Assembly: GCA_017471925.1 (NCBI GenBank) | Contig: JAFURM010000041.1 | Coordinates: forward strand, 1 to 60,940 | Length of the DNA stretch: 60,940 nucleotides | Origin: Bacteroides sp. | GTDB taxonomy: Bacteria > Bacteroidota > Bacteroidia > Bacteroidales > Bacteroidaceae | Direction: 5' to 3' | In this document: piece by piece, positions 1 to 60,940 of the stretch | How positions within the stretch are numbered: position 1 is the first letter of the stretch | Layout: each line of letters opens with the position of its first letter | Made by a program: the position numbers and the translations under genes | The notes under the pieces: generated by a model | Databases searched by the model: none | What the model was told of the DNA's origin: nothing | Seen by the model: the letters and a program-made list of their open reading frames with translations, nothing else

Positions 1-1
1 T

Positions 2-205
2 AAACGGTGTTATATACAATCAGCATTGAGGTTGCCTAATGAAGAAAAACGGGAACAGGAACTACGTTCGCTGACGCACATATCGGACAGCTTTCAGAAG
101 TTTGTAATCACCGAAGACCCAATAAAGCGGTATCAAGACGAAAACGGCGTTGTGTTTATGAACATCTATGAGTTCCTGCTTGATAAAGAAAGTTTGAAAG
201 TTTAA
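2..205 (+). CDS. C-terminal fragment of a DUF4143-type AAA ATPase (runs off the left edge)
   Basis: An open frame enters from the left edge in frame 2 and stops with TAA at 203-205, giving the last 67 residues of a protein. The stretch YIQSALRLPNEEKREQE followed by FQKFVITEDPIKRY and a final MNIYEFLLDKESL is typical of the C-terminal end of the Bacteroides ATP-binding proteins that carry an N-terminal AAA_14 ATPase and a C-terminal DUF4143 domain. The ATPase half lies outside the window, so whether the gene is intact cannot be judged. It is followed directly by decayed genes. Their cellular role is poorly known. Confidence 0.7.
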   Translation, partial: KRCYIQSALRLPNEEKREQELRSLTHISDSFQKFVITEDPIKRYQDENGVVFMNIYEFLLDKESLKV

Positions 206-234
206 GCCAATGATAAAAAACAAAGGTATAATAA

Positions 235-602
235 ACGCATTCAAGAAATTATTACACCCTTGTGCAACAAGAGTTATTTGACACCATTTACAAACCACGA
301 ATTGAAACCTTAGACTTGTGTCTTTTGAACACAGCAAGGTATGTTTTGAAAGATTATGGAAACATAAATATCGAAAAAACGCTTGAATGTTACAGCAAGT
401 ATATGGATTTTGTGGTAGAGAAAGCCCTGACCTATAAGCAGTTTGTGCAGAACATGGAACTAAAACTTCAAGGTCCTGAATTTCTTGATGACACAGATAT
501 ACTTCTTCGTGCAAGTGCAGAAAGTTTGACCCACAAAGAGCCTATGCTATGGAGAAGGAGGCTTTTATTGACAAATTGCCAGGGAAAAGAAGAACAGAAT
601 AA
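235..602 (+). pseudogene. Frameshifted remnant of an unrecognised accessory protein
   Basis: The frame reads from a possible GTG at 262 (residues QQELFDTIYKPRIETLDLCL) through TYKQFVQNMELKLQ. Near 525-528 one base appears to be missing: shifting frame there continues sensibly as DPQRAYAMEKEAFIDKLPGK and stops with TAA at 600-602. Without the shift the frame runs on into the next relic. No upstream ATG is in frame, so the N-terminus is also missing. It resembles C-terminal ends of Bacteroides accessory proteins, but I do not recognise the family with certainty. A decayed gene in a scarred region is the best reading. Confidence 0.5.
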
Positions 603-824
603 AGCAACCCGTCAGCAAGCGAGGAAACAGGCATACGCATCTATCAACACATTAATGATTCAGCCTAATTGGTTGGTAGGTCGTCGTATTGTGGAGGAAG
701 AACAAGGTGGAGCTGCCCAAAACAGAAGTAAAAAAGGAAGTAAATTTGCTACTGCGCTCGGTTTGCCGTATCTTTGCCCGCGAAACATGAAGCAATTTCT
801 AAGAATGACTTTCCAAAAGTGAAC
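603..824 (+). pseudogene. Relic of a DUF1016 (YhcG-like) nuclease N-terminal domain
   Basis: The frame carries the hallmark start of DUF1016 N-terminal domains: QARKQAYASINTLM, then NWLVGRRIVEEEQGG. After about 50 residues the similarity ends; the following residues (RSKKGSKFATALGLPYLCPR) no longer look like the family, and the frame stops at 822. Intact members are 330-380 residues long with a C-terminal PDDEXK nuclease domain, which is absent here. I infer a gene cut by a deletion whose right end sits against the HD-domain gene. Confidence 0.55.
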
Positions 825-2060
825 ATGACTATGCCAAATGCCCGTAAGATTATCAATGACCCGGTATTCGGGTTCATCAATATACCGAAAGGATTGCTGT
901 ATGACCTGGTGAGGCATCCCTTGCTGCAACGGCTGAACCGCATCAAGCAGGTGGGACTGTCGTCCGTGGTCTATCCGGGAGCACAACACACACGCTTCCA
1001 GCACTCGCTGGGGGCGTTCTACCTGATGAGCGAGGCCATCCACCAGCTCACGGCGAAGGGGAATTTCATCTTCGACAGTGAGGCCGAAGCGGTGGAGGCG
1101 GCCATCCTGCTGCACGACATCGGACACGGACCTTTTTCGCACGTGCTGGAGGACACCATCGTGAGGGGTATCTCGCACGAGGAGATTTCGCTGATGCTGA
1201 TGGAACGCATCAACCGGGAGATGAACGGACAGCTGACGCTGGCCATACAGGTGTTCAAGGATGAGTATCCCAAACGCTTCCTGCACCAGTTGGTGAGCGG
1301 ACAGCTCGACATGGACCGACTGGACTACCTGCGACGCGACAGCTTCTACAGCGGTGTGACCGAGGGCAACATCGGCTCGGCACGCATCATCAAGATGCTC
1401 GACGTGAAGGATGACCACTTGGTGGTGGAGGCCAAGGGCATCTACTCCATAGAGAACTTCCTGATGGCCAGGAGACTGATGTACTGGCAGGTGTATCTGC
1501 ACAAAACGTCGGTGGCCTATGAGAAGATGCTGGTCAGCACGCTGCGCCGGGCCAAGGAACTGGCCGGACAGGGTGTGGAGCTGTTTGCCTCGCCGGCCTT
1601 CCGCTTCTTCCTCTACAATGATGTCAACCGGGAGGCATTCTATGCCAATCCGGAGTGTCTGGAGAACTTCATCCAACTGGACGACAACGATATATGGACA
1701 TCGCTGAAGGTGTGGTGCAACCATCCCGACAAGATTCTCTCCACCCTGAGCCGGGGCATGGTGAACCGCCAAGTGTTCAAGGTGGAGGTCTCCACCGAGC
1801 CCATTCCGCAGGAGCGGTTAGAGGAACTGTCGCAGCAGATTGCGCAGGAGCTGGACATCGCTCCGGCCGACACGAAGTATTTCATCTTCACCCCCCGCAT
1901 AGAGAAGAACATGTATGACCCTGCAGACGACAGCATCGACATCCTCTACAACGACGGCACCATCCGCAACATTGCCGAGGCTTCGGACATGCTGAACATC
2001 TCGCTGTTGTCCAAGAAAGTGAAGAAATACTACCTCTGCTACCAACGATTGAGGGGATAG
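825..2060 (+). CDS. HD-domain phosphohydrolase (dNTPase-like)
   Basis: A protein of about 411 residues of the HD metal-dependent phosphohydrolase superfamily, of the type annotated as dGTP triphosphohydrolase-like. The metal-binding set is visible: H60 in TRFQHSLG, the H97-D98 pair in LLHDIGHGPFSH, and a distal Asp in DMDRLDYLRRDSF. The N-terminal signature IINDPVFGFINIPKG is typical of Bacteroidetes members, so the start is placed at ATG 825 (or 831). An in-frame ATG at 774 would add 17 residues translated from the upstream relic. It precedes the lipid A genes on the same strand, and 196 bases separate it from lpxD. The substrate is not evident; dNTP hydrolysis is a family-level guess. Confidence 0.85.
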   Translation: MTMPNARKIINDPVFGFINIPKGLLYDLVRHPLLQRLNRIKQVGLSSVVYPGAQHTRFQHSLGAFYLMSEAIHQLTAKGNFIFDSEAEAVEAAILLHDIGHGPFSHVLEDTIVRGISHEEISLMLMERINREMNGQLTLAIQVFKDEYPKRFLHQLVSGQLDMDRLDYLRRDSFYSGVTEGNIGSARIIKMLDVKDDHLVVEAKGIYSIENFLMARRLMYWQVYLHKTSVAYEKMLVSTLRRAKELAGQGVELFASPAFRFFLYNDVNREAFYANPECLENFIQLDDNDIWTSLKVWCNHPDKILSTLSRGMVNRQVFKVEVSTEPIPQERLEELSQQIAQELDIAPADTKYFIFTPRIEKNMYDPADDSIDILYNDGTIRNIAEASDMLNISLLSKKVKKYYLCYQRLRG

Positions 2061-2256
2061 GAAGGAGCTTTGGATGAAGGAACAGTTTTATATGCTCCTC
2101 GACAGAAGGGCACAAACGCCCTGAAAAGAATACTCATAAATAGGCGGAATACATTCAAAACGGTCTCTCATCCGCAAAATATTCCCCAAAGTTTAAGGAT
2201 ATATAAAAAAAAAGTCCGTTATTTGTGTTTTGAAACCAACTGATAAGTATAAAAGT

Positions 2257-3297
2257 ATGGAGTTTTCTGCAAAACAAATCGCCTCGTTCATCCAAGGTGA
2301 AATCCTGGGCGACGAGAACGCAACCGTAAATACCTTCGCCAAGATAGAGGAAGGACGGCCCGGTGCCCTCTCTTTCTTGTCCAATCCCAAGTATACACCT
2401 TATATATATGATACCCAAGCGAGCATCGTATTGGTGAACAAGGATTTCCAGCCGGAGCGGGAAATCAAGGCTACCCTGATCAAGGTGGACAACGCCTATG
2501 AGAGCCTGGCCAAGCTGCTGACGCTCTATGAGCAGAGCAAGCCGCGTCCCAAGGGCATAGACCCGCTGGCCTTCGTGGCCGAGACGGCCAAGCTGGGCAA
2601 GGATGTCTATGTGGGTCCCTTTGCCTACGTGGGCGACCATGCCGAGGTGGGCGATGGCACGGCCATCCATCCCCATGCCACGATTGGCTGTGGCACGAAG
2701 GTGGGAGCCGGATGTATCATCTATCCCCATGCCACCGTGTATCAGGACTGCCGCATAGGCAACCGCTGCGTACTCCATGCCGGGGCAGTCATCGGAGCCG
2801 ACGGCTTCGGTTTTGCTCCCACGCCACAGGGCTACGAGAAGATTCCCCAGATAGGCATCGTGGTGCTGGAGGATGACGTAGAGATTGGTGCCAACACCTG
2901 TGTGGACCGTGCCACAATGGGAGCAACGGTGGTACACAAGGGTGTGAAGCTGGACAACCTGGTGCAGATTGCCCACAACGATGAGATTGGGGCGCACACG
3001 GTGATGGCAGCCCAAGTGGGTGTAGCCGGCTCCACCAAGATTGGCGAATGGTGCATGTTCGGAGGCCAGGTGGGCATTGCCGGACACATACAAATCGGCA
3101 GCAAGGTGAACCTGGGCGCACAGTCGGGCGTTCCGGGAAGCATCAAGGAGGGACAGCAGCTCATCGGCACACCGCCCATGGAGATGAAGCCCTACTTCAA
3201 GTCGCAGGCCGTGTTCCGCCGTCTGCCCGACATGTATCAGGAGCTGAACGCCCTGCGCAGAGAATTGAACGAACTGAAACAACAATTAAATAAGTAA
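2257..3297 (+). CDS. lpxD: UDP-3-O-acyl-glucosamine N-acyltransferase LpxD
   Basis: The third enzyme of lipid A synthesis, transferring a 3-hydroxyacyl chain from ACP to the 2-amino group of UDP-3-O-acylglucosamine at the cytoplasmic face. The 346-residue protein has an N-terminal uridine-binding domain (about 1-100), a left-handed beta helix of hexapeptide repeats (about 105-310) and a C-terminal helix ending in [10 protein letters not shown]. The catalytic histidine is H240 in [10 protein letters not shown]. The start is ATG 2257 ([15 protein letters not shown]); a TTG further upstream at 2230 adds residues not expected for the family. It lies 4 bases from lpxC/fabZ, so the two are co-transcribed. 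Confidence 0.95.
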
Positions 3298-3301
3298 CCA
3301 A

Positions 3302-4687
3302 ATGTTGAAACAAAAAACCCTGAAGGACAGCTTTTCGCTCAGCGGAAAAGGCCTTCACACAGGTCTCGACCTGACCGTTACTTTCAATCCGGCCCCGGAC
3401 AACCACGGCTACAAGATTCAGCGCGTGGACCTGGAGGGACAGCCCGTCATCGATGCCGTGGCCGATAACGTAACCGAAACGACCCGAGGAACCGTGCTCT
3501 GCAAGAAGGATGTCAAGGTGAGCACCATAGAACATGGCATGGCAGCCCTCTATGCACTGGGCATAGACAACTGCCTGATACAGGTGAACGGACCCGAATT
3601 CCCCATCCTCGACGGAAGCGCACAATACTACGTGAACGAGATAGAGCGTGTGGGAACCGTGGAACAGGAGGCCATCAAGGACTTCTATATCATCAAGAAC
3701 AAGATTGAGTTCCGCGACGAGGCAAGCGGTTCTTCCATCATCGTGTTGCCCGACGAGAACTTCAGCCTGAACGTGCTCGTCTCCTACGACTCGGCCATCA
3801 TCCCCAACCAGTTTGCCACCCTGGAAGACATGGGCAAGTTCAAGGAGGAAGTGGCTGCCAGCCGCACGTTTGTCTTCGTGCGCGAAATTGAGCCGCTGCT
3901 GCAGGCCGGCCTCATCAAGGGCGGCGACCTGGACAACGCCATCGTCATCTACGAGCGCGAGATGTCCCAAGAGAACTACGACAAACTGGCCGACGTGATG
4001 GGCGTGCCCCACATGGATGCCAAGCAACTGGGCTACATCAACCACAAGCCGCTGGTATGGCCCAACGAATGTGCCCGCCACAAACTGCTGGACGTCATCG
4101 GTGACCTGGCCCTCATCGGCAAGCCCATCAAGGGACGCATCATCGCCACCCGTCCGGGACACACCATCAACAACAAGTTTGCCCGCCAGATGCGCAAGGA
4201 AATCCGCCTGCACGACATACAGGCTCCCGGCTATGACTGCAACCAGGCACCCGTGATGGACGTGAACCGCATCCGCGAACTCCTGCCCCACCGCTACCCC
4301 TTCCAGCTGGTGGACAAGGTGATTGAAATCGGAGCCAACTATATCGTGGGCGTGAAGAACGTCACGAGCAACGAGCCCTTCTTCCAAGGTCACTTCCCCC
4401 AGGAACCCGTCATGCCGGGCGTGCTCCAGATAGAGGCCATGGCACAGGTGGGCGGATTGCTGGTGCTCAACTCCGTGGACGAACCCGAACGCTACTCCAC
4501 CTACTTCATGAAGATAGACGGCGTGAAATTCCGCCAGAAGGTGGTGCCCGGCGATACCCTTATCTTCCGCGTAGAGATGTTGCAACCCATCCGTCGCGGC
4601 ATCTCCACCATGAAAGCCTATGCCTTCGTGGGCGAGAAGGTGGTGAGCGAGGCCGAGTTCATGGCACAGATTGTGAAGAACAAATAA
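3302..4687 (+). CDS. lpxC/fabZ: Bifunctional LpxC deacetylase / FabZ dehydratase
   Basis: A natural fusion of two enzymes (461 residues). Residues 1 to about 310 are LpxC, the zinc deacetylase that commits UDP-3-O-acyl-GlcNAc to lipid A; zinc ligands H78 (TIEHGMAA), H260 and D264 (ARHKLLDVIGD) and the general acid H287 (GHTINN) are all present. Residues from about 318 on are FabZ, the 3-hydroxyacyl-ACP dehydratase, with catalytic H364 (FQGHFPQEPVMPG) and E378 (QIEAMAQ). This fusion is established in Bacteroidetes. Placing the two on one chain may tie lipid A flux to supply of 3-hydroxyacyl-ACP, the substrate both pathways compete for. It sits between lpxD and lpxA. Confidence 0.96.
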   Translation: MLKQKTLKDSFSLSGKGLHTGLDLTVTFNPAPDNHGYKIQRVDLEGQPVIDAVADNVTETTRGTVLCKKDVKVSTIEHGMAALYALGIDNCLIQVNGPEFPILDGSAQYYVNEIERVGTVEQEAIKDFYIIKNKIEFRDEASGSSIIVLPDENFSLNVLVSYDSAIIPNQFATLEDMGKFKEEVAASRTFVFVREIEPLLQAGLIKGGDLDNAIVIYEREMSQENYDKLADVMGVPHMDAKQLGYINHKPLVWPNECARHKLLDVIGDLALIGKPIKGRIIATRPGHTINNKFARQMRKEIRLHDIQAPGYDCNQAPVMDVNRIRELLPHRYPFQLVDKVIEIGANYIVGVKNVTSNEPFFQGHFPQEPVMPGVLQIEAMAQVGGLLVLNSVDEPERYSTYFMKIDGVKFRQKVVPGDTLIFRVEMLQPIRRGISTMKAYAFVGEKVVSEAEFMAQIVKNK

Positions 4688-4741
4688 TCTGATTTTGAAT
4701 CATGAATTTTGAATCACGAATTGACAAGCGACAAGCCTACT

Positions 4742-4798
4742 CCTTTCCTCATTCATAATTTATAGTTCATCATTTATAATTCATCATTCATAATTAAA
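4742..4798 (+). repeat. AT-rich near-repeat spacer before lpxA
   Basis: The spacer between lpxC/fabZ and lpxA holds repeated variants of CATTCATAATT and TTCATCATTTATAATT, ending directly at the lpxA start codon. Similar arrays of TCAATTATCAACTATCAATTAT type precede other genes in this window (32.8, 34.3, 35.5 and 42.0 kb). No promoter motif is clear. The function is unknown; slippage-prone linker DNA is the simplest view. Confidence 0.55.
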
Positions 4799-4799
4799 C

Positions 4800-5576
4800 A
4801 TGATTAGTCCCTTAGCATACATCGACCCCGAAGCCAAGATCGGGGAAAACTGCGAAATCGGTCCCTTTGTCTTCATTGACAAGAATGTGGTCATCGGCGA
4901 CAACAACAAGATTATGGCCAACGCCAACATCCTGTATGGTTCGCGCATCGGCAATGGCAACACCATCTTCCCGGGTGCCGTCATCGGTGCCGTGCCCCAA
5001 GACCTGAAGTTCCGTGGCGAAGAGACCACGGCCGAAGTGGGCAACAACAACACCATCCGTGAAAACGTCACCATCAACCGTGGCACGGCCGCCAAGGGTA
5101 AGACCGTGGTGGGCAGCAACAACCTGCTGATGGAAGGCGTACACGTGGCCCACGATGCCGTGGTGGGCAACGGATGCATCATCGGCAACTCCACCAAGAT
5201 GGCCGGAGAAATCGTCATCGACGACAACTCCATCATCAGCGGCGGCGTGCTGATGCACCAGTTCTGCCGTGTGGGCGGATATGGCATGATTCAGGGCGGA
5301 TGCCGCTTCAGCAAAGACGTGCCTCCCTACATCATTGCCGGACGCGAACCCATCTGCTACTGTGGCCTGAACCTGGTGGGCCTGCGCCGTCGAGGCTTCT
5401 CCAACGAGAGCATCGAGGCCATCCACAACGCCTACCGCATCATCTACCAGAGCGGCCTGAACATCACCAACGCCCTGGCCAAGGTGGAGGCCGAAGTGGA
5501 AATGACCCCCGAAGTCACCTACATCGTAGACTTCATCAAAGGCTCGGCACGTGGCATCATCCCCGCCGGAAAGTAA
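4800..5576 (+). CDS. lpxA: Acyl-ACP--UDP-N-acetylglucosamine O-acyltransferase LpxA
   Basis: The first enzyme of lipid A synthesis, moving a 3-hydroxyacyl chain from ACP to the 3-OH of UDP-GlcNAc. The 258-residue length matches the family. Residues 1 to about 190 form a left-handed beta helix of hexapeptide repeats, and the rest is the helical C-terminal domain. The catalytic base is H118 in VHVAHDAVVGNG. The ATG at 4800 begins MISPLAYIDPEAKIG, the expected family start. It follows lpxC/fabZ by 112 bases and belongs to the same gene cluster, in the usual Bacteroides order lpxD, lpxC/fabZ, lpxA. Confidence 0.96.
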   Translation: MISPLAYIDPEAKIGENCEIGPFVFIDKNVVIGDNNKIMANANILYGSRIGNGNTIFPGAVIGAVPQDLKFRGEETTAEVGNNNTIRENVTINRGTAAKGKTVVGSNNLLMEGVHVAHDAVVGNGCIIGNSTKMAGEIVIDDNSIISGGVLMHQFCRVGGYGMIQGGCRFSKDVPPYIIAGREPICYCGLNLVGLRRRGFSNESIEAIHNAYRIIYQSGLNITNALAKVEAEVEMTPEVTYIVDFIKGSARGIIPAGK

Positions 5577-5615
5577 TCCAAACAGAGTGCTAACCTGAAT
5601 AAAGAAGAGACGGAT

Positions 5616-6173
5616 ATGATTTACAGATTCACCATCATCTCCGATGAAGCGGACGACTTCATCCGGGAGATACAAGTAGATCCCGAAGCTACGTTCTATG
5701 ACCTGCACAAGGCCATCCTGCAGTCGGTGGGATATACCGACGACCAGATGACCTCCTTCTTCATCTGCGACGACGACTGGGAGAAAGAGAAAGAGATTAC
5801 CCTGGAGGAAATGGAAGACAATCCGGAAGTGGACACTTGGGTGATGCGCGACACGGTCATTAGCGAACTGGTGGAAGACGAGAAGCAGAAGTTGCTCTAT
5901 GTCTTCGACTACATGACGGAGCGTTGCTTCTTCATCGAACTCTCCGAAATCATCACCGGCAAGAACATGAGCGGTGCCAAGTGCACCAAGCAGGCCGGCG
6001 ACCCGCCCAAGCAGACGGTGGACTTTGAAGAGATGGCCGTAGCCGGCTCCACGCTCGACCTGGGCGAGGACTTCTATGGCGACCAGGACTTCGACATGGA
6101 CGAGTTCGACCGCGATGGCTTCAGCGGCTTTGATGATGCCGGCTCGGGAACCCCCTATGACGACCAGTATTGA
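5616..6173 (+). CDS. Plasmid pRiA4b ORF-3-like family protein
   Basis: A 185-residue acidic protein. The N-terminal half (IYRFTIISDEADDFIREIQVD, then ATFYDLHKAILQSVGY and SFFICDDDWEKEKEITL) is typical of the pRiA4b ORF-3-like fold (PF07929), which also turns up in the IS1096 TnpR-like family. The last 40 residues are very rich in Asp, Gly and Phe (DFDMDEFDRDGFSGFDD). The biochemical role of the family is unknown. It starts 39 bases after lpxA and precedes miaA on the same strand, so it probably travels in the lipid A transcript. Nothing here suggests mobility in this copy. Confidence 0.8.
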   Translation: MIYRFTIISDEADDFIREIQVDPEATFYDLHKAILQSVGYTDDQMTSFFICDDDWEKEKEITLEEMEDNPEVDTWVMRDTVISELVEDEKQKLLYVFDYMTERCFFIELSEIITGKNMSGAKCTKQAGDPPKQTVDFEEMAVAGSTLDLGEDFYGDQDFDMDEFDRDGFSGFDDAGSGTPYDDQY

Positions 6174-6184
6174 AACCCTTATCC

Positions 6185-6254
6185 GGCACGGATTGTACGG
6201 ACACTCCCACGGAGGCCATCTGCCTTCTCCATGGGAGGACGTGCAATCCGTGCC
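6185..6254 (+). terminator. Long imperfect hairpin between the pRiA4b-like gene and miaA
   Basis: Left arm 6185-6212 (starting GGCACGGATTGTACG) pairs with right arm 6229-6254 (ending GTGCAATCCGTGCC) with only a few mismatches. No T-run follows, so it is not a classic intrinsic terminator. The same GGCACGGAT core forms a perfect hairpin at 13262-13298, suggesting a dispersed palindromic repeat. It could also attenuate expression of miaA, which begins 13 bases later. Confidence 0.6.
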
Positions 6255-6266
6255 CGTTTTATACCC

Positions 6267-7181
6267 ATGAAGACTCTCCTCGTATTGATTGGCCCCACCG
6301 GTGTGGGAAAGACTGAACTGAGCCTGCGGATTGCCGAACGCCATGCCACCTGCATCGTCTCGGCCGACTCGCGACAACTCTATGCGGACCTGAAGATTGG
6401 CACAGCAGCACCTACAGCCGACCAGTTGGCCCGGGTGGAGCACCACTTCGTGGGCACGCTGCAACTGACGGACTACTACAGTGCGGCCCAGTATGAAGCC
6501 GAGGCCATGAGTACCCTGGAACGCCTCTTCAAGCAACACGACGTGGTTGTGCTCACGGGAGGCTCCATGATGTATGTGGATGCCGCGTGCAAGGGAATTG
6601 ACGACATCCCCACCGTGGACAGCGAGACACGAGCCTCCATCATGCAGAAGTATCAGGAGGAGGGACTGGAACAACTGACGGCCGAACTGAAACTGCTGGA
6701 CCCCGAATACTACCGGGTGGTGGACCTGAAGAATCCCAAGCGCGTGATGCATGCCCTGGAAATCTGCTACATGACGGGACGCACCTACACCTCCTTCCGC
6801 ACGCAGACCAAGAAGGAACGCCCCTTCCGCATCGTCAAGCTGGGGCTTACCCGTCCCCGCGAGGAGTTGTATGAACGCATCAACCGCCGCGTGCTGCAGA
6901 TGATGGACGAGGGACTGTTGGAGGAGGCACGTGCCATGCTGCCCTACCGTCACCTCAACTCTCTGAACACCGTGGGCTACAAGGAGCTCTTCCACTACTT
7001 CGATGGCGAATGGACGCTGGACTTCGCCATAGAGAAGATTCAGCAGAACTCACGCATCTACTCGCGCAAGCAGATGACCTGGTTCAAGCGCAACGAAGAG
7101 ATTCACTGGTTCCACCCCGATGAGGAGGAACGCATCTTGGCATATATCGAGGAGGAGGTGAGCCGTTCTGCCACGCTGTGA
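6267..7181 (+). CDS. miaA: tRNA dimethylallyltransferase MiaA
   Basis: Adds a dimethylallyl group to A37 of tRNAs reading UNN codons. The 304-residue protein shows the P-loop [10 protein letters not shown] at about 9-18, then [17 protein letters not shown] (the DSRQ family motif) and TGGSMMY. The ATG at 6267 gives the expected start [16 protein letters not shown]; an upstream in-frame ATG at 6231 lies inside the hairpin and is unlikely. It is the last gene of the lipid A cluster. Its 3' end overlaps the convergent hydrolase gene by 79 bases. Bacteroides genomes often carry two miaA genes; a second copy is not visible here. Confidence 0.93.
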
Positions 7182-8344
7182 TACAGCTTTTCCAGCTCAT
7201 CGTCCGCTATTTCTCCCCGTTTCCGCCACTTCCTGATGAAGGGTTGTGCAAGGCGGAGTATCTCATCTTCCAACAACATGGCCTGCTGCATCAGGCCGGA
7301 GCCGTCTTCACGGTAGAGGTTCTTCCAGCAGAGGTATCTGTTGGTGCCGATGCCCTGTTTGTAACAGAAGACCTGCACGTCGGCCAGCTGCAGGGAGAGG
7401 TGGCTCAGGGGAGCGCATCCCAAAGTCTCGTCCATGCGGACCATTCCGGGCAACGGTTCCCTGACCCACAAGGGGACGGCCACGCCGGTGGGCGGATAGC
7501 CCAGGAGCGTCCACATGGTGGTGAGCCTGCCCGGCTCGCCTTTTTTCGTGCCCTGCACTACGATGCTGCACGAAGTGCTGCTGCGCGGAATGAAGTCCTG
7601 GTCTACGAACCAGCCGCCCGATTGGGATGAGTTGAAGTAGGGGTCGCGCAGGTCAATGCCCAACTTGCAGTTGTTGAAGGAGCGCGACAGATGGTTGAAG
7701 ATGGCATGGGGCGTGATGCCTTCCTCCTTCAGCAGACGGGGAAACTGCCGCTCGGCCTCCATCTGCCTGACATAGCCTCCGCCCACGTCCTGCCTGCCAC
7801 AGACGGAGTAGTTGGTGCGCAGGAGATAGCCGTCGGGAGCCGTCTGCGGGTCGTTGGCATCATAGAGCGTGTAGCCTTCATAGTCCACCTCCAGTATGGC
7901 CGCTCCACCCCTGGCGTCAATAACTCCGAAGTTGGCCTCGATGTAGGAGGGTTTCTGCAGGGTGTCCAGAAAGTGACAGAACTCCTGTACAGTGGCGCAC
8001 AGTTCCAGTGCGCGGTGGATGACCCTTCCGTTGGCTGCACCGCGCTCTTCCCCCTCTTTCATCTCCATCAGGTTGTAGCTCTGCGTGTTCATCAGGGCGA
8101 ATCCGGCTGCATTGCAGCCCATCCATGCCTCCTTCAGGCGGGGATAGGTGGCACTGTTCACGTTGGCAATGAAGTCGTAGCGTTCGCCCTTGACATAGGC
8201 AATGTGATTCTTCAGGAAGTCTGTGTCGCGGTTCTTCCACAGGAGCGGACGGCCGTCCGGTGTGGCTCTGCCCGACACGACGGCCGAAGTGCAGGCCTGA
8301 CAGGGTTGGGAGAGGAAAAGAAGAAGGAAGAGGAGGGAGAACAT
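7103..8344 (-). CDS. Secreted Ntn hydrolase, peptidase C45 / acyltransferase-like
   Basis: A 413-residue protein with an N-terminal hydrophobic signal ([17 protein letters not shown]). Cleavage after A17 would expose C18 in CTSAVV as an N-terminal nucleophile, the arrangement used by choloylglycine hydrolase and C45 acyltransferase families. Supporting family features are the following WKNRDTD and a later TNYS segment. Related enzymes remove amide-linked acyl groups (bile salts, penicillin V or acyl amino acids); which substrate applies here is not evident. It ends inside miaA on the opposite strand. It may be co-transcribed with tlpA and the blaIR-type genes upstream (92-base gap). Confidence 0.75.
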
Positions 8345-8436
8345 TGTGGAGATAATTTCAAGGTTAATAATTGCGGGGTGTCAACCAACGAATTCAGGCG
8401 CGGATTTAGCTTCGCTGACCATTGGTTCACGGATTT

Positions 8437-9027
8437 TCACGGTTTGATTGATAAAGCCTTCTCCAGTTCCTCCTTCATCTTGGCGGCGCCGGGGAAGCCG
8501 ATGCTCTTGTAGGTTATCTCCCCTTGGGGGCTCACGATGAAGTAGGTGGGCACGCCGCGTATGCCGTAGGCTTTGCCGAGATAGTTCCACTGGGCATTCG
8601 TCAGGCGGTAGTGCTCGCCGTGGATATCGGGAATCATGTTGCTCCAGGTCTCTTGGGGAGAGGTCTCACCGGTGATGTAGACGTAGACGATGTCCTTGCC
8701 ATCCAGTTCCTTCTTCATGGGTGCCATCTCGGCATTGGCTCGCCTGCAAGGGGCACACCACGTGGCCCAGAAGTCCACCAGTATCGTCTTGCCCTCGTAG
8801 CGGGCCAGGATGGAGGATAGCAGTTCCTCATTGCTCACCTGCCCCACTTGGTTCACCCGATAGTTCTTTTTCTGCCCGTTTTCCAAAGGTTGGAAACCAT
8901 CGATGCGGGCCACCTCAATGACGCTGTTGTTACGGGCCAGGTAGACGGGCTGTTCGACGCTCCTCTCCTGGGCGCTCGGGCAGAGGTACGACAGCACGCC
9001 TGCCAACAGAAATGCGATACGTTTCAT
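8437..9027 (-). CDS. TlpA-like periplasmic thioredoxin
   Basis: A 196-residue protein with a signal peptide (MKRIAFLLAGVLSYLCPSAQ) and a thioredoxin fold. The redox motif is WCAPC at C91-C94 in VDFWATWCAPCRRANAEM, and the cis-proline loop is GVPTYFIV. The start is taken at ATG 9027, which gives a clean signal; an ATG 14 codons upstream gives an unlikely N-terminus. It probably reduces disulfides in envelope proteins. It lies 74 bases downstream of the BlaR1-like gene on the same strand, which suggests that redox protein and sensor respond together. Confidence 0.85.
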   Translation of the reverse strand: MKRIAFLLAGVLSYLCPSAQERSVEQPVYLARNNSVIEVARIDGFQPLENGQKKNYRVNQVGQVSNEELLSSILARYEGKTILVDFWATWCAPCRRANAEMAPMKKELDGKDIVYVYITGETSPQETWSNMIPDIHGEHYRLTNAQWNYLGKAYGIRGVPTYFIVSPQGEITYKSIGFPGAAKMKEELEKALSIKP

Positions 9028-9101
9028 GACAAACTCTTTTTGGTTTGCCCAAAAGTAGGCATTTTCCATCGGACGGGCGTGCTGTAGCGTGTTAATTGTT
9101 T

Positions 9102-10973
9102 CTAATCCTTCTTCAGGGTCACCTTCATGGTCTTGCCGCCGGCCTGGGTCACGTGAATCGTTGCCATGCCGATGTAGCTGATGACCACCGTGCTCTCCTT
9201 GGAGGGCAGCGTGACGACGAAGTCACCGTCAAGGTCGGTCACGGTACCTTTCTTGCTGTTCTTCACCGTCACGACGGCTCCAATGACGGGATTTCCTTCC
9301 TCATCCACCACTTTCCCTTTGGCCTGCAGCGGGTTGCTCTCGTCCATCTCTATCAGTTGGGCACGGGCCGTGATGCCACGGTTGTCAGTCAGGGAGGCTT
9401 CCTGCTGTTTGGTGGTGATGTACAGGGTGTTGGCTTTCTTGTCCACACGGATGGCGGCAATGGAGTCGGCGGGAATGCCGTTCAATTTGCCCTTAAACTC
9501 CTGGCCGTCCAAGTAGATGACCCGGACATCCCGGCCGTCCACCTTCTGACTGTTATCCTGACCGTCGTCCACCTTCTTGACGATGCTGATGGTCTTTTCG
9601 CTCTCCTCCCCCTCTTTCTTCAGTTGGATAAGGATGACACCATTCTTCCCCTTCTCGCCATAGGCGGAAATGGCCGTGCTGTCCTTCAATACCGTAATCT
9701 GCACTATCTTGGAGGGGGCAAGGGCCTGCCCGATTTCTTGTGTCACGGGCACTCCGTCAATGACATACAGGGGTTGTGGAGCATCACTGGCACCGGTCAG
9801 GCGCACCACCATTCTGCCTTTCTGTCCGTCGTTCTTGACGACGGTGACGGTCTGGCTCTCCTCCTGCTGCTTCCCACGTTTCTTCTTGTCGCCCTTTCCC
9901 CTTTTTCTCTCCTGACTGACCACGACCACCTTGTCGGATTGGGTGATGACGGTATCGGCCGGATGCAGGGAGAGGATGGCCGACGGCACGGCATTTTCTT
10001 CGGCCTTTGTTTCCATGATTGCGGCCAAATCGTTAACTTTGACGGCTGAAATCTCATCGGAGACTTCCACCACTTCAGGACGGGCAAAGGCAGAGACTGC
10101 AACAGCTGCCACAGGAAGTACGTAGAGGTACTTCATCCGTGCCCACGGATTGGATTTTTCTTTCATCATCATAGTGATACGTATTTTAAGTGAACTGTGA
10201 TTCAAGCTGTTGGCCATAGAGTAGAGCCTTGTGCCAACAGCTTTCTTTATGAGTAATAGTTGGTATTCCCGGACGTTGGTCCCACGACGGATGACGCTCT
10301 CGTCGGCTTCGAACTCGTGGATGTTCTGCAGTTCCTGCTTCAGGAGCCATGCGGCGGGATTGAACCACTGCAGGAGGATGCAGAGGTCGGCCACCAGCAG
10401 ATCCAGGGAGTGACGGTTGCCGATGTGGGCCAGTTCGTGGATGATGATTTCACGGCCGTTCTCCTGCAGGTCGGTGCGACTGATGACGAGGCAGTTCATC
10501 CAACTGAAGGGAGCCAGCTTGCGCTCGTGCACCAGCAAGAGGGCATGTTCGCCTCCCGCAATATCGTGAGGCAGGGATTCGCGGGTGCAACGGCGGAGCA
10601 GCAGAAACAAGCGCGTCAGCGAGCAGAGGTGGTGCAGCAGGAAGAGGAGCATGCCACCCAGATAGAGCAGCAGAAGCAGGAGGGGCCAGGTGAGGTGCGG
10701 CAGTTCGGCAACCGGTGCGTCAGCCGTGGAGAGATGCTCTGCGGAGGCCATCGTCAGCAACTGCTCCAGCGTGAGCAATCCTTCGTGCACCTCGGCCGGA
10801 TGAGTCACACTCACCTGCACTAAGGGCAGCACACCCGACAGCAGGAGCAACCCCAACAGGGCAAAGCGGTTGAAGCGATGGAACGTCTCGCGGCTCAGCA
10901 GCAGGCGATAGAAGAGGTAGAACAGCGTCAGCGAGACGGCCCACTTCACGATGTAGACAAACAGGCTTCCCAT
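9102..10973 (-). CDS. BlaR1-like M56 metalloprotease with TonB-plug and carboxypeptidase-regulatory-like domains
   Basis: A 623-residue membrane protein. Residues 1-130 contain several transmembrane helices. The zinc motif HELAH is at about 179-183 with a downstream HEFEADE that may supply the third ligand, and another helix lies near 273-292. In BlaR1/MecR1 proteins this protease cleaves the cognate BlaI repressor on signal. Instead of a penicillin-binding sensor, the outer half has a TonB-plug-like segment (PLYVIDGVPV, then ITVLKDSTAISAYGEKG, about 395-460) and a C-terminal carboxypeptidase-D regulatory-like domain (GKVVDEEGNPVIGAVVTVKN, about 550-623). It follows the BlaI-like gene by 5 bases. 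The signal it senses is unknown; beta-lactam sensing is not implied. Confidence 0.88.
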   Translation of the reverse strand: MGSLFVYIVKWAVSLTLFYLFYRLLLSRETFHRFNRFALLGLLLLSGVLPLVQVSVTHPAEVHEGLLTLEQLLTMASAEHLSTADAPVAELPHLTWPLLLLLLYLGGMLLFLLHHLCSLTRLFLLLRRCTRESLPHDIAGGEHALLLVHERKLAPFSWMNCLVISRTDLQENGREIIIHELAHIGNRHSLDLLVADLCILLQWFNPAAWLLKQELQNIHEFEADESVIRRGTNVREYQLLLIKKAVGTRLYSMANSLNHSSLKIRITMMMKEKSNPWARMKYLYVLPVAAVAVSAFARPEVVEVSDEISAVKVNDLAAIMETKAEENAVPSAILSLHPADTVITQSDKVVVVSQERKRGKGDKKKRGKQQEESQTVTVVKNDGQKGRMVVRLTGASDAPQPLYVIDGVPVTQEIGQALAPSKIVQITVLKDSTAISAYGEKGKNGVILIQLKKEGEESEKTISIVKKVDDGQDNSQKVDGRDVRVIYLDGQEFKGKLNGIPADSIAAIRVDKKANTLYITTKQQEASLTDNRGITARAQLIEMDESNPLQAKGKVVDEEGNPVIGAVVTVKNSKKGTVTDLDGDFVVTLPSKESTVVISYIGMATIHVTQAGGKTMKVTLKKD

Positions 10974-10978
10974 GACGT

Positions 10979-11386
10979 TCAGGCTTTCCCGGTTTCCACT
11001 GACTTTTCTCCGCCTTCAGACGCTCCGTTCCCGTCCCGCTCCACCTCGGCTATCAGGGCCTTCAGCTCGTCCAGCGAAATATCCTCCTCCCTCACGAGCG
11101 AAGAGACAGCGCTGAGGTAGGAGTTGTTGAAGTACTTGCTGATGACGCTACGCAGGTTGCGCCTGCTGTAGTCAGCCTCGCTCACCACGGCATAGTACTG
11201 ATGGCTGTTGCCGAAAGAGCGGTGGGCCACGTAGCCCTTCTCTTCCAGCAGGCGGACCATCGTGGAGAGGGTGTTGAAGTGGGGACGCGGTTCGCTATAA
11301 AAGGCCAGCATCTCCTTGACAAACAGGGGGCCTTTTTCCCAAAACCATCCCATGATTTCTTCTTCTTTGGCGGTAAGTGCTTTCAT
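10979..11386 (-). CDS. BlaI/MecI-family winged-helix repressor
   Basis: A 135-residue repressor with the family N-terminus LTAKEEEIMGWFWEKGPLFVKE and the winged-helix segment FNTLSTMVRLLEEKGYVAHR. The C-terminal helices are used for dimerisation and contain the site cut by the partner protease in studied systems. The start is ATG 11386; an upstream in-frame ATG would add 22 residues unlike the family. It is the first gene of a reverse-strand unit with the M56 protease, TlpA and the Ntn hydrolase. Two inverted repeats just upstream (11478-11539) look like its operators, so autoregulation is likely. Confidence 0.9.
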   Translation of the reverse strand: MKALTAKEEEIMGWFWEKGPLFVKEMLAFYSEPRPHFNTLSTMVRLLEEKGYVAHRSFGNSHQYYAVVSEADYSRRNLRSVISKYFNNSYLSAVSSLVREEDISLDELKALIAEVERDGNGASEGGEKSVETGKA

Positions 11387-11477
11387 GTTTTTCTCTGTTT
11401 TGCGCACGGTGCAGGAACTTCGGAAAGTCTCCCTGACACATGCGCTGTCCATATTTCCACTGCAAAGAACTAAAAAA

Positions 11478-11539
11478 TTTAGTTGATAAACTAATTATTA
11501 TAGTTAATATAAGCTAAGCACTTTAGTTCTTCAACTAAA
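11478..11539. promoter_or_regulatory. Paired inverted repeats, candidate BlaI-type operators
   Basis: Two copies of the same dyad lie 92-153 bases upstream of the repressor gene. 11522-11539 reads TTTAGTTCTTCAACTAAA, a perfect 7-bp dyad with a 4-base centre. 11479-11494 reads TTAGTTGATAAACTAA, a 6-bp dyad with the same spacing. A weaker dyad (TAATTATTATAGTTA) sits between them. Such spaced dyads fit dimeric winged-helix repressors of the BlaI family. Binding is inferred. Confidence 0.6.
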
Positions 11540-11676
11540 ACGCGTATGCTACGCCGTACATGCCGTTTATCTCCCTTCCACCGCGCGTGCAATAAACCGG
11601 CATCGTGCACGCCATAAAGCGGCCGCCCAGGCTGTGCGACTCCCCTTTTCCTGCGCACCAAGTTATGAATAGCGAT

Positions 11677-11763
11677 GTGATTCTTATGACTCACGCCTGT
11701 ATTCTTAAGAATCGCGACCGTATTCTTAAGAATCACGCCGCGATTCATAAAATGATTCACAGG
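11677..11763. repeat. Array of four 21-23-bp units with palindromic cores
   Basis: Units begin at 11677, 11699, 11720 and 11741. The two central ones share GTATTCTTAAGAATC followed by GCGACC or ACGCC; each contains the 12-bp palindrome ATTCTTAAGAAT. The flanking units are degenerate (GATTCTTATGACTC and GATTCATAAAATGATTC). The array sits in the 547-base gap between the divergent repressor and hemerythrin genes. I see no other gene in that gap. The period of about two helical turns would suit a row of protein-binding sites. Confidence 0.7.
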
Positions 11764-11862
11764 CAGACGACTCTTCTTTCCCATCCCGAACCCTCTTGTT
11801 GCACACCCGACACCACTTTATTACACGCACAGACGCAGGACAACAATACCTATAAATAGGGA

Positions 11863-11893
11863 TTGCACATTTCACTAAAAAAGGCTTACTTTG
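11863..11893 (+). promoter_or_regulatory. Candidate Bacteroides promoter for the hemerythrin operon
   Basis: TTGC at 11863-11866 is followed after 19 bases by TTACTTTG at 11886-11893 and then CG. The -33/-7 spacing is right and the -7 box differs from TAnnTTTG at one position. The start codon lies 40 bases downstream. Confidence 0.5.
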
Positions 11894-11933
11894 CGCACTA
11901 TAAACAGAAGACTTTTCTTCACACTAACAAACA

Positions 11934-12635
11934 ATGAATGAGCAACATAAATATCGGGCGACGGACAAGATGAGTGACCTCATCTGTGACAATTACTCCC
12001 TATTGATGATGATGAGCCGTTTCGGGCTCTCCCTGGGATTCGGCGACAAGACGGTGCGCGAAGTGTGCGAGGCACAGGGCGTGGACTGCCGCACCTTCCT
12101 GGCCGTGGCCAACTTCATCGGCGAGGAGCAGTGCAGCTATGACGAAACGGCAGGCGAGGAGGTCTCCGTGACCGCCCTGATGAACTACCTGAAGCAGGCG
12201 CACACCTACTTCCTGGACTTCAACCTGCCTGCCATACGGCGCAAGCTGCTCGAAGCACTGGACTGCTCGGAGAGCGAGGGCGTGGTTTTCCTCATCCTGA
12301 AGTTCTACGACGAGTATGTCAAGGAGGTGCGCCGCCACATGGAATATGAGAACCAGGCCGTCTTCACCTACGTGGAGGGACTGTTGCAGGGAAGGCCGGA
12401 CGACGGATACGACATCGCCACCTTTGCCAGCAAACACAACCAGATAGAAGCCAAGCTGAAGGAACTGAAGAACATCCTCATCAAATATTATCCCGAAAAG
12501 GAGAACAACCACCTGCTGAATGCGGTGCTGTTCGACATTTTCAACTGCGAGCAAGACCTGGCCTCCCACTGTGCCGTGGAGGATAACCTCTTCGTGCCCG
12601 CCGTGGCACGCATAGAAAGGGGGCTGAAGTCATGA
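11934..12635 (+). CDS. Hemerythrin-domain protein (RIC/YtfE-like)
   Basis: A 233-residue helical protein whose histidines and acidic residues are spaced as in hemerythrin four-helix bundles: H in QAHTYF, H and E in RRHMEYEN, H and E in SKHNQIEA, and H and E in SHCAVEDNLF. These would bind a di-iron centre that reacts with oxygen or nitric oxide. The N-terminal third (MSDLICDNYSLLMMMSRFG, VREVCEAQGVD) resembles the start of RIC/ScdA proteins, but the CPxC-type cysteine motif of their DUF542 domain is not seen. Its stop overlaps the start of the LuxR-type regulator (ATGA), so the two are translationally coupled. I infer that it senses oxygen, NO or iron state for that regulator. Confidence 0.8.
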   Translation: MNEQHKYRATDKMSDLICDNYSLLMMMSRFGLSLGFGDKTVREVCEAQGVDCRTFLAVANFIGEEQCSYDETAGEEVSVTALMNYLKQAHTYFLDFNLPAIRRKLLEALDCSESEGVVFLILKFYDEYVKEVRRHMEYENQAVFTYVEGLLQGRPDDGYDIATFASKHNQIEAKLKELKNILIKYYPEKENNHLLNAVLFDIFNCEQDLASHCAVEDNLFVPAVARIERGLKS

Positions 12636-13255
12636 GCAAACTGCCGCAGATGAAAGTGCTCGTGGCCGAAAGTTCGCTCATCGTGCGCAGCGGACTCACG
12701 GCGGTCCTGAAACGACTGCCCGACCTGAACACGCAACCCGTAGAGGTGGCCTCGCCCGAAGCCCTGTGCCGCTACCTGAGCCTGCACCATCCCGACGCGG
12801 TCATCGTGAACCCCACCTTCGGCGGATGGTTCGACCTGACGGCCTTCAAGGCCGAACACAGCGGACAGCCCGTGCCCAAGTTCGTGGCCGTGCTGACCTC
12901 GGTCGTCGCGCCCGACGTGCTGAAGAACTATGACGAGCACTTCAGCATCCTGGACGACATGGAGACCATCTCGGGAAAGATGCACCGCCTGCTGCACGAA
13001 GAGGAGGAGGACGACAACGAACACAACGACGGACAAGAGGAGGTACTGAGCCAGCGCGAGAAAGAAATCGTCACCTGCGTGGTGAAGGGACTCACCAACA
13101 AGGAGATAGCCGAACAGCTCTTCCTCTCCGTACACACCGTCATCACCCACCGCCGCAACATTGCCCGCAAACTGCAGATACACTCCCCCGCCGGCCTCAC
13201 CATCTATGCCATCGTCAACAAGCTGGTGGAGCTGAACGAGGTAAAAGATCTCTGA
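12632..13255 (+). CDS. LuxR-family regulator with degenerate receiver domain
   Basis: A 207-residue protein. The C-terminal LuxR-type helix-turn-helix is clear (LSQREKEIVTCVVKGLTNKE, then AEQLFLSVHTVITHRRNIARKL, about 140-200). The N-terminal 115 residues have the layout of a response-regulator receiver, but the phosphoacceptor position reads VIVNPTF, Asn in place of Asp. The acidic pair near the start is reduced to VLVAESS and no conserved Lys is seen. It is therefore probably not controlled by phosphorylation. An acidic linker (EEEEDDNEHNDGQEE) joins the halves. It overlaps the hemerythrin gene by 4 bases. Transcription control through the hemerythrin partner is inference. Confidence 0.85.
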   Translation: MSKLPQMKVLVAESSLIVRSGLTAVLKRLPDLNTQPVEVASPEALCRYLSLHHPDAVIVNPTFGGWFDLTAFKAEHSGQPVPKFVAVLTSVVAPDVLKNYDEHFSILDDMETISGKMHRLLHEEEEDDNEHNDGQEEVLSQREKEIVTCVVKGLTNKEIAEQLFLSVHTVITHRRNIARKLQIHSPAGLTIYAIVNKLVELNEVKDL

Positions 13256-13261
13256 ACACCA

Positions 13262-13298
13262 TTCAGGCACGGATTACACTATGTAATCCGTGCCTGAA
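13262..13298. terminator. Perfect 16-bp hairpin between convergent genes
   Basis: Arms 13262-13277 (TTCAGGCACGGATTAC) and 13283-13298 (GTAATCCGTGCCTGAA) are perfectly complementary around a 5-base loop. It lies between the convergent LuxR and GH35 genes, so it can end transcription from both sides, although T-runs are short. It shares the GGCACGGAT core with the hairpin at 6185-6254. Confidence 0.7.
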
Positions 13299-13315
13299 AT
13301 ACATATCGGACACGC

Positions 13316-15703
13316 TTAATACTTGAAATCTTCCGTCTTCACGTAGACCTTGAAATCCTTGATGCTGCCGGGCACTTCGCTCTCCATGCGGGGCAGATAT
13401 TGCAGGCCGCTCAGGTTGTGCACGGCACCCAGGTCAATGACCACGCTGTGGGGGAAGGGTACGCCCTTCACGGTGCTCCAGTAGGTAGACTCCTGCAGGT
13501 CGAATATCTTGTCGGCCGAGCGGTTGTTGCTGGCCACGTTCTCACTGTCGGCATACTTCACCGTCCACGGCTCGCGCGACAGACGCTCGCCGTTCTCGTC
13601 CAGCAGATACATCTCGGCCACACAGGTGCGCTCCTTGCCATCGTGGGCGTTCAGCGTCTCAATGCAGACATAACGTCCGCTCACGGGCTCACCGAACTTC
13701 ACCTCCTGCCAGCCGTTGCCCGGTGCGAAGCTGCCAGCCAGCACGGGTTTCTCGCCCGAGAGGTCCAGTTGCTGCCCCTCCGTGCGGTGGAGCAACGGCT
13801 TCTGCACCAGCAGCTGATCCAGCAAAGGCTCGTTCAATCCCTCGCTGCGAGCCTCCTTGGGACCGACGATGTCGAACACGAGCACCTCGTTCTCGCCCTT
13901 CTTCAGCCAGCAGCCCGGCACGTAGAGCGTCTGCTGGGGACCAATCTCCCAGATGCGGCCCAGGGCATGGCCGTTCACGTAGACGAGTCCCTTGCCCCAG
14001 GTCTCGAAGTTCAGAAACGTGTCGCTCGGCTTGCGGTTCAGCCGGAAAGTGGCGCGGTAGCAGCCGGGGATGCGTTGTCCCAGTTCGTCCGTCAGGCTCT
14101 CGATGGGGCGGAAGTTCATGCCTTGATAGAAGTCATAACTGTCGGTCAGGTTGAAGACCTCCCAGTTCTTCAGGTTGCAGGTGAAGGGACGGCCGTCAAT
14201 GTCGATGGTCACCTCCACACTCTTGGTGATGCCCTTGAAGTCCTTGATGGCGCGGCCGAAGTTGATGCGTCCCATGGCCTCCACCAGGATGTCCAGGCGG
14301 GCACCCTTGCGGCAGGCGGGGAGTTTCATCTGCTTCTCGCCGTTGCGGCGGTCCAGCTTGCCGATATACTTGCCGTCGATGAAGACCTGCGCATAGTCAT
14401 GGGCTTCGTTCACGGTGAGCAGGGAGGGCTGGTCCAGCTGGGGCAACGTGGTGCGATAGAGGATGCTGCCGAAGCCCTGGTCATACTCTTCCATCGTGCG
14501 GATGGAGGCATCACGCTTGGCGGCGGGCAGGTTGTCGAAGAGCGGAGCCATCTCGGTGAAGCGGAAAGCGGGAATGGTAATGGGCTTTATCAGGGCCGGC
14601 ACCTTGCTCTGCTTCCGGCCGTCCATGTACTTGGCCAGCGTCTTGCGCAGCTCCCAATACTTGGGTGTGGTCTGTCCCGACTCGCTGATGGGGGCATCAT
14701 AGTCATAGGAGGTGACATCGGGGGCAAAGCCGGGCGAGTTGGCACCGGCCCAGTGTCCCCAGTTGGTACCGCCGTGGGTCATGTAGAGGCTGAAGGAGAT
14801 GCCCTTGGAAAGCATTTCGTCAATGCCGGCAATCATGTCGGCGGCAGGTCGCGTCTCGTGGTTGGCGCCCCACTTGTCGAACCATCCGCTCCAGAACTCG
14901 CTGCACATCAGCGGAGAGTCGGGACGCAGCTGCTTCAGCTTGGCAAACTGCTGGTCGATGTTGGCACCTGTACCGAAGTTCATGGTCCACACAAGGTCGT
15001 CCAGTCCGTTCTTGGTGAAGTTGGAGGCCCAGTCACACTGGAAGAGGGCTATCTCGTTGCCGAAGTGGCGGCGCACGATGTCGCGCACCTGGGAGACGTA
15101 CTTCTTGCTCTCGCCATAGGAGCCATACTCATTCTCCACCTGCACCATGATGATGGGGCCGCCCTTCTGGATGGTGAGGTCGGCCACCTGTCCGGCTACG
15201 GCCTTCTCAAAGATGTCCACACGCTCCACGAAATAGGGGTCGTCCTCGCGCAGGCGGATGTCTTTCTTCTTCAGCAGCCACCAGGGCAGGCCGCCCATCT
15301 CCCACTCGGCACACACATAGGGGCCGGGACGCAGGATGACGTACATGCCATTCTCCTGACACAGGCGGCAGAAGGCGGCCAGGTCGTTCTGACCGTCGAA
15401 GTCGAACACACCGGGCTGCGGCTCATGGGCGTTCCAGAAGACATAGAGGCAGATGGTATTCATGCCCAGCGCCTTGCACAGGCGGATGCGCTGCTCCCAA
15501 TAGGGACGGGGGATGCGGGGATAGTGGAGTTCGGCCGCCTTCACCACGAAAGGCTCACCGTTCAGCAGGAAAGTTCCCTTGCCCGCTTCGAAGGTCTGTC
15601 CCGTCTGTTGCTTACTTGCGTTGTTTCTCTCTTGGGCTGTTGCGTCTGCCGATTGGAGGCAGAAGGCGGCCAACAGCGCTAAACTGAAAAAGATATTCCT
15701 CAT
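13316..15703 (-). CDS. Secreted glycoside hydrolase family 35 beta-galactosidase
   Basis: A 795-residue exported enzyme. A signal peptide (MRNIFFSLALLAAFCLQS) precedes the GH35 barrel, which begins LNGEPFVVKAAELHYPRIPR. The acid/base Glu is E192 in QVENEYGSYG and the nucleophile is E269 in MCSEFWSGWFD. After the barrel come beta-rich domains and, from about 640, a discoidin/F5-F8C-like carbohydrate-binding domain ending in KVYVKTEDFKY. The start at 15703 fits the signal peptide; an ATG 14 codons upstream is less likely. It would release terminal beta-galactose from glycans. It stands alone, with no SusC/SusD pair nearby. Confidence 0.92.
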   Translation of the reverse strand: MRNIFFSLALLAAFCLQSADATAQERNNASKQQTGQTFEAGKGTFLLNGEPFVVKAAELHYPRIPRPYWEQRIRLCKALGMNTICLYVFWNAHEPQPGVFDFDGQNDLAAFCRLCQENGMYVILRPGPYVCAEWEMGGLPWWLLKKKDIRLREDDPYFVERVDIFEKAVAGQVADLTIQKGGPIIMVQVENEYGSYGESKKYVSQVRDIVRRHFGNEIALFQCDWASNFTKNGLDDLVWTMNFGTGANIDQQFAKLKQLRPDSPLMCSEFWSGWFDKWGANHETRPAADMIAGIDEMLSKGISFSLYMTHGGTNWGHWAGANSPGFAPDVTSYDYDAPISESGQTTPKYWELRKTLAKYMDGRKQSKVPALIKPITIPAFRFTEMAPLFDNLPAAKRDASIRTMEEYDQGFGSILYRTTLPQLDQPSLLTVNEAHDYAQVFIDGKYIGKLDRRNGEKQMKLPACRKGARLDILVEAMGRINFGRAIKDFKGITKSVEVTIDIDGRPFTCNLKNWEVFNLTDSYDFYQGMNFRPIESLTDELGQRIPGCYRATFRLNRKPSDTFLNFETWGKGLVYVNGHALGRIWEIGPQQTLYVPGCWLKKGENEVLVFDIVGPKEARSEGLNEPLLDQLLVQKPLLHRTEGQQLDLSGEKPVLAGSFAPGNGWQEVKFGEPVSGRYVCIETLNAHDGKERTCVAEMYLLDENGERLSREPWTVKYADSENVASNNRSADKIFDLQESTYWSTVKGVPFPHSVVIDLGAVHNLSGLQYLPRMESEVPGSIKDFKVYVKTEDFKY

Positions 15704-15749
15704 GCTATATATATAATAAGGTGTAATAATCCGGTTGTTTTTCACTGCA

Positions 15750-15757
15750 CAAATATA
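15750..15757 (-). promoter_or_regulatory. -7 box for the GH35 gene
   Basis: On the reverse strand 15757-15750 reads TATATTTG, a perfect match to TAnnTTTG, 47 bases before the start codon. No clear TTTG was found at -33. The rest of the 332-base divergent gap to the EF-G paralogue shows no gene. Confidence 0.45.
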
Positions 15758-15942
15758 GGCGAAAAAACAGTCCGCACGGTGAAGAAATCGGTCAAAAAGG
15801 GATTATATTCATTCAAAACACCGCTTACAGCCCCCGAAACTCCCGCTTCCGCCCTCTCCGCACCCCTCACGAAGAGCCTCCGGAAGAGGCGGGGAAAGAG
15901 ATACATGTTATAAAACAGCATTTAGTAACATAGCGGCAAACG

Positions 15943-15972
15943 TTGCGTGTTATTCGATTAATTCCTAATTTG
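15943..15972 (+). promoter_or_regulatory. Candidate promoter of the EF-G paralogue
   Basis: TTGC at 15943-15946 is followed after 19 bases by TAATTTG at 15966-15972 and then CGCC. This is one base short of TAnnTTTG but has the correct spacing. It would give a leader of roughly 55 bases. In B. thetaiotaomicron the orthologous gene is known to be induced in carbon limitation by the regulator Cur; I cannot point to a Cur site here. Confidence 0.45.
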
Positions 15973-16035
15973 CGCCCCGCAATAGTTAATGACATACGAA
16001 AGCATGTCGAGTATTCACTTAAAATCTTATATATC

Positions 16036-18192
16036 ATGAAAGTATATCAGACTCATGAAATCAAGAACATTGCTCTCCTTGGCAATGACGGCTCAGGTAA
16101 AACCACTCTCACGGAAGCCCTGCTCTATGAGAGTGGTATTATAAAACGTCGCGGCAGAATCACGGCGAAGAACACCGTCAGCGACTACTTCCCGGTGGAG
16201 CAAGAGTATGGCTATTCTGTATTCTCCACCGTTTTCCATGTAGAATGGAACGGCAAGAAGCTGAACATTATAGACTGTCCGGGCAGTGACGACTTCGTAG
16301 GTGCTGCCATGACCGCCCTGAACGTGACCGACACGGCTATCCTGTTGCTGAACGGCCAGTATGGTCCCGAAGTGGGCACGCAAAACCACTTCCGCTACAC
16401 GGAGAAGCTGGGCAAGCCGGTCATCTTCCTGGTGAACCAGTTAGACAGCGAAAAGTGCGACTATGACATGGTGCTGGAGCAGCTGAAAGCCAACTATGGC
16501 TCCAAGGTGGTACCCGTGCAATATCCGCTGGCCACAGGCCCCAACTTCAACTCCCTGATTGACGTGCTCCTGATGAAGAAATACTCCTGGGGTCCCGAAG
16601 GCGGTGCGCCCACCATCGAAGAGATTCCCGCCGAAGAGTTGGAGAAGGCCACCGAATGGCACAAGGCATTGGTGGAAGCAGCGGCCGAACACGATGAGGG
16701 CCTGATGGAGAAATTCTTCGAACAAGACTCCCTGACCGAAGACGAAATGCGCGAAGGCATCCGCAAGGGGCTGGCCTCACGCGGCATGTTCCCCGTCTTC
16801 TGCGTATGTGCCGGCAAGGACATGGGCGTACGCCGCCTGATGGAATTCCTGGGCAACGTGGTACCGTTTGTCAACGAAATGCCAAAGGTACACAACACCC
16901 GCGGCGAAGTGGTGGAACCCGATTCAGACGGTCCCACTTCACTCTACTTCTTCAAGACGGCCGTAGAGCCCCACATTGGCGGCGTGCAATACTTCAAGGT
17001 GATGAGCGGCAAGGTGCACGAAGGTGATGACCTGGCCAATGCAGACCGTGGCTCGAAGGAGCGCATGGCCCAGCTGTTTGCCTGTGCAGGCGCCAACCGC
17101 ATCCCGGTAGAGGAACTTCGTGCGGGCGATATCGGCTGCACCGTGAAGCTGAAAGACGTGAAGACCGGCAACACCCTGAACGGAAAAGACTGCGAGAACC
17201 GCTTCAACTTCATCAAATATCCCAACCCGAAATACTCCCGTGCCATCAAGCCGGTGAACGAAGCCGATGTAGAGAAGATGATGGCCGTGCTGAACAGAAT
17301 GCGCGAGGAAGACCCGACATGGGTGGTTGAACAGTCGAAAGAGCTGAAGCAGACCATCGTGTATGGCCAAGGCGAGTTCCACCTGCGCACCTTGAAATGG
17401 CGCCTGGAGAACAACGAAAAGCTGATGATTAAGTTTGAAGAGCCCAAGATTCCTTATCGTGAAACCATTACGAAGGCTGCCCGTGCCGACTATCGCCACA
17501 AGAAGCAATCGGGTGGTGCAGGCCAGTTCGGCGAGGTTCACCTCATCGTAGAGCCCTACTATGAAGGAATGCCCGCTCCCGACACCTATCGCTTCAACGG
17601 TCAGGAGTTCAAGATGAACGTGAAGAGCACGGAAGAGTATCCGCTGGAATGGGGCGGCAAGCTCGTCTTCGTGAACAGTGTGGTAGGTGGTGCCATCGAC
17701 ACACGCTTCATGCCCGCCATCCTGAAGGGCGTGATGTCCCGTCTGGAGCAGGGTCCGCTGACCGGCTCGTATGCCCGCGACGTGCGCGTCATCGTTTACG
17801 ACGGCAAGATGCACCCGGTAGACTCCAACGAAATCTCCTTCATGCTGGCCGGACGCAACGCCTTCAGCGAAGCCTTCAAGAACGCAGGCCCGAAGATTCT
17901 GGAGCCTATCTACGATGTGGAAGTGTTTGTACCCTCCGACAAGATGGGCGACGTGATGAGCGACCTGCAGGGACGTCGTGGCATGATTATGGGCATGAGC
18001 AGCGAAAACGGTTATGAGAAGCTGATTGCCAAAGTGCCTCTGAAAGAGATGTCTTCCTACTCCACCTCGCTCAGTTCACTGACCGGCGGCCGTGCTTCCT
18101 TCATCATGAAGTTCGCCAGCTACGAACTCGTTCCGGGCGATGTTCAAGACAAGCTGATCAAGGAATTTGAAGCCAAGCAGACCGAAGAATAA
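16036..18192 (+). CDS. EF-G paralogue EF-G2 (GTPase-deficient translation factor)
   Basis: A 718-residue EF-G homologue that is not the canonical fusA product. The P-loop reads GNDGSGKT (16-23) instead of AHIDAGKT. The switch II motif reads DCPGSDDF (80-87), with Ser84 where canonical EF-G has the catalytic His of PGHVDF. The base-recognition motif is NQLD. Domains II-V appear complete (KSGGAGQFGEVHLIVEP and RRGMIMGMSSENGYEKL are domain IV/V signatures). In B. thetaiotaomicron an EF-G paralogue in the same gene neighbourhood (BT2167) supports translation without GTP hydrolysis and is needed in the gut; this gene looks like its orthologue. The start is ATG 16036 (MKVYQTHEIKNIALLG). The next genes are the sensor/regulator pair. 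Confidence 0.9.
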   Translation: MKVYQTHEIKNIALLGNDGSGKTTLTEALLYESGIIKRRGRITAKNTVSDYFPVEQEYGYSVFSTVFHVEWNGKKLNIIDCPGSDDFVGAAMTALNVTDTAILLLNGQYGPEVGTQNHFRYTEKLGKPVIFLVNQLDSEKCDYDMVLEQLKANYGSKVVPVQYPLATGPNFNSLIDVLLMKKYSWGPEGGAPTIEEIPAEELEKATEWHKALVEAAAEHDEGLMEKFFEQDSLTEDEMREGIRKGLASRGMFPVFCVCAGKDMGVRRLMEFLGNVVPFVNEMPKVHNTRGEVVEPDSDGPTSLYFFKTAVEPHIGGVQYFKVMSGKVHEGDDLANADRGSKERMAQLFACAGANRIPVEELRAGDIGCTVKLKDVKTGNTLNGKDCENRFNFIKYPNPKYSRAIKPVNEADVEKMMAVLNRMREEDPTWVVEQSKELKQTIVYGQGEFHLRTLKWRLENNEKLMIKFEEPKIPYRETITKAARADYRHKKQSGGAGQFGEVHLIVEPYYEGMPAPDTYRFNGQEFKMNVKSTEEYPLEWGGKLVFVNSVVGGAIDTRFMPAILKGVMSRLEQGPLTGSYARDVRVIVYDGKMHPVDSNEISFMLAGRNAFSEAFKNAGPKILEPIYDVEVFVPSDKMGDVMSDLQGRRGMIMGMSSENGYEKLIAKVPLKEMSSYSTSLSSLTGGRASFIMKFASYELVPGDVQDKLIKEFEAKQTEE

Positions 18193-18217
18193 GCCAACGA
18201 TTCCAGTTGAACAATAG

Positions 18218-18246
18218 AGAAGAACGGCCTCCGAGCCGTTTCTTCT
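18218..18246 (+). terminator. Hairpin terminator after the EF-G paralogue
   Basis: Arms 18218-18228 (AGAAGAACGGC) and 18235-18246 (GCCGTTTCTTCT) pair around CTCCGA, 26 bases after the stop codon. The right arm is pyrimidine-rich. Confidence 0.6.
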
Positions 18247-18251
18247 ATGCA

Positions 18252-18323
18252 GGCTCCGGTTGCCGCCAAGCACCAGTCCGGTAGTTCCGGACGGATGCAG
18301 GGCAGCAGCCGGAGCTCTTTTTT
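18252..18323 (+). terminator. Second, larger structured hairpin with T-run
   Basis: An outer stem pairs 18252-18267 (GGCTCCGGTTGCCGCC region) with 18301-18316, ending just before CTTTTTTC. Inside it lies a perfect small hairpin, GTCCGG-TAGTT-CCGGAC (18276-18292). This may be a backup terminator or the 3' part of a small RNA. The remainder of the gap to rprX (18324-18509) shows nothing recognisable. Confidence 0.5.
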
Positions 18324-18509
18324 CACGTTTCACGACGAATATCCGGGGAAATGTGAACACAATCTTTAATTTTTTATTAAATTTGCAAACAGAACAGCGA
18401 TATGTTTGTTCTATGCTCGTGACACCAACTAAAAGAAGAGGTTCGGTTAATTTACGAGAATCTCCGGTTAAATCAGGTTAATGTGTTAGGAGTGTTAATT
18501 AGGGACTGT

Positions 18510-18517
18510 TAATTTTG
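18510..18517 (+). promoter_or_regulatory. -7 box immediately before the histidine kinase gene
   Basis: TAATTTTG at 18510-18517 matches TAnnTTTG exactly and lies only 5 bases from the ATG at 18523. If used, the transcript would have almost no leader. No good -33 box is present (TAGG region). Confidence 0.4.
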
Positions 18518-18522
18518 CAGCC

Positions 18523-20061
18523 ATGAAGAAGTCAACTATATGGATATTAGGCATCGTGATGGGTCTCTCCTTCCTCAGTCTGCTCTACCTGCAGATCAGC
18601 TACATCGAGGAGATGGTGAAGATGCGCAACGAGCAGTTTGATGAAGCCGTGAAACGTGGTCTTCTGGCAGCCTCCAAGGACGTGGAGTCGGCGGAGGTTG
18701 AGCGTTGGTTGCGCGAAGACATCTCGGAGATGGAGAAGCGTGCATGGGAACAGAGTGCCCAAAGCACCACCGTACAGACCCGCAAGTACACCATCCTTCC
18801 CGACGGTTCGGTCGTCATGAACACAGAGTCGCGCACCGTAACCAGCGAGCCTACCCCCATGCCGCGCCCCATGATTTCGCGTAAGCATGGCACCAAGACC
18901 ATTCCCCAGACCTCACGCTCCATTGCCGACGCCGTGCGCAACCGCTACATCTATCAGCGGGCACTGATTGACGAAGTGGTCTGGCAGATGATTTACCACG
19001 CCAAGGACAAGCCGATAGAAGAGCGCGTGAACTTCAAGAACCTGGACCAGTATCTGAAGTCGGGCCTAATTGACAACGGCATAGACCTGGAGTATCACTT
19101 CAAGGTGATAGACCGCGACGGACGGGAAGCTTACCGATGTGCCGACTACCGGAGCAAGGGCGACGAAACCTATTACTCACAGCCTCTCTTCCTGAACGAC
19201 CCGCCCGCAAGGATGAGCATCGTGCAGATTCACTTTCCGGGAAAGAAGGACTACATCTTCGATTCGGTGAGCTTCATGATACCCTCAATCATCTTCACCT
19301 TCGTGCTGCTGATTACCTTCATCTTCACCATCTACAGCGTCTTCCGCCAGAAGAAACTCACGGAGATGAAGAACGACTTCATCAACAACATGACCCACGA
19401 GTTCAAGACACCGATTTCCACCATCTCGCTGGCCGCCCAAATGCTGAAAGACCCTGCCGTGGGCAAGTCGCCCGCCATGTTCCAGCACATCTCGGGAGTC
19501 ATCAACGACGAGACCAAGCGACTGAGGTTCCAGGTGGAGAAGGTGCTGCAGATGTCCATGTTCGACCGACAGAAGGCCACGCTGAAGATGAAGGAGATAG
19601 ATGCCAACGAGTTGATAACCGGCGTCATCAACACCTTTGCCCTGAAGGTGGAACGCTACAACGGAAAGATTTCCTCCGAACTGAACGCCACCAACCCCTT
19701 CATCCTTGCCGACGAGATGCACATCACCAACGTCATCTTCAACCTCATGGACAACGCCGTGAAGTACAAGCGGCCCGACGTGGACCTGGAGCTGATGGTG
19801 AGGACGTGGAACGAACAGGGCCGGCTGATGATTTCCATACAGGACAACGGCATAGGCATCAAGAAGGAAAACCTGAAGAAGATATTCGACAAGTTCTATC
19901 GCGTGCACACGGGCAACCTGCACGACGTGAAGGGCTTCGGACTGGGCCTGGCCTACGTGAGGAAAATAATTTCCGACCACAAGGGAACAATCAGGGCCGA
20001 AAGTGAGTTAAATGTAGGAACGAAATTTATAATTGCATTACCTTTATTAAAAACTAATTGA
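18523..20061 (+). CDS. rprX: RprX-like membrane sensor histidine kinase
   Basis: A 512-residue kinase. A first membrane helix (about 5-25) and a second (about 252-273) enclose a periplasmic sensor of about 225 residues. The phosphoacceptor H292 lies in NNMTHEFKTPISTISLA. The ATPase domain shows the N box (FNLMDNAVKYK) and G boxes (QDNGIGIKKENL and KGFGLGLAYVRKI). It would phosphorylate the adjacent OmpR-type regulator, 1 base downstream. RprX/RprY were first described in Bacteroides fragilis; the match in position beside EF-G2 and rpsF supports the name. The signal is unknown. Confidence 0.88.
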   Translation: MKKSTIWILGIVMGLSFLSLLYLQISYIEEMVKMRNEQFDEAVKRGLLAASKDVESAEVERWLREDISEMEKRAWEQSAQSTTVQTRKYTILPDGSVVMNTESRTVTSEPTPMPRPMISRKHGTKTIPQTSRSIADAVRNRYIYQRALIDEVVWQMIYHAKDKPIEERVNFKNLDQYLKSGLIDNGIDLEYHFKVIDRDGREAYRCADYRSKGDETYYSQPLFLNDPPARMSIVQIHFPGKKDYIFDSVSFMIPSIIFTFVLLITFIFTIYSVFRQKKLTEMKNDFINNMTHEFKTPISTISLAAQMLKDPAVGKSPAMFQHISGVINDETKRLRFQVEKVLQMSMFDRQKATLKMKEIDANELITGVINTFALKVERYNGKISSELNATNPFILADEMHITNVIFNLMDNAVKYKRPDVDLELMVRTWNEQGRLMISIQDNGIGIKKENLKKIFDKFYRVHTGNLHDVKGFGLGLAYVRKIISDHKGTIRAESELNVGTKFIIALPLLKTN

Positions 20062-20062
20062 T

Positions 20063-20761
20063 ATGGACGAAAAACTGCGTATTTTATTGTGCGAAGATGA
20101 TGAGAATCTTGGCATGCTCTTAAGAGAATACCTGCAGGCAAAGGGTTACCTTGCCGAGTTGTATCCCGATGGCGATGCCGGCTACAAGGCATTCTTGAAG
20201 GGAAAGTATGATATTTGTGTGTTCGACGTGATGATGCCCAAGAAAGACGGCTTCACCTTGGCACAGGAAGTGCGTGCGGCCAACGCCGAAATCCCCATCA
20301 TCTTCCTCACGGCCAAGACACTGAAGGAGGACATCCTGGAAGGCTTCAAGATTGGTGCCGACGACTACATCACCAAGCCCTTCAGCATGGAAGAGCTGAC
20401 CTTCAGAATCGAGGCCATCCTGCGCCGCGTGCGTGGCAAGAAGAACAAGGAGAGCAACCTCTACAAGATAGGCAAGTTCACCTTCGATACGCAGAAGCAG
20501 ATTCTCTCTACCGCCGAGAAGCAAACCAAGCTGACGACGAAGGAGTCGGAACTCCTGGGACTGCTCTGCGCCCATGCCAACGAAATCCTGCAGCGCGACT
20601 TTGCCCTGAAGACCATCTGGATTGATGACAACTACTTCAACGCACGCAGCATGGACGTGTATATCACCAAGCTGCGCAAGCACCTGAAGGAGGATGACTC
20701 CATTGAAATCATCAACATCCACGGAAAGGGCTACAAGCTCATCACACCCGACCAGGACTGA
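20063..20761 (+). CDS. rprY: RprY-like OmpR-family response regulator
   Basis: A 232-residue regulator. The receiver has the acidic pair E11-D12-D13, phosphoacceptor D55 in CVFDVMMPKKDG, T83 in FLTAKT and the Lys of ITKPFSMEEL. The C-terminal winged helix shows LTTKESELLGLLC and ARSMDVYITKLRKHL, the recognition segment of OmpR/PhoB proteins. It begins right after the kinase stop and forms one operon with it. RprY homologues in Bacteroidales control stress-response genes; targets here cannot be told from sequence. Confidence 0.9.
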   Translation: MDEKLRILLCEDDENLGMLLREYLQAKGYLAELYPDGDAGYKAFLKGKYDICVFDVMMPKKDGFTLAQEVRAANAEIPIIFLTAKTLKEDILEGFKIGADDYITKPFSMEELTFRIEAILRRVRGKKNKESNLYKIGKFTFDTQKQILSTAEKQTKLTTKESELLGLLCAHANEILQRDFALKTIWIDDNYFNARSMDVYITKLRKHLKEDDSIEIINIHGKGYKLITPDQD

Positions 20762-20786
20762 CGCTCTGCACAGGCGGACGTACCAC

Positions 20787-20828
20787 AAAAAAGTAGGGGC
20801 GGAACCAATGGTTCCGCCCCTACTTTTT
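20787..20828. terminator. Bidirectional intrinsic terminator
   Basis: A perfect 15-bp dyad with a single-base centre (20793-20807 GTAGGGGCGGAACCA pairing with 20809-20823) is flanked by A6 on the left and T5 on the right. It lies between rprY and the oppositely oriented small membrane protein gene and serves both. Its sequence may be a dispersed palindrome as well. Confidence 0.9.
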
Positions 20829-20845
20829 CTGTGCCTTGAGCAATA

Positions 20846-21022
20846 TCAGTCAGTGATTCTCTTGTTGACAACGATATAAGTAACCAAGCCCAAAACGACC
20901 AACAGGGCAGAAACACCCAGGGTCACGTTGTTGTTAACGTTGCCGGTGAAAGCGCATGCGATGAGGATGACGGCTCCCACGATGACCAATATCAATCCCA
21001 GATTCTTAAGTAAACCTTTCAT
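20846..21022 (-). CDS. 58-residue two-helix membrane protein
   Basis: A short frame (ATG at 21022-21020, TGA at 20848-20846) encodes MKGLLKNLGLILVIVGAVIL and continues through a short polar loop (TGNVNNN) and a second hydrophobic helix, ending TYIVVNKRITD. Both helices are about 20 residues, with basic residues at both ends. It has its own terminator (20787-20828). Small proteins of this sort are frequent in Bacteroides; the function is unknown. Confidence 0.8.
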   Translation of the reverse strand: MKGLLKNLGLILVIVGAVILIACAFTGNVNNNVTLGVSALLVVLGLVTYIVVNKRITD

Positions 21023-21165
21023 GTGTGTGTATTTTATAGATTATTATTATTCGAATTGTGTCACAAAGAAAAGCATAATTCTCTAACAGACGAAATTATT
21101 TTTGCAAAAAAACTATTATTTGGTGCAAATACTTGTTTTCATGCGCCTTCACGACCCGTTTCCCG

Positions 21166-21612
21166 TCAATCTTTCGTGTTGTAGAAGACCTTTTTCAGCA
21201 ATTCCTGCCCCTCGGCAAGTTCCTTGGGCGTAACTCCTTCCAGTGCCTCGCGCACCGTCTGGCTGGCAATGACGAAGGCCCGTTCTTCCAGTTCCTTCCC
21301 GTCCTTGGTCAGGTAGATCAGGTTGGTCCGCCGGTCGCGCTTGTCGGAGATGCGCACCACCAGGTGCTGCCGCTCCATGTTGTCAATGAGGCGCGTCATG
21401 CTGGGCTTGTCCCTGAAGGTGGCATTGCAGAGTTCCTGCTGGGTGAGTCCGTCCTTCTTCCACAGGTAGATGAGCAGCGTCCATTGTTCGGGCGTGATGT
21501 CCAGCCCCTCGTTGCGGAAGTTGCGCGACAGTTTGCGGTTGATGGCCGCCGACACCTTGCCGTTCAGTATGGCAAAGAGCAGATGGATATCGAATTTGGA
21601 TAGTTCAGACAT
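21166..21612 (-). CDS. MarR-family transcriptional regulator
   Basis: A 148-residue winged-helix regulator: the DNA-binding part reads ITPEQWTLLIYLWKKDGLTQ, then ELCNATFRDKPSMTRLIDNM, then RQHLVVRISDKRDRRTNLIYL, which is the typical MarR wing. The start is ATG 21612 (MSELSKFDIHLLFAILNGK); an ATG 16 codons upstream overlaps the promoter box. It is divergent from rpsF. A palindrome (TTGTTTAAACAA, 21620-21631) lies just before its start and is probably its own operator. The ligand is unknown. Confidence 0.88.
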   Translation of the reverse strand: MSELSKFDIHLLFAILNGKVSAAINRKLSRNFRNEGLDITPEQWTLLIYLWKKDGLTQQELCNATFRDKPSMTRLIDNMERQHLVVRISDKRDRRTNLIYLTKDGKELEERAFVIASQTVREALEGVTPKELAEGQELLKKVFYNTKD

Positions 21613-21619
21613 GCAATAA

Positions 21620-21644
21620 TTGTTTAAACAACTGCGCAAAGATA
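21620..21644 (-). promoter_or_regulatory. MarR gene promoter box and candidate operator
   Basis: Reverse-strand TATCTTTG (21644-21637) is a perfect -7 box, followed by the 12-bp palindrome TTGTTTAAACAA at 21620-21631, between the box and the start codon. A repressor bound there would block transcription, a usual pattern of MarR autoregulation. Confidence 0.6.
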
Positions 21645-21696
21645 CATACTTTTCCTTCAATTCCTAACGTGCGGCAAACAAAAAAGATATTAAATG

Positions 21697-21727
21697 TTTG
21701 TCGGTCAAAATAAAATGCCTACCTTTG
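21697..21727 (+). promoter_or_regulatory. Consensus Bacteroides promoter of the rpsF operon
   Basis: TTTG at 21697-21700, a 19-base spacer and TACCTTTG at 21720-21727 match the Bacteroides -33/-7 consensus exactly. The rpsF start lies 46 bases downstream. This is the clearest promoter in the window and supports the phylum assignment. Confidence 0.85.
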
Positions 21728-21773
21728 CACCGCATTTTTAGAAACGCATTATTCATTTAATTAATTAACAAGT

Positions 21774-22118
21774 ATGAACCATTACGAAACCGTTTTCATT
21801 TTGACTCCCGTTTTGTCTGATGTTCAGATGAAGGAAGCGGTAGAGAAATTCAAAGGCATCCTCACTGCTGAAGGTGCTGAGATTGTAAACGAAGAGAACT
21901 GGGGACTGAAGAAGCTGGCTTATCCTATCCAGAAGAAGTCTACAGGTTTCTATCAGCTGATTGAGTTCGATGCAGAACCTGCTGTTATCGCCAAGCTGGA
22001 AATCAACTTCCGTCGCGACGAGCGCGTCATCCGTTTCTTGACGTTCAAGCAAGACAAGTATGCCGCTGAGTATGCAGCAAAGAGAAGAAGTGTTAAATCA
22101 ACTAAAAAGGAGGATTAA
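21774..22118 (+). CDS. rpsF: 30S ribosomal protein S6
   Basis: A 114-residue small-subunit protein that binds with S18 to the central domain of 16S rRNA. It begins [20 protein letters not shown] and contains the conserved [21 protein letters not shown] and [12 protein letters not shown]. It is first in the rpsF-rpsR-rplI operon, 2 bases before rpsR. Confidence 0.97.
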
Positions 22119-22120
22119 TC

Positions 22121-22393
22121 ATGGCACAACAAGTTCAATCAGAAATCAGATACCTGACTCCGCCCACCGTGGACGTTAAGAAGAAGAAATACTGCCGTTT
22201 CAAGAAGAGCGGTATCAAGTACATCGACTACAAGGACCCCGAATTCCTGAAGAAGTTCTTGAATGAGCAGGGCAAAATCCTGCCGCGTCGTATCACCGGT
22301 ACTTCCTTGAAGTTCCAGCGTCGTGTAGCTCAAGCCGTGAAGAGAGCCCGTCACTTGGCTCTGCTGCCCTATGTAACTGACATGATGAAATAA
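22121..22393 (+). CDS. rpsR: 30S ribosomal protein S18
   Basis: A 90-residue basic protein with the S18 core [20 protein letters not shown] and [20 protein letters not shown], followed by RHLALLPYV. An AAAAAGGAGG stretch ahead of the start is an unusually strong ribosome binding site for Bacteroides. The partner S6 is encoded just upstream. Confidence 0.97.
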
Positions 22394-22408
22394 TAAGGAG
22401 GAGACAGT

Positions 22409-22858
22409 ATGGAAATTATATTGAAAGAAGACGTAATCAACCTGGGTTATAAGAACGACATCGTGACTGTAAAGTCCGGTTATGGTCGCAACTACCTCAT
22501 CCCCACCGGTAAGGCTGTCATCGCTTCTCCGGCCGCCAAGAAGATGTTGGCCGAAGAGCTGAAGCAACGCGCTCACAAGCTTGAGAAGATCAAGAAGGAC
22601 GCTGAAGCTGCAGCTGCCAAGCTGGAGGGCGTATCTCTGACTATCGCCACCAAGGTGAGCGCCACCGGCACTATCTTTGGTTCAGTAGGCAACATCCAGA
22701 TTGCCGAAGAGCTGGCTAAGCTGGGTCACGAAGTAGACCGCAAGCTCATCGTTGTGAAGGACACTGTGAAGGAAGTAGGCCAGTACAAGGCCATCGTGAA
22801 GCTCCACAAGGAGGTTTCCGTAGAGATTCCTTTCGAGGTTGTTGCTGAAGAGGCATAA
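22409..22858 (+). CDS. rplI: 50S ribosomal protein L9
   Basis: A 149-residue two-domain protein: N-terminal domain [20 protein letters not shown] with [13 protein letters not shown], a long connecting helix rich in Lys, Glu and Ala, and a C-terminal domain ending in [12 protein letters not shown]. It is the last gene of the operon. A GGAGGAG sequence precedes the start, and an intrinsic terminator follows 26 bases after the stop. Confidence 0.97.
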
Positions 22859-22884
22859 TCTACCCCCTTTCATAATAAACTTCG

Positions 22885-22918
22885 GGCCCGATATTCCGCG
22901 AGGAGTATCGGGCCTTTT
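22885..22918 (+). terminator. Intrinsic terminator of the rpsF operon
   Basis: GGCCCGATA (22885-22893) and TATCGGGCC (22906-22914) form a perfect 9-bp stem with a 12-base loop, followed by TTTTCTTT. Confidence 0.9.
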
Positions 22919-23056
22919 CTTTGTGTGTGAAGCGGCAACACGCATCACGGCTGAAAGCCATAAGCATATACGGAGACAGCCCGAAAAGCCCGAGCGTCTC
23001 AACCGTATAGAGTCCCCTCAGCCGGCAAGCCGACAGTTCCTCTAAAAGATGGAGAC

Positions 23057-23144
23057 TCGCACGTATAGGGGCGAAGGCTCGCACGTATAGGAGCGAAGGG
23101 GCGCACATATAGGGACGATGCCCGATGTGTATATAGGCGTTGCC
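23057..23144. repeat. Four tandem 22-bp units
   Basis: Units start at 23057, 23079, 23101 and 23123, each exactly 22 bases long. The first two read TCGCACGTATAGG followed by GGCGAAGGC or AGCGAAGGG; the last two are diverged (GCGCACATATAGG and CGATGTGTATATAGG). The shared core CAYRTATAGG resembles that of the array at 43797-43929. The array lies between the rpsF terminator and menG/ubiE. Confidence 0.8.
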
Positions 23145-23162
23145 CGGAACATTTAAAGAGAT

Positions 23163-23211
23163 GGGGCAAAGGTTTTAAACTTTCGGTCGATTGGTTTAAA
23201 ACCTTTGCCCC
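23163..23211. repeat. Perfect 17-bp inverted repeat upstream of menG/ubiE
   Basis: GGGGCAAAGGTTTTAAA (23163-23179) is repeated inverted at 23195-23211, around a 15-base loop. It lies just before the menG/ubiE promoter box and may be an operator, or a terminator protecting that promoter. Confidence 0.75.
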
Positions 23212-23236
23212 TTTCGTTTAAAAGGGAAATTTGTAC

Positions 23237-23244
23237 TACTTTTG
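23237..23244 (+). promoter_or_regulatory. -7 box for menG/ubiE
   Basis: TACTTTTG matches TAnnTTTG exactly. Upstream TTTC at 23212-23215 could act as a weak -33 box with a 21-base spacer. The start codon is 82 bases downstream. Confidence 0.55.
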
Positions 23245-23325
23245 TACCCTGATAACGGCGTTGCACGGTGTGTCCCTACCCGCTTGTACGGGGTGTTTCG
23301 CCCGCTGCACGCCCAATAAGCGTAA

Positions 23326-24036
23326 ATGATTATGGCAAAGAAAGACGGAATACGGAAACTCTTCGACAACATCGCCCCCGAGTATGACAGGCTCAACCAC
23401 ATCCTCTCGCTGAACATCGACAAGAGGTGGCGGAAGAAGGCGGTACGCGAAATAGCAGACACGGGCGCTCCCCTGCAGGTGCTCGACGTGGCGTGCGGAA
23501 CGGGAGACTTCACCATAGAGATAGTGCGCCACGTGGCGCCCGGCAGCAAGGTTACGGGCATTGACCTCTCGGAAGGCATGCTGAACATCGGACGGGAGAA
23601 GATGGCCCGCCTCGGCGTGGAGGCCGAGCTGGTGGAGGGCGACTGTGAGGCACTGCCCTATGAAGCCGACCGCATCGACCGCATCTCCGTGGGCTTCGGC
23701 GTGCGCAACTTCGAGCATTTAGAACTGGGGCTGCGCGAGATGCACCGCGTGCTGAAGCCCGGCGGGAAGCTGGTCATCCTGGAACTCTCCATCCCCTCCA
23801 ACGCCTTTGTGCGCTGGTGCTACAAGCTCTATTTCCTGAAAATACTCCCTGCCATCGGCGGCCTCGTCTCCGGCAACCGCGGGGCGTATGAATACCTGCC
23901 GGCCTCCGTCCTGCGCTTCCCCGCGCCCGACAAGTTCATCCGGATGATGGAGACGGCCGGCTTCAGCAAGGTGGAGCACAGAGCACTGACCCTGGGCATC
24001 TGCCGCATGTACATCGGAAAGAAGGGAGGTGCATGA
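23326..24036 (+). CDS. menG: Demethylmenaquinone methyltransferase
   Basis: A 236-residue class I SAM methyltransferase making menaquinone from demethylmenaquinone (also named UbiE). It shows the family start LFDNIAPEYDRLNHILSLNI, the SAM-binding motif VLDVACGTGDFT, and SVGFGVRNFEHLELGLREMH with VLKPGGKLVILELS. The start may be ATG 23326 or 23332. It overlaps menA by 4 bases (ATGA), so the last two steps of menaquinone synthesis are coupled. Menaquinone is the quinone used in Bacteroides anaerobic fumarate respiration. Confidence 0.94.
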   Translation: MIMAKKDGIRKLFDNIAPEYDRLNHILSLNIDKRWRKKAVREIADTGAPLQVLDVACGTGDFTIEIVRHVAPGSKVTGIDLSEGMLNIGREKMARLGVEAELVEGDCEALPYEADRIDRISVGFGVRNFEHLELGLREMHRVLKPGGKLVILELSIPSNAFVRWCYKLYFLKILPAIGGLVSGNRGAYEYLPASVLRFPAPDKFIRMMETAGFSKVEHRALTLGICRMYIGKKGGA

Positions 24037-25049
24037 TGCGTAAATGGATAGAAGCCATGCGCCTGCGCACGCTGCCCGTCAGCGTGGCCGGAGTCATTGC
24101 AGGCACGGCCTGTGCAGTGCATGGCGGAACGTTCAGAGCCGTCCCCGCCCTACTATGCCTGTTCTTTGCCGTGCTGGCACAGGTGGCGTCGAACTTCGGC
24201 AACGAATACTATGACTTCAAAAACGGTGTAGACCGGAAAGGCCGTGAGGGCTTCCGGCGTGGGGTGACGGAGGGAGAGATTGCTCCCGAGGCGATGAAGC
24301 GGGCCACCTATCTGACGCTGTTGCTGGCCGTCCTTGTAGGTTGCGCCATGTTCCTCTACGGCCCCTGGTGGCTGCTGCTCGTGGGCATTGTCATCATGCT
24401 GTTTGCCCTGGCCTACAGCACCGGCCCCTATCCCCTCTCCCATCACGGGCTGGGCGACCTGGCGGTCATCCTCTTCTTCGGTGTCGTGCCCGTCACGCTG
24501 ACCTGCTACCTTCAGGAGGGAGCGTGGAGCCTGCTCCGCCTGTCGCTCCCCACCTCCGCAGCCATCGGACTGCTGGCCGCCAATGTGCTGGTGGTGAACA
24601 ACTACCGGGACATGGAAGACGACCGTGCCGTGGCCAAGCGGACGACGGTTGTCCTTTTCGGCCGCAACGTCATGGGGTGGTACTACCTGCTGGCCGGTGT
24701 AGCCGGCATGGTGCTCATGCTGCCGGTGTGGCGCAGCCTTTCTCCCTGGGCTCTGACGGTTCCCGTGCTCTATCTCGCGCTCCACTTCCCCACCTGGCGT
24801 TCGTTCAGGCAGGCCCGTGGTGCAGCCCTCAACCCTCTCCTCGGGCGTACGGCCATCAATCTGCTTCTCTTCTCCCTCTCCCTGCTCGCGGCAGTCTGCC
24901 TCTCATCCTGCTCACTTCAACACCGTTCCCTCCACTTTCCAGTCCTTCACACTGAAGGAGAGGCTGTTGCTCTCCCGAGTGCTCCAGGGGAAGAGGCGGA
25001 GGTGGAGCTGCTGGCCGGGGCGCAGCATGACGTTCATGGGGAAGTCTAA
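24033..25049 (+). CDS. menA: 1,4-dihydroxy-2-naphthoate polyprenyltransferase MenA
   Basis: A polytopic UbiA-family prenyltransferase that joins a polyprenyl chain to dihydroxynaphthoate. The first Asp-rich motif is NFGNEYYDFKNGVDRKGREG and the second is NNYRDMEDDRAVAKRT, with hydrophobic helices throughout. Homology and membrane character end near residue 292 (NLLLFSLSLLAAVCL). The remaining 45 residues are hydrophilic and encoded opposite the 3' end of the next gene, so the reading frame appears to extend past the usual stop. The overlap with the convergent gene is 138 bases. Total length is 338 residues against about 300 for the family. Confidence 0.92.
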   Translation: MMRKWIEAMRLRTLPVSVAGVIAGTACAVHGGTFRAVPALLCLFFAVLAQVASNFGNEYYDFKNGVDRKGREGFRRGVTEGEIAPEAMKRATYLTLLLAVLVGCAMFLYGPWWLLLVGIVIMLFALAYSTGPYPLSHHGLGDLAVILFFGVVPVTLTCYLQEGAWSLLRLSLPTSAAIGLLAANVLVVNNYRDMEDDRAVAKRTTVVLFGRNVMGWYYLLAGVAGMVLMLPVWRSLSPWALTVPVLYLALHFPTWRSFRQARGAALNPLLGRTAINLLLFSLSLLAAVCLSSCSLQHRSLHFPVLHTEGEAVALPSAPGEEAEVELLAGAQHDVHGEV

Positions 25050-26450
25050 CTGCTGCACGCCCTTGGCCGGTCGTTGGGCCTCGCCAAGGTCGGTGCGGGG
25101 ATAGAAGTCCTTGCCGTAGGCGCAAGCTATGCGGTAGGCCACTTCGCCCTCCAGGGTGAGGCTGAGGCGGCGGAGCAGCAGGGTCTGCTCGGTGCGCGGC
25201 ACGATAACCTCCACATACCGCTTCTGTGCCTCGTCTATCTCGGCACTCCATCGACCGCCCTCTATCGTGATTCCCTTGCGAGTCTCTTCCAGCGTACGCA
25301 GAGAGGTATTGTCGAGCGACAGGACAATCGGTTCGCGCTCCTTCACCTCCTGCACGTCGGCACGGACGGGCAGGTGGCGCGACTCTCCGCCGAAGCGTAT
25401 GGTCACGTCCTCCTCCACCGACCCACCGGCCGTAGGCGTGAAGTGCAGGTAGAAACAACGGTTCCACAGGCGGCCCTCCCGATAGGGATAGCTCAGGGAG
25501 GGTCGGGGTGTACCGTGAGGCTCGTCGGCCAGCAGCATTCCCTGAGGAGCCTCAATGGTCAGTTCGCCCTCGGCCGGCTGCAGGTTCAGGCCGGTGAGGT
25601 CAAAGCAGGCCACGCTCTCCTCGCCGGCAAAGAGCGTGCCAAAGTCTATCGTCGTGGGATTCAGCACCAGCGGAATGTCTTCCCGGATGTAATCGGCCAG
25701 GATGCCCTGTGCCTTCAGTCCCTCCACGGCCAGCCGGGCATAACAGGCGGCTCCGGTAGCCTGCGTGTGAGTGCCGTCGGTCGGCACGTAGATGCACTTG
25801 ATGGTCTGCTCGGCTCCCAGCGTCTCGGCATAGTGCTTGGTCAGGGCCGTCATGTCCACCAGCTGCACCTGCTTGTTGCGGGCCACGTGCTTCATCACCC
25901 TGACGTAGTTCAGCGTGGAGTCATCGGGCGCAGTGCCGAGGTCGTGACAGCCCTTAGGGCTGATGGTGCCGTCGTCCGTGAAGTAGCGGCGTATGATGGG
26001 GGTAATCAGGACGGGGGTTCCACCCAGGGCGCGGGTGTCGTCCACGTACCTCTCCAAGCAGTTCTTGTAGGTGATCCAAGGCGCAGTGCCTCGTCCGTCG
26101 GCACCATCCTTGCCGCCCTCTTTCTCGTCGTTGTGTGCAAACTGGATGAAGACGTAGTCGCCCGGCTTCAGGCTGTCGGTCACCAGTTTCCATCGTCCCT
26201 CCTTGTAGAAGGAGTTGGAGCTTCGCCCGCCACGGGCATAATTCAGCACCTTGACCTGTGGTGCAAAGAACTCCTGCAGCATCTCTCCCCAGCCACGGGT
26301 GCGGGTGGTGTTTTCCACATAGTCGGCCATGGTGGAGTCACCGATGATGTGCACGCTGATGCTCTTCTCCTGTTGGTCGCTTCCCAGAGCGTAGTAGGCC
26401 GCCACTCCCGCCAGGAGCAGCAGGACGAGGGCCGATAAAATCTTCTTCAT
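24912..26450 (-). CDS. Secreted SGNH/GDSL esterase, rhamnogalacturonan acetylesterase-like (CE12 type)
   Basis: A 512-residue exported protein. After a signal or anchor helix (MKKILSALVLLLLAGVAAYY) comes the SGNH hydrolase: block I VHIIGDSTMADY with nucleophile Ser, block II NYARGGRSS with Gly, block III QFAHND with Asn, and DGTHTQATGA with the Asp-His pair. From about 250 there is a beta-rich C-terminal region. Such enzymes remove acetyl groups from pectic rhamnogalacturonan. The start is put at ATG 26450 for the signal peptide; an ATG at 26477 overlapping the previous stop (ATGA) is the alternative. It is co-transcribed with the DUF1080 lipoprotein. Confidence 0.85.
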   Translation of the reverse strand: MKKILSALVLLLLAGVAAYYALGSDQQEKSISVHIIGDSTMADYVENTTRTRGWGEMLQEFFAPQVKVLNYARGGRSSNSFYKEGRWKLVTDSLKPGDYVFIQFAHNDEKEGGKDGADGRGTAPWITYKNCLERYVDDTRALGGTPVLITPIIRRYFTDDGTISPKGCHDLGTAPDDSTLNYVRVMKHVARNKQVQLVDMTALTKHYAETLGAEQTIKCIYVPTDGTHTQATGAACYARLAVEGLKAQGILADYIREDIPLVLNPTTIDFGTLFAGEESVACFDLTGLNLQPAEGELTIEAPQGMLLADEPHGTPRPSLSYPYREGRLWNRCFYLHFTPTAGGSVEEDVTIRFGGESRHLPVRADVQEVKEREPIVLSLDNTSLRTLEETRKGITIEGGRWSAEIDEAQKRYVEVIVPRTEQTLLLRRLSLTLEGEVAYRIACAYGKDFYPRTDLGEAQRPAKGVQQLDFPMNVMLRPGQQLHLRLFPWSTRESNSLSFSVKDWKVEGTVLK

Positions 26451-26473
26451 GATGAGTGATGTATAGTTGGGGG

Positions 26474-27205
26474 TCATAGTTCCTTAATCATAATGTCCTT
26501 GAATCGGATTTTCAGTTCGTCGCCCCGATGGAGCTGGAAGGCCAGGTGTCCCTCCGTGCCCGAACGACGCAGCTGATGCGTGTAGTCGTCCAGGATGCCT
26601 ATGCCGTCCCAGTCGGTGCGTACGATGCCGTTGACGATGGTCTTGACGTGCGTACCGCGGCAGATGAGCACCATCTCGTTCCACTCGTCTCCCTTGTCGG
26701 CAAACTTGAACACGTGCTCCTCGGGGGCATACTCGGCGGGTATGCTCCAGTTGGGGCGTGAGGGCGCGAGCCAGCGTTGCACTTCGTAGGTCTCGTCATA
26801 GAGGAGTCCGGTGCGCCAGGCAGCGGGTTCTTTGGGATGGATGTCGGCCTGCGGCCCGTTCAGCCAGCCGCCGTCCAGAGTGGGGTCGTAGGTGCTGCGA
26901 AACTGTATGCCGCTGTTGCCGGTAGATTCCCGGTAGGCCTGAAAGCGGAAGGTGAGGATAAAGTCGTCATAGGTCCGGTCGGACACCAGCCACACGTAGT
27001 GGTGATCCTTGTCGCCCAGCGAGTTGCACAGGATGCTCCCCTCGCTCACGCTCCAGTATTGCTTGGCGCGGTCCTTCTCCCTACACTCAATGTGCCAACC
27101 GCTTAGGTCTTTGCCGTTGAACAGCGGTGTCCATCCCTTCTCTTGGCAGGCAGTGAGCAGCAGGCCCGCCATGACCCATGCGGCCATCTGTTTTCTTCTC
27201 TTCAT
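26474..27205 (-). CDS. DUF1080 (3-keto-disaccharide hydrolase-type) lipoprotein
   Basis: A 243-residue lipoprotein: the lipobox is LLTAC, so the mature chain would begin at Cys. The rest is the concanavalin-like beta-sandwich of PF06439, with WTPLFNGKDLSGWHIECREK at the start and TGNSGIQFRSTYDP in the middle. Family members in Bacteroides act on 3-keto-glycosides; a carbohydrate role fits the adjacent esterase. The stop overlaps the alternative ATG of the esterase by 4 bases. Confidence 0.85.
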   Translation of the reverse strand: MKRRKQMAAWVMAGLLLTACQEKGWTPLFNGKDLSGWHIECREKDRAKQYWSVSEGSILCNSLGDKDHHYVWLVSDRTYDDFILTFRFQAYRESTGNSGIQFRSTYDPTLDGGWLNGPQADIHPKEPAAWRTGLLYDETYEVQRWLAPSRPNWSIPAEYAPEEHVFKFADKGDEWNEMVLICRGTHVKTIVNGIVRTDWDGIGILDDYTHQLRRSGTEGHLAFQLHRGDELKIRFKDIMIKEL

Positions 27206-27348
27206 GGTATGATAGTATTAGTTTATGTCGATATGCCGGGGGGCTGACGGCAAAGGTAGAGCAGATTCTCCCGACAGGCGTGGATAATTTGGTGAAAGGA
27301 GTGAATTATTTGGTTTTTGCCGTCCGCCCCTTCGCATGGGCACAAAAA

Positions 27349-27381
27349 AAAGTCCGAAGCGCAATGTGCACATCAGACTTT
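27349..27381 (-). terminator. Intrinsic terminator of the small lipoprotein gene
   Basis: Read on the reverse strand, AAAGTCTGA and TCGGACTTT (positions 27381-27373 and 27357-27349) form a 9-base stem with one mismatch, followed by more T residues down to 27344. It lies 27 bases after the stop codon at 27408. Confidence 0.75.
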
Positions 27382-27407
27382 CAATTCTCTTCCGTAGAAA
27401 CCCGTCT

Positions 27408-27605
27408 TTATTCGGCAACTACAGCGGCGCTGTCCACTGCAACGGTATCTGCAGTCAAAGTGTCATTAACCACTTCTACAGCCTCTTCAGCTGCCACTTC
27501 CAGCGTGTCTGCTGCTTCAGCCTCAGCGTTGTTGGCCTTATTGCCACCACAAGATGCGAAAGATACGGCTACGATAGCTGCTGCCATCAAAACTAACTTT
27601 TTCAT
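27408..27605 (-). CDS. Small acidic lipoprotein (65 residues)
   Basis: Starts MKKLVLMAAAIVAVSFASCG, a short lipoprotein signal with lipobox SFASC. The mature part of about 47 residues is almost only Ala, Glu, Val, Asp and Thr (AEAADTLEVAAEEAVEVVND). The start is at 27605; an ATG 10 codons upstream would spoil the signal. Promoter and terminator are its own, so it is a single-gene unit. Such small acidic lipoproteins are frequent in Bacteroides; the function is unknown. Confidence 0.8.
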   Translation of the reverse strand: MKKLVLMAAAIVAVSFASCGGNKANNAEAEAADTLEVAAEEAVEVVNDTLTADTVAVDSAAVVAE

Positions 27606-27658
27606 TTTTCCTTTACCTTTTAAAACGTAATACAATCAATTGCTTTATTAAAACGCTG

Positions 27659-27666
27659 CAAAGGTA
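27659..27666 (-). promoter_or_regulatory. -7 box of the small lipoprotein gene
   Basis: Reverse-strand TACCTTTG (27666-27659), a perfect match, followed by CAGCG. It lies 54 bases before the start codon. The -33 box is not clear. Confidence 0.55.
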
Positions 27667-27679
27667 TGCACTTTCTGAA

Positions 27680-28080
27680 TATCTTGTTCTCCCAAACGCA
27701 ACTTTTTTATAAAAAAGTAAACTTATAAAGCCGTTTTTGCAGTGCAATGAGAAAAGTTGTGTGTATATTTATTAATGGTTATTCTCAGGCATAGCTGCTT
27801 ATCCGTATCATCCGTGCCTAAAATCTCAATGAACTGACTTATGACACAGCCCCAATGACTTACAACAAAAAAGCGTGAACTACAATGCCACACTCTTTAC
27901 TTGAAGGTCGTAGGAAACCGTGGAAGAACAGGAGTTAAACAAGAGATACCTAATTATTATGTTTAGCGGACACCAATAATATAAGAAACTACAGTACTCT
28001 TGATTTTTTCTTCCATACCTTTTATATTTATAATGAAAACAAGTAAGGGCATCAATGGTTCACTAAAATTAGAACTATTT
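27680..28080. other. AT-rich intergenic stretch without recognisable gene
   Basis: About 400 bases between the small lipoprotein gene and the DUF4143 ATPase. A degenerate relative of the GGCACGGAT palindrome is seen near 27788-27822 (AGGCATAGCTG ... ATCCGTGCCTAA). I see no open frame, promoter or terminator that I can support in the remainder. The ATPase gene reads toward this region. Confidence 0.5.
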
Positions 28081-29325
28081 TTATAATTCTTCCATCCTCT
28101 TCACCTCCACCACATAACCATCCCTTTCAATCTTTCGGGATTCGTTGGCAGTGATGAGGAGGAGATTGGAGCAATGTAGCTCTTCGGCGCATTCGATGAG
28201 GGCATCCACTTCTCGTTTCTCGGTTTTGGGTGAGGAGAGGTCGTAACATACTTGGACAAGTTGCTCAATGCGGTTGCCTTGGCGAAGGACAAAATCCACT
28301 TCCTTGTCGTTGCGGGAGCGATAATAGAAAAGAGATTTATCGGTATCGTAACCACGACGGAGCAGTTCTACAAAAACTTGATTTTCAAGCAAACGACCAA
28401 GGTTATCACTCAAATTAAAGGCCTTGGCGGTAACAAAGCCATTGTCCACTACATAGACTTTTCGTGCGGCTCGCTTCATCAACTTCAGCTTGTTGTTGTA
28501 GCGGGACAGGTAGAAGAACAGGTAGGGTTCGTGCAAATAGTCCATGAACTTGGCTGTTGTGGTAACACTCGACAGTCCCAAGTCATTGGCAAGTTCATTC
28601 GTGGTCAGCGGATTGCAGAAATTGGTAAGCAGGTACATGGCCAAGGTGTTGAGGTCTGTAGTGTTCCGTACCCGATGACGCTGGCTGACATCTTTCCAAA
28701 CGATGGAGTCGAAGAGTGTAGAGAGATAGCTTTTGGTGATGTTGCGTGCCTCCACAGTTTCCGGATAACCACCGTTGCGCAGGTAGTCATCGGTCAAGGC
28801 AGCAACTTCCGTGCGAGGCATTCCTGTCAAGTCGTGTGGATTGAGTTTGTTCCACTCGAATACTTCTTCCAGACTGAAAGGAAGCATTTCTATCTGCAAA
28901 TAGCGGCCGGTCAGTGCGGTAGCCATCTCACTGCTCAACATCTTGGCATTACTGCCGATTATCACGAGGTTCTTTCCACGACGATAGAGTTTCGACACCC
29001 ACAAGTCCCAGCCGTCGAGGTTCTGCACCTCATCGAGCAACAGATATTCGTAGGCCGGATAAACTTCATCGAGCATACGCATCACCAAATCTTCGCCCCA
29101 AGCGGAAAGTAGTTGGCCATCATCAAAATTCAGGTAAGCGAAGTTCTTGCCTCGCAACATCAGCAGTGCCTGAGTTGACTTACCCACTCGTCGCGGCCCG
29201 CTTATCAGTTTTATCATGGGGTTGGCCAACAACTCATCTTTGTCATAACGAGTATGCCGGTGCAGATAAGGACGAGCCAACAGTTCGTCCCGTTCCTTGC
29301 GCTGATTCAGTAATATATTTTTCAT
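28081..29325 (-). CDS. AAA_14/DUF4143 ATP-binding protein (complete)
   Basis: A 414-residue protein. The Walker A motif is GPRRVGKST (43-51) and the Walker B motif YLLLDEVQN (about 93-101), followed by sensor-like VIIGSNAKML. The C-terminal half is DUF4143 with the PD-(D/E)XK-like FYYRSRNDKEVDFVLRQGN and LVQVCYDLS. The family is large in Bacteroides and is often found in variable regions; its role is unknown, though the nuclease-like fold suggests action on nucleic acid. It neighbours a broken relative, 142 bases away, and two further members lie in this window. Confidence 0.88.
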   Translation of the reverse strand: MKNILLNQRKERDELLARPYLHRHTRYDKDELLANPMIKLISGPRRVGKSTQALLMLRGKNFAYLNFDDGQLLSAWGEDLVMRMLDEVYPAYEYLLLDEVQNLDGWDLWVSKLYRRGKNLVIIGSNAKMLSSEMATALTGRYLQIEMLPFSLEEVFEWNKLNPHDLTGMPRTEVAALTDDYLRNGGYPETVEARNITKSYLSTLFDSIVWKDVSQRHRVRNTTDLNTLAMYLLTNFCNPLTTNELANDLGLSSVTTTAKFMDYLHEPYLFFYLSRYNNKLKLMKRAARKVYVVDNGFVTAKAFNLSDNLGRLLENQVFVELLRRGYDTDKSLFYYRSRNDKEVDFVLRQGNRIEQLVQVCYDLSSPKTEKREVDALIECAEELHCSNLLLITANESRKIERDGYVVEVKRMEEL

Positions 29326-29467
29326 CTTTGGCAGATTTGGTTACTGCAAAAATGATGTTTTTATCCACTTTACCAACTCCTATTGGATAAAAAAGGGGAA
29401 ATTTATCCAGTACGATGCAATTATTGGATAAAATCGGAAAGTTTAGTACTCGTTTGCCAGCCAGGAG

Positions 29468-30456
29468 TCACACACCTTCGCGCAAGAAATGCCTTAAATG
29501 CAGATGGATGATTCCATCGGAATCGTTTCGGGTAACAAACGGGGTCAGAGAGATGACATACTTGGGGTAATTGTCGTTAATGGCTTGCAGATTGCCGAAT
29601 TCACGCTTCCGTGTGGTTTCATCGGCTATGACATAAGCCACCTGGACATAATTCCTATGCCCATCCGGACGGAGACAAACAAAATCTATTTCACCGGCTT
29701 GGAGCTGCCCCACATACACCTGATAGCCCAGACGGACGAAGTGCTGATACACAACGTTTTCCAACACTTTTTCCATATCGCCCTCGCAGCTTCCTCCCAC
29801 AATGGCATTGCGGATACCGTTGTCTTCAAAATAAAATTTGTCGTTGCTCTCGAAGATGCGGCGACCGTGAATGTCGTAACGGTTTACCTTGTGGATGATA
29901 TAAGCCTCTTCCAGATACTTGAAGTAGCTAAGAATCATAGCAGGTGTTATCTGCTCGCCTTGCGACTTCATATATTTGCTCACGCTATTGGCCGAGATAA
30001 GTTTGCCGGTATTGTCTGCAAGAAACATCACCAGATTCTCAAGAAACGGAACGTTGCGGATTTGGTTCCTCATCACGACATCCTTCAGCAACACCGTGTG
30101 GTAGATATCCTTCTGGTATTCACGGGCAAACTCCTCTTCAAACCCCATCTTCAGCAAACCCGGCATACCGCCGTAATTCAGATAAAGTGCCAGCGTTTCG
30201 TTACTGTCCGGCAAGTGGTGGAAGTCCATAAACTCACCGTAGCTTAGAGGCTGTATGTGGATTTCCTTGTAACGTCCGCCAATGATGGTGGCCAAATCGT
30301 TACTCAGCATTTTGGCATTGCTGCCCGTTATCACAATATCGGTGTCGGGCTCGGTGCGGAAGCTGCGCACGCTGCGTTCAAACTCAGCAATGTCCTGCAC
30401 CTCGTCAATGATTGGGAAATCCTATCGAGATAGCGGGGTCTTTTCAATACTTCCAT
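29468..30456 (-). pseudogene. DUF4143 ATPase with internal deletion removing Walker A
   Basis: From 30400 down, the frame is a good DUF4143 ATPase: IVITGSNAKMLSNDLATIIG, GRYKEIHIQPLSYGEF and, at the C-terminus, AGEIDFVCLRPDG. Just upstream the Walker B region FPIIDEVQD is present in the same frame, but no Walker A precedes it. Instead an ATG at 30456 in another frame gives MEVLKRPRYLDRI, the usual start of these proteins. About 80 residues including the P-loop are thus missing and the two parts are out of frame at the junction near 30415-30425. The visible 310-residue frame could be translated from an internal ATG but could not bind ATP normally. Confidence 0.75.
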
Positions 30457-30617
30457 CTTATTCGCACTATTAAAACGCCACAAAGTTAGCATTTTATTCT
30501 TTATACTTCATAAAAACAGCAAGTTTTGAAGTTTCATTCTTTATACTTCACAAAACCTCTCTGCCGTGGCAGTCTCGTTTGACTATCCCTGAAAGCCGTT
30601 GTCACATTTGAGGGTGA

Positions 30618-31925
30618 TTAACTATAATTATTTACACTCTTTGTTCGGCCTTTCCGCTTCAGAAACTCATGGCCGAAGCGGCAGCGCAGGCAGTCGCGCT
30701 TCTCGCAATACTCGTGGTGAAGCTGTAGCAGAGCCTGGGTGTCGGCGGCGGTGGAGACGGAGAGACCGGCATCGCTCCACTGGCGGATGATGCGATTGTC
30801 CTCGGCCTGCAGGGAGTCAAGGAAGCGGACGGCACGCTCGCAGAGACGCTCGTCGGACTTATGGAGTCCGTAGGCATAGAGAAAGGGAATGACGGTGTTG
30901 ATGAGAATCAGGTTCAGGGCATTGTCCCCCAGCTGCTTCTTGCGGCGGGCGGAGGACTTGCGGAAGGTGAAGTGGGTTTCCCAATAGGGGGAAACGGAGA
31001 CGGCCAACAGCTGCTTCACGCCCTCCATCGTGTCGGCCTGCATGACGCGGGAGAAGAGGTTCTGCTGTTCGTGGTAGAGACGGGCCAACTGGGCAAGGCG
31101 CACGTGGGGGAAATTGCCGGGCCGCAGGCGAAGGAAGCGCCAACGGGAGGGGTCCAGCGGGGCGGGCAGAGTGAACTTATGTTGCAGGTAGCGGAACTCA
31201 CGCTGCAGGCGCAGGTAGTAGTCGTCGGCCTCGGACAGGTCGTCGGAGAGCAGGCCGGCCTGACCGAAGAAGAGAGCCTCTACCTGGAAGAGGTCATCAC
31301 GGTGCTTGTCCACGGCACGGAGGTCCAACCTTCCGGCCCAGGCTTCGAAGGCGTCACCGTTCAGGCCGAAGCCGAAGTTGCGCGACAGGGTGATGAAGAA
31401 GACATCTTCCCAATGGTTGCCCCAGCGCTGCAGGCGTTGGCCGATGAGGTCGGCCTTCTGCTGCAAACGCTCCACCTGCAGGGCCGAGAGCCAGGAATGG
31501 ACCACCAGACGCGGCAGAGAGGGAAGGACGGCACGACAAGGCGGACAGGGTTCGTCGCGACGGCGCAGCTCGTCATAGCCCTGACACACGGACTCGGGTA
31601 CGGAGAGAAGCATTTGGGGAAGGAGTTCGCCATTGCTCCGCCTCACGATACAGTCGGCCTGGCCCACAACGTGCAGCACCACACTGTCATAGGCAGGGTC
31701 GTGGTCGTGGCCATGGCGCATCCAGTCGGAAGCCTGGGTGTGAATCTCCACATTGCCCACCCACAACGTGCCGCCAATCTTCAGTTTGGCATTGAAGAAG
31801 TCGGGACCGGCATGGGGGTTGGAGAGTCCCGGGTCTATCACCTCCACCGCCTCTCCGTCTGTGGTGCAGAGGGGAGCCAGACGATAGATTTTATGCTTCC
31901 AGGCATAGTGTAGCAGCTTTTCCAT
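30618..31925 (-). CDS. DUF2851 family protein
   Basis: A 435-residue protein of a family nearly restricted to Bacteroidetes. Its start is typical: MEKLLHYAWKHKIYRLAPL, with VIDPGLSNPHAGPDFFNAKL and WVGNVEIHTQASDWMRHGHD. The latter resembles a PD-(D/E)XK-type arrangement, but a catalytic role is not proven. The C-terminus has four cysteines in CEKRDCLRCRFGHEFL that could bind zinc. It is divergent from dapB, with overlapping promoter regions. The function is unknown. Confidence 0.82.
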   Translation of the reverse strand: MEKLLHYAWKHKIYRLAPLCTTDGEAVEVIDPGLSNPHAGPDFFNAKLKIGGTLWVGNVEIHTQASDWMRHGHDHDPAYDSVVLHVVGQADCIVRRSNGELLPQMLLSVPESVCQGYDELRRRDEPCPPCRAVLPSLPRLVVHSWLSALQVERLQQKADLIGQRLQRWGNHWEDVFFITLSRNFGFGLNGDAFEAWAGRLDLRAVDKHRDDLFQVEALFFGQAGLLSDDLSEADDYYLRLQREFRYLQHKFTLPAPLDPSRWRFLRLRPGNFPHVRLAQLARLYHEQQNLFSRVMQADTMEGVKQLLAVSVSPYWETHFTFRKSSARRKKQLGDNALNLILINTVIPFLYAYGLHKSDERLCERAVRFLDSLQAEDNRIIRQWSDAGLSVSTAADTQALLQLHHEYCEKRDCLRCRFGHEFLKRKGRTKSVNNYS

Positions 31926-31944
31926 TGTTAAGAAGTCGTTAATA

Positions 31945-31976
31945 TTGCCACAAATGTAATAAAAACATTACCTTTG
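31945..31976. promoter_or_regulatory. Overlapping divergent promoters of DUF2851 and dapB
   Basis: Forward: TTGC at 31945-31948 and TACCTTTG at 31969-31976, with a 20-base spacer, 46 bases before dapB. Reverse: CAAATGTA at 31951-31958, i.e. TACATTTG on the reverse strand, a perfect -7 box 26 bases before the DUF2851 start. The forward spacer contains the reverse -7 box, so the polymerases would exclude each other. Confidence 0.65.
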
Positions 31977-32021
31977 CATCGTATAAACCAGTAAAAAACT
32001 GAATTTCAAACGAAGGAACCA

Positions 32022-32780
32022 ATGAAAATAGCACTTATCGGATACGGAAAGATGGGCAAGGAGATAGAGAAAACTGCCCTTCAGCGCGGCCATGAGATTG
32101 TCTGCATCATAGACATAGCCAACCAGCAGGACTTTGCCTCGGAGGCTTTCAAGAGCGCCGACGTGGCCATAGAGTTCACCAGCCCCATGACGGCCCATCA
32201 GAACTGCATGAAGGCATTCGAAGCCGGAGTGAAGGTGGTGAGCGGAAGCACCGGATGGTTGCAGCAGCACCATGAAGAGTTGCACACCCTCTGCACCACA
32301 GGCGGGAAGACCCTCTTCTGGAGCAGCAACTTCAGCCTGGGAGTGGCCCTGTTCAGAGCCGTGAACACCTACCTGGCACGCATCATGAACGCATTCCCCG
32401 AATATGACGTGAGCCTCACCGAGATTCACCACATACACAAGCTGGACGCACCCAGCGGAACAGCCATCACCCTGGCCGAAGACATCCTGAAGCAGATGGA
32501 ACGAAAAAGCCGGTGGGTGAAGGGAAGACTGACGGCAGCAGACGGCACCCTGAGCGGAACCACCCGGTGCCAGGCCAACGAACTGCCCGTAAGTTCGGAG
32601 CGGCGAGGCGAAGAACCCGGCACGCACACCGTGACCTATGACTCCGAGGCCGACACCATCACCATCACCCACCAAGCCAAGAACCGACGGGGATTCGCCC
32701 TGGGAGCCGTGCTGGCAGCCGAATTCACCGCCACACACCAAGGACTCCTGAGCATGGAAGACCTCTTCGACTTCGAGTGA
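32022..32780 (+). CDS. dapB: 4-hydroxy-tetrahydrodipicolinate reductase
   Basis: A 252-residue enzyme that reduces hydroxy-tetrahydrodipicolinate with NAD(P)H in the lysine/diaminopimelate pathway, supplying peptidoglycan precursors. The nucleotide-binding start is IALIGYGKMGKEIEK. The catalytic signature is EIHHIHKLDAPSGTA, with the conserved His pair and Lys. It precedes the signal peptidase genes on the same strand. Confidence 0.95.
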   Translation: MKIALIGYGKMGKEIEKTALQRGHEIVCIIDIANQQDFASEAFKSADVAIEFTSPMTAHQNCMKAFEAGVKVVSGSTGWLQQHHEELHTLCTTGGKTLFWSSNFSLGVALFRAVNTYLARIMNAFPEYDVSLTEIHHIHKLDAPSGTAITLAEDILKQMERKSRWVKGRLTAADGTLSGTTRCQANELPVSSERRGEEPGTHTVTYDSEADTITITHQAKNRRGFALGAVLAAEFTATHQGLLSMEDLFDFE

Positions 32781-32785
32781 ATGAT

Positions 32786-32823
32786 GAATCATCAACCATC
32801 AATTATCAACTATCAATTATACC
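32786..32823 (+). repeat. Short AT repeat spacer dapB/lepB
   Basis: Tandem variants of ATCAACCATCAATTATCAACTATCAATTAT-type 7-9-base units fill the gap between dapB and the lepB start. They are the same kind of sequence as at 34290, 35463 and 41960-42100. Confidence 0.6.
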
Positions 32824-32824
32824 A

Positions 32825-34282
32825 ATGAAACAATGGATTAAATTCATCATCGTGGCCCTGCTCTATGTGGGTTTCCTCGTGTGGGTGGAGAGCTGGTGGG
32901 GCATCATCGTCCTGCCCTTCCTCTATGATGCCTATATCAGCAAGAAGATTCCCTGGACGTGGTGGAGACGGAGCCGGAGCCGGAGCGTGCGCAGCATCAT
33001 GAGCTGGGTGGACGCCATTGTGTTTGCCCTGGTAGCCGTGTACTTCGTGAACATCTACCTCTTCCAGAACTACCAGATTCCCAGTTCCTCGTTAGAGAAG
33101 TCATTGCTGGTGGGAGACTTCCTGTACGTCAGCAAGATGAGCTACGGGCCCCGAGTGCCGCAGACCCCCCTCTCCATGCCGCTGACGCAGCATACCATGC
33201 CCATCACCGGAACAAAGTCATACATCGAGTGGCCCCAATGGGAATACAAGCGGGTGAAGGGAACGGGACACGTGGAGCTGAACGACATCGTGGTATTCAA
33301 CTTCCCCGCCGGAGACACCGTGGCCCTGAACCATCAGATGGAAGACTTCTACAGCCTGGTCTATCGCGAAGGACGGCGCCTCTATCCCAAACCATTGCAG
33401 ATGGACAGCCTGAGCAAGGAAGAGCAGGCACGCGTGTACAACCTCTACTATAGTGCCGGGCGCAACTTGGTGCGCACCAATCCGCAGCTCTACGGCAAGG
33501 TCATCACACGACCTGTGGACCGCAGGGAAAACTACGTGAAACGCTGTACCGCACTGCCCGGAGACACCCTGCAAATCATCGGCGGACAGGTGTACATCAA
33601 CGGACAGGCCACAGAGAACCCCGAGGACCTGCAGTTCAACTACTACGTGCAGACCACCGGCCCCCTGATACACGAAGACACCTTCCGCCAGCTGGGCATC
33701 AGCCGCGACGACCAGTTGCTCCTGAATCCCGACCCCGCCAGCCTGAAGGCCATGGGATTCAACGCACACGATGCACAGGGACGGCCCGCCCCCCTCTACC
33801 ACCTGCCCCTGACCCGGCAGATGCTCACCACTCTGCAAGGCAACAAAAAACTCATCAGCCGCATCGTCAAAGAGAGCAGTCCCGAGGGCGAAGTATATCC
33901 CCTGAACCTGAACACACACTGGACACGCGATGACTACGGCCCCATCTGGATTCCCAAGAAAGGAGAGACCATCACCCTGACCCCGGACAACCTGCCCATC
34001 TACAGCCGATGCATCGAAGCCTACGAGGGCAACAAACTGGAGGTGAAGCCTGACGGCATCTACATCAACGGCACGAAGAGCGACAACTATACCTTCCGCA
34101 TGGACTACTACTGGATGATGGGCGACAACCGTCACAACTCGCTGGACTCCCGCTACTGGGGATTCGTGCCCGAAGACCACGTGGTGGGCAAACCCATCCT
34201 CATCTGGCTCTCCTTAGACAAGGACCGCGGCTGGTTAGACGGCAAAATCAGATGGAAAAGACTGTTCAAGTGGGTAGAGTGA
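32825..34282 (+). CDS. lepB: Signal peptidase I (active form)
   Basis: A 485-residue membrane-bound signal peptidase, long as is usual in Bacteroides. Helices lie at about 4-34 and 62-80. The nucleophile is S89 in YQIPSSSLEK and the general base K239 in NYVKRCTALPGDTL; MMGDNRHNSLDSRYWGFVPE forms the conserved C-terminal box. It removes signal peptides of exported proteins on the outer face of the inner membrane. The start is ATG 32825 (MKQWIKFIIVALLYV). It is followed by a shorter paralogue with the same C-terminal end (LDKDRGWxDGKIRWKR). Confidence 0.94.
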   Translation: MKQWIKFIIVALLYVGFLVWVESWWGIIVLPFLYDAYISKKIPWTWWRRSRSRSVRSIMSWVDAIVFALVAVYFVNIYLFQNYQIPSSSLEKSLLVGDFLYVSKMSYGPRVPQTPLSMPLTQHTMPITGTKSYIEWPQWEYKRVKGTGHVELNDIVVFNFPAGDTVALNHQMEDFYSLVYREGRRLYPKPLQMDSLSKEEQARVYNLYYSAGRNLVRTNPQLYGKVITRPVDRRENYVKRCTALPGDTLQIIGGQVYINGQATENPEDLQFNYYVQTTGPLIHEDTFRQLGISRDDQLLLNPDPASLKAMGFNAHDAQGRPAPLYHLPLTRQMLTTLQGNKKLISRIVKESSPEGEVYPLNLNTHWTRDDYGPIWIPKKGETITLTPDNLPIYSRCIEAYEGNKLEVKPDGIYINGTKSDNYTFRMDYYWMMGDNRHNSLDSRYWGFVPEDHVVGKPILIWLSLDKDRGWLDGKIRWKRLFKWVE

Positions 34283-34289
34283 AGCTGAT

Positions 34290-34362
34290 TAATGATGAAT
34301 GATTAATTGTGAATGATGCATTATCAACTGTCAATTATCAACTATCAATTATCAATTAAAGA
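34290..34362 (+). repeat. AT repeat spacer between the two lepB genes
   Basis: Tandem variants of ATTATCAACTGTCAATTATCA fill the gap, ending just before GAAGAATG. It resembles the spacers at 32786 and 35463. Confidence 0.6.
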
Positions 34363-34365
34363 AGA

Positions 34366-35310
34366 ATGAAACGCTTCAGGAATATACTCCTCCTACTAAT
34401 TACGGCACTGCTCATTGCAGCCGTGCTGAGGGGAGCAGTGTTCACATCGTTCCTGATACCCTCCGCCGGCATGGAGCCGGCACTGAAACAGGGAGAGCAG
34501 GTCATCGCCGGCAAGTGGAGCTACGGGCTGCGCCTGCCGCTGATGAGCCTGTGGGGCTACCAACGCTGGGGAGAGAGGGCTGCCGCACGACACGACATCC
34601 TGCTCTTCAACAACCCCGCCGACCACCGGCAACCGCTCATCGACCGCAGGGAGGTCTTCATCGGCCGGCTCACGGGACTGCCCGGTGACACCCTATGGGC
34701 CGACACGGACTTCACCCAGGTCATCACCGCCCCCGAAGCACCCGACCGGCGGAAAGCCTACCGCTGTCCCAACAGCCGCCGTACGGAGCTGGACTCCCTG
34801 GTCCTCCGCCTGCACCTGCCCCGTCCCATCCCCCTGGCCGAAGACAGCCTCTGCACCACCTACTGCTTCAGCCTGCTGGAGCACTACCTACTGCAACAAG
34901 CCCTCTACGGGCACTGCTGGATTGAGCCTGCCGGAGCCGAGGCCGACTCCCTATGCCGTTTCCATCCGCTCGTCATCCCCGCCAAGGGAAAGCCCGTAAA
35001 GGTGACCCCCTGGAACATCACCCTACTCTGCAACACCCTCAGGCTCCACGAACAACGCTCTGCCGAAATCCGGCAAGACACCCTCCTCTGCATAGACGGA
35101 CAGCCCGTGCAGGAGGTCACCTTCACCCAAGACTACCACTGGGTCACCTCGGACAACCCCGCCAACATCGCCGACTCGCGCCTCTTCGGCTTCCTCCCCA
35201 AGAGCCACATCATCGGACGGGCCACACACATCGGCCTCTCTTTAGACAAGGACCGCGGCTGGTCAGACGGCAAAATCAGATGGAAAAGGATGTTCAAACG
35301 GATAGAATAA
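34366..35310 (+). CDS. Signal peptidase I-like paralogue lacking the catalytic dyad
   Basis: A 314-residue S26 family protein. One membrane helix (about 7-28) is followed by FLIPSAGMEPAL, where the position of the nucleophile (S89 of the upstream lepB) is Gly35. The general-base segment reads EVFIGRLTGLPGDTL, Gly100 replacing the Lys before Arg. The fold appears complete (HDILLFNNP, VTSDNPANIADSRLFGFLPK and SHIIGRATHIGLSLDKDRGW) and the C-terminus matches the upstream gene. The frame is intact over its length. It is thus likely a catalytically dead paralogue kept for another role, perhaps binding LepB or substrates. Ser33, two residues away, is a conceivable replacement nucleophile. Confidence 0.85.
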   Translation: MKRFRNILLLLITALLIAAVLRGAVFTSFLIPSAGMEPALKQGEQVIAGKWSYGLRLPLMSLWGYQRWGERAAARHDILLFNNPADHRQPLIDRREVFIGRLTGLPGDTLWADTDFTQVITAPEAPDRRKAYRCPNSRRTELDSLVLRLHLPRPIPLAEDSLCTTYCFSLLEHYLLQQALYGHCWIEPAGAEADSLCRFHPLVIPAKGKPVKVTPWNITLLCNTLRLHEQRSAEIRQDTLLCIDGQPVQEVTFTQDYHWVTSDNPANIADSRLFGFLPKSHIIGRATHIGLSLDKDRGWSDGKIRWKRMFKRIE

Positions 35311-35347
35311 AAGAATCATGGAGATAAAGGGAGATAGATGGATAAAA

Positions 35348-35395
35348 GGGAGATAAAGGCCGGATGTATTGCTTTACTATTGGCCTTTATCTCCC
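35348..35395 (+). terminator. Perfect 14-bp hairpin after the lepB pair
   Basis: GGGAGATAAAGGCC (35348-35361) pairs with GGCCTTTATCTCCC (35382-35395) around a 20-base loop. Further out, GGATAAAAGG and CCTTTTATC extend the symmetry. There is no T-run, so it could end transcription or be a repeat. Confidence 0.55.
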
Positions 35396-35462
35396 CAAAG
35401 AGCGAAGCGATATCTCCATTAACTCCTTTTATCTGCAAGAATGTTGAACTTGCGAAACTTAA

Positions 35463-35498
35463 ATTATAAACTGTCAACTATAAACTATCAATTACAAC
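35463..35498 (+). repeat. AT repeat spacer before the WbqC-like gene
   Basis: The sequence TTATAAACTGTCAACTATAA and following AACTATCAATTACAA precede the start codon, as in front of the two signal peptidase genes. Confidence 0.5.
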
Positions 35499-35501
35499 AG
35501 C

Positions 35502-36134
35502 ATGTCCCTTCTCCTCTCTTCCGCCTACCTCGCCCCGGTGCAATGGTACAGCAAGTTGCTGTCCGACGGCCCCATCCTGGTGGAGCAACATGAGCACTAC
35601 ACCAAGCAGACCTACCGCAACCGATGCACCATCGCAGCCCCCGACGGTCCGCTGGCACTCTCCATCCCCACCGTGAAGCCCTACAGCCCCAAATGCCCCA
35701 TGCGCGACATACGCATCTCCGACCACGGCAACTGGCGGCACCAGCACTGGAATGCCATAGAGAGCGCCTACAACCAGACACCCTTCTTCGCCTACTACAA
35801 GGACGACTTCCGCCCCTTCTACGAAAAGCAATATGAATTTCTCCTGGACTACAATGAAGAGTTGTGTTGCCTCATCTGTTCACTCATAGACCTGCAGCCC
35901 GACCTGAGACGCACCGACAGCTACCTGCCCGCCACATCCGCAGACCCGGCCATCACCGACCTGCGCGAAGCCATACATCCCAAGCACACACAGGATGACC
36001 CGCAGTTCATCCCCCGGCCCTACTATCAGGTGTTCGCCGACCGCCTGGGCTTCCTGCCCAACCTCAGCATCATCGACCTCCTCTTCAACATGGGACCCGA
36101 ATCGCTCATCGTGCTGCAGCAAAGCCGCCCATAA
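35502..36134 (+). CDS. WbqC-like family protein
   Basis: A 210-residue protein with the PF08889 pattern: AYLAPVQWYSKLL at the start, YTKQTYRNRCTIAAPDGPLA in the middle, then GNWRHQHWNAIESAYNQTPF and FYEKQYEFLLDYNEEL, and LSIIDLLFNMGPES at the end. The family is named after an O-antigen cluster gene and is of unproven function, possibly sugar modification. In Bacteroides it commonly follows the signal peptidase genes, as here. Confidence 0.85.
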   Translation: MSLLLSSAYLAPVQWYSKLLSDGPILVEQHEHYTKQTYRNRCTIAAPDGPLALSIPTVKPYSPKCPMRDIRISDHGNWRHQHWNAIESAYNQTPFFAYYKDDFRPFYEKQYEFLLDYNEELCCLICSLIDLQPDLRRTDSYLPATSADPAITDLREAIHPKHTQDDPQFIPRPYYQVFADRLGFLPNLSIIDLLFNMGPESLIVLQQSRP

Positions 36135-36142
36135 ACCGTCAC

Positions 36143-36217
36143 CCCATGAACCACCCATGAGCCGCCTATGGAGTACCCATGAGCCCTCCTTGCAACCATA
36201 AGTTGTCTTTGAGCCAC
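36143..36217. repeat. Degenerate 21-22-bp repeats after the WbqC-like gene
   Basis: Short repeats of CCATGAACCAC, CCATGAGCCGCC and CCATGAGCCCTCC, ending with TTTGAGCCACC, lie between the convergent WbqC-like and rodA genes. Distances between units are about 12-22 bases. This is a weaker member of the class of arrays seen at 11.7, 23.1 and 43.8 kb. Confidence 0.45.
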
Positions 36218-36218
36218 C

Positions 36219-37679
36219 TTATATCAGCCTCCGCCAACGCCCCGCATCCATACGCAGGAAGACGAAGAGCAGGATGGTGAATCCCCACAAGGAAGAGCCG
36301 CCATAGCTGAAGAACGGCAAGGGGATGCCAATCACGGGAGTCAGTCCGAGCACCATGCCCACATTGATAAACAGATGGAACAGGAAAATGCTGAGCACCG
36401 AATAGCCATAGATGCGCCCGAAGGTCGTCGTCTGACGCTCGGCAACCACAATCAGCCGCAATATCAGCGTGAGGAACAGCAGCAGCACCGTGGCAGAGCC
36501 CACGAAGCCCTGCTCCTCGCCCACAGTGCAGAAGATGAAATCGGTATCCTGCTCGGGCACGTACTTCAACTTGGTCTGCGTGCCGTTCAGGAACCCCTTG
36601 CCCGTCAGTCCGCCCGAGCCTATGGCAATCTTGGACTGGTTCACGTTATAGCCCAAGCCGGCCAGGTCCTCCACCATGCCCAGCAGTTCCTTGATACGTC
36701 CCTTCTGATGAGACGCCAGAAGGTCATTGAAGATATAGTCGGCAGAATAGAGGAAGCCCACCGAACCCAGCGTGAAACACACCGCCAGCAGATAGGCCCC
36801 CACCCGCTCGCTCAGCCACAGGAACAGCAGATAGCCTACCAGCAGAGCCACCATGCCCCACTGCAGCCACACCAGGTTGAAGGGGAAGAGCCAGGAAGAG
36901 ACGGCATAGCCCACCCCCAGCAACAGTATGCCACCCGCCAGCACATTGCGCACTGGCTCCCAACGTTTGGCATAAATCCACAACATGCCCGCCACAAACA
37001 AAAAGACGATGCACAGCACGGCAAACTCGCCTATCGGCGTCACCCCATCGCCCATCAGGGCGGCCTGATAACGGATGCCCACCACAAAGTAGAGCACCGC
37101 ACAAAGGGCAGCGAAGAGCACCACGCCCGACATTCCCTCCCGATAGAGCACCAGGAAGAAAGAGAGGTAGACCAAGGCAGAGCCGGTCTCCTTCTGTCCC
37201 ACAATCAGCAACATGGGAAGCAGGATGATGAACAGCATGGTCAGTGCGTTGCGCCAGTTCTTCATCGTGAAACCATAGGCACCCATGAACTTGGCCAGAG
37301 CCAGGGCCGTGGCAAACTTGGCAAACTCAGCCGGCTGCAGGCTCACGGGTCCCAGGATGAGCCAGGAGTGCGACCCCTTCGTGTTGGGAGCAATGAAGAT
37401 GGTGACAACAAGCAACGCCATCAGCGCAGCATAGATGAGGTAGGCAAAGAGGTCATAGAACGTGTCGTCCAGCATCAGCAGAACGAAGCCCAGGCCAAAC
37501 GAACAGATAATCCATACAAACTGCTTGCCCGCACGGGTGGAGAAGTCGAGCAGGTCGGTGTCGCCATACTCATAGCTGGCTCCGCAGACGCTGAACCATC
37601 CGCACACCACCAGCAGCAGGTAGATGACTATCGTCATCCAGTCTATAGATTTCCAGATGCTATCTCTCCTCATCGCCAT
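36219..37679 (-). CDS. rodA: Rod-shape peptidoglycan polymerase RodA
   Basis: A 486-residue SEDS glycosyltransferase with about ten membrane helices. It polymerises lipid II into glycan strands in the elongasome, with PBP2 as transpeptidase partner. Family segments are GSHSWLILGPVSLQPAEFAK, GQKETGSALVYLSFFL and the C-terminal GIPLPFFSYGGSSLWGF. It begins within the end of mrdA (overlap 20 bases). It is the last gene of the purH-mreBCD-mrdA-rodA unit. Confidence 0.95.
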   Translation of the reverse strand: MAMRRDSIWKSIDWMTIVIYLLLVVCGWFSVCGASYEYGDTDLLDFSTRAGKQFVWIICSFGLGFVLLMLDDTFYDLFAYLIYAALMALLVVTIFIAPNTKGSHSWLILGPVSLQPAEFAKFATALALAKFMGAYGFTMKNWRNALTMLFIILLPMLLIVGQKETGSALVYLSFFLVLYREGMSGVVLFAALCAVLYFVVGIRYQAALMGDGVTPIGEFAVLCIVFLFVAGMLWIYAKRWEPVRNVLAGGILLLGVGYAVSSWLFPFNLVWLQWGMVALLVGYLLFLWLSERVGAYLLAVCFTLGSVGFLYSADYIFNDLLASHQKGRIKELLGMVEDLAGLGYNVNQSKIAIGSGGLTGKGFLNGTQTKLKYVPEQDTDFIFCTVGEEQGFVGSATVLLLFLTLILRLIVVAERQTTTFGRIYGYSVLSIFLFHLFINVGMVLGLTPVIGIPLPFFSYGGSSLWGFTILLFVFLRMDAGRWRRLI

Positions 37680-39525
37680 AATAGATTACACGGTTACTAT
37701 ACTCTTCGGCTCTCACCTCGTTCTCGGGCGAGAGCTTGCCGTTCAGGTACTGGTCCATCATCATGGCACCGATGGGCACGCCATAGGTGGCTCCGAAGCC
37801 TCCGTTCTCCACATAGACGGCAATGGCAATCTTGGGGTCGTCCATGGGAGCAAAGCCCATGAAGACACTGTGGTCCTTGCCCCTGTTCTGTGCCGTTCCC
37901 GTCTTGCCACAGGCCTGCACGCCTGGCAGGATGGTCTCCACCATGCGGCAGGTGGCGCTTCCGGTGCTTCCGGTGACGGCAGCCCTCATGCCACGCACCA
38001 CTTCGTCATAGTATTCCCGGTCTATCGTCGTGTGGCGCGGGAAGCGGTAGAGGCTGTCCAGTTCGTTGTCCTCCACCTGCTTCACGATATGGGGCGTGAT
38101 GAACCAGCCCCGGTTGGCTATCGTGGCTCCCAGGTTGGCTATCTGCAACGGTGTGGCTGTGATTTCGCCCTGACCAATGGAGATACTGATGATGGTAAGT
38201 CCGTTCCATGAGCCGCGATAGGCCTTATCGTAGTAGTCAGCATTGGGAATGAAGCCACGCACCTCGCTGGGCAGGTCCACCCCCAGACGGTAGCCGAAGC
38301 CCTGGCTCACCATGTGGTCTTTCCATACGGTGAGTGCCTTCTGGGGAGAGCCGTACTTGCGGTCGCCAATCATGCGGAAGAGTCCCCAGCAGAAGTAGGA
38401 GTTGCAGGAGGTGGCGATGGCGGGTATCAGGGGGAGCGGCGAGCCATGTCCGTGGCATCCTACACGCAGGTTGCGGTAGCTGAAGCCGTGTGAGCAGGGG
38501 AAGGCGGGAGTCTCCTCACGGATGATGTCTTCCTGCAGGAAGGTGAGTCCCTGTGCTGTCTTGAAGGTGGAGCCCGGCGGATAGGCACCCATGATTGCCC
38601 GGTTCAGGAGGGGTTTGCGCTTGTCGCGTTGCAGGGCCTTGTGGTTCTTTCCCCGCTGGCGGCCAATCATGAGGTGGGGGTCGAAGGTGGGTGAGGAGAC
38701 CATGGCCAGTATCTCTCCGGTCTTTGGTTCGATAGCCACGATGGCGCCTATCTTTCCCTTCATCAGCCGTTCGCCCAGCATCTGCAGCTTGATGTCCAGT
38801 CCGAGTGTCAGGTTCTTGCCGGGCACGGAGGGGCGGTCCAGCGCGCCGTTCATGTAGTGTCCCTGTATGCGTCCGTGGGCATCGCGCAGCAGCACTTCGA
38901 CACCTTTCTCGCCCCGCAGGTATTTCTCGTAGGACTTTTCGATGCCCTGGGTGCCGATGTAGTCGCCCCGGATGTAGTAGTCATCGCGCTCTATGTCGCG
39001 CTTGGAGACTTCGCCGATGTCGCCCAGGGCGTGTCCTGCCGCATCGTAGGTATACTGCCGGATGGTGCGGCGTTGGATATAGAAGCCGGGAAACTTGAAG
39101 AGCTTTTCCTGGAAGATGCCGCACTCTTCGGCGGAGAGCTGTGTCATGAAGGTCTGGTGGGTGTACTTGGAATATCCGGGGTTCATCCATTCGTTGCGCA
39201 CGTCGCTCATGCGCTTGTCGAACTGTTCGCGGGTGAGTCCCAGGGTTCGGCAGAAGTCCAGGGTGTCCAGTTCCTGCACTTCGCGGGGCACGAAGGTGAT
39301 GTCATAGGCTGGTTGGTTGAAGACCAGCAGTTCACCGTTGCGGTCATAGATGGCTCCGCGCGAGGGATACTGTATTTTGTTGAGGAAGGCGTTGCTGTCG
39401 GCGTTCTTCTTGTAGTGGTCGGTCATGAGCTGGAGGTCGGCCAGGCGCAGGATGTAGACGATGACTATCAGTATAGCCACCAGGCCTATCACGAACTTTC
39501 TTTTCTCCAGTGTATAATCTTTCAT
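37660..39525 (-). CDS. mrdA: Penicillin-binding protein 2
   Basis: A 621-residue class B transpeptidase. One N-terminal membrane helix (about 10-30) is followed by the pedestal domain (PSRGAIYDRNGELLVFNQP) and the transpeptidase: nucleophile S319 in PPGSTFKTAQG, SCN motif (373-375) and KTG motif in ACGKTGTAQNRGKD. It cross-links side-wall peptidoglycan made by RodA. The start is ATG 39525 (MKDYTLEKRKFVIGL). It follows mreD by 35 bases. Confidence 0.95.
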   Translation of the reverse strand: MKDYTLEKRKFVIGLVAILIVIVYILRLADLQLMTDHYKKNADSNAFLNKIQYPSRGAIYDRNGELLVFNQPAYDITFVPREVQELDTLDFCRTLGLTREQFDKRMSDVRNEWMNPGYSKYTHQTFMTQLSAEECGIFQEKLFKFPGFYIQRRTIRQYTYDAAGHALGDIGEVSKRDIERDDYYIRGDYIGTQGIEKSYEKYLRGEKGVEVLLRDAHGRIQGHYMNGALDRPSVPGKNLTLGLDIKLQMLGERLMKGKIGAIVAIEPKTGEILAMVSSPTFDPHLMIGRQRGKNHKALQRDKRKPLLNRAIMGAYPPGSTFKTAQGLTFLQEDIIREETPAFPCSHGFSYRNLRVGCHGHGSPLPLIPAIATSCNSYFCWGLFRMIGDRKYGSPQKALTVWKDHMVSQGFGYRLGVDLPSEVRGFIPNADYYDKAYRGSWNGLTIISISIGQGEITATPLQIANLGATIANRGWFITPHIVKQVEDNELDSLYRFPRHTTIDREYYDEVVRGMRAAVTGSTGSATCRMVETILPGVQACGKTGTAQNRGKDHSVFMGFAPMDDPKIAIAVYVENGGFGATYGVPIGAMMMDQYLNGKLSPENEVRAEEYSNRVIYYGDEER

Positions 39526-39560
39526 GAGCGCATCTTGGTGTCGGTGGTGGGGATATGGGT

Positions 39561-40061
39561 TCAGTGTTTCCGTATGCCCTCCACAGCCATGATGCAGGCC
39601 AGGGTCAGCAGGGAGCAGGCCAGGATGTGGAGCAGGAGCAGGCCGGCATGGAGCAGGGAGAAGAACTCCATGAGCATCAGCATGGTGTGGTGTATCAGGA
39701 CACAGACGGCAGCATACTTCAGGAAGGGGAGCATTCCCAGGGTGCGCAGGGAGGGGCGTATGGTGTCCACCGAGTCGCGGGGCATGAAGAGGCGCAGGCA
39801 GTAGGGACGCACGAAGGCCAGCAGCACGGCCGAGGCGGCGTTCATGCCGGGGGTGTCCGAGAAGGTGTCTACCGCCAGTCCCAGGAAGAAGGCCCACAGC
39901 ATGAGTGTGCCTGGCGACGTGTCCGACTCCAGGGTGAGCAGCAGGTAGATATAGAGGAAGGGTGTGGCCACTCCCCAGAGGTGCACATGGTTCAGTATCA
40001 GTGCCTGCAGGAGCAGGAGGCCGAGGAACCAGCCGAGTCTGTTCAGATAGTTGACGAGCAT
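39561..40061 (-). CDS. mreD: Rod shape-determining protein MreD
   Basis: A 166-residue membrane protein with about five helices and the fitting length, starting MLVNYLNRLGWFLGLLLLQ and containing FFLGLAVDTFSDTPGMNAAS, which matches the conserved GxxxDxxSxxPxG segment. It links MreC and RodA/PBP2 in the elongasome. It lies 4 bases downstream of mreC. Confidence 0.9.
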   Translation of the reverse strand: MLVNYLNRLGWFLGLLLLQALILNHVHLWGVATPFLYIYLLLTLESDTSPGTLMLWAFFLGLAVDTFSDTPGMNAASAVLLAFVRPYCLRLFMPRDSVDTIRPSLRTLGMLPFLKYAAVCVLIHHTMLMLMEFFSLLHAGLLLLHILACSLLTLACIMAVEGIRKH

Positions 40062-40065
40062 TGTG

Positions 40066-40914
40066 TCAGTCCTCCTTCTTTATGTTGTTTTCCAATGTGC
40101 GTTGTTCTTCCTGTCCTTCGCGGGCGATGATGCGCACGTTGGTGAGGCGTCCGAAGTCGGTGGAAAGCCTCACCTTGAGCAGGTAGGAGAGTCCGTCGTG
40201 GGAGTCTTCCATGTCTTCCACGATGCCCACCATCATGCCTTGCGGGAAGACGGTGGAGTATCCGCTGGTGACCACGGTGTCGCCCACGTTGAACTCGGCA
40301 TGACGTGGCAGGTCGCGCAGGATGGCATGGCGGGAGTCTCCTCCCTCCCACTTCAGGTAACCGAAGTAGTGGCTGCCGCGTATCTTGCAGGAGACACTGC
40401 TCTTGCTGTTCAGCAGGGGGAGGACGAGGGAGTATCGGGGCGTGGTCTTGTAGACGATGCCCACCACTCCGCCGGCATCCACCACGCCCATTTCGGGTCT
40501 GATGCCGTCATCGCTTCCTTTGTCCAGGGTGATGTAGTTGTCGGCCTTGTTCAGGGAGTTCTTGATGACGGTGGCGCGGTATGTCCTGTAGGCTTCTCCC
40601 CGTGCGGGGGGCAGGCTGAAGAGCCGTGCCGTGTCTTCGCCCAGCTCGGCCAGGCGGCGTTCCAGGACTGCCAGGCGGCGTTCCAGCATCAGGTTGCGGT
40701 CCAGGAGGTCGTCGTTCTGTGTCCTGAGGTGGAAGTAGGAGGTTATTCCTCCCGACAGTTCATAGAGGTTGCCTGCCACGGCGTTGGTGGAGGTGAAGAA
40801 GACGCTGTGCTGGTAGTGGTTGAAGCGGAAGAGCAATGCGAATCCTGCCGCTTCCAGGAGCAGGAAGAGGAACCAATGGTTGTATTTCATCAGGAAGTCC
40901 AGCAGGTTTCGCAT
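40066..40914 (-). CDS. mreC: Rod shape-determining protein MreC
   Basis: A 282-residue bitopic protein. One helix (about 12-30) is followed by a coiled coil (ERRLAVLERRLAELGED) and the periplasmic beta-barrel domains (NYITLDKGSDDGIRPEMGVV and GVVGIVYKTTPRYSLVLPLL). It scaffolds the elongasome in the periplasm and activates PBP2. It lies 13 bases downstream of mreB. Confidence 0.93.
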   Translation of the reverse strand: MRNLLDFLMKYNHWFLFLLLEAAGFALLFRFNHYQHSVFFTSTNAVAGNLYELSGGITSYFHLRTQNDDLLDRNLMLERRLAVLERRLAELGEDTARLFSLPPARGEAYRTYRATVIKNSLNKADNYITLDKGSDDGIRPEMGVVDAGGVVGIVYKTTPRYSLVLPLLNSKSSVSCKIRGSHYFGYLKWEGGDSRHAILRDLPRHAEFNVGDTVVTSGYSTVFPQGMMVGIVEDMEDSHDGLSYLLKVRLSTDFGRLTNVRIIAREGQEEQRTLENNIKKED

Positions 40915-40927
40915 GTGTGTCCTCCGG

Positions 40928-41950
40928 TCAGCGCATCAGGAATGAGTATTTGCTTACGTTCTTCAGTGCCACTCCTGTGCCCTTGGCCACGGCGTGCAGG
41001 GGGTCTTCGGCCACATGGAAGGGGATGTTTATCTTGTCCATGAGCCTCTTGTCCAGTCCTCTGAGCAGTGCTCCGCCTCCGGCCAGGTAGATGCCGTTTC
41101 TCACGATGTCGGCATACAGCTCGGGGGGGGTCTTCTCCAGTGCGCTGAGCACGGCGGTCTCTATGCGCGAGATGGACTTCTCCAGGCAGTGTGCTATTTC
41201 CTGGTAGCACACGGGCACTTCCATGGGCAGGGCCGTGATGCGGTTGGGGCCGTAGACGATGTAGTCGCCGGGGGCGTCTTCGCCGAGGTCGGTCAGGGCG
41301 GCTCCCACATTTATCTTGATGCGTTCGGCCATGCGCTCGCTGATTTTCACGTTGTGCTGGCGGCTCATGTAGTCCTTGATGTCGGCGTTGAAGTCGTTTC
41401 CGGCGGTCTTGATGGAGCTGTTGGAGACGATGCCTCCCAGGGAGATGACGGCAATCTCGGTGGTTCCGCCGCCTATGTCCACCACCATGTTTCCTTCGGG
41501 TGCCAGCACGTCCACTCCTATGCCTATGGCTGCGGCCATGGGTTCATAAATCATGTAGACGTCGCGCCCGCCGGCATGCTCGGCCGAGTCGCGCACGGCA
41601 CGCAGTTCCACTTCCGTGGAGCCCGAGGGCACTCCGATGACCATGCGCAGCGAGGGCGAGAAGAGGCGGCTGCGGGTATTGATCATCTTGATGAAACCGC
41701 GGATCATCTGCTCGCAGGCGTTGAAGTCGGCAATCACGCCCTCACGCAGGGGGCGTATGGTGCGTATGCCGGGAGGGGTCTTTCCCTCCATCTGCTTGGC
41801 CTTCTCGCCCACAGCGGTCATCTTCTCCGTGCGGACATCCAGGGCCACGACTGAGGGTTCGTCCACCACAATCTTACCTTCCGTAGTAATGATGGTGTTG
41901 GCCGTTCCCAGGTCCATTGCTATCTCTTGTGTCAAAGAAAAAAGTCCCAT
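40928..41950 (-). CDS. mreB: Actin-like cell shape protein MreB
   Basis: A 340-residue bacterial actin. The phosphate-binding regions are MDLGTANTII and VDIGGGTTEIAVISLGGIV, and the C-terminal part holds ILAGGGALLRGLDKRL-type residues (IYLAGGGALLRGLD). It forms membrane filaments that direct RodA/PBP2. The gene follows purH after a 153-base gap that contains an AT inverted repeat. Confidence 0.96.
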   Translation of the reverse strand: MGLFSLTQEIAMDLGTANTIITTEGKIVVDEPSVVALDVRTEKMTAVGEKAKQMEGKTPPGIRTIRPLREGVIADFNACEQMIRGFIKMINTRSRLFSPSLRMVIGVPSGSTEVELRAVRDSAEHAGGRDVYMIYEPMAAAIGIGVDVLAPEGNMVVDIGGGTTEIAVISLGGIVSNSSIKTAGNDFNADIKDYMSRQHNVKISERMAERIKINVGAALTDLGEDAPGDYIVYGPNRITALPMEVPVCYQEIAHCLEKSISRIETAVLSALEKTPPELYADIVRNGIYLAGGGALLRGLDKRLMDKINIPFHVAEDPLHAVAKGTGVALKNVSKYSFLMR

Positions 41951-41959
41951 TCTTATATA

Positions 41960-42100
41960 TATAATTGATAGTTGATAATTGATAGTTGATAATTGACAGT
42001 TGATAGTTTAGGCACGGATATCATTCTCTGCGGAAATCTGCGTTTCGATGCTTCAACTAAAAAATTATCAATTATCAACTGTCAATTATCAATTATACTG
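41960..42100. repeat. AT-rich inverted repeat between purH and mreB
   Basis: 41965-42006 holds repeated TTGATAGTTGATAA and ATTGACAGTTGATAG units. 42062-42098 holds the complementary orientation (TTATCAATTATCAACTGTCAA). Together they form arms of about 37-42 bases that can pair, around a central 55 bases with the GGCACGGAT motif at 42010. The same unit occurs singly before lepB, its paralogue and wbqC. It may be a processing or attenuation structure between the two operon parts. Confidence 0.65.
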
Positions 42101-42103
42101 AAA

Positions 42104-43630
42104 TTAGTGTTTAAAGTGTCTGAATCCGGTGGTGACCATGGCTATGCCGTGTTCGTTGCAGTACTGGAAGGAGAGTTCGTCCTTGATGCTTCCTCCGGGC
42201 TGTATGACGGCTGTCACGCCTTCGTTTCCGGCTATCTCCACGCAGTCGGGGAAGGGGAAGAAGGCATCGCTGGCCATCACGGCTCCCTGCAGGTCGAATC
42301 CGAAGCTCTTGGCCTTCTCTATGGCCTGCTTCAGGGCATCCACGCGGCTGGTCTGTCCCACTCCGCTGGCCAGCAGCTGCTTGTCCTTGGCCAGGACAAT
42401 GGCGTTGCTCTTGGAGTTCTTCACTATCTTGTTGGCGAAGAGCATGTCTTCCACTTCGCGTTCGGTGGGTTGCTTCACGGTGACGCTCTTCAGGTCGTCG
42501 GGAGTCTCTGTCTTCAGGTCACGCTCTTGCACCAGCACGCCGTTCAGCAACGAGCGGAACTGCTTGCGGGGCAGCTGTACGGGCTTGCGCACCAGGATGA
42601 TGCGGTTCTTCTTCTGTCCCAGCACTTCCAGGGCATCCACGTCATAGTCGGGGGCGATGATGACTTCGAAGAATATTCTGTTTATCTCCTCGGCTGTGGC
42701 CTTGTCTATCACGGCATTGGTGATGAGCACTCCTCCGAAGGCCGACACGGGGTCGCCTGCGAGGGCGTCTTTCCAGGCTTGCAGCAGGGTAGGCCGTGTA
42801 GCCAGTCCGCAGGCATTGTTATGCTTCAGGATGGCAAAGGTGGTTTCGGTGCCGAATTCGTCTATCAGGTCCACGGCGGCATTGATGTCCAGCAGGTTGT
42901 TGTAGGAGATTTCCTTGCCGTGAATCTGGTCGAACATCTGGTCCAGGTTGCCATAGAAGAATCCCTTCTGATGGGGGTTCTCGCCATAGCGCAGGGTTTT
43001 CTGGCTGTTGGCAGACTGCCGGAAGGCACTGCCCTCTTCGCCGTCGAAGTAGTTGAAGATGGCGGAGTCATAGTGGGACGACACGGCAAAGGCTTCTTTG
43101 GCAAACCAGCGGCGTTCTTCCAAGGTGGTCTGTGCGCCATGCTCCATGAGGATGTCTCTCAGGGGCTGATACTGTGCCTGGCTGGCCACGATGATGACGT
43201 CGTTATAGTTCTTGGCCGCGGCTCTTATCAGGGAGATGCCGCCTATGTCTATCTTCTCTATGATGGCGGCTTCGTCGGCTCCGCTGGCCACAGTGGCTTC
43301 GAAGGGATAGAGGTCCACGATGACCAGGTCTATCTCCGGTATGTCATACTTCTCTATCTGCTGCATGTCCTGCTCCAGGGCTCTGCGACAGAGGATGCCG
43401 CCGAACACTTTGGGGTGCAGGGTCTTCACTCTTCCTCCCAGGATGGAGGGATAGGTAGTGAGGTCTTCCACTGCCTGACAGGGATAGCCCAGTGATTCGA
43501 TGAACTGGCGGGTGCCTCCTGTAGAGAGGAAGGACACTCCTTCTTCATGAAGTTTGGTGATGATTTCATCCAAGCCTTCTTTGTGGTAGACGGATACCAA
43601 GGCGGTACGGATTCTTTTTGTTTCAGCCAT
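42104..43630 (-). CDS. purH: Bifunctional AICAR transformylase / IMP cyclohydrolase
   Basis: A 508-residue enzyme for the last two steps of purine synthesis. The N-terminal IMP cyclohydrolase part is visible as IRTALVSVYHKEGLDEI and VSFLSTGGTRQFIESLG, with GRVKTLHPKVFGGIL. The C-terminal transformylase part has LRYGENPHQKGFFYG and ILKHNNACGLATRPTLLQAW, and ends in GIAMVTTGFRHFKH. It is the first gene of the unit leading into mreB; Bacteroides genomes share this arrangement. Confidence 0.96.
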   Translation of the reverse strand: MAETKRIRTALVSVYHKEGLDEIITKLHEEGVSFLSTGGTRQFIESLGYPCQAVEDLTTYPSILGGRVKTLHPKVFGGILCRRALEQDMQQIEKYDIPEIDLVIVDLYPFEATVASGADEAAIIEKIDIGGISLIRAAAKNYNDVIIVASQAQYQPLRDILMEHGAQTTLEERRWFAKEAFAVSSHYDSAIFNYFDGEEGSAFRQSANSQKTLRYGENPHQKGFFYGNLDQMFDQIHGKEISYNNLLDINAAVDLIDEFGTETTFAILKHNNACGLATRPTLLQAWKDALAGDPVSAFGGVLITNAVIDKATAEEINRIFFEVIIAPDYDVDALEVLGQKKNRIILVRKPVQLPRKQFRSLLNGVLVQERDLKTETPDDLKSVTVKQPTEREVEDMLFANKIVKNSKSNAIVLAKDKQLLASGVGQTSRVDALKQAIEKAKSFGFDLQGAVMASDAFFPFPDCVEIAGNEGVTAVIQPGGSIKDELSFQYCNEHGIAMVTTGFRHFKH

Positions 43631-43671
43631 GATGTGTTATTTTAATACGCGTATATTTTAAATATTTCGCG

Positions 43672-43679
43672 CAAAGTTA
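43672..43679 (-). promoter_or_regulatory. -7 box of purH
   Basis: Reverse-strand TAACTTTG (43679-43672) is a perfect match to TAnnTTTG followed by CGCG, 42 bases before the start codon. No clear -33 box. Confidence 0.55.
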
Positions 43680-43796
43680 CGAAATTACTTCATTCATGCC
43701 TATAACACATGGCACAAAATATGCGGAGAATGTGGGGTTTTTCTTTCAAGGAGCTGTTCCGTGCTCCTTTTATCTGCCTTTGACAGGCTTCGTGCC

Positions 43797-43929
43797 CTAT
43801 ACACGCATCATCCATCGCCCTATACGCATAAGCCCTTTCGTCCATACACGTGTGGTCCGTCGTCCATACATGTGTGGTCCGTCGTCCATACACGTGTGGT
43901 CCATCGTCCATACATGTATGGTCCATCGG
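43797..43929. repeat. Six-unit 22-bp array with palindromic cores
   Basis: Four near-identical 22-base units start at 43842, 43864, 43886 and 43908, of the pattern CCATACAYGTRTGGTCCRTC plus GT or GG. Two degenerate units precede them (43797 and 43820, with one extra base between). The last unit contains a perfect 14-bp palindrome, CCATACATGTATGG; the others have it with one change. The core CAYGTRTGG resembles CACGTATAGG of the array at 23057. The array sits between purH and the SGNH gene and is not explained by any gene. Confidence 0.85.
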
Positions 43930-43963
43930 GCAAAAAGGGGGTGTGATAGAGTCGGTTGGGGAT

Positions 43964-44836
43964 TCATTCAGCTTCGAAAGAGGCCGGATAGGCCAGGAGC
44001 TGGTATTGCAGGGCCTTGGCCATGCGATAGTGGCCGTCGGCATTGGGATGCAGACGGTCCTTCCTTCCGGTGATGCTCTCGGCGAAATAGCGCAAGTGGG
44101 CCTCGTTCACCGGATAGAGTCCGCTGATGCTGTTCAGGTCTATGACTGGCACCGCCCATACGTTGGCCGCCTCTTTCACGGCCTTCACATACTCGTCCAC
44201 GTAGACGCCTATCTTGTTGGGAAACATTTCGTCGGGCTGGATATTCTTGTCGCTGAAGCGCGCCCGTGCACGATGAAGAGGGGTCAGCAGAATAACCTGC
44301 TTGGTGGGATAATTGGTCTTCAGGAAGTCCATCACGAGATTGATACGCCCCTTGAAGGTACTGTCGCTCAACACCGGCACACGATGCTTGCGCAACTCCA
44401 TGCGCGGGCCGGCCACTTCGGTCTCCATCTCCTCCTCCGTGTACCATTCGCCCACGGGGATACCGGCATTATAGTCATTGGTTCCTGCAAAAATCAAGAT
44501 GGCATCGATGCTGTCTCCCTGTTCCTCCAACAACCGCCCGGCCTGTTTCTGCACCCCGTTCATCTGGTTGCCGTTGATGCCATAGACGCAAGGCTCAAGC
44601 CCCAAAAGCTCAGCCAGATATTCCCAATAGCACTTCGTGGTGCCCACCCGTTTCTTGTCCGTGATGGAATCGCCCAGGAAGGCCACCCGTTTTCCTTTCC
44701 ACTGGCTCTCCATCGGAGCGACAGGCGCACCGCCTTCTTCCACTTCCTGCATCCACCATCCACAAGGGAACACTTCTGCCGAGAACAAAAGGGCAGCCAG
44801 CATAAAAGCCATACATCGGTTATTCATAGTCTTCAT
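43964..44836 (-). CDS. Secreted SGNH/GDSL hydrolase
   Basis: A 290-residue exported esterase-like protein. A signal sequence (MAFMLAALLFSAEVFP) is followed by block I VAFLGDSITD (nucleophile Ser), a Gly/Asn segment GINGNQMNG, block III IFAGTNDYNAG and block V KDRLHPNADGHYRMA with the Asp-His pair. Such enzymes remove acyl or acetyl groups from glycans or lipids. It overlaps the PAP2 gene stop by 4 bases (ATGA), so it is translationally coupled to it. Confidence 0.87.
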   Translation of the reverse strand: MKTMNNRCMAFMLAALLFSAEVFPCGWWMQEVEEGGAPVAPMESQWKGKRVAFLGDSITDKKRVGTTKCYWEYLAELLGLEPCVYGINGNQMNGVQKQAGRLLEEQGDSIDAILIFAGTNDYNAGIPVGEWYTEEEMETEVAGPRMELRKHRVPVLSDSTFKGRINLVMDFLKTNYPTKQVILLTPLHRARARFSDKNIQPDEMFPNKIGVYVDEYVKAVKEAANVWAVPVIDLNSISGLYPVNEAHLRYFAESITGRKDRLHPNADGHYRMAKALQYQLLAYPASFEAE

Positions 44837-45834
44837 TCTTCAATAGTTCTTAGGGGGGTATAGACGCGCCCTCCAAACATCGGCTCTGCAAACCAGCGTT
44901 TGAACATCCACGTGACCAATATGTAGAGAGCGAATGCCGAGACAAAACCCACGATGGCATCTATCACATAATGGGCCTGGATATAGACCGTGGCACCACA
45001 CAACAACAGATAGAAAGGCGCCAGGAAGAAGAACAGTAACTTGCTGCCGCGCCACGCCATGATCATCAGCATGGTACTCATGCCCACATGCGAACTGGGG
45101 AAGGCAGCCGTGGGGCGTTCGCCCACCTGCTGCGAGCCCTCTACCAGACTGTAGAAAAAGCCCTCCTGGCATCCCTGTCCGGGAAGCAGCACCTGGTTGT
45201 GATGGAAGTAGTCGCCAATGGCAGGGAAGACACCCCGCGCCACACATTCGTCACCAATGGCAGGAAAATAGAACTGCGGACCGGCCACCGGTACGAATAT
45301 ATATATAAGGTAATAGATGAAAAACGCCGTGACAATGACAAACGACACCTTTTCGAAAAGGTCAAAACGAAACAGGAAATACCACACGACCACCAACAGA
45401 ATCATGGGATAGTAGAAGAAATAACCCATGTTGAACAACTCGCTGACCCACAGTTGAGGATAGGAGAGACAGAAGTTGACCGCCGGCTGTCCGCCAAAGC
45501 ACCATTGCTCTGCCGCAGCGAAGAGGTGGTCCAGATTGGGAAACACACGGTTGAACTCAAAGGTATCGGGATACCAATAGGAGAGCAGAGACATCTGGAC
45601 CGCAATACGAATAAAGGCTGCAAACTTGCAGGGAGCCAGCCGATAGAGGTACATTAGCAGGAAGGTCATCGTGGCTATGCTCAAGCGGTCGGCCAGCATA
45701 CGCACGGGGTGGTCCATCTCCTGAAACAGGAAAAGAATCAGTATGGAAGTCAGCAGATTGTATATCAGCGTGACCTTCTCCACGGCAAACAGCCCTTTCT
45801 TTGTCTCTACCTTCTTAAACAGTTCTAAAGCCAT
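44833..45834 (-). CDS. PAP2-family membrane phosphatase (Aur1/Ipt1-like)
   Basis: A 333-residue protein with about six to eight membrane helices. The lipid phosphatase motifs are AAFPSSHVGMST (the central Ser-His) and IQAHYVIDAIVG (the catalytic His and Asp). A third part resembles the inositol phosphorylceramide synthase family Aur1. It may remove or exchange a phosphate head group of a membrane lipid; Bacteroides makes sphingolipids and inositol lipids, so these are candidates. It starts within the end of the epimerase gene (10-base overlap). Confidence 0.85.
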   Translation of the reverse strand: MALELFKKVETKKGLFAVEKVTLIYNLLTSILILFLFQEMDHPVRMLADRLSIATMTFLLMYLYRLAPCKFAAFIRIAVQMSLLSYWYPDTFEFNRVFPNLDHLFAAAEQWCFGGQPAVNFCLSYPQLWVSELFNMGYFFYYPMILLVVVWYFLFRFDLFEKVSFVIVTAFFIYYLIYIFVPVAGPQFYFPAIGDECVARGVFPAIGDYFHHNQVLLPGQGCQEGFFYSLVEGSQQVGERPTAAFPSSHVGMSTMLMIMAWRGSKLLFFFLAPFYLLLCGATVYIQAHYVIDAIVGFVSAFALYILVTWMFKRWFAEPMFGGRVYTPLRTIEE

Positions 45835-46832
45835 CCTGCATTCTTATACCAAGCAACGGTCTCCTTCACGCCGCGCTCCAAGTTATACTCGGGGGCATAA
45901 CCCAGTTCGTTCACGGCAGGCGTAATGTCACATCGCCAGTTTCGTTGTTTCATAATGTTATACTTATCGGTATTGAGCGTGCTGCCCTTCTTGCGCCGGC
46001 GTGCCCACCATTCGGAGAGCACCGAGATGAAGCGGAGCAGGAAGAGCGGACACTTCAGGCGCACCACGAAAGGGTTGCCCAGTTCCTTGCGCAGCAGTTC
46101 AGAGAAAGCCTTGCTGGGATGCACGTCACCATCGGCCAGGAAATAGGCCCGGCGACTCACGCCCTTCTCTATTCCACGAAAGACGGCCTGCACCACATCC
46201 CTCACATAGACAAAGGTGAGGTCCTGACGACGGAAACCTGCGGCAAAGTCCACATGCTGCCTGATAGACTTGGCCATGAGGAAGTAGTCGCGTTCACGCG
46301 GACCGTAGACACCGGTAGGACGGTAAATGACGTAGGGGAAGTCGGACAGGCTCTGCAGGTAACGCTCCGCTTTCAGCTTGCTCAGGCCATAGGCCGTGTT
46401 GGGACGGGGTTCGTCATCCTCGCAAATCGGGCGATAGTCCTGCTCATGGACGGGTCCGAAGACGCTCAGCGTGCTGATGTAGACAAACTGCCGGGGCACC
46501 ATGTTCAGCTCGCACAGGGTCTCCACAAAGCACTTGGTCTGCTGAAAATTCACGCGGTCGAAGTCGGCCTTGTCGGCACACTTCGTGACACCGGCACAGT
46601 GAATGACATAGTCAAACGCGGTATGGGTTCCCTTGTAGCCGGAAAGCTGGGCACGCAGTTCGTCGGGATGGGCAAAGTCCAGTTCCAGGAAATGTATCCT
46701 GCGGTCACGCAGATACTCCCTGCTGCTACTGGAACGCACGCCAGCCCATACGCCAAAATTACGCCTCAACGCCTCTTCGACCAGGAAACTTCCTATAAAT
46801 CCGCTTGCGCCTGTGATTAAAACCGAGTCCAT
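45825..46832 (-). CDS. NAD(P)-dependent epimerase/reductase (extended SDR)
   Basis: A 335-residue extended short-chain dehydrogenase. The nucleotide motif is VLITGASGFIGS, the active site has Ser/Thr in YISTLSVFG and the YxxxK pair in TAYGLSKLKAERYL. Then YRPTGVYGPRERDYF is typical of dihydroflavonol reductase-like and epimerase members. One B. thetaiotaomicron protein of this broad family (BT_0972) has been shown to be a 3-ketosphinganine reductase; whether this is its orthologue cannot be decided here. It begins the operon with PAP2 and SGNH genes, which would suit a lipid pathway. Confidence 0.87.
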   Translation of the reverse strand: MDSVLITGASGFIGSFLVEEALRRNFGVWAGVRSSSSREYLRDRRIHFLELDFAHPDELRAQLSGYKGTHTAFDYVIHCAGVTKCADKADFDRVNFQQTKCFVETLCELNMVPRQFVYISTLSVFGPVHEQDYRPICEDDEPRPNTAYGLSKLKAERYLQSLSDFPYVIYRPTGVYGPRERDYFLMAKSIRQHVDFAAGFRRQDLTFVYVRDVVQAVFRGIEKGVSRRAYFLADGDVHPSKAFSELLRKELGNPFVVRLKCPLFLLRFISVLSEWWARRRKKGSTLNTDKYNIMKQRNWRCDITPAVNELGYAPEYNLERGVKETVAWYKNAGWL

Positions 46833-46852
46833 TCATTCTAATTTTGAGGGGA

Positions 46853-46860
46853 CAAAGATA
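46853..46860 (-). promoter_or_regulatory. -7 box of the epimerase operon
   Basis: Reverse-strand TATCTTTG (46860-46853) is a perfect match, 21 bases before the start codon. Reverse TGTG at 46883-46880 sits 19 bases further and could be the -33 element. Confidence 0.6.
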
Positions 46861-46933
46861 TAACAATAAAACGAATTTTCACATTTCTATGAGATTTTAA
46901 TCTGCAAACGACCCAAGTAAACCAATTATTTGT

Positions 46934-46941
46934 TTACTTTG
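46934..46941 (+). promoter_or_regulatory. -7 box of rnr
   Basis: TTACTTTG, one mismatch from TAnnTTTG, 65 bases before the RNase R start. No good -33 box was found. Confidence 0.4.
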
Positions 46942-47005
46942 TGGGGCAGTTTCAGCCACTCCGGACTGCCCCTATTCAAGAACTTAATCACAAAAACGAA
47001 GCATT

Positions 47006-49162
47006 ATGTCGAAGAAAAGAGAAAAAAAAGCAGGCAAGCGCATGAAGAAGAACGAGTTGGGACAACTGATATTCAACCTTTTCCACGAGCATCTTCATGA
47101 GACGCTCTCCCTGAAGTACATCTACGAGCAACTGAACCTCACGACGCATCCCTTGAAGCAGCTCTGCCGGGACATCCTGGACGACCTGCAGGCCGACGAC
47201 TATATCACCCTGACCGAGAAGTACCACTACCGCCTGAACACACACGGCAAAGAGATGGTGGGCACCTTCCAACGCAAGAGCAACGGACGCAACTCTTTCC
47301 TGCCCGAAGAGGGAGGAGAACCTATTGCCATTGCCGAGCGCAACTCTGCCCATGCCATGAACGGAGACAAGGTACGCATTGCCTTCTATGCCAAGCGGCG
47401 CGGACGCGAACCGCAAGGCGAGGTCATTGAGATACTGGAGCGTTCCAAGGACACCTTTGTGGGTACATTGGAGGTGACACGACACTATGCCTTCCTGCTG
47501 ACCGAGAACCGCACGCTGGCCAACGACATCTTCATCCCACGCGACAAGCTGAAGGGAGGGCAGAGCGGCGACAAGGCTGTAGTGAAGGTCATCGAATGGC
47601 CCGAGAAATCACATAACCCCATCGGACAGGTCATCGACATCCTGGGACGCACTGGTGACAATACCACCGAGATGCATGCCATCCTGGCCGAGTTCGGACT
47701 GCCCTACAGCTATCCCAAGAACGTGGAGGAGGCAGCCAACCGCATACCGGAAGAGATTCCGGCCGAGGAACTGGCGCGACGTGAAGACTTCCGCCAAGTG
47801 ACGACTTTCACCATAGACCCTAAGGATGCCAAGGACTTCGACGATGCCCTCTCCATCCGTCGTCTGAGAGACGGGGTGTGGGAAGTAGGCGTACACATTG
47901 CCGACGTGAGCCACTATGTCACCGAGGGCAGCGTCATCGACAAGGAGGCACAGAAGCGGGCCACCTCCATCTATCTGGTGGACCGCACCATTCCCATGCT
48001 GCCCGAACGGCTCTGCAACTTCATCTGCTCCCTCCGTCCCGACGAGGAGAAGCTGGCCTACAGCGTCATCTTCGAAATGAACGAACAGGCCGAAGTGCTT
48101 CAGTCGCGCGTAGTACACACCATTATCAAGAGCAACCGTCGCTTCACCTACGAAGAGGCGCAGCAGGTCATCGAGACCGGTGAGGGAGAATATAAGGAGG
48201 AACTTCTGCAGATGAACCGCATGGCCCAGATTCTGCGCGAGAAACGTTTCAAGGCCGGTGCCATCAACTTCGACCGCTATGAGGTGAAGTTCGAGATAGA
48301 CGAAAAGGGACGTCCCGTCAGCGTCTATTTCAAGGTGGCCAAGGAAGCCAACAAACTGGTGGAAGAGTTCATGCTCCTGGCCAACCGCACCGTGGCCGAG
48401 AAAATAGGCCGTGTGCCCAAAGGCAAGAAAGCCAAAGTGCTCCCCTATCGCATCCACGACCTGCCCGACCCCGAGAAGCTGGACAACCTGGCCCAGTTCA
48501 TCGCACGCTTCGGCTACAAACTGCGCACCACCGGTTCCAAGAGCGATGTCAGCAAGTCCATCAACAGCCTGTTGGATGATGTTCAGGGCAAGAAGGAAGA
48601 GAACCTCATTGAGACCGTCTCCATCCGGGCCATGCAGAAGGCACGCTACTCCACCCACAACATCGGCCACTATGGTCTGGCCTTCGACTATTACACGCAC
48701 TTCACGTCGCCCATCCGGCGTTATCCCGACCTGATGGTGCACCGCCTGCTGACGAAGTACATCGACGAGGGAGGGCGCTCGGCCAGCGAGAGAAAGTATG
48801 AAGCACTCTGCGAACACAGCAGCAACATGGAGCAGACGGCAGCCCAGGCCGAACGGGCCAGCATCAAGTACAAGCAGGTGGAGTTCATGACGGAACGTCT
48901 GGGGCAGGTGTTCGACGGTGTCATCTCGGGCGTCACTGAGTGGGGACTCTACGTGGAGGTGAACGAGAACAAGTGTGAAGGCATGGTGCCCATCCGCGAC
49001 CTGGACGATGACTACTATGAGTTCGATGAAAAGAACTACTGCCTGCGCGGACGACGCACCCGACGCATCTACAGTCTGGGCGATGAAATCACCATTCGGG
49101 TGGCCAAGGCCAACCTGGAGAAGAAGCAGCTGGACTTCGCACTGGTGGAAAAAAAGCCGTAA
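47006..49162 (+). CDS. rnr: Ribonuclease R
   Basis: A 718-residue 3'-5' exoribonuclease that degrades structured RNA. The N-terminus is basic (MSKKREKKAGKRMKK), followed by a winged helix and cold-shock domains to about 230. The RNB catalytic domain has the metal-binding Asp residues in TIDPKDAKDFDDALS and the segment HFTSPIRRYPDLMVHRLL. An S1 domain (VFDGVISGVTEWGLYVEVNE) closes the protein. Together with the next genes it is on the forward strand, but a separate promoter box before the next gene suggests independent units. Confidence 0.95.
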   Translation: MSKKREKKAGKRMKKNELGQLIFNLFHEHLHETLSLKYIYEQLNLTTHPLKQLCRDILDDLQADDYITLTEKYHYRLNTHGKEMVGTFQRKSNGRNSFLPEEGGEPIAIAERNSAHAMNGDKVRIAFYAKRRGREPQGEVIEILERSKDTFVGTLEVTRHYAFLLTENRTLANDIFIPRDKLKGGQSGDKAVVKVIEWPEKSHNPIGQVIDILGRTGDNTTEMHAILAEFGLPYSYPKNVEEAANRIPEEIPAEELARREDFRQVTTFTIDPKDAKDFDDALSIRRLRDGVWEVGVHIADVSHYVTEGSVIDKEAQKRATSIYLVDRTIPMLPERLCNFICSLRPDEEKLAYSVIFEMNEQAEVLQSRVVHTIIKSNRRFTYEEAQQVIETGEGEYKEELLQMNRMAQILREKRFKAGAINFDRYEVKFEIDEKGRPVSVYFKVAKEANKLVEEFMLLANRTVAEKIGRVPKGKKAKVLPYRIHDLPDPEKLDNLAQFIARFGYKLRTTGSKSDVSKSINSLLDDVQGKKEENLIETVSIRAMQKARYSTHNIGHYGLAFDYYTHFTSPIRRYPDLMVHRLLTKYIDEGGRSASERKYEALCEHSSNMEQTAAQAERASIKYKQVEFMTERLGQVFDGVISGVTEWGLYVEVNENKCEGMVPIRDLDDDYYEFDEKNYCLRGRRTRRIYSLGDEITIRVAKANLEKKQLDFALVEKKP

Positions 49163-49188
49163 AACATGCCTATTTCAAATTAAATGCC

Positions 49189-49196
49189 TACCTTTG
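49189..49196 (+). promoter_or_regulatory. -7 box before the small membrane protein
   Basis: TACCTTTG, a perfect match to TAnnTTTG, 22 bases before the ATG. The sequence TTTCAAATTAAATGCC upstream has no TTTG at -33. Confidence 0.5.
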
Positions 49197-49218
49197 GGGC
49201 TGAAAAAGAATAAGGTAT

Positions 49219-49638
49219 ATGGATAACCTCTTCACCATACTCGCAATCGTGGGCTTCATCATGGCCAAAATCTTCATGGAGAACAAGAAGAGAAAGGCCG
49301 CCGAGGAACTTTCGGGAGAAGGTTCCTCCCCCTTTGAGGACCTCTTCCCGCATACGTCTGACGATGTGCCGGAGGAAGACGATGACCTGCAGGAGATACC
49401 GTGGGAAGAGCCGTTTCATGAAACGCCCCAACCCAGACAACCGGAACCTGCCGCACCGGCCTATACCACACCGGCTGCGGAGACGATGTCTCATCGGACA
49501 ACGGCATCTCCCGAACCGGTGTCTGAACCAATGCCCGACACTCTCCCCGACACCCCCATTGAAATGGATATCCACTCACCGGAAGAGGTGAGAAGAGGCA
49601 TCCTGTGGTCGGAGATTCTACAACGGAAATATTGCTGA
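49219..49638 (+). CDS. Small membrane-anchored hypothetical protein
   Basis: A 139-residue protein: an N-terminal helix (LFTILAIVGFIMAKIFM), a basic stretch (ENKKRKAAEE), a long acidic and Pro-rich middle (EEDDDLQEIPWEEP, then HETPQPRQPEPAAPAYTTPA) and a short conserved-looking end (SPEEVRRGILWSEILQRKYC). No family is recognised. The layout suggests a membrane-anchored tail that reaches the cytoplasm and ends in a binding peptide. It lies 35 bases upstream of the CoA-transferase gene. Confidence 0.75.
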   Translation: MDNLFTILAIVGFIMAKIFMENKKRKAAEELSGEGSSPFEDLFPHTSDDVPEEDDDLQEIPWEEPFHETPQPRQPEPAAPAYTTPAAETMSHRTTASPEPVSEPMPDTLPDTPIEMDIHSPEEVRRGILWSEILQRKYC

Positions 49639-49673
49639 AGTACAAATATAAAACCATAACATAATAACGACAC

Positions 49674-51170
49674 ATGGCATTCAATTACATTTCGGCAGCA
49701 GAAGCTGCAAGCCTCATCAAACATGGCTATAACATCGGCCTGAGCGGATTCACACCCGCCGGAACGGCCAAGGCTGTAACACACGCATTGGCTGAAATAG
49801 CCGAAGCTGAGCACGCCAAAGGCAACCCCTTTCAAATAGGAATTTTCACCGGAGCCTCCACGGGCGACGCCTGCGACGGCATCCTGTCGCGCGTACACGC
49901 CATCCGCTATCGCGCTCCCTACACCACTAACCCCGACTTCCGCAAGGCCGTGAACAACGGCGAGATTGCCTACAATGACATCCACCTCTCCCAGATGGCA
50001 CAGGAAGTGCGCTATGGATTCATGGGCAAAGTGGACGTGGCCATCATCGAAGCCTGCGAAGTGACTGAAGACGGCAAGATTTACCTGACTGCCGCCGGTG
50101 GTATTTCTCCCACCATCTGCCGCCTGGCCGACAAGATTATCGTGGAGCTGAACGCCGCACACAGCAAGGCCGGCATGGGTCTGCATGACGTGTATGAACC
50201 GCTCGACCCGCCCTGCCGCCGCGAAATCCCCATCTACAAGCCCAACGACCGCATCGGCCTGCCCTACATCCAGGTGGACCCGAAGAAGATTGTAGGCGTA
50301 GTGGAGACCAACTGGCCCGACGAGGCACGCTCTTTCACAGCTGCCGACCCCGTGACCGACAAGATTGGCCAGAACGTGGCCGACTTCCTGGTGAGCGACA
50401 TGAAGCGTGGCATCATCCCCTCTACTTTCCTTCCCCTGCAGTCGGGCGTAGGCAACATCGCCAATGCCGTGCTGGGTGCACTGGGACGCTCGGAGGCCAT
50501 CCCCGCTTTCGATGTCTATACCGAGGTTATCCAGAACTCCGTTATCGGCCTCATCCGTGACGGCCGTGTGAAGTTCGCTTCCGGCTGCTCACTGACAGTG
50601 ACCAACGACTGTCTGAACGAGGTTTACGAGAACATGGACTTCTTCCGCGACAAGCTGGTGCTCCGTCCGTCTGAAATCTCCAACAGTCCCGAGATTATCC
50701 GCCGCCTCGGAGTCATCTCCATCAATACGGCCATCGAGGTAGACCTCTACGGCAACGTGAACTCCACCCACATCAGCGGCACGAAGATGATGAACGGTAT
50801 CGGTGGTTCGGGCGACTTCACCCGCAACGCCTACATCTCCATCTTCACCTGTCCGTCCGTGGCCAAGGAAGGCAAGATTTCAGCCATCGTACCGATGGTG
50901 TCTCATGCCGACCACTCCGAGCACGATGTCAACATCGTGGTGACCGAACAGGGTGTAGCCGACCTGCGTGGCAAGAGCCCGAAGGAGCGTGCACAGACCA
51001 TCATCGAAAACTGTGTACACCCCGACTACAAGAACATCCTGTGGGACTATCTGAAACTGACCGACGGCAAGTCACAGACTCCTCACGCCCTCCGCGCAGC
51101 CCTCGCCATGCACACCGAGCTGGCCAAGAGCGGCGACATGAAGAACGTGGATTGGAGCCTGTACAAATAA
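49674..51170 (+). CDS. Acetyl-CoA hydrolase / succinate CoA-transferase
   Basis: A 498-residue enzyme of the acetyl-CoA hydrolase/transferase family. The start MAFNYISAAEAASLIKHGYN with GLSGFTPAGTAKAVTHAL, the segment LQSGVGNIANAVLGALG and the Glu of AFDVYTEVIQNSVIGLI, which would form the CoA thioester, are all present. The C-terminus carries IVPMVSHADHSEHDVNIVV and VTEQGVADLRGKSPKER. It would interchange CoA between acetate, succinate or propionate, the major acids of Bacteroides fermentation. A terminator follows. Confidence 0.92.
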   Translation: MAFNYISAAEAASLIKHGYNIGLSGFTPAGTAKAVTHALAEIAEAEHAKGNPFQIGIFTGASTGDACDGILSRVHAIRYRAPYTTNPDFRKAVNNGEIAYNDIHLSQMAQEVRYGFMGKVDVAIIEACEVTEDGKIYLTAAGGISPTICRLADKIIVELNAAHSKAGMGLHDVYEPLDPPCRREIPIYKPNDRIGLPYIQVDPKKIVGVVETNWPDEARSFTAADPVTDKIGQNVADFLVSDMKRGIIPSTFLPLQSGVGNIANAVLGALGRSEAIPAFDVYTEVIQNSVIGLIRDGRVKFASGCSLTVTNDCLNEVYENMDFFRDKLVLRPSEISNSPEIIRRLGVISINTAIEVDLYGNVNSTHISGTKMMNGIGGSGDFTRNAYISIFTCPSVAKEGKISAIVPMVSHADHSEHDVNIVVTEQGVADLRGKSPKERAQTIIENCVHPDYKNILWDYLKLTDGKSQTPHALRAALAMHTELAKSGDMKNVDWSLYK

Positions 51171-51194
51171 GAAGCCAAACAACATCTGACCATG

Positions 51195-51236
51195 AAAGCG
51201 TAAGCTGCATCAAACCAATGCAGCTTGCGCTTTGTT
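51195..51236 (+). terminator. Terminator after the CoA-transferase gene
   Basis: AAAGCGTAAGCTGCAT (51195-51210) pairs with ATGCAGCTTGCGCTTT (51218-51233) with one wobble pair, around CAAACCA, followed by GTTATT. The lrgA start lies 34 bases after the right arm. Confidence 0.8.
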
Positions 51237-51266
51237 ATTAATGAACAAGCTAACGACTATCCGAAC

Positions 51267-51605
51267 ATGATTCGTCAATGTGCCATTCTTTTCGGTTGCC
51301 TGGCGTTGGGCGAGTGGCTGGTGTGGCTGACCGGCATCAAGCTACCCTCCAGCATCATCGGCATGCTGCTACTCACTACCCTCCTGAAACTGGGATGGGT
51401 GAAACTGCAGTGGGTGCAGGGACTCTCTGACTTCCTGGTGGCCAATCTGGGTTTCTTCTTCGTGCCGCCCGGTGTGGCACTGATGCTCTACTTTGATGTC
51501 ATCGCCGCCGAGTTCTGGCCCATCGTCATCGCTACCGTCCTAAGCACTTGGCTGGTTCTTGTAGTGACCGGCTGGGTACACCAACTAACACGCAAAATCA
51601 AATGA
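51267..51605 (+). CDS. lrgA: CidA/LrgA-family membrane protein
   Basis: A 112-residue protein with four helices and the LrgA/CidA pattern: FGCLALGEWLVWLTGIKLPS, SIIGMLLLTTLLKLGWVKL, and ANLGFFFVPPGVALMLYFD. The start is taken at ATG 51267 (MIRQCAILFG); there is no ATG earlier in frame. These holin-like proteins work with LrgB and in some bacteria carry pyruvate or affect autolysis. Its stop overlaps the lrgB start (ATGA). Confidence 0.88.
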   Translation: MIRQCAILFGCLALGEWLVWLTGIKLPSSIIGMLLLTTLLKLGWVKLQWVQGLSDFLVANLGFFFVPPGVALMLYFDVIAAEFWPIVIATVLSTWLVLVVTGWVHQLTRKIK

Positions 51606-52297
51606 ACTTCCTGGAAAATCCCATCTTCCTGCTGGCAGTCACCTTCAGCCTGTTCTTTGCCGCCAAATGGTTGCAGAAGCGGACAGGCCTCATGCTGCTC
51701 AATCCCATCCTGCTCACCATCGCGCTGCTCATCATCTTCCTGAAGTCGGCAGGCATCAGCTACGAGAAGTACAACCAGGCCGGCCATCTCATCGAGTTCT
51801 GGCTGAAGCCTGCTGTAGTGGCCTTGGGCGTGCCGCTCTACCTGCAACTGGAAACCATCCGCAAGCAGCTACTCCCCATCCTGCTCTCCCAACTGGCAGG
51901 GTGTGTCACGGGAGTGGTTTCCGTGGTGCTGATAGCCCGCTGCATGGGTGCCTCACGCGAGGTCATCTGCTCCCTCGCTCCCAAGTCGGTCACCACACCC
52001 ATTGCCATGGAGGTAAGTGCTTCTCTGGATGGCATTCCCTCACTCACGGCAGCCGTCGTCGTCTGTGTAGGCATCCTGGGTGGTATGCTGGGCTTCAAGG
52101 CCATGCAGATAGGGCGTGTCAAAAGCCCGATGGCGCAGGGACTTTCCATGGGCACGGCCGCCCATGCCGTAGGTACCTCTGCCGCTATGGAGGTGGGCAG
52201 CAAGTATGGAGCCTTTGCCAGTCTGGGGCTGACCCTGAACGGCATTCTCACAGCGTTGCTGACACCCACGCTGCTGCGGATGCTGGGCATCATCTGA
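51602..52297 (+). CDS. lrgB: LrgB-family protein
   Basis: A 231-residue membrane protein with about six helices and the LrgB/CidB pattern: FLKSAGISYEKYNQAGHLIE, WLKPAVVALGVPLYLQLETI, APKSVTTPIAMEVSASLDGI and SMGTAAHAVGTSAAMEVGSK. The start is ATG 51602, overlapping lrgA by 4 bases; a more upstream in-frame start is unlikely. It forms the LrgAB system. Placement after a CoA-transferase fits a link to overflow acids. Confidence 0.9.
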   Translation: MNFLENPIFLLAVTFSLFFAAKWLQKRTGLMLLNPILLTIALLIIFLKSAGISYEKYNQAGHLIEFWLKPAVVALGVPLYLQLETIRKQLLPILLSQLAGCVTGVVSVVLIARCMGASREVICSLAPKSVTTPIAMEVSASLDGIPSLTAAVVVCVGILGGMLGFKAMQIGRVKSPMAQGLSMGTAAHAVGTSAAMEVGSKYGAFASLGLTLNGILTALLTPTLLRMLGII

Positions 52298-52319
52298 TTT
52301 CATCATTCATCGAAAACTT

Positions 52320-53237
52320 ATGCTGACATTCAAAGATATCGAACTGAAAGACAAGGAGCTGATTACCTCCTTCACGCTGAACAGCTGCCACCGCAACTGC
52401 GACCTCTCCTTCTCCAACCTCTGCAGCTGGCGTTTCCTCTACGACACACGCTTCGCCATTGCCGACGGTTTCCTGCTGTTGAAGTTTCGGGCACAAGGCG
52501 AGCTGGTCTACATGATGCCCATTGGCGAGGGCGACCTGAAAGGAGTGGTGGAGCAACTGATTGCCGACGCCCACAACGAAGGCTGTCCACTCTGCCTGCT
52601 GGGCGTGAGCGAGGCTGTCTGTCGGGAGTTGGAGAGCCTGATGCCGGGACGTTTCCGTTTCACGGCCGACCGTGACTATGCCGACTACCTCTACCTGCGC
52701 ACCGACCTGGCCACCCTGACCGGCAAGAAGTTCCAGCCCAAGCGCAACCACATCAACAAGTTCAAGCGCACCTATCCCGACTATGCCTACACGCCCATCA
52801 CCCGGGAGCTCATCCCCGAATGCATCGAACTGGAGGCCCAATGGTGCCGTGCCAATGGATGTGACCAGCAGGAGGGCACCGGCAACGAACGTCGGGCACT
52901 GCTCTATGCCCTGCATCACTTTCACGAATTAGGACTGACCGGAGGCATCCTGCACGTAAACGGACGCATCGCCGCCTTCACCTTCGGCATGCCCATCAAC
53001 CGGACCACTTTCGGCATACATGTGGAAAAGGCGGACACAGCGATAGAGGGGGCTTACGCCATGATTAACTATGAGTTTGCCAACCGCATCCCCGAACAGT
53101 ATCTCTACATCAACCGGGAGGAGGACCTCGGGTTGTCCGGCCTGCGCAAGGCCAAGCTCTCCTATCAGCCGGCCATCATCCTGGAGAAATACAGTGCCTG
53201 CCTGCGGGAAGAACCGGTGGAACACATCAAATGGTAA
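52320..53237 (+). CDS. DUF2156 (phosphatidylglycerol lysyltransferase-like) protein
   Basis: A 305-residue protein with the GNAT-like fold of the LPG synthetase C-terminal/DUF2156 family. Typical segments are FTLNSCHRNCDLSFSNLCSW, KKFQPKRNHINKFKRTYPDY and GGILHVNGRIAAFTFGMPIN, and it ends with LSYQPAIILEKYSA. It has no membrane part, unlike MprF. Members transfer aminoacyl or other groups to lipids, or have unknown targets. Its end overlaps the GNAT gene by 7 bases. Confidence 0.83.
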   Translation: MLTFKDIELKDKELITSFTLNSCHRNCDLSFSNLCSWRFLYDTRFAIADGFLLLKFRAQGELVYMMPIGEGDLKGVVEQLIADAHNEGCPLCLLGVSEAVCRELESLMPGRFRFTADRDYADYLYLRTDLATLTGKKFQPKRNHINKFKRTYPDYAYTPITRELIPECIELEAQWCRANGCDQQEGTGNERRALLYALHHFHELGLTGGILHVNGRIAAFTFGMPINRTTFGIHVEKADTAIEGAYAMINYEFANRIPEQYLYINREEDLGLSGLRKAKLSYQPAIILEKYSACLREEPVEHIKW

Positions 53238-54271
53238 GAAGTATGGAGAAGCGGAAAGAGGATATCAAACGACTGTGGCAGCTCTGCTTCCACGACAGCG
53301 AAGCGTTCATGGAGCTATACTTCCGCCGCTGCTACCGGGAGGGGAACACCCTCTCCACGGAGGCAGGCGGACATACCATCGCCGCCATGCAACTGTTAGA
53401 CTATCCCATGACCTTCTGTGGCAGGGAGATGGTTTCCCGCTATCTCTCCGGCCTCTGCACCCATCCCGATGCACAGGGGCAGGGTGTGATGTCGCGCCTG
53501 ATAGGACAAGCCCTCCGCCTGATGAGGGAACAGGAGACAACCATAGCCACCCTCATCCCCGCCGAACCTTGGCTTTTCGACTACTATGCCCGCTTCGGCT
53601 TCAGCACCGTCTTCGGTAAGCAGGAGGAGTGGTGGGAAAGTTCAGCAGCTTTCTGCAAAAACGAAGGAACATTCAGCGTGACACGTTGCGAGGAGACGGC
53701 AGAACGTGAGCGTGTCGGCCTATATATATATAAGGTGGAAAGCCGGCTCGCCTGCTGCCTGCTCCACACACCGGAGCATTGGGCCACCCTCTGCGAAGAC
53801 CTGCGCATCAGCGGCGGTGAACTGTATGCCCTGCATCAAAACGGCAGGATATACGGTGCTGCCGTGCTCTATCCCGAAATGGAAAGCGGTTGGCGCGTAG
53901 AAGAGTGTCTGGCCGACAATGACTGTCTGCGCACCGCTCTGTTGAATGTCGTTTGCCGAGAAAAAGGCATCTCCCGTCTCAGGGTGCAACGTCCCGCCTC
54001 CCTACAGGAGCCTGCCACGCTTCCCTTCGGTATGGCCCGCATCATTCACCTCCCCCATCTGTTGCAACACTACGCCTCTCTCCATCCCGACAGTAGGTTT
54101 ACCCTCCACATCACAGACCCCCTGCTGCCTGAAAACAGCGGCCACTATCATCTGGCCAACGGTCAATGCCACAGACTACCCGACTCCACGGCCCCGTCCA
54201 CCGACATCTCCCGGCTGACCCGTCAGCTCTTCCTCCCCCAACAGCCACACATGACAATGATGATGAACTGA
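53231..54271 (+). CDS. GNAT N-acetyltransferase (Eis-like arrangement)
   Basis: A 346-residue acetyltransferase. The acetyl-CoA motif is LSGLCTHPDAQGQGVMSRLI and it is followed by LIPAEPWLFDYYARFGFSTV, a segment of the Eis/GNAT-type enzymes. A second, less conserved domain covers residues 150-346. The start may be 53231 or the ATG at 53243. It overlaps the DUF2156 gene by 7 bases and so is coupled to it; two acyltransferase-like proteins may act in sequence. The substrate is unknown. Confidence 0.82.
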   Translation: MVRSMEKRKEDIKRLWQLCFHDSEAFMELYFRRCYREGNTLSTEAGGHTIAAMQLLDYPMTFCGREMVSRYLSGLCTHPDAQGQGVMSRLIGQALRLMREQETTIATLIPAEPWLFDYYARFGFSTVFGKQEEWWESSAAFCKNEGTFSVTRCEETAERERVGLYIYKVESRLACCLLHTPEHWATLCEDLRISGGELYALHQNGRIYGAAVLYPEMESGWRVEECLADNDCLRTALLNVVCREKGISRLRVQRPASLQEPATLPFGMARIIHLPHLLQHYASLHPDSRFTLHITDPLLPENSGHYHLANGQCHRLPDSTAPSTDISRLTRQLFLPQQPHMTMMMN

Positions 54272-54302
54272 AGCATGACAATGAATCAGAAATTCTGACT
54301 CT

Positions 54303-54384
54303 GCCACTTTTCCAAGGAAAATCAAGCTGAATTTGCCACTTTTCCAAGAAATATTCTGCCTAAACCGCCACTTTTCCAAGAAAT
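54303..54384. repeat. Three direct repeats with exact 32-bp period
   Basis: GCCACTTTTCCAAG begins at 54303, 54335 and 54367; the last two copies are identical over GCCACTTTTCCAAGAAAT. The bases between differ. Further on, GCATTTCAATC occurs at about 54432 and 54453. This is the first part of an 800-base gap. Between 54455 and 54760 I see only AT-rich sequence without supported features. Confidence 0.8.
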
Positions 54385-54762
54385 CGGTCTTCATTTCTGG
54401 AAGCCACACTATTAATCCGTGTTTTTTGTGGCATTTCAATCCAACTTTTGTAGCATTTCAATCTGTATTTGGTGACATTTCGCCCAACAATGTTAACGAA
54501 AGTAACAATCAATCACTTTCTCTTACATCAGTCTTCCCCTCCCCAATTTTCACTTCCCCTTTTTCCTCCCTTTTACTACGAAAATCCCCCTCCTCTGCTC
54601 TGCAATTTTTCCGACCAACTGGGGTACTTTTTCAAGCCTCCATTTCACATCTATTAAGATAATTGCAAAATACTTACAGATTATTCTTTCAGTCTCCCCT
54701 CCTCTCCCCATTTTCATAGAGGACTTCATCCATGCAAGTATCGCTTTCATTGCCTCACAAAA

Positions 54763-54851
54763 GATACTCCAGTACCGATTTTAGCACATCGAAAAAGGAT
54801 ACTGCAGTACCCTTTCAGTGTATCATAGCTGGTACTGCAGTACCAGCTATG
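54763..54851. promoter_or_regulatory. Cluster of three near-palindromic sites, one a perfect 28-bp palindrome
   Basis: GATACTCCAGTACC (54763-54776), GATACTGCAGTACC (54798-54811) and GGTACTGCAGTACC (54831-54844) lie 35 and 33 bases apart. The last is the centre of a perfect 28-bp palindrome at 54824-54851 (half-site CATAGCTGGTACTG). The spacing of about three helical turns would put all on one face of the DNA. A regulator-binding array is the most natural interpretation. The nearest gene reading away on the forward strand is none; the 35-residue peptide gene reads toward it. Confidence 0.6.
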
Positions 54852-54924
54852 TAGTATTGGAGTTTCTTATATGTATGATTACAATGTTACTTATGTGTGT
54901 TGAAAGACATTTAAGACAAAATGC

Positions 54925-54986
54925 TTTGCGGGCCGCACATGCGGCAGGGAAGTATTCCGTGCCGGCCTGTGCAGCCCGCATGCAAA
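54925..54986. repeat. GC-rich nested hairpin
   Basis: TTTGCGGGCCGCACA (54925-54939) pairs with 54968-54986 (TGTGCAGCCCGCATGCAAA) with a small bulge; inside, CGGCA (54942-54946) pairs with TGCCG (54960-54964). It stands out in AT-rich surroundings and, on the reverse strand, contains GGCACGGAAT, like the other dispersed hairpins. It could end transcription of the peptide operon. Confidence 0.55.
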
Positions 54987-55071
54987 ACCAGTTATTAATT
55001 CAATTCCAAGAGTGCCCCAAACAAAAACTTAGTTCGGGACACTCGCCTTCAGTTTGTCGAAATGAAGTTTC

Positions 55072-55179
55072 TTAGCTGATAGGAATATCTTCGCCTTCAA
55101 CGCTTGCGGCGAAGCCCTTCTCTACATTCACTTCAATCACTTCCACTTTCGGGATTTCATAAGTTTCTTCTTGTTTCAT
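55072..55179 (-). CDS. 35-residue acidic peptide of the fimbrillin operon
   Basis: A short frame (ATG at 55179-55177, TAA at 55074-55072) encodes MKQEETYEIPKVEVIEVNVE followed by KGFAAS and an acidic end. The E-x-P-K-V-E-V-I-E-V pattern with a following GFAAS resembles small proteins scattered widely in Bacteroides, commonly near fimbrillin or lipoprotein genes. It has no signal sequence. It begins 27 bases after the GLUG gene stop, so it is the third gene in this operon. The function is unknown; it may be a peptide or a partner of the surface proteins. Confidence 0.65.
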   Translation of the reverse strand: MKQEETYEIPKVEVIEVNVEKGFAASVEGEDIPIS

Positions 55180-55205
55180 ATTGTTCTTATCATTTAGGGT
55201 TATCA

Positions 55206-57566
55206 TTAGTTGATAGTTTCATCATTATAGTCCGGTGAATCCGTGTCTACAGAGAAGTCTGCAAACTTCACGCAATACCAAGGATACTTCTCCAGGTCCC
55301 AATAATTGTCCGAATAGGAGTTATCCCCATTGATGATAGCCTTGTTATCAAGAATGGAAGTTACGGAAACCATAGTGGTAGAGGAACCAACAGAATCATC
55401 ATAGTTATTCTCGAAAGCATGTTCACCCAAGTTGGTACCCAGCGAAGACAATGTCGTCAAACAATTGCTTACGCTACAAGCTCCTCCACTACTACCTACG
55501 ATACCACAGGTTGTAGCATTTTCACCGGCAAAATAGCAATTCTTAATCGTAGTAAAGCTGGCAGTACCGACAATACCACCGGCCACACCGTTTTCGCCTA
55601 CACTCAATGAGGCAAGAGAATAGCAGTTGGCGATACGAGAGTCATTCCCCATAGATACAATATTCAACATTCCAGAGATTCCGCCCAAAAAACTCGTTGT
55701 TGCACTAATTGTACCGACGGAATAACAAGTATTGATAGAAGCCGTAGTACTTCCTGTAATACCACCCACAAACTTACTGCCGCTAACATTTCCTTCACTA
55801 TAAGATTGCTTCAGCACCACTCTATCCACACTAACTGGGTTAATACTGAAATCTCCGCCAATACCACCCACATAATTACGTCCACTTACGGTTCCCTTAT
55901 TTACGCATTTCATTAAAGAGTAAGTATAGTCATCCATAGAGAAACTAACGTTAGAGGTTCCTCCATTGAAGCCACCACCAACCTTTCCAAATATACCACC
56001 TACATAATCCTCAGTAGCCGTGACTGTAGCTTCTGATGTACAAGATTCTAAAAGCATCATGGAAGAGGATACAGAAATATCGGCCGAATACTTAGTATAG
56101 CACATAAATCTTCCAACCACACCTCCTACATAGTTTTTACCGGTTATAACACATGATTGTCCTATACGAACATCATCAATAGTTATTCTTCTACCGTAAT
56201 CAGTATCATTTAATGCATTACAACCCGCAATTCCACCGACATAATTGCCTTTTCCTGCAACCGTAGAGGAACCTATAACTTTACAATTACTTGCTGCAAT
56301 ATTATATCCTCCCAAAGCACCTACAAAATTATTTCCTTTAAATGTCACATTTTCAAGAGTAAGGTCTGAAACTACCGACATTGAATGTTCAGGCCTTATT
56401 GGGGCCATAACCATACCAACGTCATACGCACGCTTAATAAGTCCCACATTATCTTCATCACTCCAATCCAAATTAATGTTACTCAAAGTATATCCACCAC
56501 CTTGGACAGAGTATGCGTCCAATGAGAAAAACACATCTCCACTGAAATCGATATTCTGTGTAATCATAACATTTGACGGGCATTTATAAGCCGCATGCCT
56601 CCATTCAGCAGGAGAAGAAATTTGAAGCCCATAAGAACCAGATTCTAAAGTAGAAACCGTGGCTTTGCTCAAATCAAGTACCACTTTGTAACTGGTACCG
56701 GCCTTGAAATTAATATTCGACTTCTTTATTTCATAGCACTCACCTCCATCTACAAATACATAGAAATAGACATCTTCTCCAGTCAAATCAGCCGGAAGGA
56801 TTAACGCCGAGAGATTCTCAATCTGCGAAAGATCATACGAAAAATCAGCAGTTTGCGCAATATACTCTCCTAATTGTATATTATGGAATTTCCTGTTAGA
56901 AGAGAAATAGGTGGCATACTGATTGCTATTCAAACCACCATAATCGATACCATATTCAACATTCGCCCAACCATTGCTTGCAAGTTGCCTATAGAAAGGA
57001 AAACCTTTTTTAGAAGAATACATACCTATTATAAGGTTGCCCATCCCAAAATCCGTCGGTACATTTTCCAAAACTACCCTCACCTTTGCATAGACATGCT
57101 GCAAGGAGATGGAAGCGGAATAGGTACCTTCAGTGATATTCAGTTCGCCCCACAAGGCCATCTTGTCATTGGAGTTGATATTGTCAATACTACTGAAAGT
57201 TTGATGGCTATAGAGCATATTCTCATTATAGTTGTAAATCACATAATAGCTGCCTGCAGGTACACCGCTCTCGGAAACGAAGGAAGCGGAGGAGGCTTTT
57301 TCTTCCAGCGTAGTGATCAGATAGATAGGAGCAATGGTGCGGCTTTTGTCCACCAAGACCAGTTTGTCGCCCGGTTCCCATTGTGTGGTGAGACCGTCTT
57401 CGCCCAATTCCAGACGGGTGGGCGCAGCTTGAGTGACAGTCAGCGTAAAAGGTTGGTCACTGTGTTGGGCGGAGAGTTCAGTAAACGTATCGTCGCTACA
57501 GCTTGCCAAAAAGGCACCTGTCAGTGCAAAGCAAGCCAACAAGATTGATTGAATTCTTGATTTCAT
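55206..57566 (-). CDS. GLUG-repeat surface lipoprotein with fimbrillin-like N-terminus
   Basis: A 786-residue lipoprotein (signal and lipobox SILLACFALTGAFLASC). Residues about 35-310 resemble fimbrillin-type domains (FTLTVTQAAPTRLELGEDGL, WEPGDKLVLVDKSR). From about 390 on there are repeated GLUG-type units: VGALGGYNIAA, VGGIAGCNA, VGGVVGRF, VGGIFGKVGG, VGGIGGDFS, VGGITGSTT, LGGISGMLN and AGGIVGTAS. These build a beta-solenoid as in adhesins. The gene is lower in GC than the core genes. It is second in the operon after the fimbrillin-like lipoprotein. A role in adhesion or fimbrial tip is inferred. Confidence 0.82.
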   Translation of the reverse strand: MKSRIQSILLACFALTGAFLASCSDDTFTELSAQHSDQPFTLTVTQAAPTRLELGEDGLTTQWEPGDKLVLVDKSRTIAPIYLITTLEEKASSASFVSESGVPAGSYYVIYNYNENMLYSHQTFSSIDNINSNDKMALWGELNITEGTYSASISLQHVYAKVRVVLENVPTDFGMGNLIIGMYSSKKGFPFYRQLASNGWANVEYGIDYGGLNSNQYATYFSSNRKFHNIQLGEYIAQTADFSYDLSQIENLSALILPADLTGEDVYFYVFVDGGECYEIKKSNINFKAGTSYKVVLDLSKATVSTLESGSYGLQISSPAEWRHAAYKCPSNVMITQNIDFSGDVFFSLDAYSVQGGGYTLSNINLDWSDEDNVGLIKRAYDVGMVMAPIRPEHSMSVVSDLTLENVTFKGNNFVGALGGYNIAASNCKVIGSSTVAGKGNYVGGIAGCNALNDTDYGRRITIDDVRIGQSCVITGKNYVGGVVGRFMCYTKYSADISVSSSMMLLESCTSEATVTATEDYVGGIFGKVGGGFNGGTSNVSFSMDDYTYSLMKCVNKGTVSGRNYVGGIGGDFSINPVSVDRVVLKQSYSEGNVSGSKFVGGITGSTTASINTCYSVGTISATTSFLGGISGMLNIVSMGNDSRIANCYSLASLSVGENGVAGGIVGTASFTTIKNCYFAGENATTCGIVGSSGGACSVSNCLTTLSSLGTNLGEHAFENNYDDSVGSSTTMVSVTSILDNKAIINGDNSYSDNYWDLEKYPWYCVKFADFSVDTDSPDYNDETIN

Positions 57567-57605
57567 ATCGGTTTGTTTTTATGGATTATCATTTTGGGGA
57601 AAAGG

Positions 57606-58610
57606 TCAGACTTCGGAATCTGAATCACCGAAACTCGGAGAGTTGATGGTAGACGCCATGGTAACATCCACCAGAGTGGCTGCAAAGAGATAGGCATGGC
57701 CGGGTTGCATCGTTTTGGAAACGAGTTGGTCTTGATAGACCCTGTTGTCGCTGCTTCGCAAAATGACGTTGAATATCTTGCCGGTCATGTCCACGGGAGG
57801 AAGCATCATGTAGAAGCGTAGCGTCTTATCGGCCTGTGCAGAAGCCACATCCGTGAGCTGCATCTGCAAGCGGTCGGTGGTCTCATAGGTACTGTAGGCA
57901 TACTCGCTACCGGACATATCCAAGTTGGCCACTTTGGTCAGTGCCTCCTGGTCACACCGCAGGGTCAGCGTCGTAAAAGTGGCAGCTACAGGCACGGTCA
58001 GATTCAGCAGTGCCACACTGTTCAGATGCTTGAACTTGAAGGTCAGTTCACCATCCATAGCCGTAGTGGCATTGGTAGCCATCAGGTCATGGGCTCCCAG
58101 GTGAGCCAAGGAGCCTTTGCCCGTCTGATGCTGTCCTTCATAGCTGAAGCGCAGTTCTGCATTGCTTCGTGCCGTGTTCTCCACGTCATAGGGGTAATAG
58201 GCCGCATAGGTCTCCGTCTCGCGCAAGGCCCACGCGCCTCCATCAAAAGTTGCAGAGTTTTTTCCGGCACCACTGCTGATGGTAAATGCAATCTGAGTAC
58301 CGCTTGTAGGATAGATTCCCACCTGATCGTTTTCAGCCCATGCGAACTTCAGTTTATCACTCTCCAGCGTAAAGGCTGTTCGCGTCTCTGCATTGCCCGA
58401 CACGATGTTGTCGGCCGTCATGTTCACAACCTTCACTCTCTCGGACGGCAGCACAGGTTCTTCACCGGGCGAAGGTTCCTCCTCAATGATGGGAGGTTCT
58501 TCGGGAATGGGGTCGTCACCCGAAGAGCATCCATTCAAGGCAAAGGAACCCGACAGCAACAATGCCCAAAGGATGTTGCGTTTCCTGACTTTGAACATCA
58601 AATCATTCAT
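57606..58610 (-). CDS. Fimbrillin-family lipoprotein
   Basis: A 334-residue lipoprotein with lipobox FALNGC and a Pro/Glu-rich linker (PIPEEPPIIEEEPSPGEEP). The body follows the fimbrillin pattern: NAETRTAFTLESDKLKFAWA, ENDQVGIYPTSGTQIAF, AYYPYDVENTARS and LRFYMMLPPVDMTGK. The start is placed at ATG 58610 (or 58598); more upstream starts do not give a signal. It is first in an operon with the GLUG protein and the small peptide. Such lipoproteins are surface exposed or processed into fimbriae by gingipain-like proteases. Confidence 0.82.
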   Translation of the reverse strand: MNDLMFKVRKRNILWALLLSGSFALNGCSSGDDPIPEEPPIIEEEPSPGEEPVLPSERVKVVNMTADNIVSGNAETRTAFTLESDKLKFAWAENDQVGIYPTSGTQIAFTISSGAGKNSATFDGGAWALRETETYAAYYPYDVENTARSNAELRFSYEGQHQTGKGSLAHLGAHDLMATNATTAMDGELTFKFKHLNSVALLNLTVPVAATFTTLTLRCDQEALTKVANLDMSGSEYAYSTYETTDRLQMQLTDVASAQADKTLRFYMMLPPVDMTGKIFNVILRSSDNRVYQDQLVSKTMQPGHAYLFAATLVDVTMASTINSPSFGDSDSEV

Positions 58611-59169
58611 TCTGTATGGTTTCAAATGCCAGCAAACTCCCCAACCGGACGGTTCATGATAAATAGAAATCAGGAATAGCATACATAAAGAAAAAGCGGG
58701 GAGTCTGTACTCGTCACTCGTCCCGCTCTACAAGGTCTTCGCATTGCCCATCCTGCCGAAACGAGCAACGCCAAACGCCCACGCCGATATGTATATCCAA
58801 ACTTGGCGCACCTATATATAATAAGGTGTACCTAGGACATAAACATATCCCGCAGACATTCACCGTTGCTTTGCTTTTGGCAGGATCGAGAAGTTGTGAA
58901 GTTCTGTAGAGCCAAAGACAAAACGTAGTAAACGTCTTTTCTCAAATATATGTTCCCACCCCACCTCATACCTTAGAAAGGTATTCGGCATGAGCGGTCT
59001 GCAAATGCAAGAAGAATAAAATATATAAGAAAACTTTTGAAGAGGGAAATTACGACCATAGCATTCTCATCTAAAAACGTGTAATTTCGCAATTATTAAA
59101 AAATATGCAAAACTACACGATTTAACACAAGACTTTCAACAAAGAAAATGTATGTAGTGAAGTTGTAAT
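58611..59169. other. AT-rich leader region of the fimbrillin operon
   Basis: About 560 bases between the ATPase gene and the fimbrillin gene, which reads leftward. A perfect reverse -7 box (TATATTTG, 58950-58943) would give a long leader of about 330 bases. A small dyad, CACCTATATATAATAAGGTG, lies near 58809-58828. A hairpin with GCGGG/CCCGC arms lies around 58697-58727. No phase-variation recombination site is obvious. Apart from these I see nothing supported. Confidence 0.4.
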
Positions 59170-60492
59170 TTACATCTTGGCGACTGCCACCGAAGTCAAT
59201 ACATCGGCCTCACCTGCTGCATACAGGGGGATATTCTCCATCCAAACCTGGTCAATGTAAGGACGAAGACTGATGCGAAGTCCCTTCAGGGAAGGATATA
59301 AATTCTGAATGAAGTAGCGGAGCGACTTGCTGTGCACATTCTCCTCGGCCTTGACCTCTATCGGAATGATGCGTGTCTCCGTCTGGAGCAGAAAATCAAT
59401 CTCACATTCACTATTATTGTTCGACCAATAGTAAATGGGCAACCGCTTGAACAACAACTGCTGCAACACGAACTGCTCCGTAAATGCTCCTTTCCACTCG
59501 CGGAACACATGTTCACCACCCAACACCTGTGAAGCAGGGACACGAGCCAAGCAGCCCAACAATCCATTATCCAAAAGGAAAAGTTTGAAAGCCGACAAGT
59601 CTTCATAAAAACTCAGCGGCATGATGGCCTCAGACGTACGTGGAACCTTGATAACAACACCCGCATCTATCAGCCATTGGATGGCCAATTCATACTCCTT
59701 GGCACGTGCACCATTTCGGAGCACGCCATAGAGAAACTTCTTATTTTCTCGACTCAGTTGTGAGGGCAAACTGTGAAGCACCTGCAATATACGTTGCACC
59801 TCGCGGGTTGGCGCATGTTTGCTGATGTCATGCCGATAGCCCGACAGTATGTTCTGCTGAATGGCACGTACTTCCTCCAAATCGTGATTGGCAGCAAACT
59901 TAGCCACAGCTTCGGGCATACCGCCCACAAAATAATATTGCCGAAGCAACTCTTCATAGGAATATGAAAGCGACTGCAGTACATCCCAGTCATGCTGTTC
60001 AATACTACGAGCCTTGGCATCTTCACCCAAAGCATACAGAAATTCAACGAAAGTGAGGGGTTGCACACGAAGGATATCCACCTTGCCCACAGGAAACGAC
60101 TGTCCCTGATGGAGTGTGATGCCAAGCAGGGAACCTGCCACGATGACATGCTGCTCGGGAGCTTCCTCCTGGAAATATTTCAGTACGCCCAACCCACGTG
60201 CCGCCTCTTGCAATTCATCGAAGATAATCAGAGTTTCTCCAGCAACAATCCGTACATTTGTTTGAGCCTGCAGACGCAACAAAATCCGGTTAATGTCATA
60301 GTCGTGTTCAAAAAGATTCTTGGCCCAAACCTCCCTATCGAAATTGACATACACATAGCTGTTGTATTCCCGTTTACCAAACTCTTGCATCAGCCACGTC
60401 TTCCCCACCTGTCGTGCCCCTTCCAGAATAAGGGGTTTACGGTTAGACTTGACCTTCCAGGCCAAAAGAGAGTCATATATTTTTCGTTCCAT
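59170..60492 (-). CDS. AAA_14/DUF4143 ATP-binding protein (complete)
   Basis: A 440-residue member of the same family as the ATPase at 28081, of another subgroup. The Walker A motif is EGARQVGKT (24-32) and Walker B TLIIFDELQ (87-95), followed by HVIVAGSLLGITL. The DUF4143 half contains IYYWSNNNSECEIDFLLQTE and IPIEVKAEENVHSKSLRYF, a PD-(D/E)XK-like pattern with intact E, D and K. A -7 box (reverse-strand TATATTTG, 60546-60539) lies 47 bases before its start. The function is unknown. Confidence 0.9.
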   Translation of the reverse strand: MERKIYDSLLAWKVKSNRKPLILEGARQVGKTWLMQEFGKREYNSYVYVNFDREVWAKNLFEHDYDINRILLRLQAQTNVRIVAGETLIIFDELQEAARGLGVLKYFQEEAPEQHVIVAGSLLGITLHQGQSFPVGKVDILRVQPLTFVEFLYALGEDAKARSIEQHDWDVLQSLSYSYEELLRQYYFVGGMPEAVAKFAANHDLEEVRAIQQNILSGYRHDISKHAPTREVQRILQVLHSLPSQLSRENKKFLYGVLRNGARAKEYELAIQWLIDAGVVIKVPRTSEAIMPLSFYEDLSAFKLFLLDNGLLGCLARVPASQVLGGEHVFREWKGAFTEQFVLQQLLFKRLPIYYWSNNNSECEIDFLLQTETRIIPIEVKAEENVHSKSLRYFIQNLYPSLKGLRISLRPYIDQVWMENIPLYAAGEADVLTSVAVAKM

Positions 60493-60538
60493 ATCACTCT
60501 TATTAATCAGTTAAACGCCATTCTTCATAAAACACGCG

Positions 60539-60546
60539 CAAATATA
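60539..60546 (-). promoter_or_regulatory. -7 box of the DUF4143 ATPase gene
   Basis: Reverse-strand TATATTTG followed by CGCG, a perfect match to TAnnTTTG, 47 bases from the start codon. Confidence 0.5.
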
Positions 60547-60577
60547 CTAATTATTAATGGATTAACAAATAGCTTTA

Positions 60578-60660
60578 CACTTTTTCTGACGAGTACAAGA
60601 GCAAACTCAACACTTTTTCTGACGAATTCAAGAGCAAACTCAACACTTTTTCCGATGAAC
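60578..60660. repeat. Three tandem units with exact 33-bp period
   Basis: CACTTTTTCTGACGA or its close variant begins at 60578, 60611 and 60644. The intervening CAAGAGCAAACTCAA is shared by the first two units. With a period of 33, the frame is kept and reads as repeats of TFSDEFKSKLN, but there is no start codon in the frame. It abuts the putative IS end at 60673. Confidence 0.8.
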
Positions 60661-60672
60661 GCGGAAGCGAAT

Positions 60673-60940
60673 TGTACCAGCCTCAAAAAGTAGACACTAA
60701 AAATAATTTTAGTTAAACATAATTTTCCAAAGTAGACAATCGCGATATTTTCATCTTATTTGATTTTACAAAAGTAGACAATTCCCACTAATTTACCTTA
60801 TTTTCATTTTCAAAAGTAGACACATTCTCTAAATCATTGTTAGATAACGCTGTAGCACGCCTTTTCTGTATGAACTTAGGTTCTGTGTTCAGTTCTCTTT
60901 TTTCAAACGTCTCTTTACATCTTATTTCTCCTTTGTTATA
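60673..60940 (+). mobile_element. Putative end of an IS21-family insertion sequence
   Basis: Starting with TGTACCAGCCTCAAAAAGTA, the sequence holds four copies of AAAGTAGACA: in CAAAAAGTAGACAC (about 60684), CCAAAGTAGACAA (60730), CAAAAGTAGACAA (60768) and CAAAAGTAGACAC (60812), spaced about 38-46 bases. Multiple copies of a short repeat at the end of the element, and a terminal TG, are typical of IS21-type elements. The transposase genes would lie to the right, outside the window. No coding part is visible in the last 110 bases. Which side is the element is inferred from repeat orientation. Confidence 0.5.

Follow-up and report, generated by a model that had tools for sequence, protein, structure and literature searches.

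A predicted catalytically dead sister of signal peptidase I encoded beside lepB in many Bacteroidales

A second S26-family gene lies directly downstream of an intact lepB gene in a Bacteroides sp. contig, on the same strand and with wbqC on its other side, and its product is, to judge by the residues at its active site, very probably not a Ser-Lys peptidase. The usual view of signal peptidase I is that of an essential enzyme made of one protein, and of a drug target. The stretch of DNA that was analysed, 60,940 nucleotides in length and called the window here, had earlier been given a sequence-only reading, in which the gene was taken for a maintained pseudo-enzyme. This proposal was borne out by comparison within the family, where all 57 aligned orthologues were found dead at the active site and selection proved to be purifying (median dN/dS 0.084). 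The gene was also found intact as that reading had described it, open for 314 codons and adjacent to a LepB with the Ser-Lys dyad.

The features of the locus are collected in the table. The start of LepB is probably the ATG at 32825, as we infer, and not the GTG at 32777 given in the mechanical list of open reading frames. S26 matches in the genome to which the window belongs (59 contigs that total 2.87 Mb, with a completeness of 89%) were limited to lepB and the paralogue. The order dapB>lepB>paralogue>wbqC was observed in 58 of 62 loci that had been picked by a paralogue match (L064-L125; 59 of the 62 are Bacteroidaceae by name and 3 carry no family name, on which ground the family is taken to be Bacteroidaceae), while three of the other four loci end at a contig edge and the fourth, L090, is too short for gene order. 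Over loci L064-L252, wbqC was found on the same strand and at most 3.5 kb downstream in 101 of 189, elsewhere in 13, and not within the fetched DNA in 75; since the fetched regions were chosen by hand, either to represent each family or genus roughly once or from genomes without a full-length match, counts over the whole set of loci should not be read as prevalences. No terminator-like site was found on the + strand between 31900 and 36250, where two sites were found in all.

Table. Coordinates of the lepB locus and of its active-site codons in the window
Feature	Position	Strand	Basis or remark
dapB	32022..32780	+	ORF, synteny; upstream neighbour, annotated as dapB in a Bacteroides relative
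lepB, active-type LepB, 485 aa	32825..34282	+	Ser89/Lys239 dyad
LepB catalytic Ser89 codon	33089..33091	+	
LepB catalytic Lys239 codon	33539..33541	+	
Second S26 gene, signal peptidase I paralogue, predicted catalytically dead	34366..35310	+	ATG start, 314 aa, no internal stop
Paralogue Gly35 codon	34468..34470	+	Catalytic Ser position (E. coli Ser90)
Paralogue Gly100 codon	34663..34665	+	Catalytic Lys position (E. coli Lys145)
Paralogue C-terminal tail	35233..35307	+	65/75 nt shared with the end of lepB (34205-34279)
WbqC-family gene	35502..36134	+	PF08889, synteny; downstream neighbour, WbqC in an annotated Bacteroides relative

Two other observations were made in the window. AT-rich intergenic arrays of a 7/14-bp repeat, with the unit ATTATCAACTATCA, occupy 32787-32820, 34320-34358, 35465-35491 and 41961-42096, one of them sitting just 5' of the paralogue start, and a 20-base version of the ATTATCAACTATCA repeat was found at 43 sites of the genome with at most one mismatch, compared with 1 site for the reversed control. 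The window also holds three AAA_14/DUF4143 genes, all on the minus strand (28081-29325, 29468-30400 and 59170-60492), of which the one at 29468-30400, taken from its listed GTG, matches the second half of the profile only (72-129 of 129).

The search for orthologues covered 60 genus genomes and 151 family genomes, and a cleaned alignment of 57 of them, designated A1, was prepared with L035 and L043 omitted as near-copies. When 118 sequences of both groups were aligned together, Gly35 of the paralogue (in IPSAGM) aligns with Ser89 of LepB and Gly100 (in VFIGR) aligns with Lys239, which confirms for the window copy the replacement of both catalytic residues by glycine that had been read from the sequence. 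LepB carries Ser-Lys in 59/59 loci that have both genes; in the same loci the paralogue shows Gly at the Ser site in all 57 readable rows, and at the Lys site S in 34, G in 16 and N in 9. In A1, the window copy included, Gly is fixed at the Ser site (57/57), and the Lys site is occupied by S in 33, G in 15 and N in 9 sequences. Thus, of the Gly/Gly pair suggested earlier as a conserved state, the first glycine holds throughout the alignment and the second does not. Serine and lysine together, the state that the sequence-only reading had named as its refutation, were found at these two positions in none of the 57 orthologues.

The residues that support the dyad have changed as well. With E. coli residue numbers mapped through a HMMER alignment to 1t7d, the site of Gly272 in box E is S in 34, A in 20 and T in 3 sequences of A1 and Gly in none of the 57, and the Ser278 site is L in 37, I in 7, V in 6, M in 2, R in 2, and F, Y and K in one each, with Ser in 0/57. 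The equivalents of Asp280 and Arg282 are kept, each in 56 of 57. Hence three marks of an active signal peptidase I of family S26A, namely the Ser nucleophile in box B, the Lys general base in box D, and the Lys-supporting Gly272 and Ser278 of box E, were each sought in the 57 orthologues and found in none of them. Because the Ser-Lys dyad is missing, the paralogue would not be classed as an active signal peptidase I. A sequencing error, or decay confined to a single genome, is ruled out, as 57/57 orthologues are dead.

It is very improbable that the protein is still a peptidase by virtue of another Ser or Lys in its active site. Such a peptidase might draw on Ser33, which stands two residues before the old nucleophile and is Ser in 52 of 57 sequences, or on Ser271, which is invariant; however, no lysine is invariant, the best being Lys129 (K in 54/57 and R in 3, the window copy having Arg), Ser271 belongs to a DSR motif common to LepB, and the Gly272 and Ser278 equivalents are lost in addition to the dyad. 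An unusual use of Ser33, once considered for the window protein, is not supported, because five of 57 orthologues have F, Y, A or D at this residue.

The fold of the enzyme seems to be retained around the altered site. The window paralogue matches PF10502 (Peptidase_S26) at 4.7e-21 with 75.9 bits, against a curated cut-off of 22.9 that the window LepB likewise exceeds, and the same profile is matched by 57/57 members of A1 at E <= 0.001. Profile comparison by hhalign aligned the paralogue with the LepB profile over 306 columns (probability 100, E 3e-56), and among solved structures E. coli SPase I is the best relative of the Bacteroidales paralogue profile. By these matches the paralogue has a predicted signal peptidase I core. 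Its hydropathy shows one N-terminal membrane segment at about residues 2-34, and the remainder of the protein is presumed to be periplasmic. LepB is hydrophobic at about 1-33 as well as at about 54-83; the former is an additional N-terminal stretch by which the Bacteroidota LepB differs from the paralogue, and LepB also has extra inserts. The two groups share 43 positions conserved with an identical residue, and 12 positions are fixed to different residues, G35/S89 included. Conservation confined to the paralogue was seen at W51, D127, K129, R166, S167, F168, E172 and P215.

On the substrate side, the paralogue residues equivalent to E. coli I86 (56 of 57 in A1), P87 (57), S88 (52), M91 (57), L95 (52), I144 (57) and R146 (57) are kept, and the E. 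coli residues so listed are those we take to line the substrate cleft. This conservation could have a structural cause. A non-catalytic role in binding or regulation would be the best remaining class of function for the paralogue.

Dead signal peptidases are already known in Firmicutes, where SpsA occurs alongside a live enzyme. In S. aureus, spsA and spsB are adjacent genes. SpsA is described in one report as being without two conserved catalytic residues, coexisting with the active SpsB, and dispensable (PMC12445088). The Bacteroidales paralogue resembles SpsA, by that description, in being a dead copy adjoining an active one, and differs in that SpsA comes from a Firmicute whereas the closest solved relative of the paralogue is E. 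coli SPase I. In S. pyogenes SipA, according to another report, Ser, Lys, Gly272 and Ser278 are changed and the cleft is retained, the protein is essential for pilus polymerisation, and no peptide binding was detectable in vitro (PMC4049620). The same pattern, in sequence terms, is shared by the paralogue, in which the dyad and the Gly272/Ser278 equivalents are lost and the cleft is kept, but the dyad sites are occupied by Asp/Gly in SipA and by Gly/(S,G,N) in the paralogue. As SipA shows no detectable binding of peptide in vitro, a kept cleft is no proof of binding.

These likenesses raise the alternative that the paralogue is a SipA-like assembly factor, independent of LepB, which binds one class of envelope protein such as the precursors of fimbrial proteins or surface lipoproteins. 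The S. pyogenes SipA, dead at the same sites with its cleft kept and needed for pilus polymerisation (PMC4049620), offers a precedent, and the patchy presence of the paralogue suits a role tied to a substrate class. However, SipA is encoded in a pilus cluster, whereas the paralogue adjoins lepB and lies between dapB and wbqC in the loci compared; no pilus or sortase cluster was found around it in the window, where its neighbours are dapB, lepB and wbqC. Furthermore, a search of the PDB with the paralogue profile found E. coli SPase I and no SipA-named chain up to E = 10. On balance, an assembly factor of this kind is considered unlikely.

LepB had been regarded as the active parent of the paralogue, a view that gave way once phylogenetic trees were built. 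In a tree of 105 proteins, the paralogues together with L147 and L157 fall on one side of a split of 40 against 65 rows (SH-aLRT 96.8). The split stays, at 36 against 93 rows with support 94, in an enlarged tree that takes in 26 loci of other orders, contributing 30 rows, and leaves out six long-branch rows and the two catalytic columns; the added loci had been selected as the top matches to the A1 paralogue profile and are not a random draw. All 30 rows from other orders fall on the LepB side, 28 of them with Ser-Lys and 2 unreadable at Ser but with Lys. On both trees, then, the paralogue branches outside the LepB group, as an ancient lineage sister to LepB that occurs in many of the sampled Bacteroidales. 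A recent duplication of the neighbouring lepB is ruled out by the trees. A separate case of tandem genes was noticed at L126 (897-5029) of Mucilaginibacter flavidus, where three active-type signal peptidase genes with Ser-Lys follow dapB.

The course of the loss can be followed in a string of six sites, corresponding to Ser90, Lys145, Gly272, Ser278, Asp280 and Arg282 of E. coli. The string reads SKGSDR in 54/54 LepB rows and in 28/28 readable rows from other orders; among the 36 rows of the paralogue clade it is found only in L147 and L157, both from one Bacteroidales family. These two paralogue-lineage genes (L147, 1426-2514; L157, 1498-2580) have all six active-site residues intact, and their products are apparently enzymes that stayed active after the duplication. 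In L151 and L205 the Ser-Lys pair persists but box E shows Asp and Ala, six rows have Lys without Ser (KK, KK, RK, RK, LK and MK), and the other 26 rows are without Lys, with Ser still present in one pair (L149 and L153). In the deep Bacteroidales branch this distribution suggests a stepwise loss that proceeded from box E to Ser and then to Lys. The order is not uniform, as five of the 21 rows of the window subclade (L146, L148, L158, L166 and L170, with QG, QG, QA, QA and QS) still have the box-E Gly although both Ser and Lys are gone, and the dead state arose more than once on the tree (4 changes over 39 rows). The window subclade itself, which takes in Parabacteroides and a Porphyromonadaceae bacterium, is dead throughout (21 rows with support 100 in the enlarged tree; 22 rows with support 94 in the 105-protein tree). 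The surviving intermediates of the one branch, in which box E, then Ser and then Lys would have been lost, form a natural record of the passage from protease to pseudo-protease.

Selection on the two genes was compared in 33 close pairs, in which the median dN/dS was 0.084 for the paralogue (30 defined pairs) and 0.043 for lepB (29 defined); the pair L053/L058 gives values identical to those of L105/L112 and probably represents the same genomes. The purifying ratio implies that selection maintains the paralogue family, though with a looser grip than on LepB, and the paralogue evolves about twice as fast. In the genus sample of 60, a full-length paralogue match was found in 45 genomes, G038 being counted among them with a TGA inside the matched stretch; the paralogue is only 218-244 aa in 4 genomes, in G010 the match to a 302-aa frame is split in two, lepB occurs without the paralogue in 6, and the locus was not found in 4. 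Where the paralogue is missing, wbqC comes straight after lepB in 5 of the 6 genomes, and no wbqC was found in G019. The five copies of odd length have Gly at the Ser site in 5/5, and at the Lys site Gly in 4 with one unreadable. The shortened copies (L287, L288, L291 and L292) thus retain the glycine at the Ser site, and those of G035 and G041 are without the middle of the protein (about residues 119-192), the seat of the paralogue-specific motif RSFSxYExYLLEQ.

Beyond the genus, 20 regions from other genera of the family, one of which (L235) is cut short, contain a paralogue of 197-255 aa in 9, one of 281-293 aa in 2, and none in 9. Presence and absence of the paralogue require 8 changes on a LepB tree of 90 family rows, and 4 of these are forced by well-supported branches. 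None of the 57 orthologues has drifted as far as the window copy, which departs at 15 of 84 near-invariant columns where the median is 1. From such absences, shortenings and drift it could be argued that the paralogue is a relic, an ancient duplicate which drift is gradually removing. But the low median dN/dS given above, the open frames, and the 30 columns that are invariant across the 57 sequences of A1, with Gly fixed at the old Ser site, weigh against a relic, which is decidedly improbable.

The C-terminus, taken in the sequence-only reading as a part shared with LepB, turned out not to be shared at this level by the family. The last 75 coding nucleotides of the window paralogue and of its own lepB, matching at all but ten positions, stand far apart from the median of 28/75 over 156 lepB/paralogue pairs. 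The next Bacteroidaceae pair reaches 41/75 and three deep Bacteroidales pairs reach 54, 48 and 44; the A1 consensus tail differs from that of the window paralogue. The simplest reading is that the tail arose probably by local gene conversion in the lineage of the window, and the ten differences argue against a copied assembly error.

Drawing on these sequence features and on the analogy with SpsA and SipA, we give an even chance to a model in which the paralogue is a membrane-anchored pseudo-signal peptidase that binds segments of exported proteins beside LepB, as an SpsA/SipA-like accessory. The protein would be tethered to the inner membrane, expose its domain to the periplasm and not itself cut; its retained cleft would hold the signal-peptide or early-mature segment of exported proteins next to LepB, and the paralogue might then act as a receptor, a holdase or a regulator of LepB. 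Since it has been lost repeatedly, the paralogue would be accessory, and since several relatives have LepB alone at the locus, it would be unneeded for the basic reaction. Likewise, any partnership with LepB would be dispensable, because the paralogue is absent at the lepB locus in 6/60 and shortened in 4/60 genus genomes and changes state 8 times on the tree. Its repeated clean loss is among the chief evidence against the accessory-binding model, and its faster evolution and the drift of the window copy also count against that model.

Position beside lepB, substrate-side residues that are kept, and catalysis that is lost would equally suit a decoy or brake, which binds signal peptides or LepB, lowers LepB activity, and tunes export to envelope stress. 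Such logic is known for other pseudoproteases. The present evidence, however, does not separate inhibition from assistance, and a braking role is rated no less improbable than a relic. It is conceivable, though quite doubtful, that signal peptidase I works as a two-part enzyme in many Bacteroidales, in which LepB cuts and the dead sister, inherited next to it, presents or selects substrates.

No description of this Bacteroidales paralogue family was found in open-licence PMC text. 'LepB' does not occur in the papers considered on the Q rule of Bacteroidota, and their available passages make no mention of a dead paralogue. In PMC10434189, BT0667 is called 'lepB'. In one B. finegoldii record (NZ_OY725906.1; L279, 3935-4876), the dead paralogue is annotated 'lepB, signal peptidase I' and the active enzyme just 'S26 family signal peptidase'. 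The same 112-kb record is filed as a plasmid, yet it has dapB and lepB. The name lepB on a dead paralogue, as in this annotated Bacteroides record, is an annotation trap.

A two-part enzyme, if true, would give bacteria an equivalent of the multi-subunit signal peptidase complex of eukaryotes, and it could influence the habit of cleavage with Gln at +1 in the exported proteins of Bacteroidota. In conclusion, a conserved dead sister of LepB in Bacteroides, Phocaeicola, Parabacteroides and their relatives would imply an unstudied step of protein export in dominant gut bacteria.
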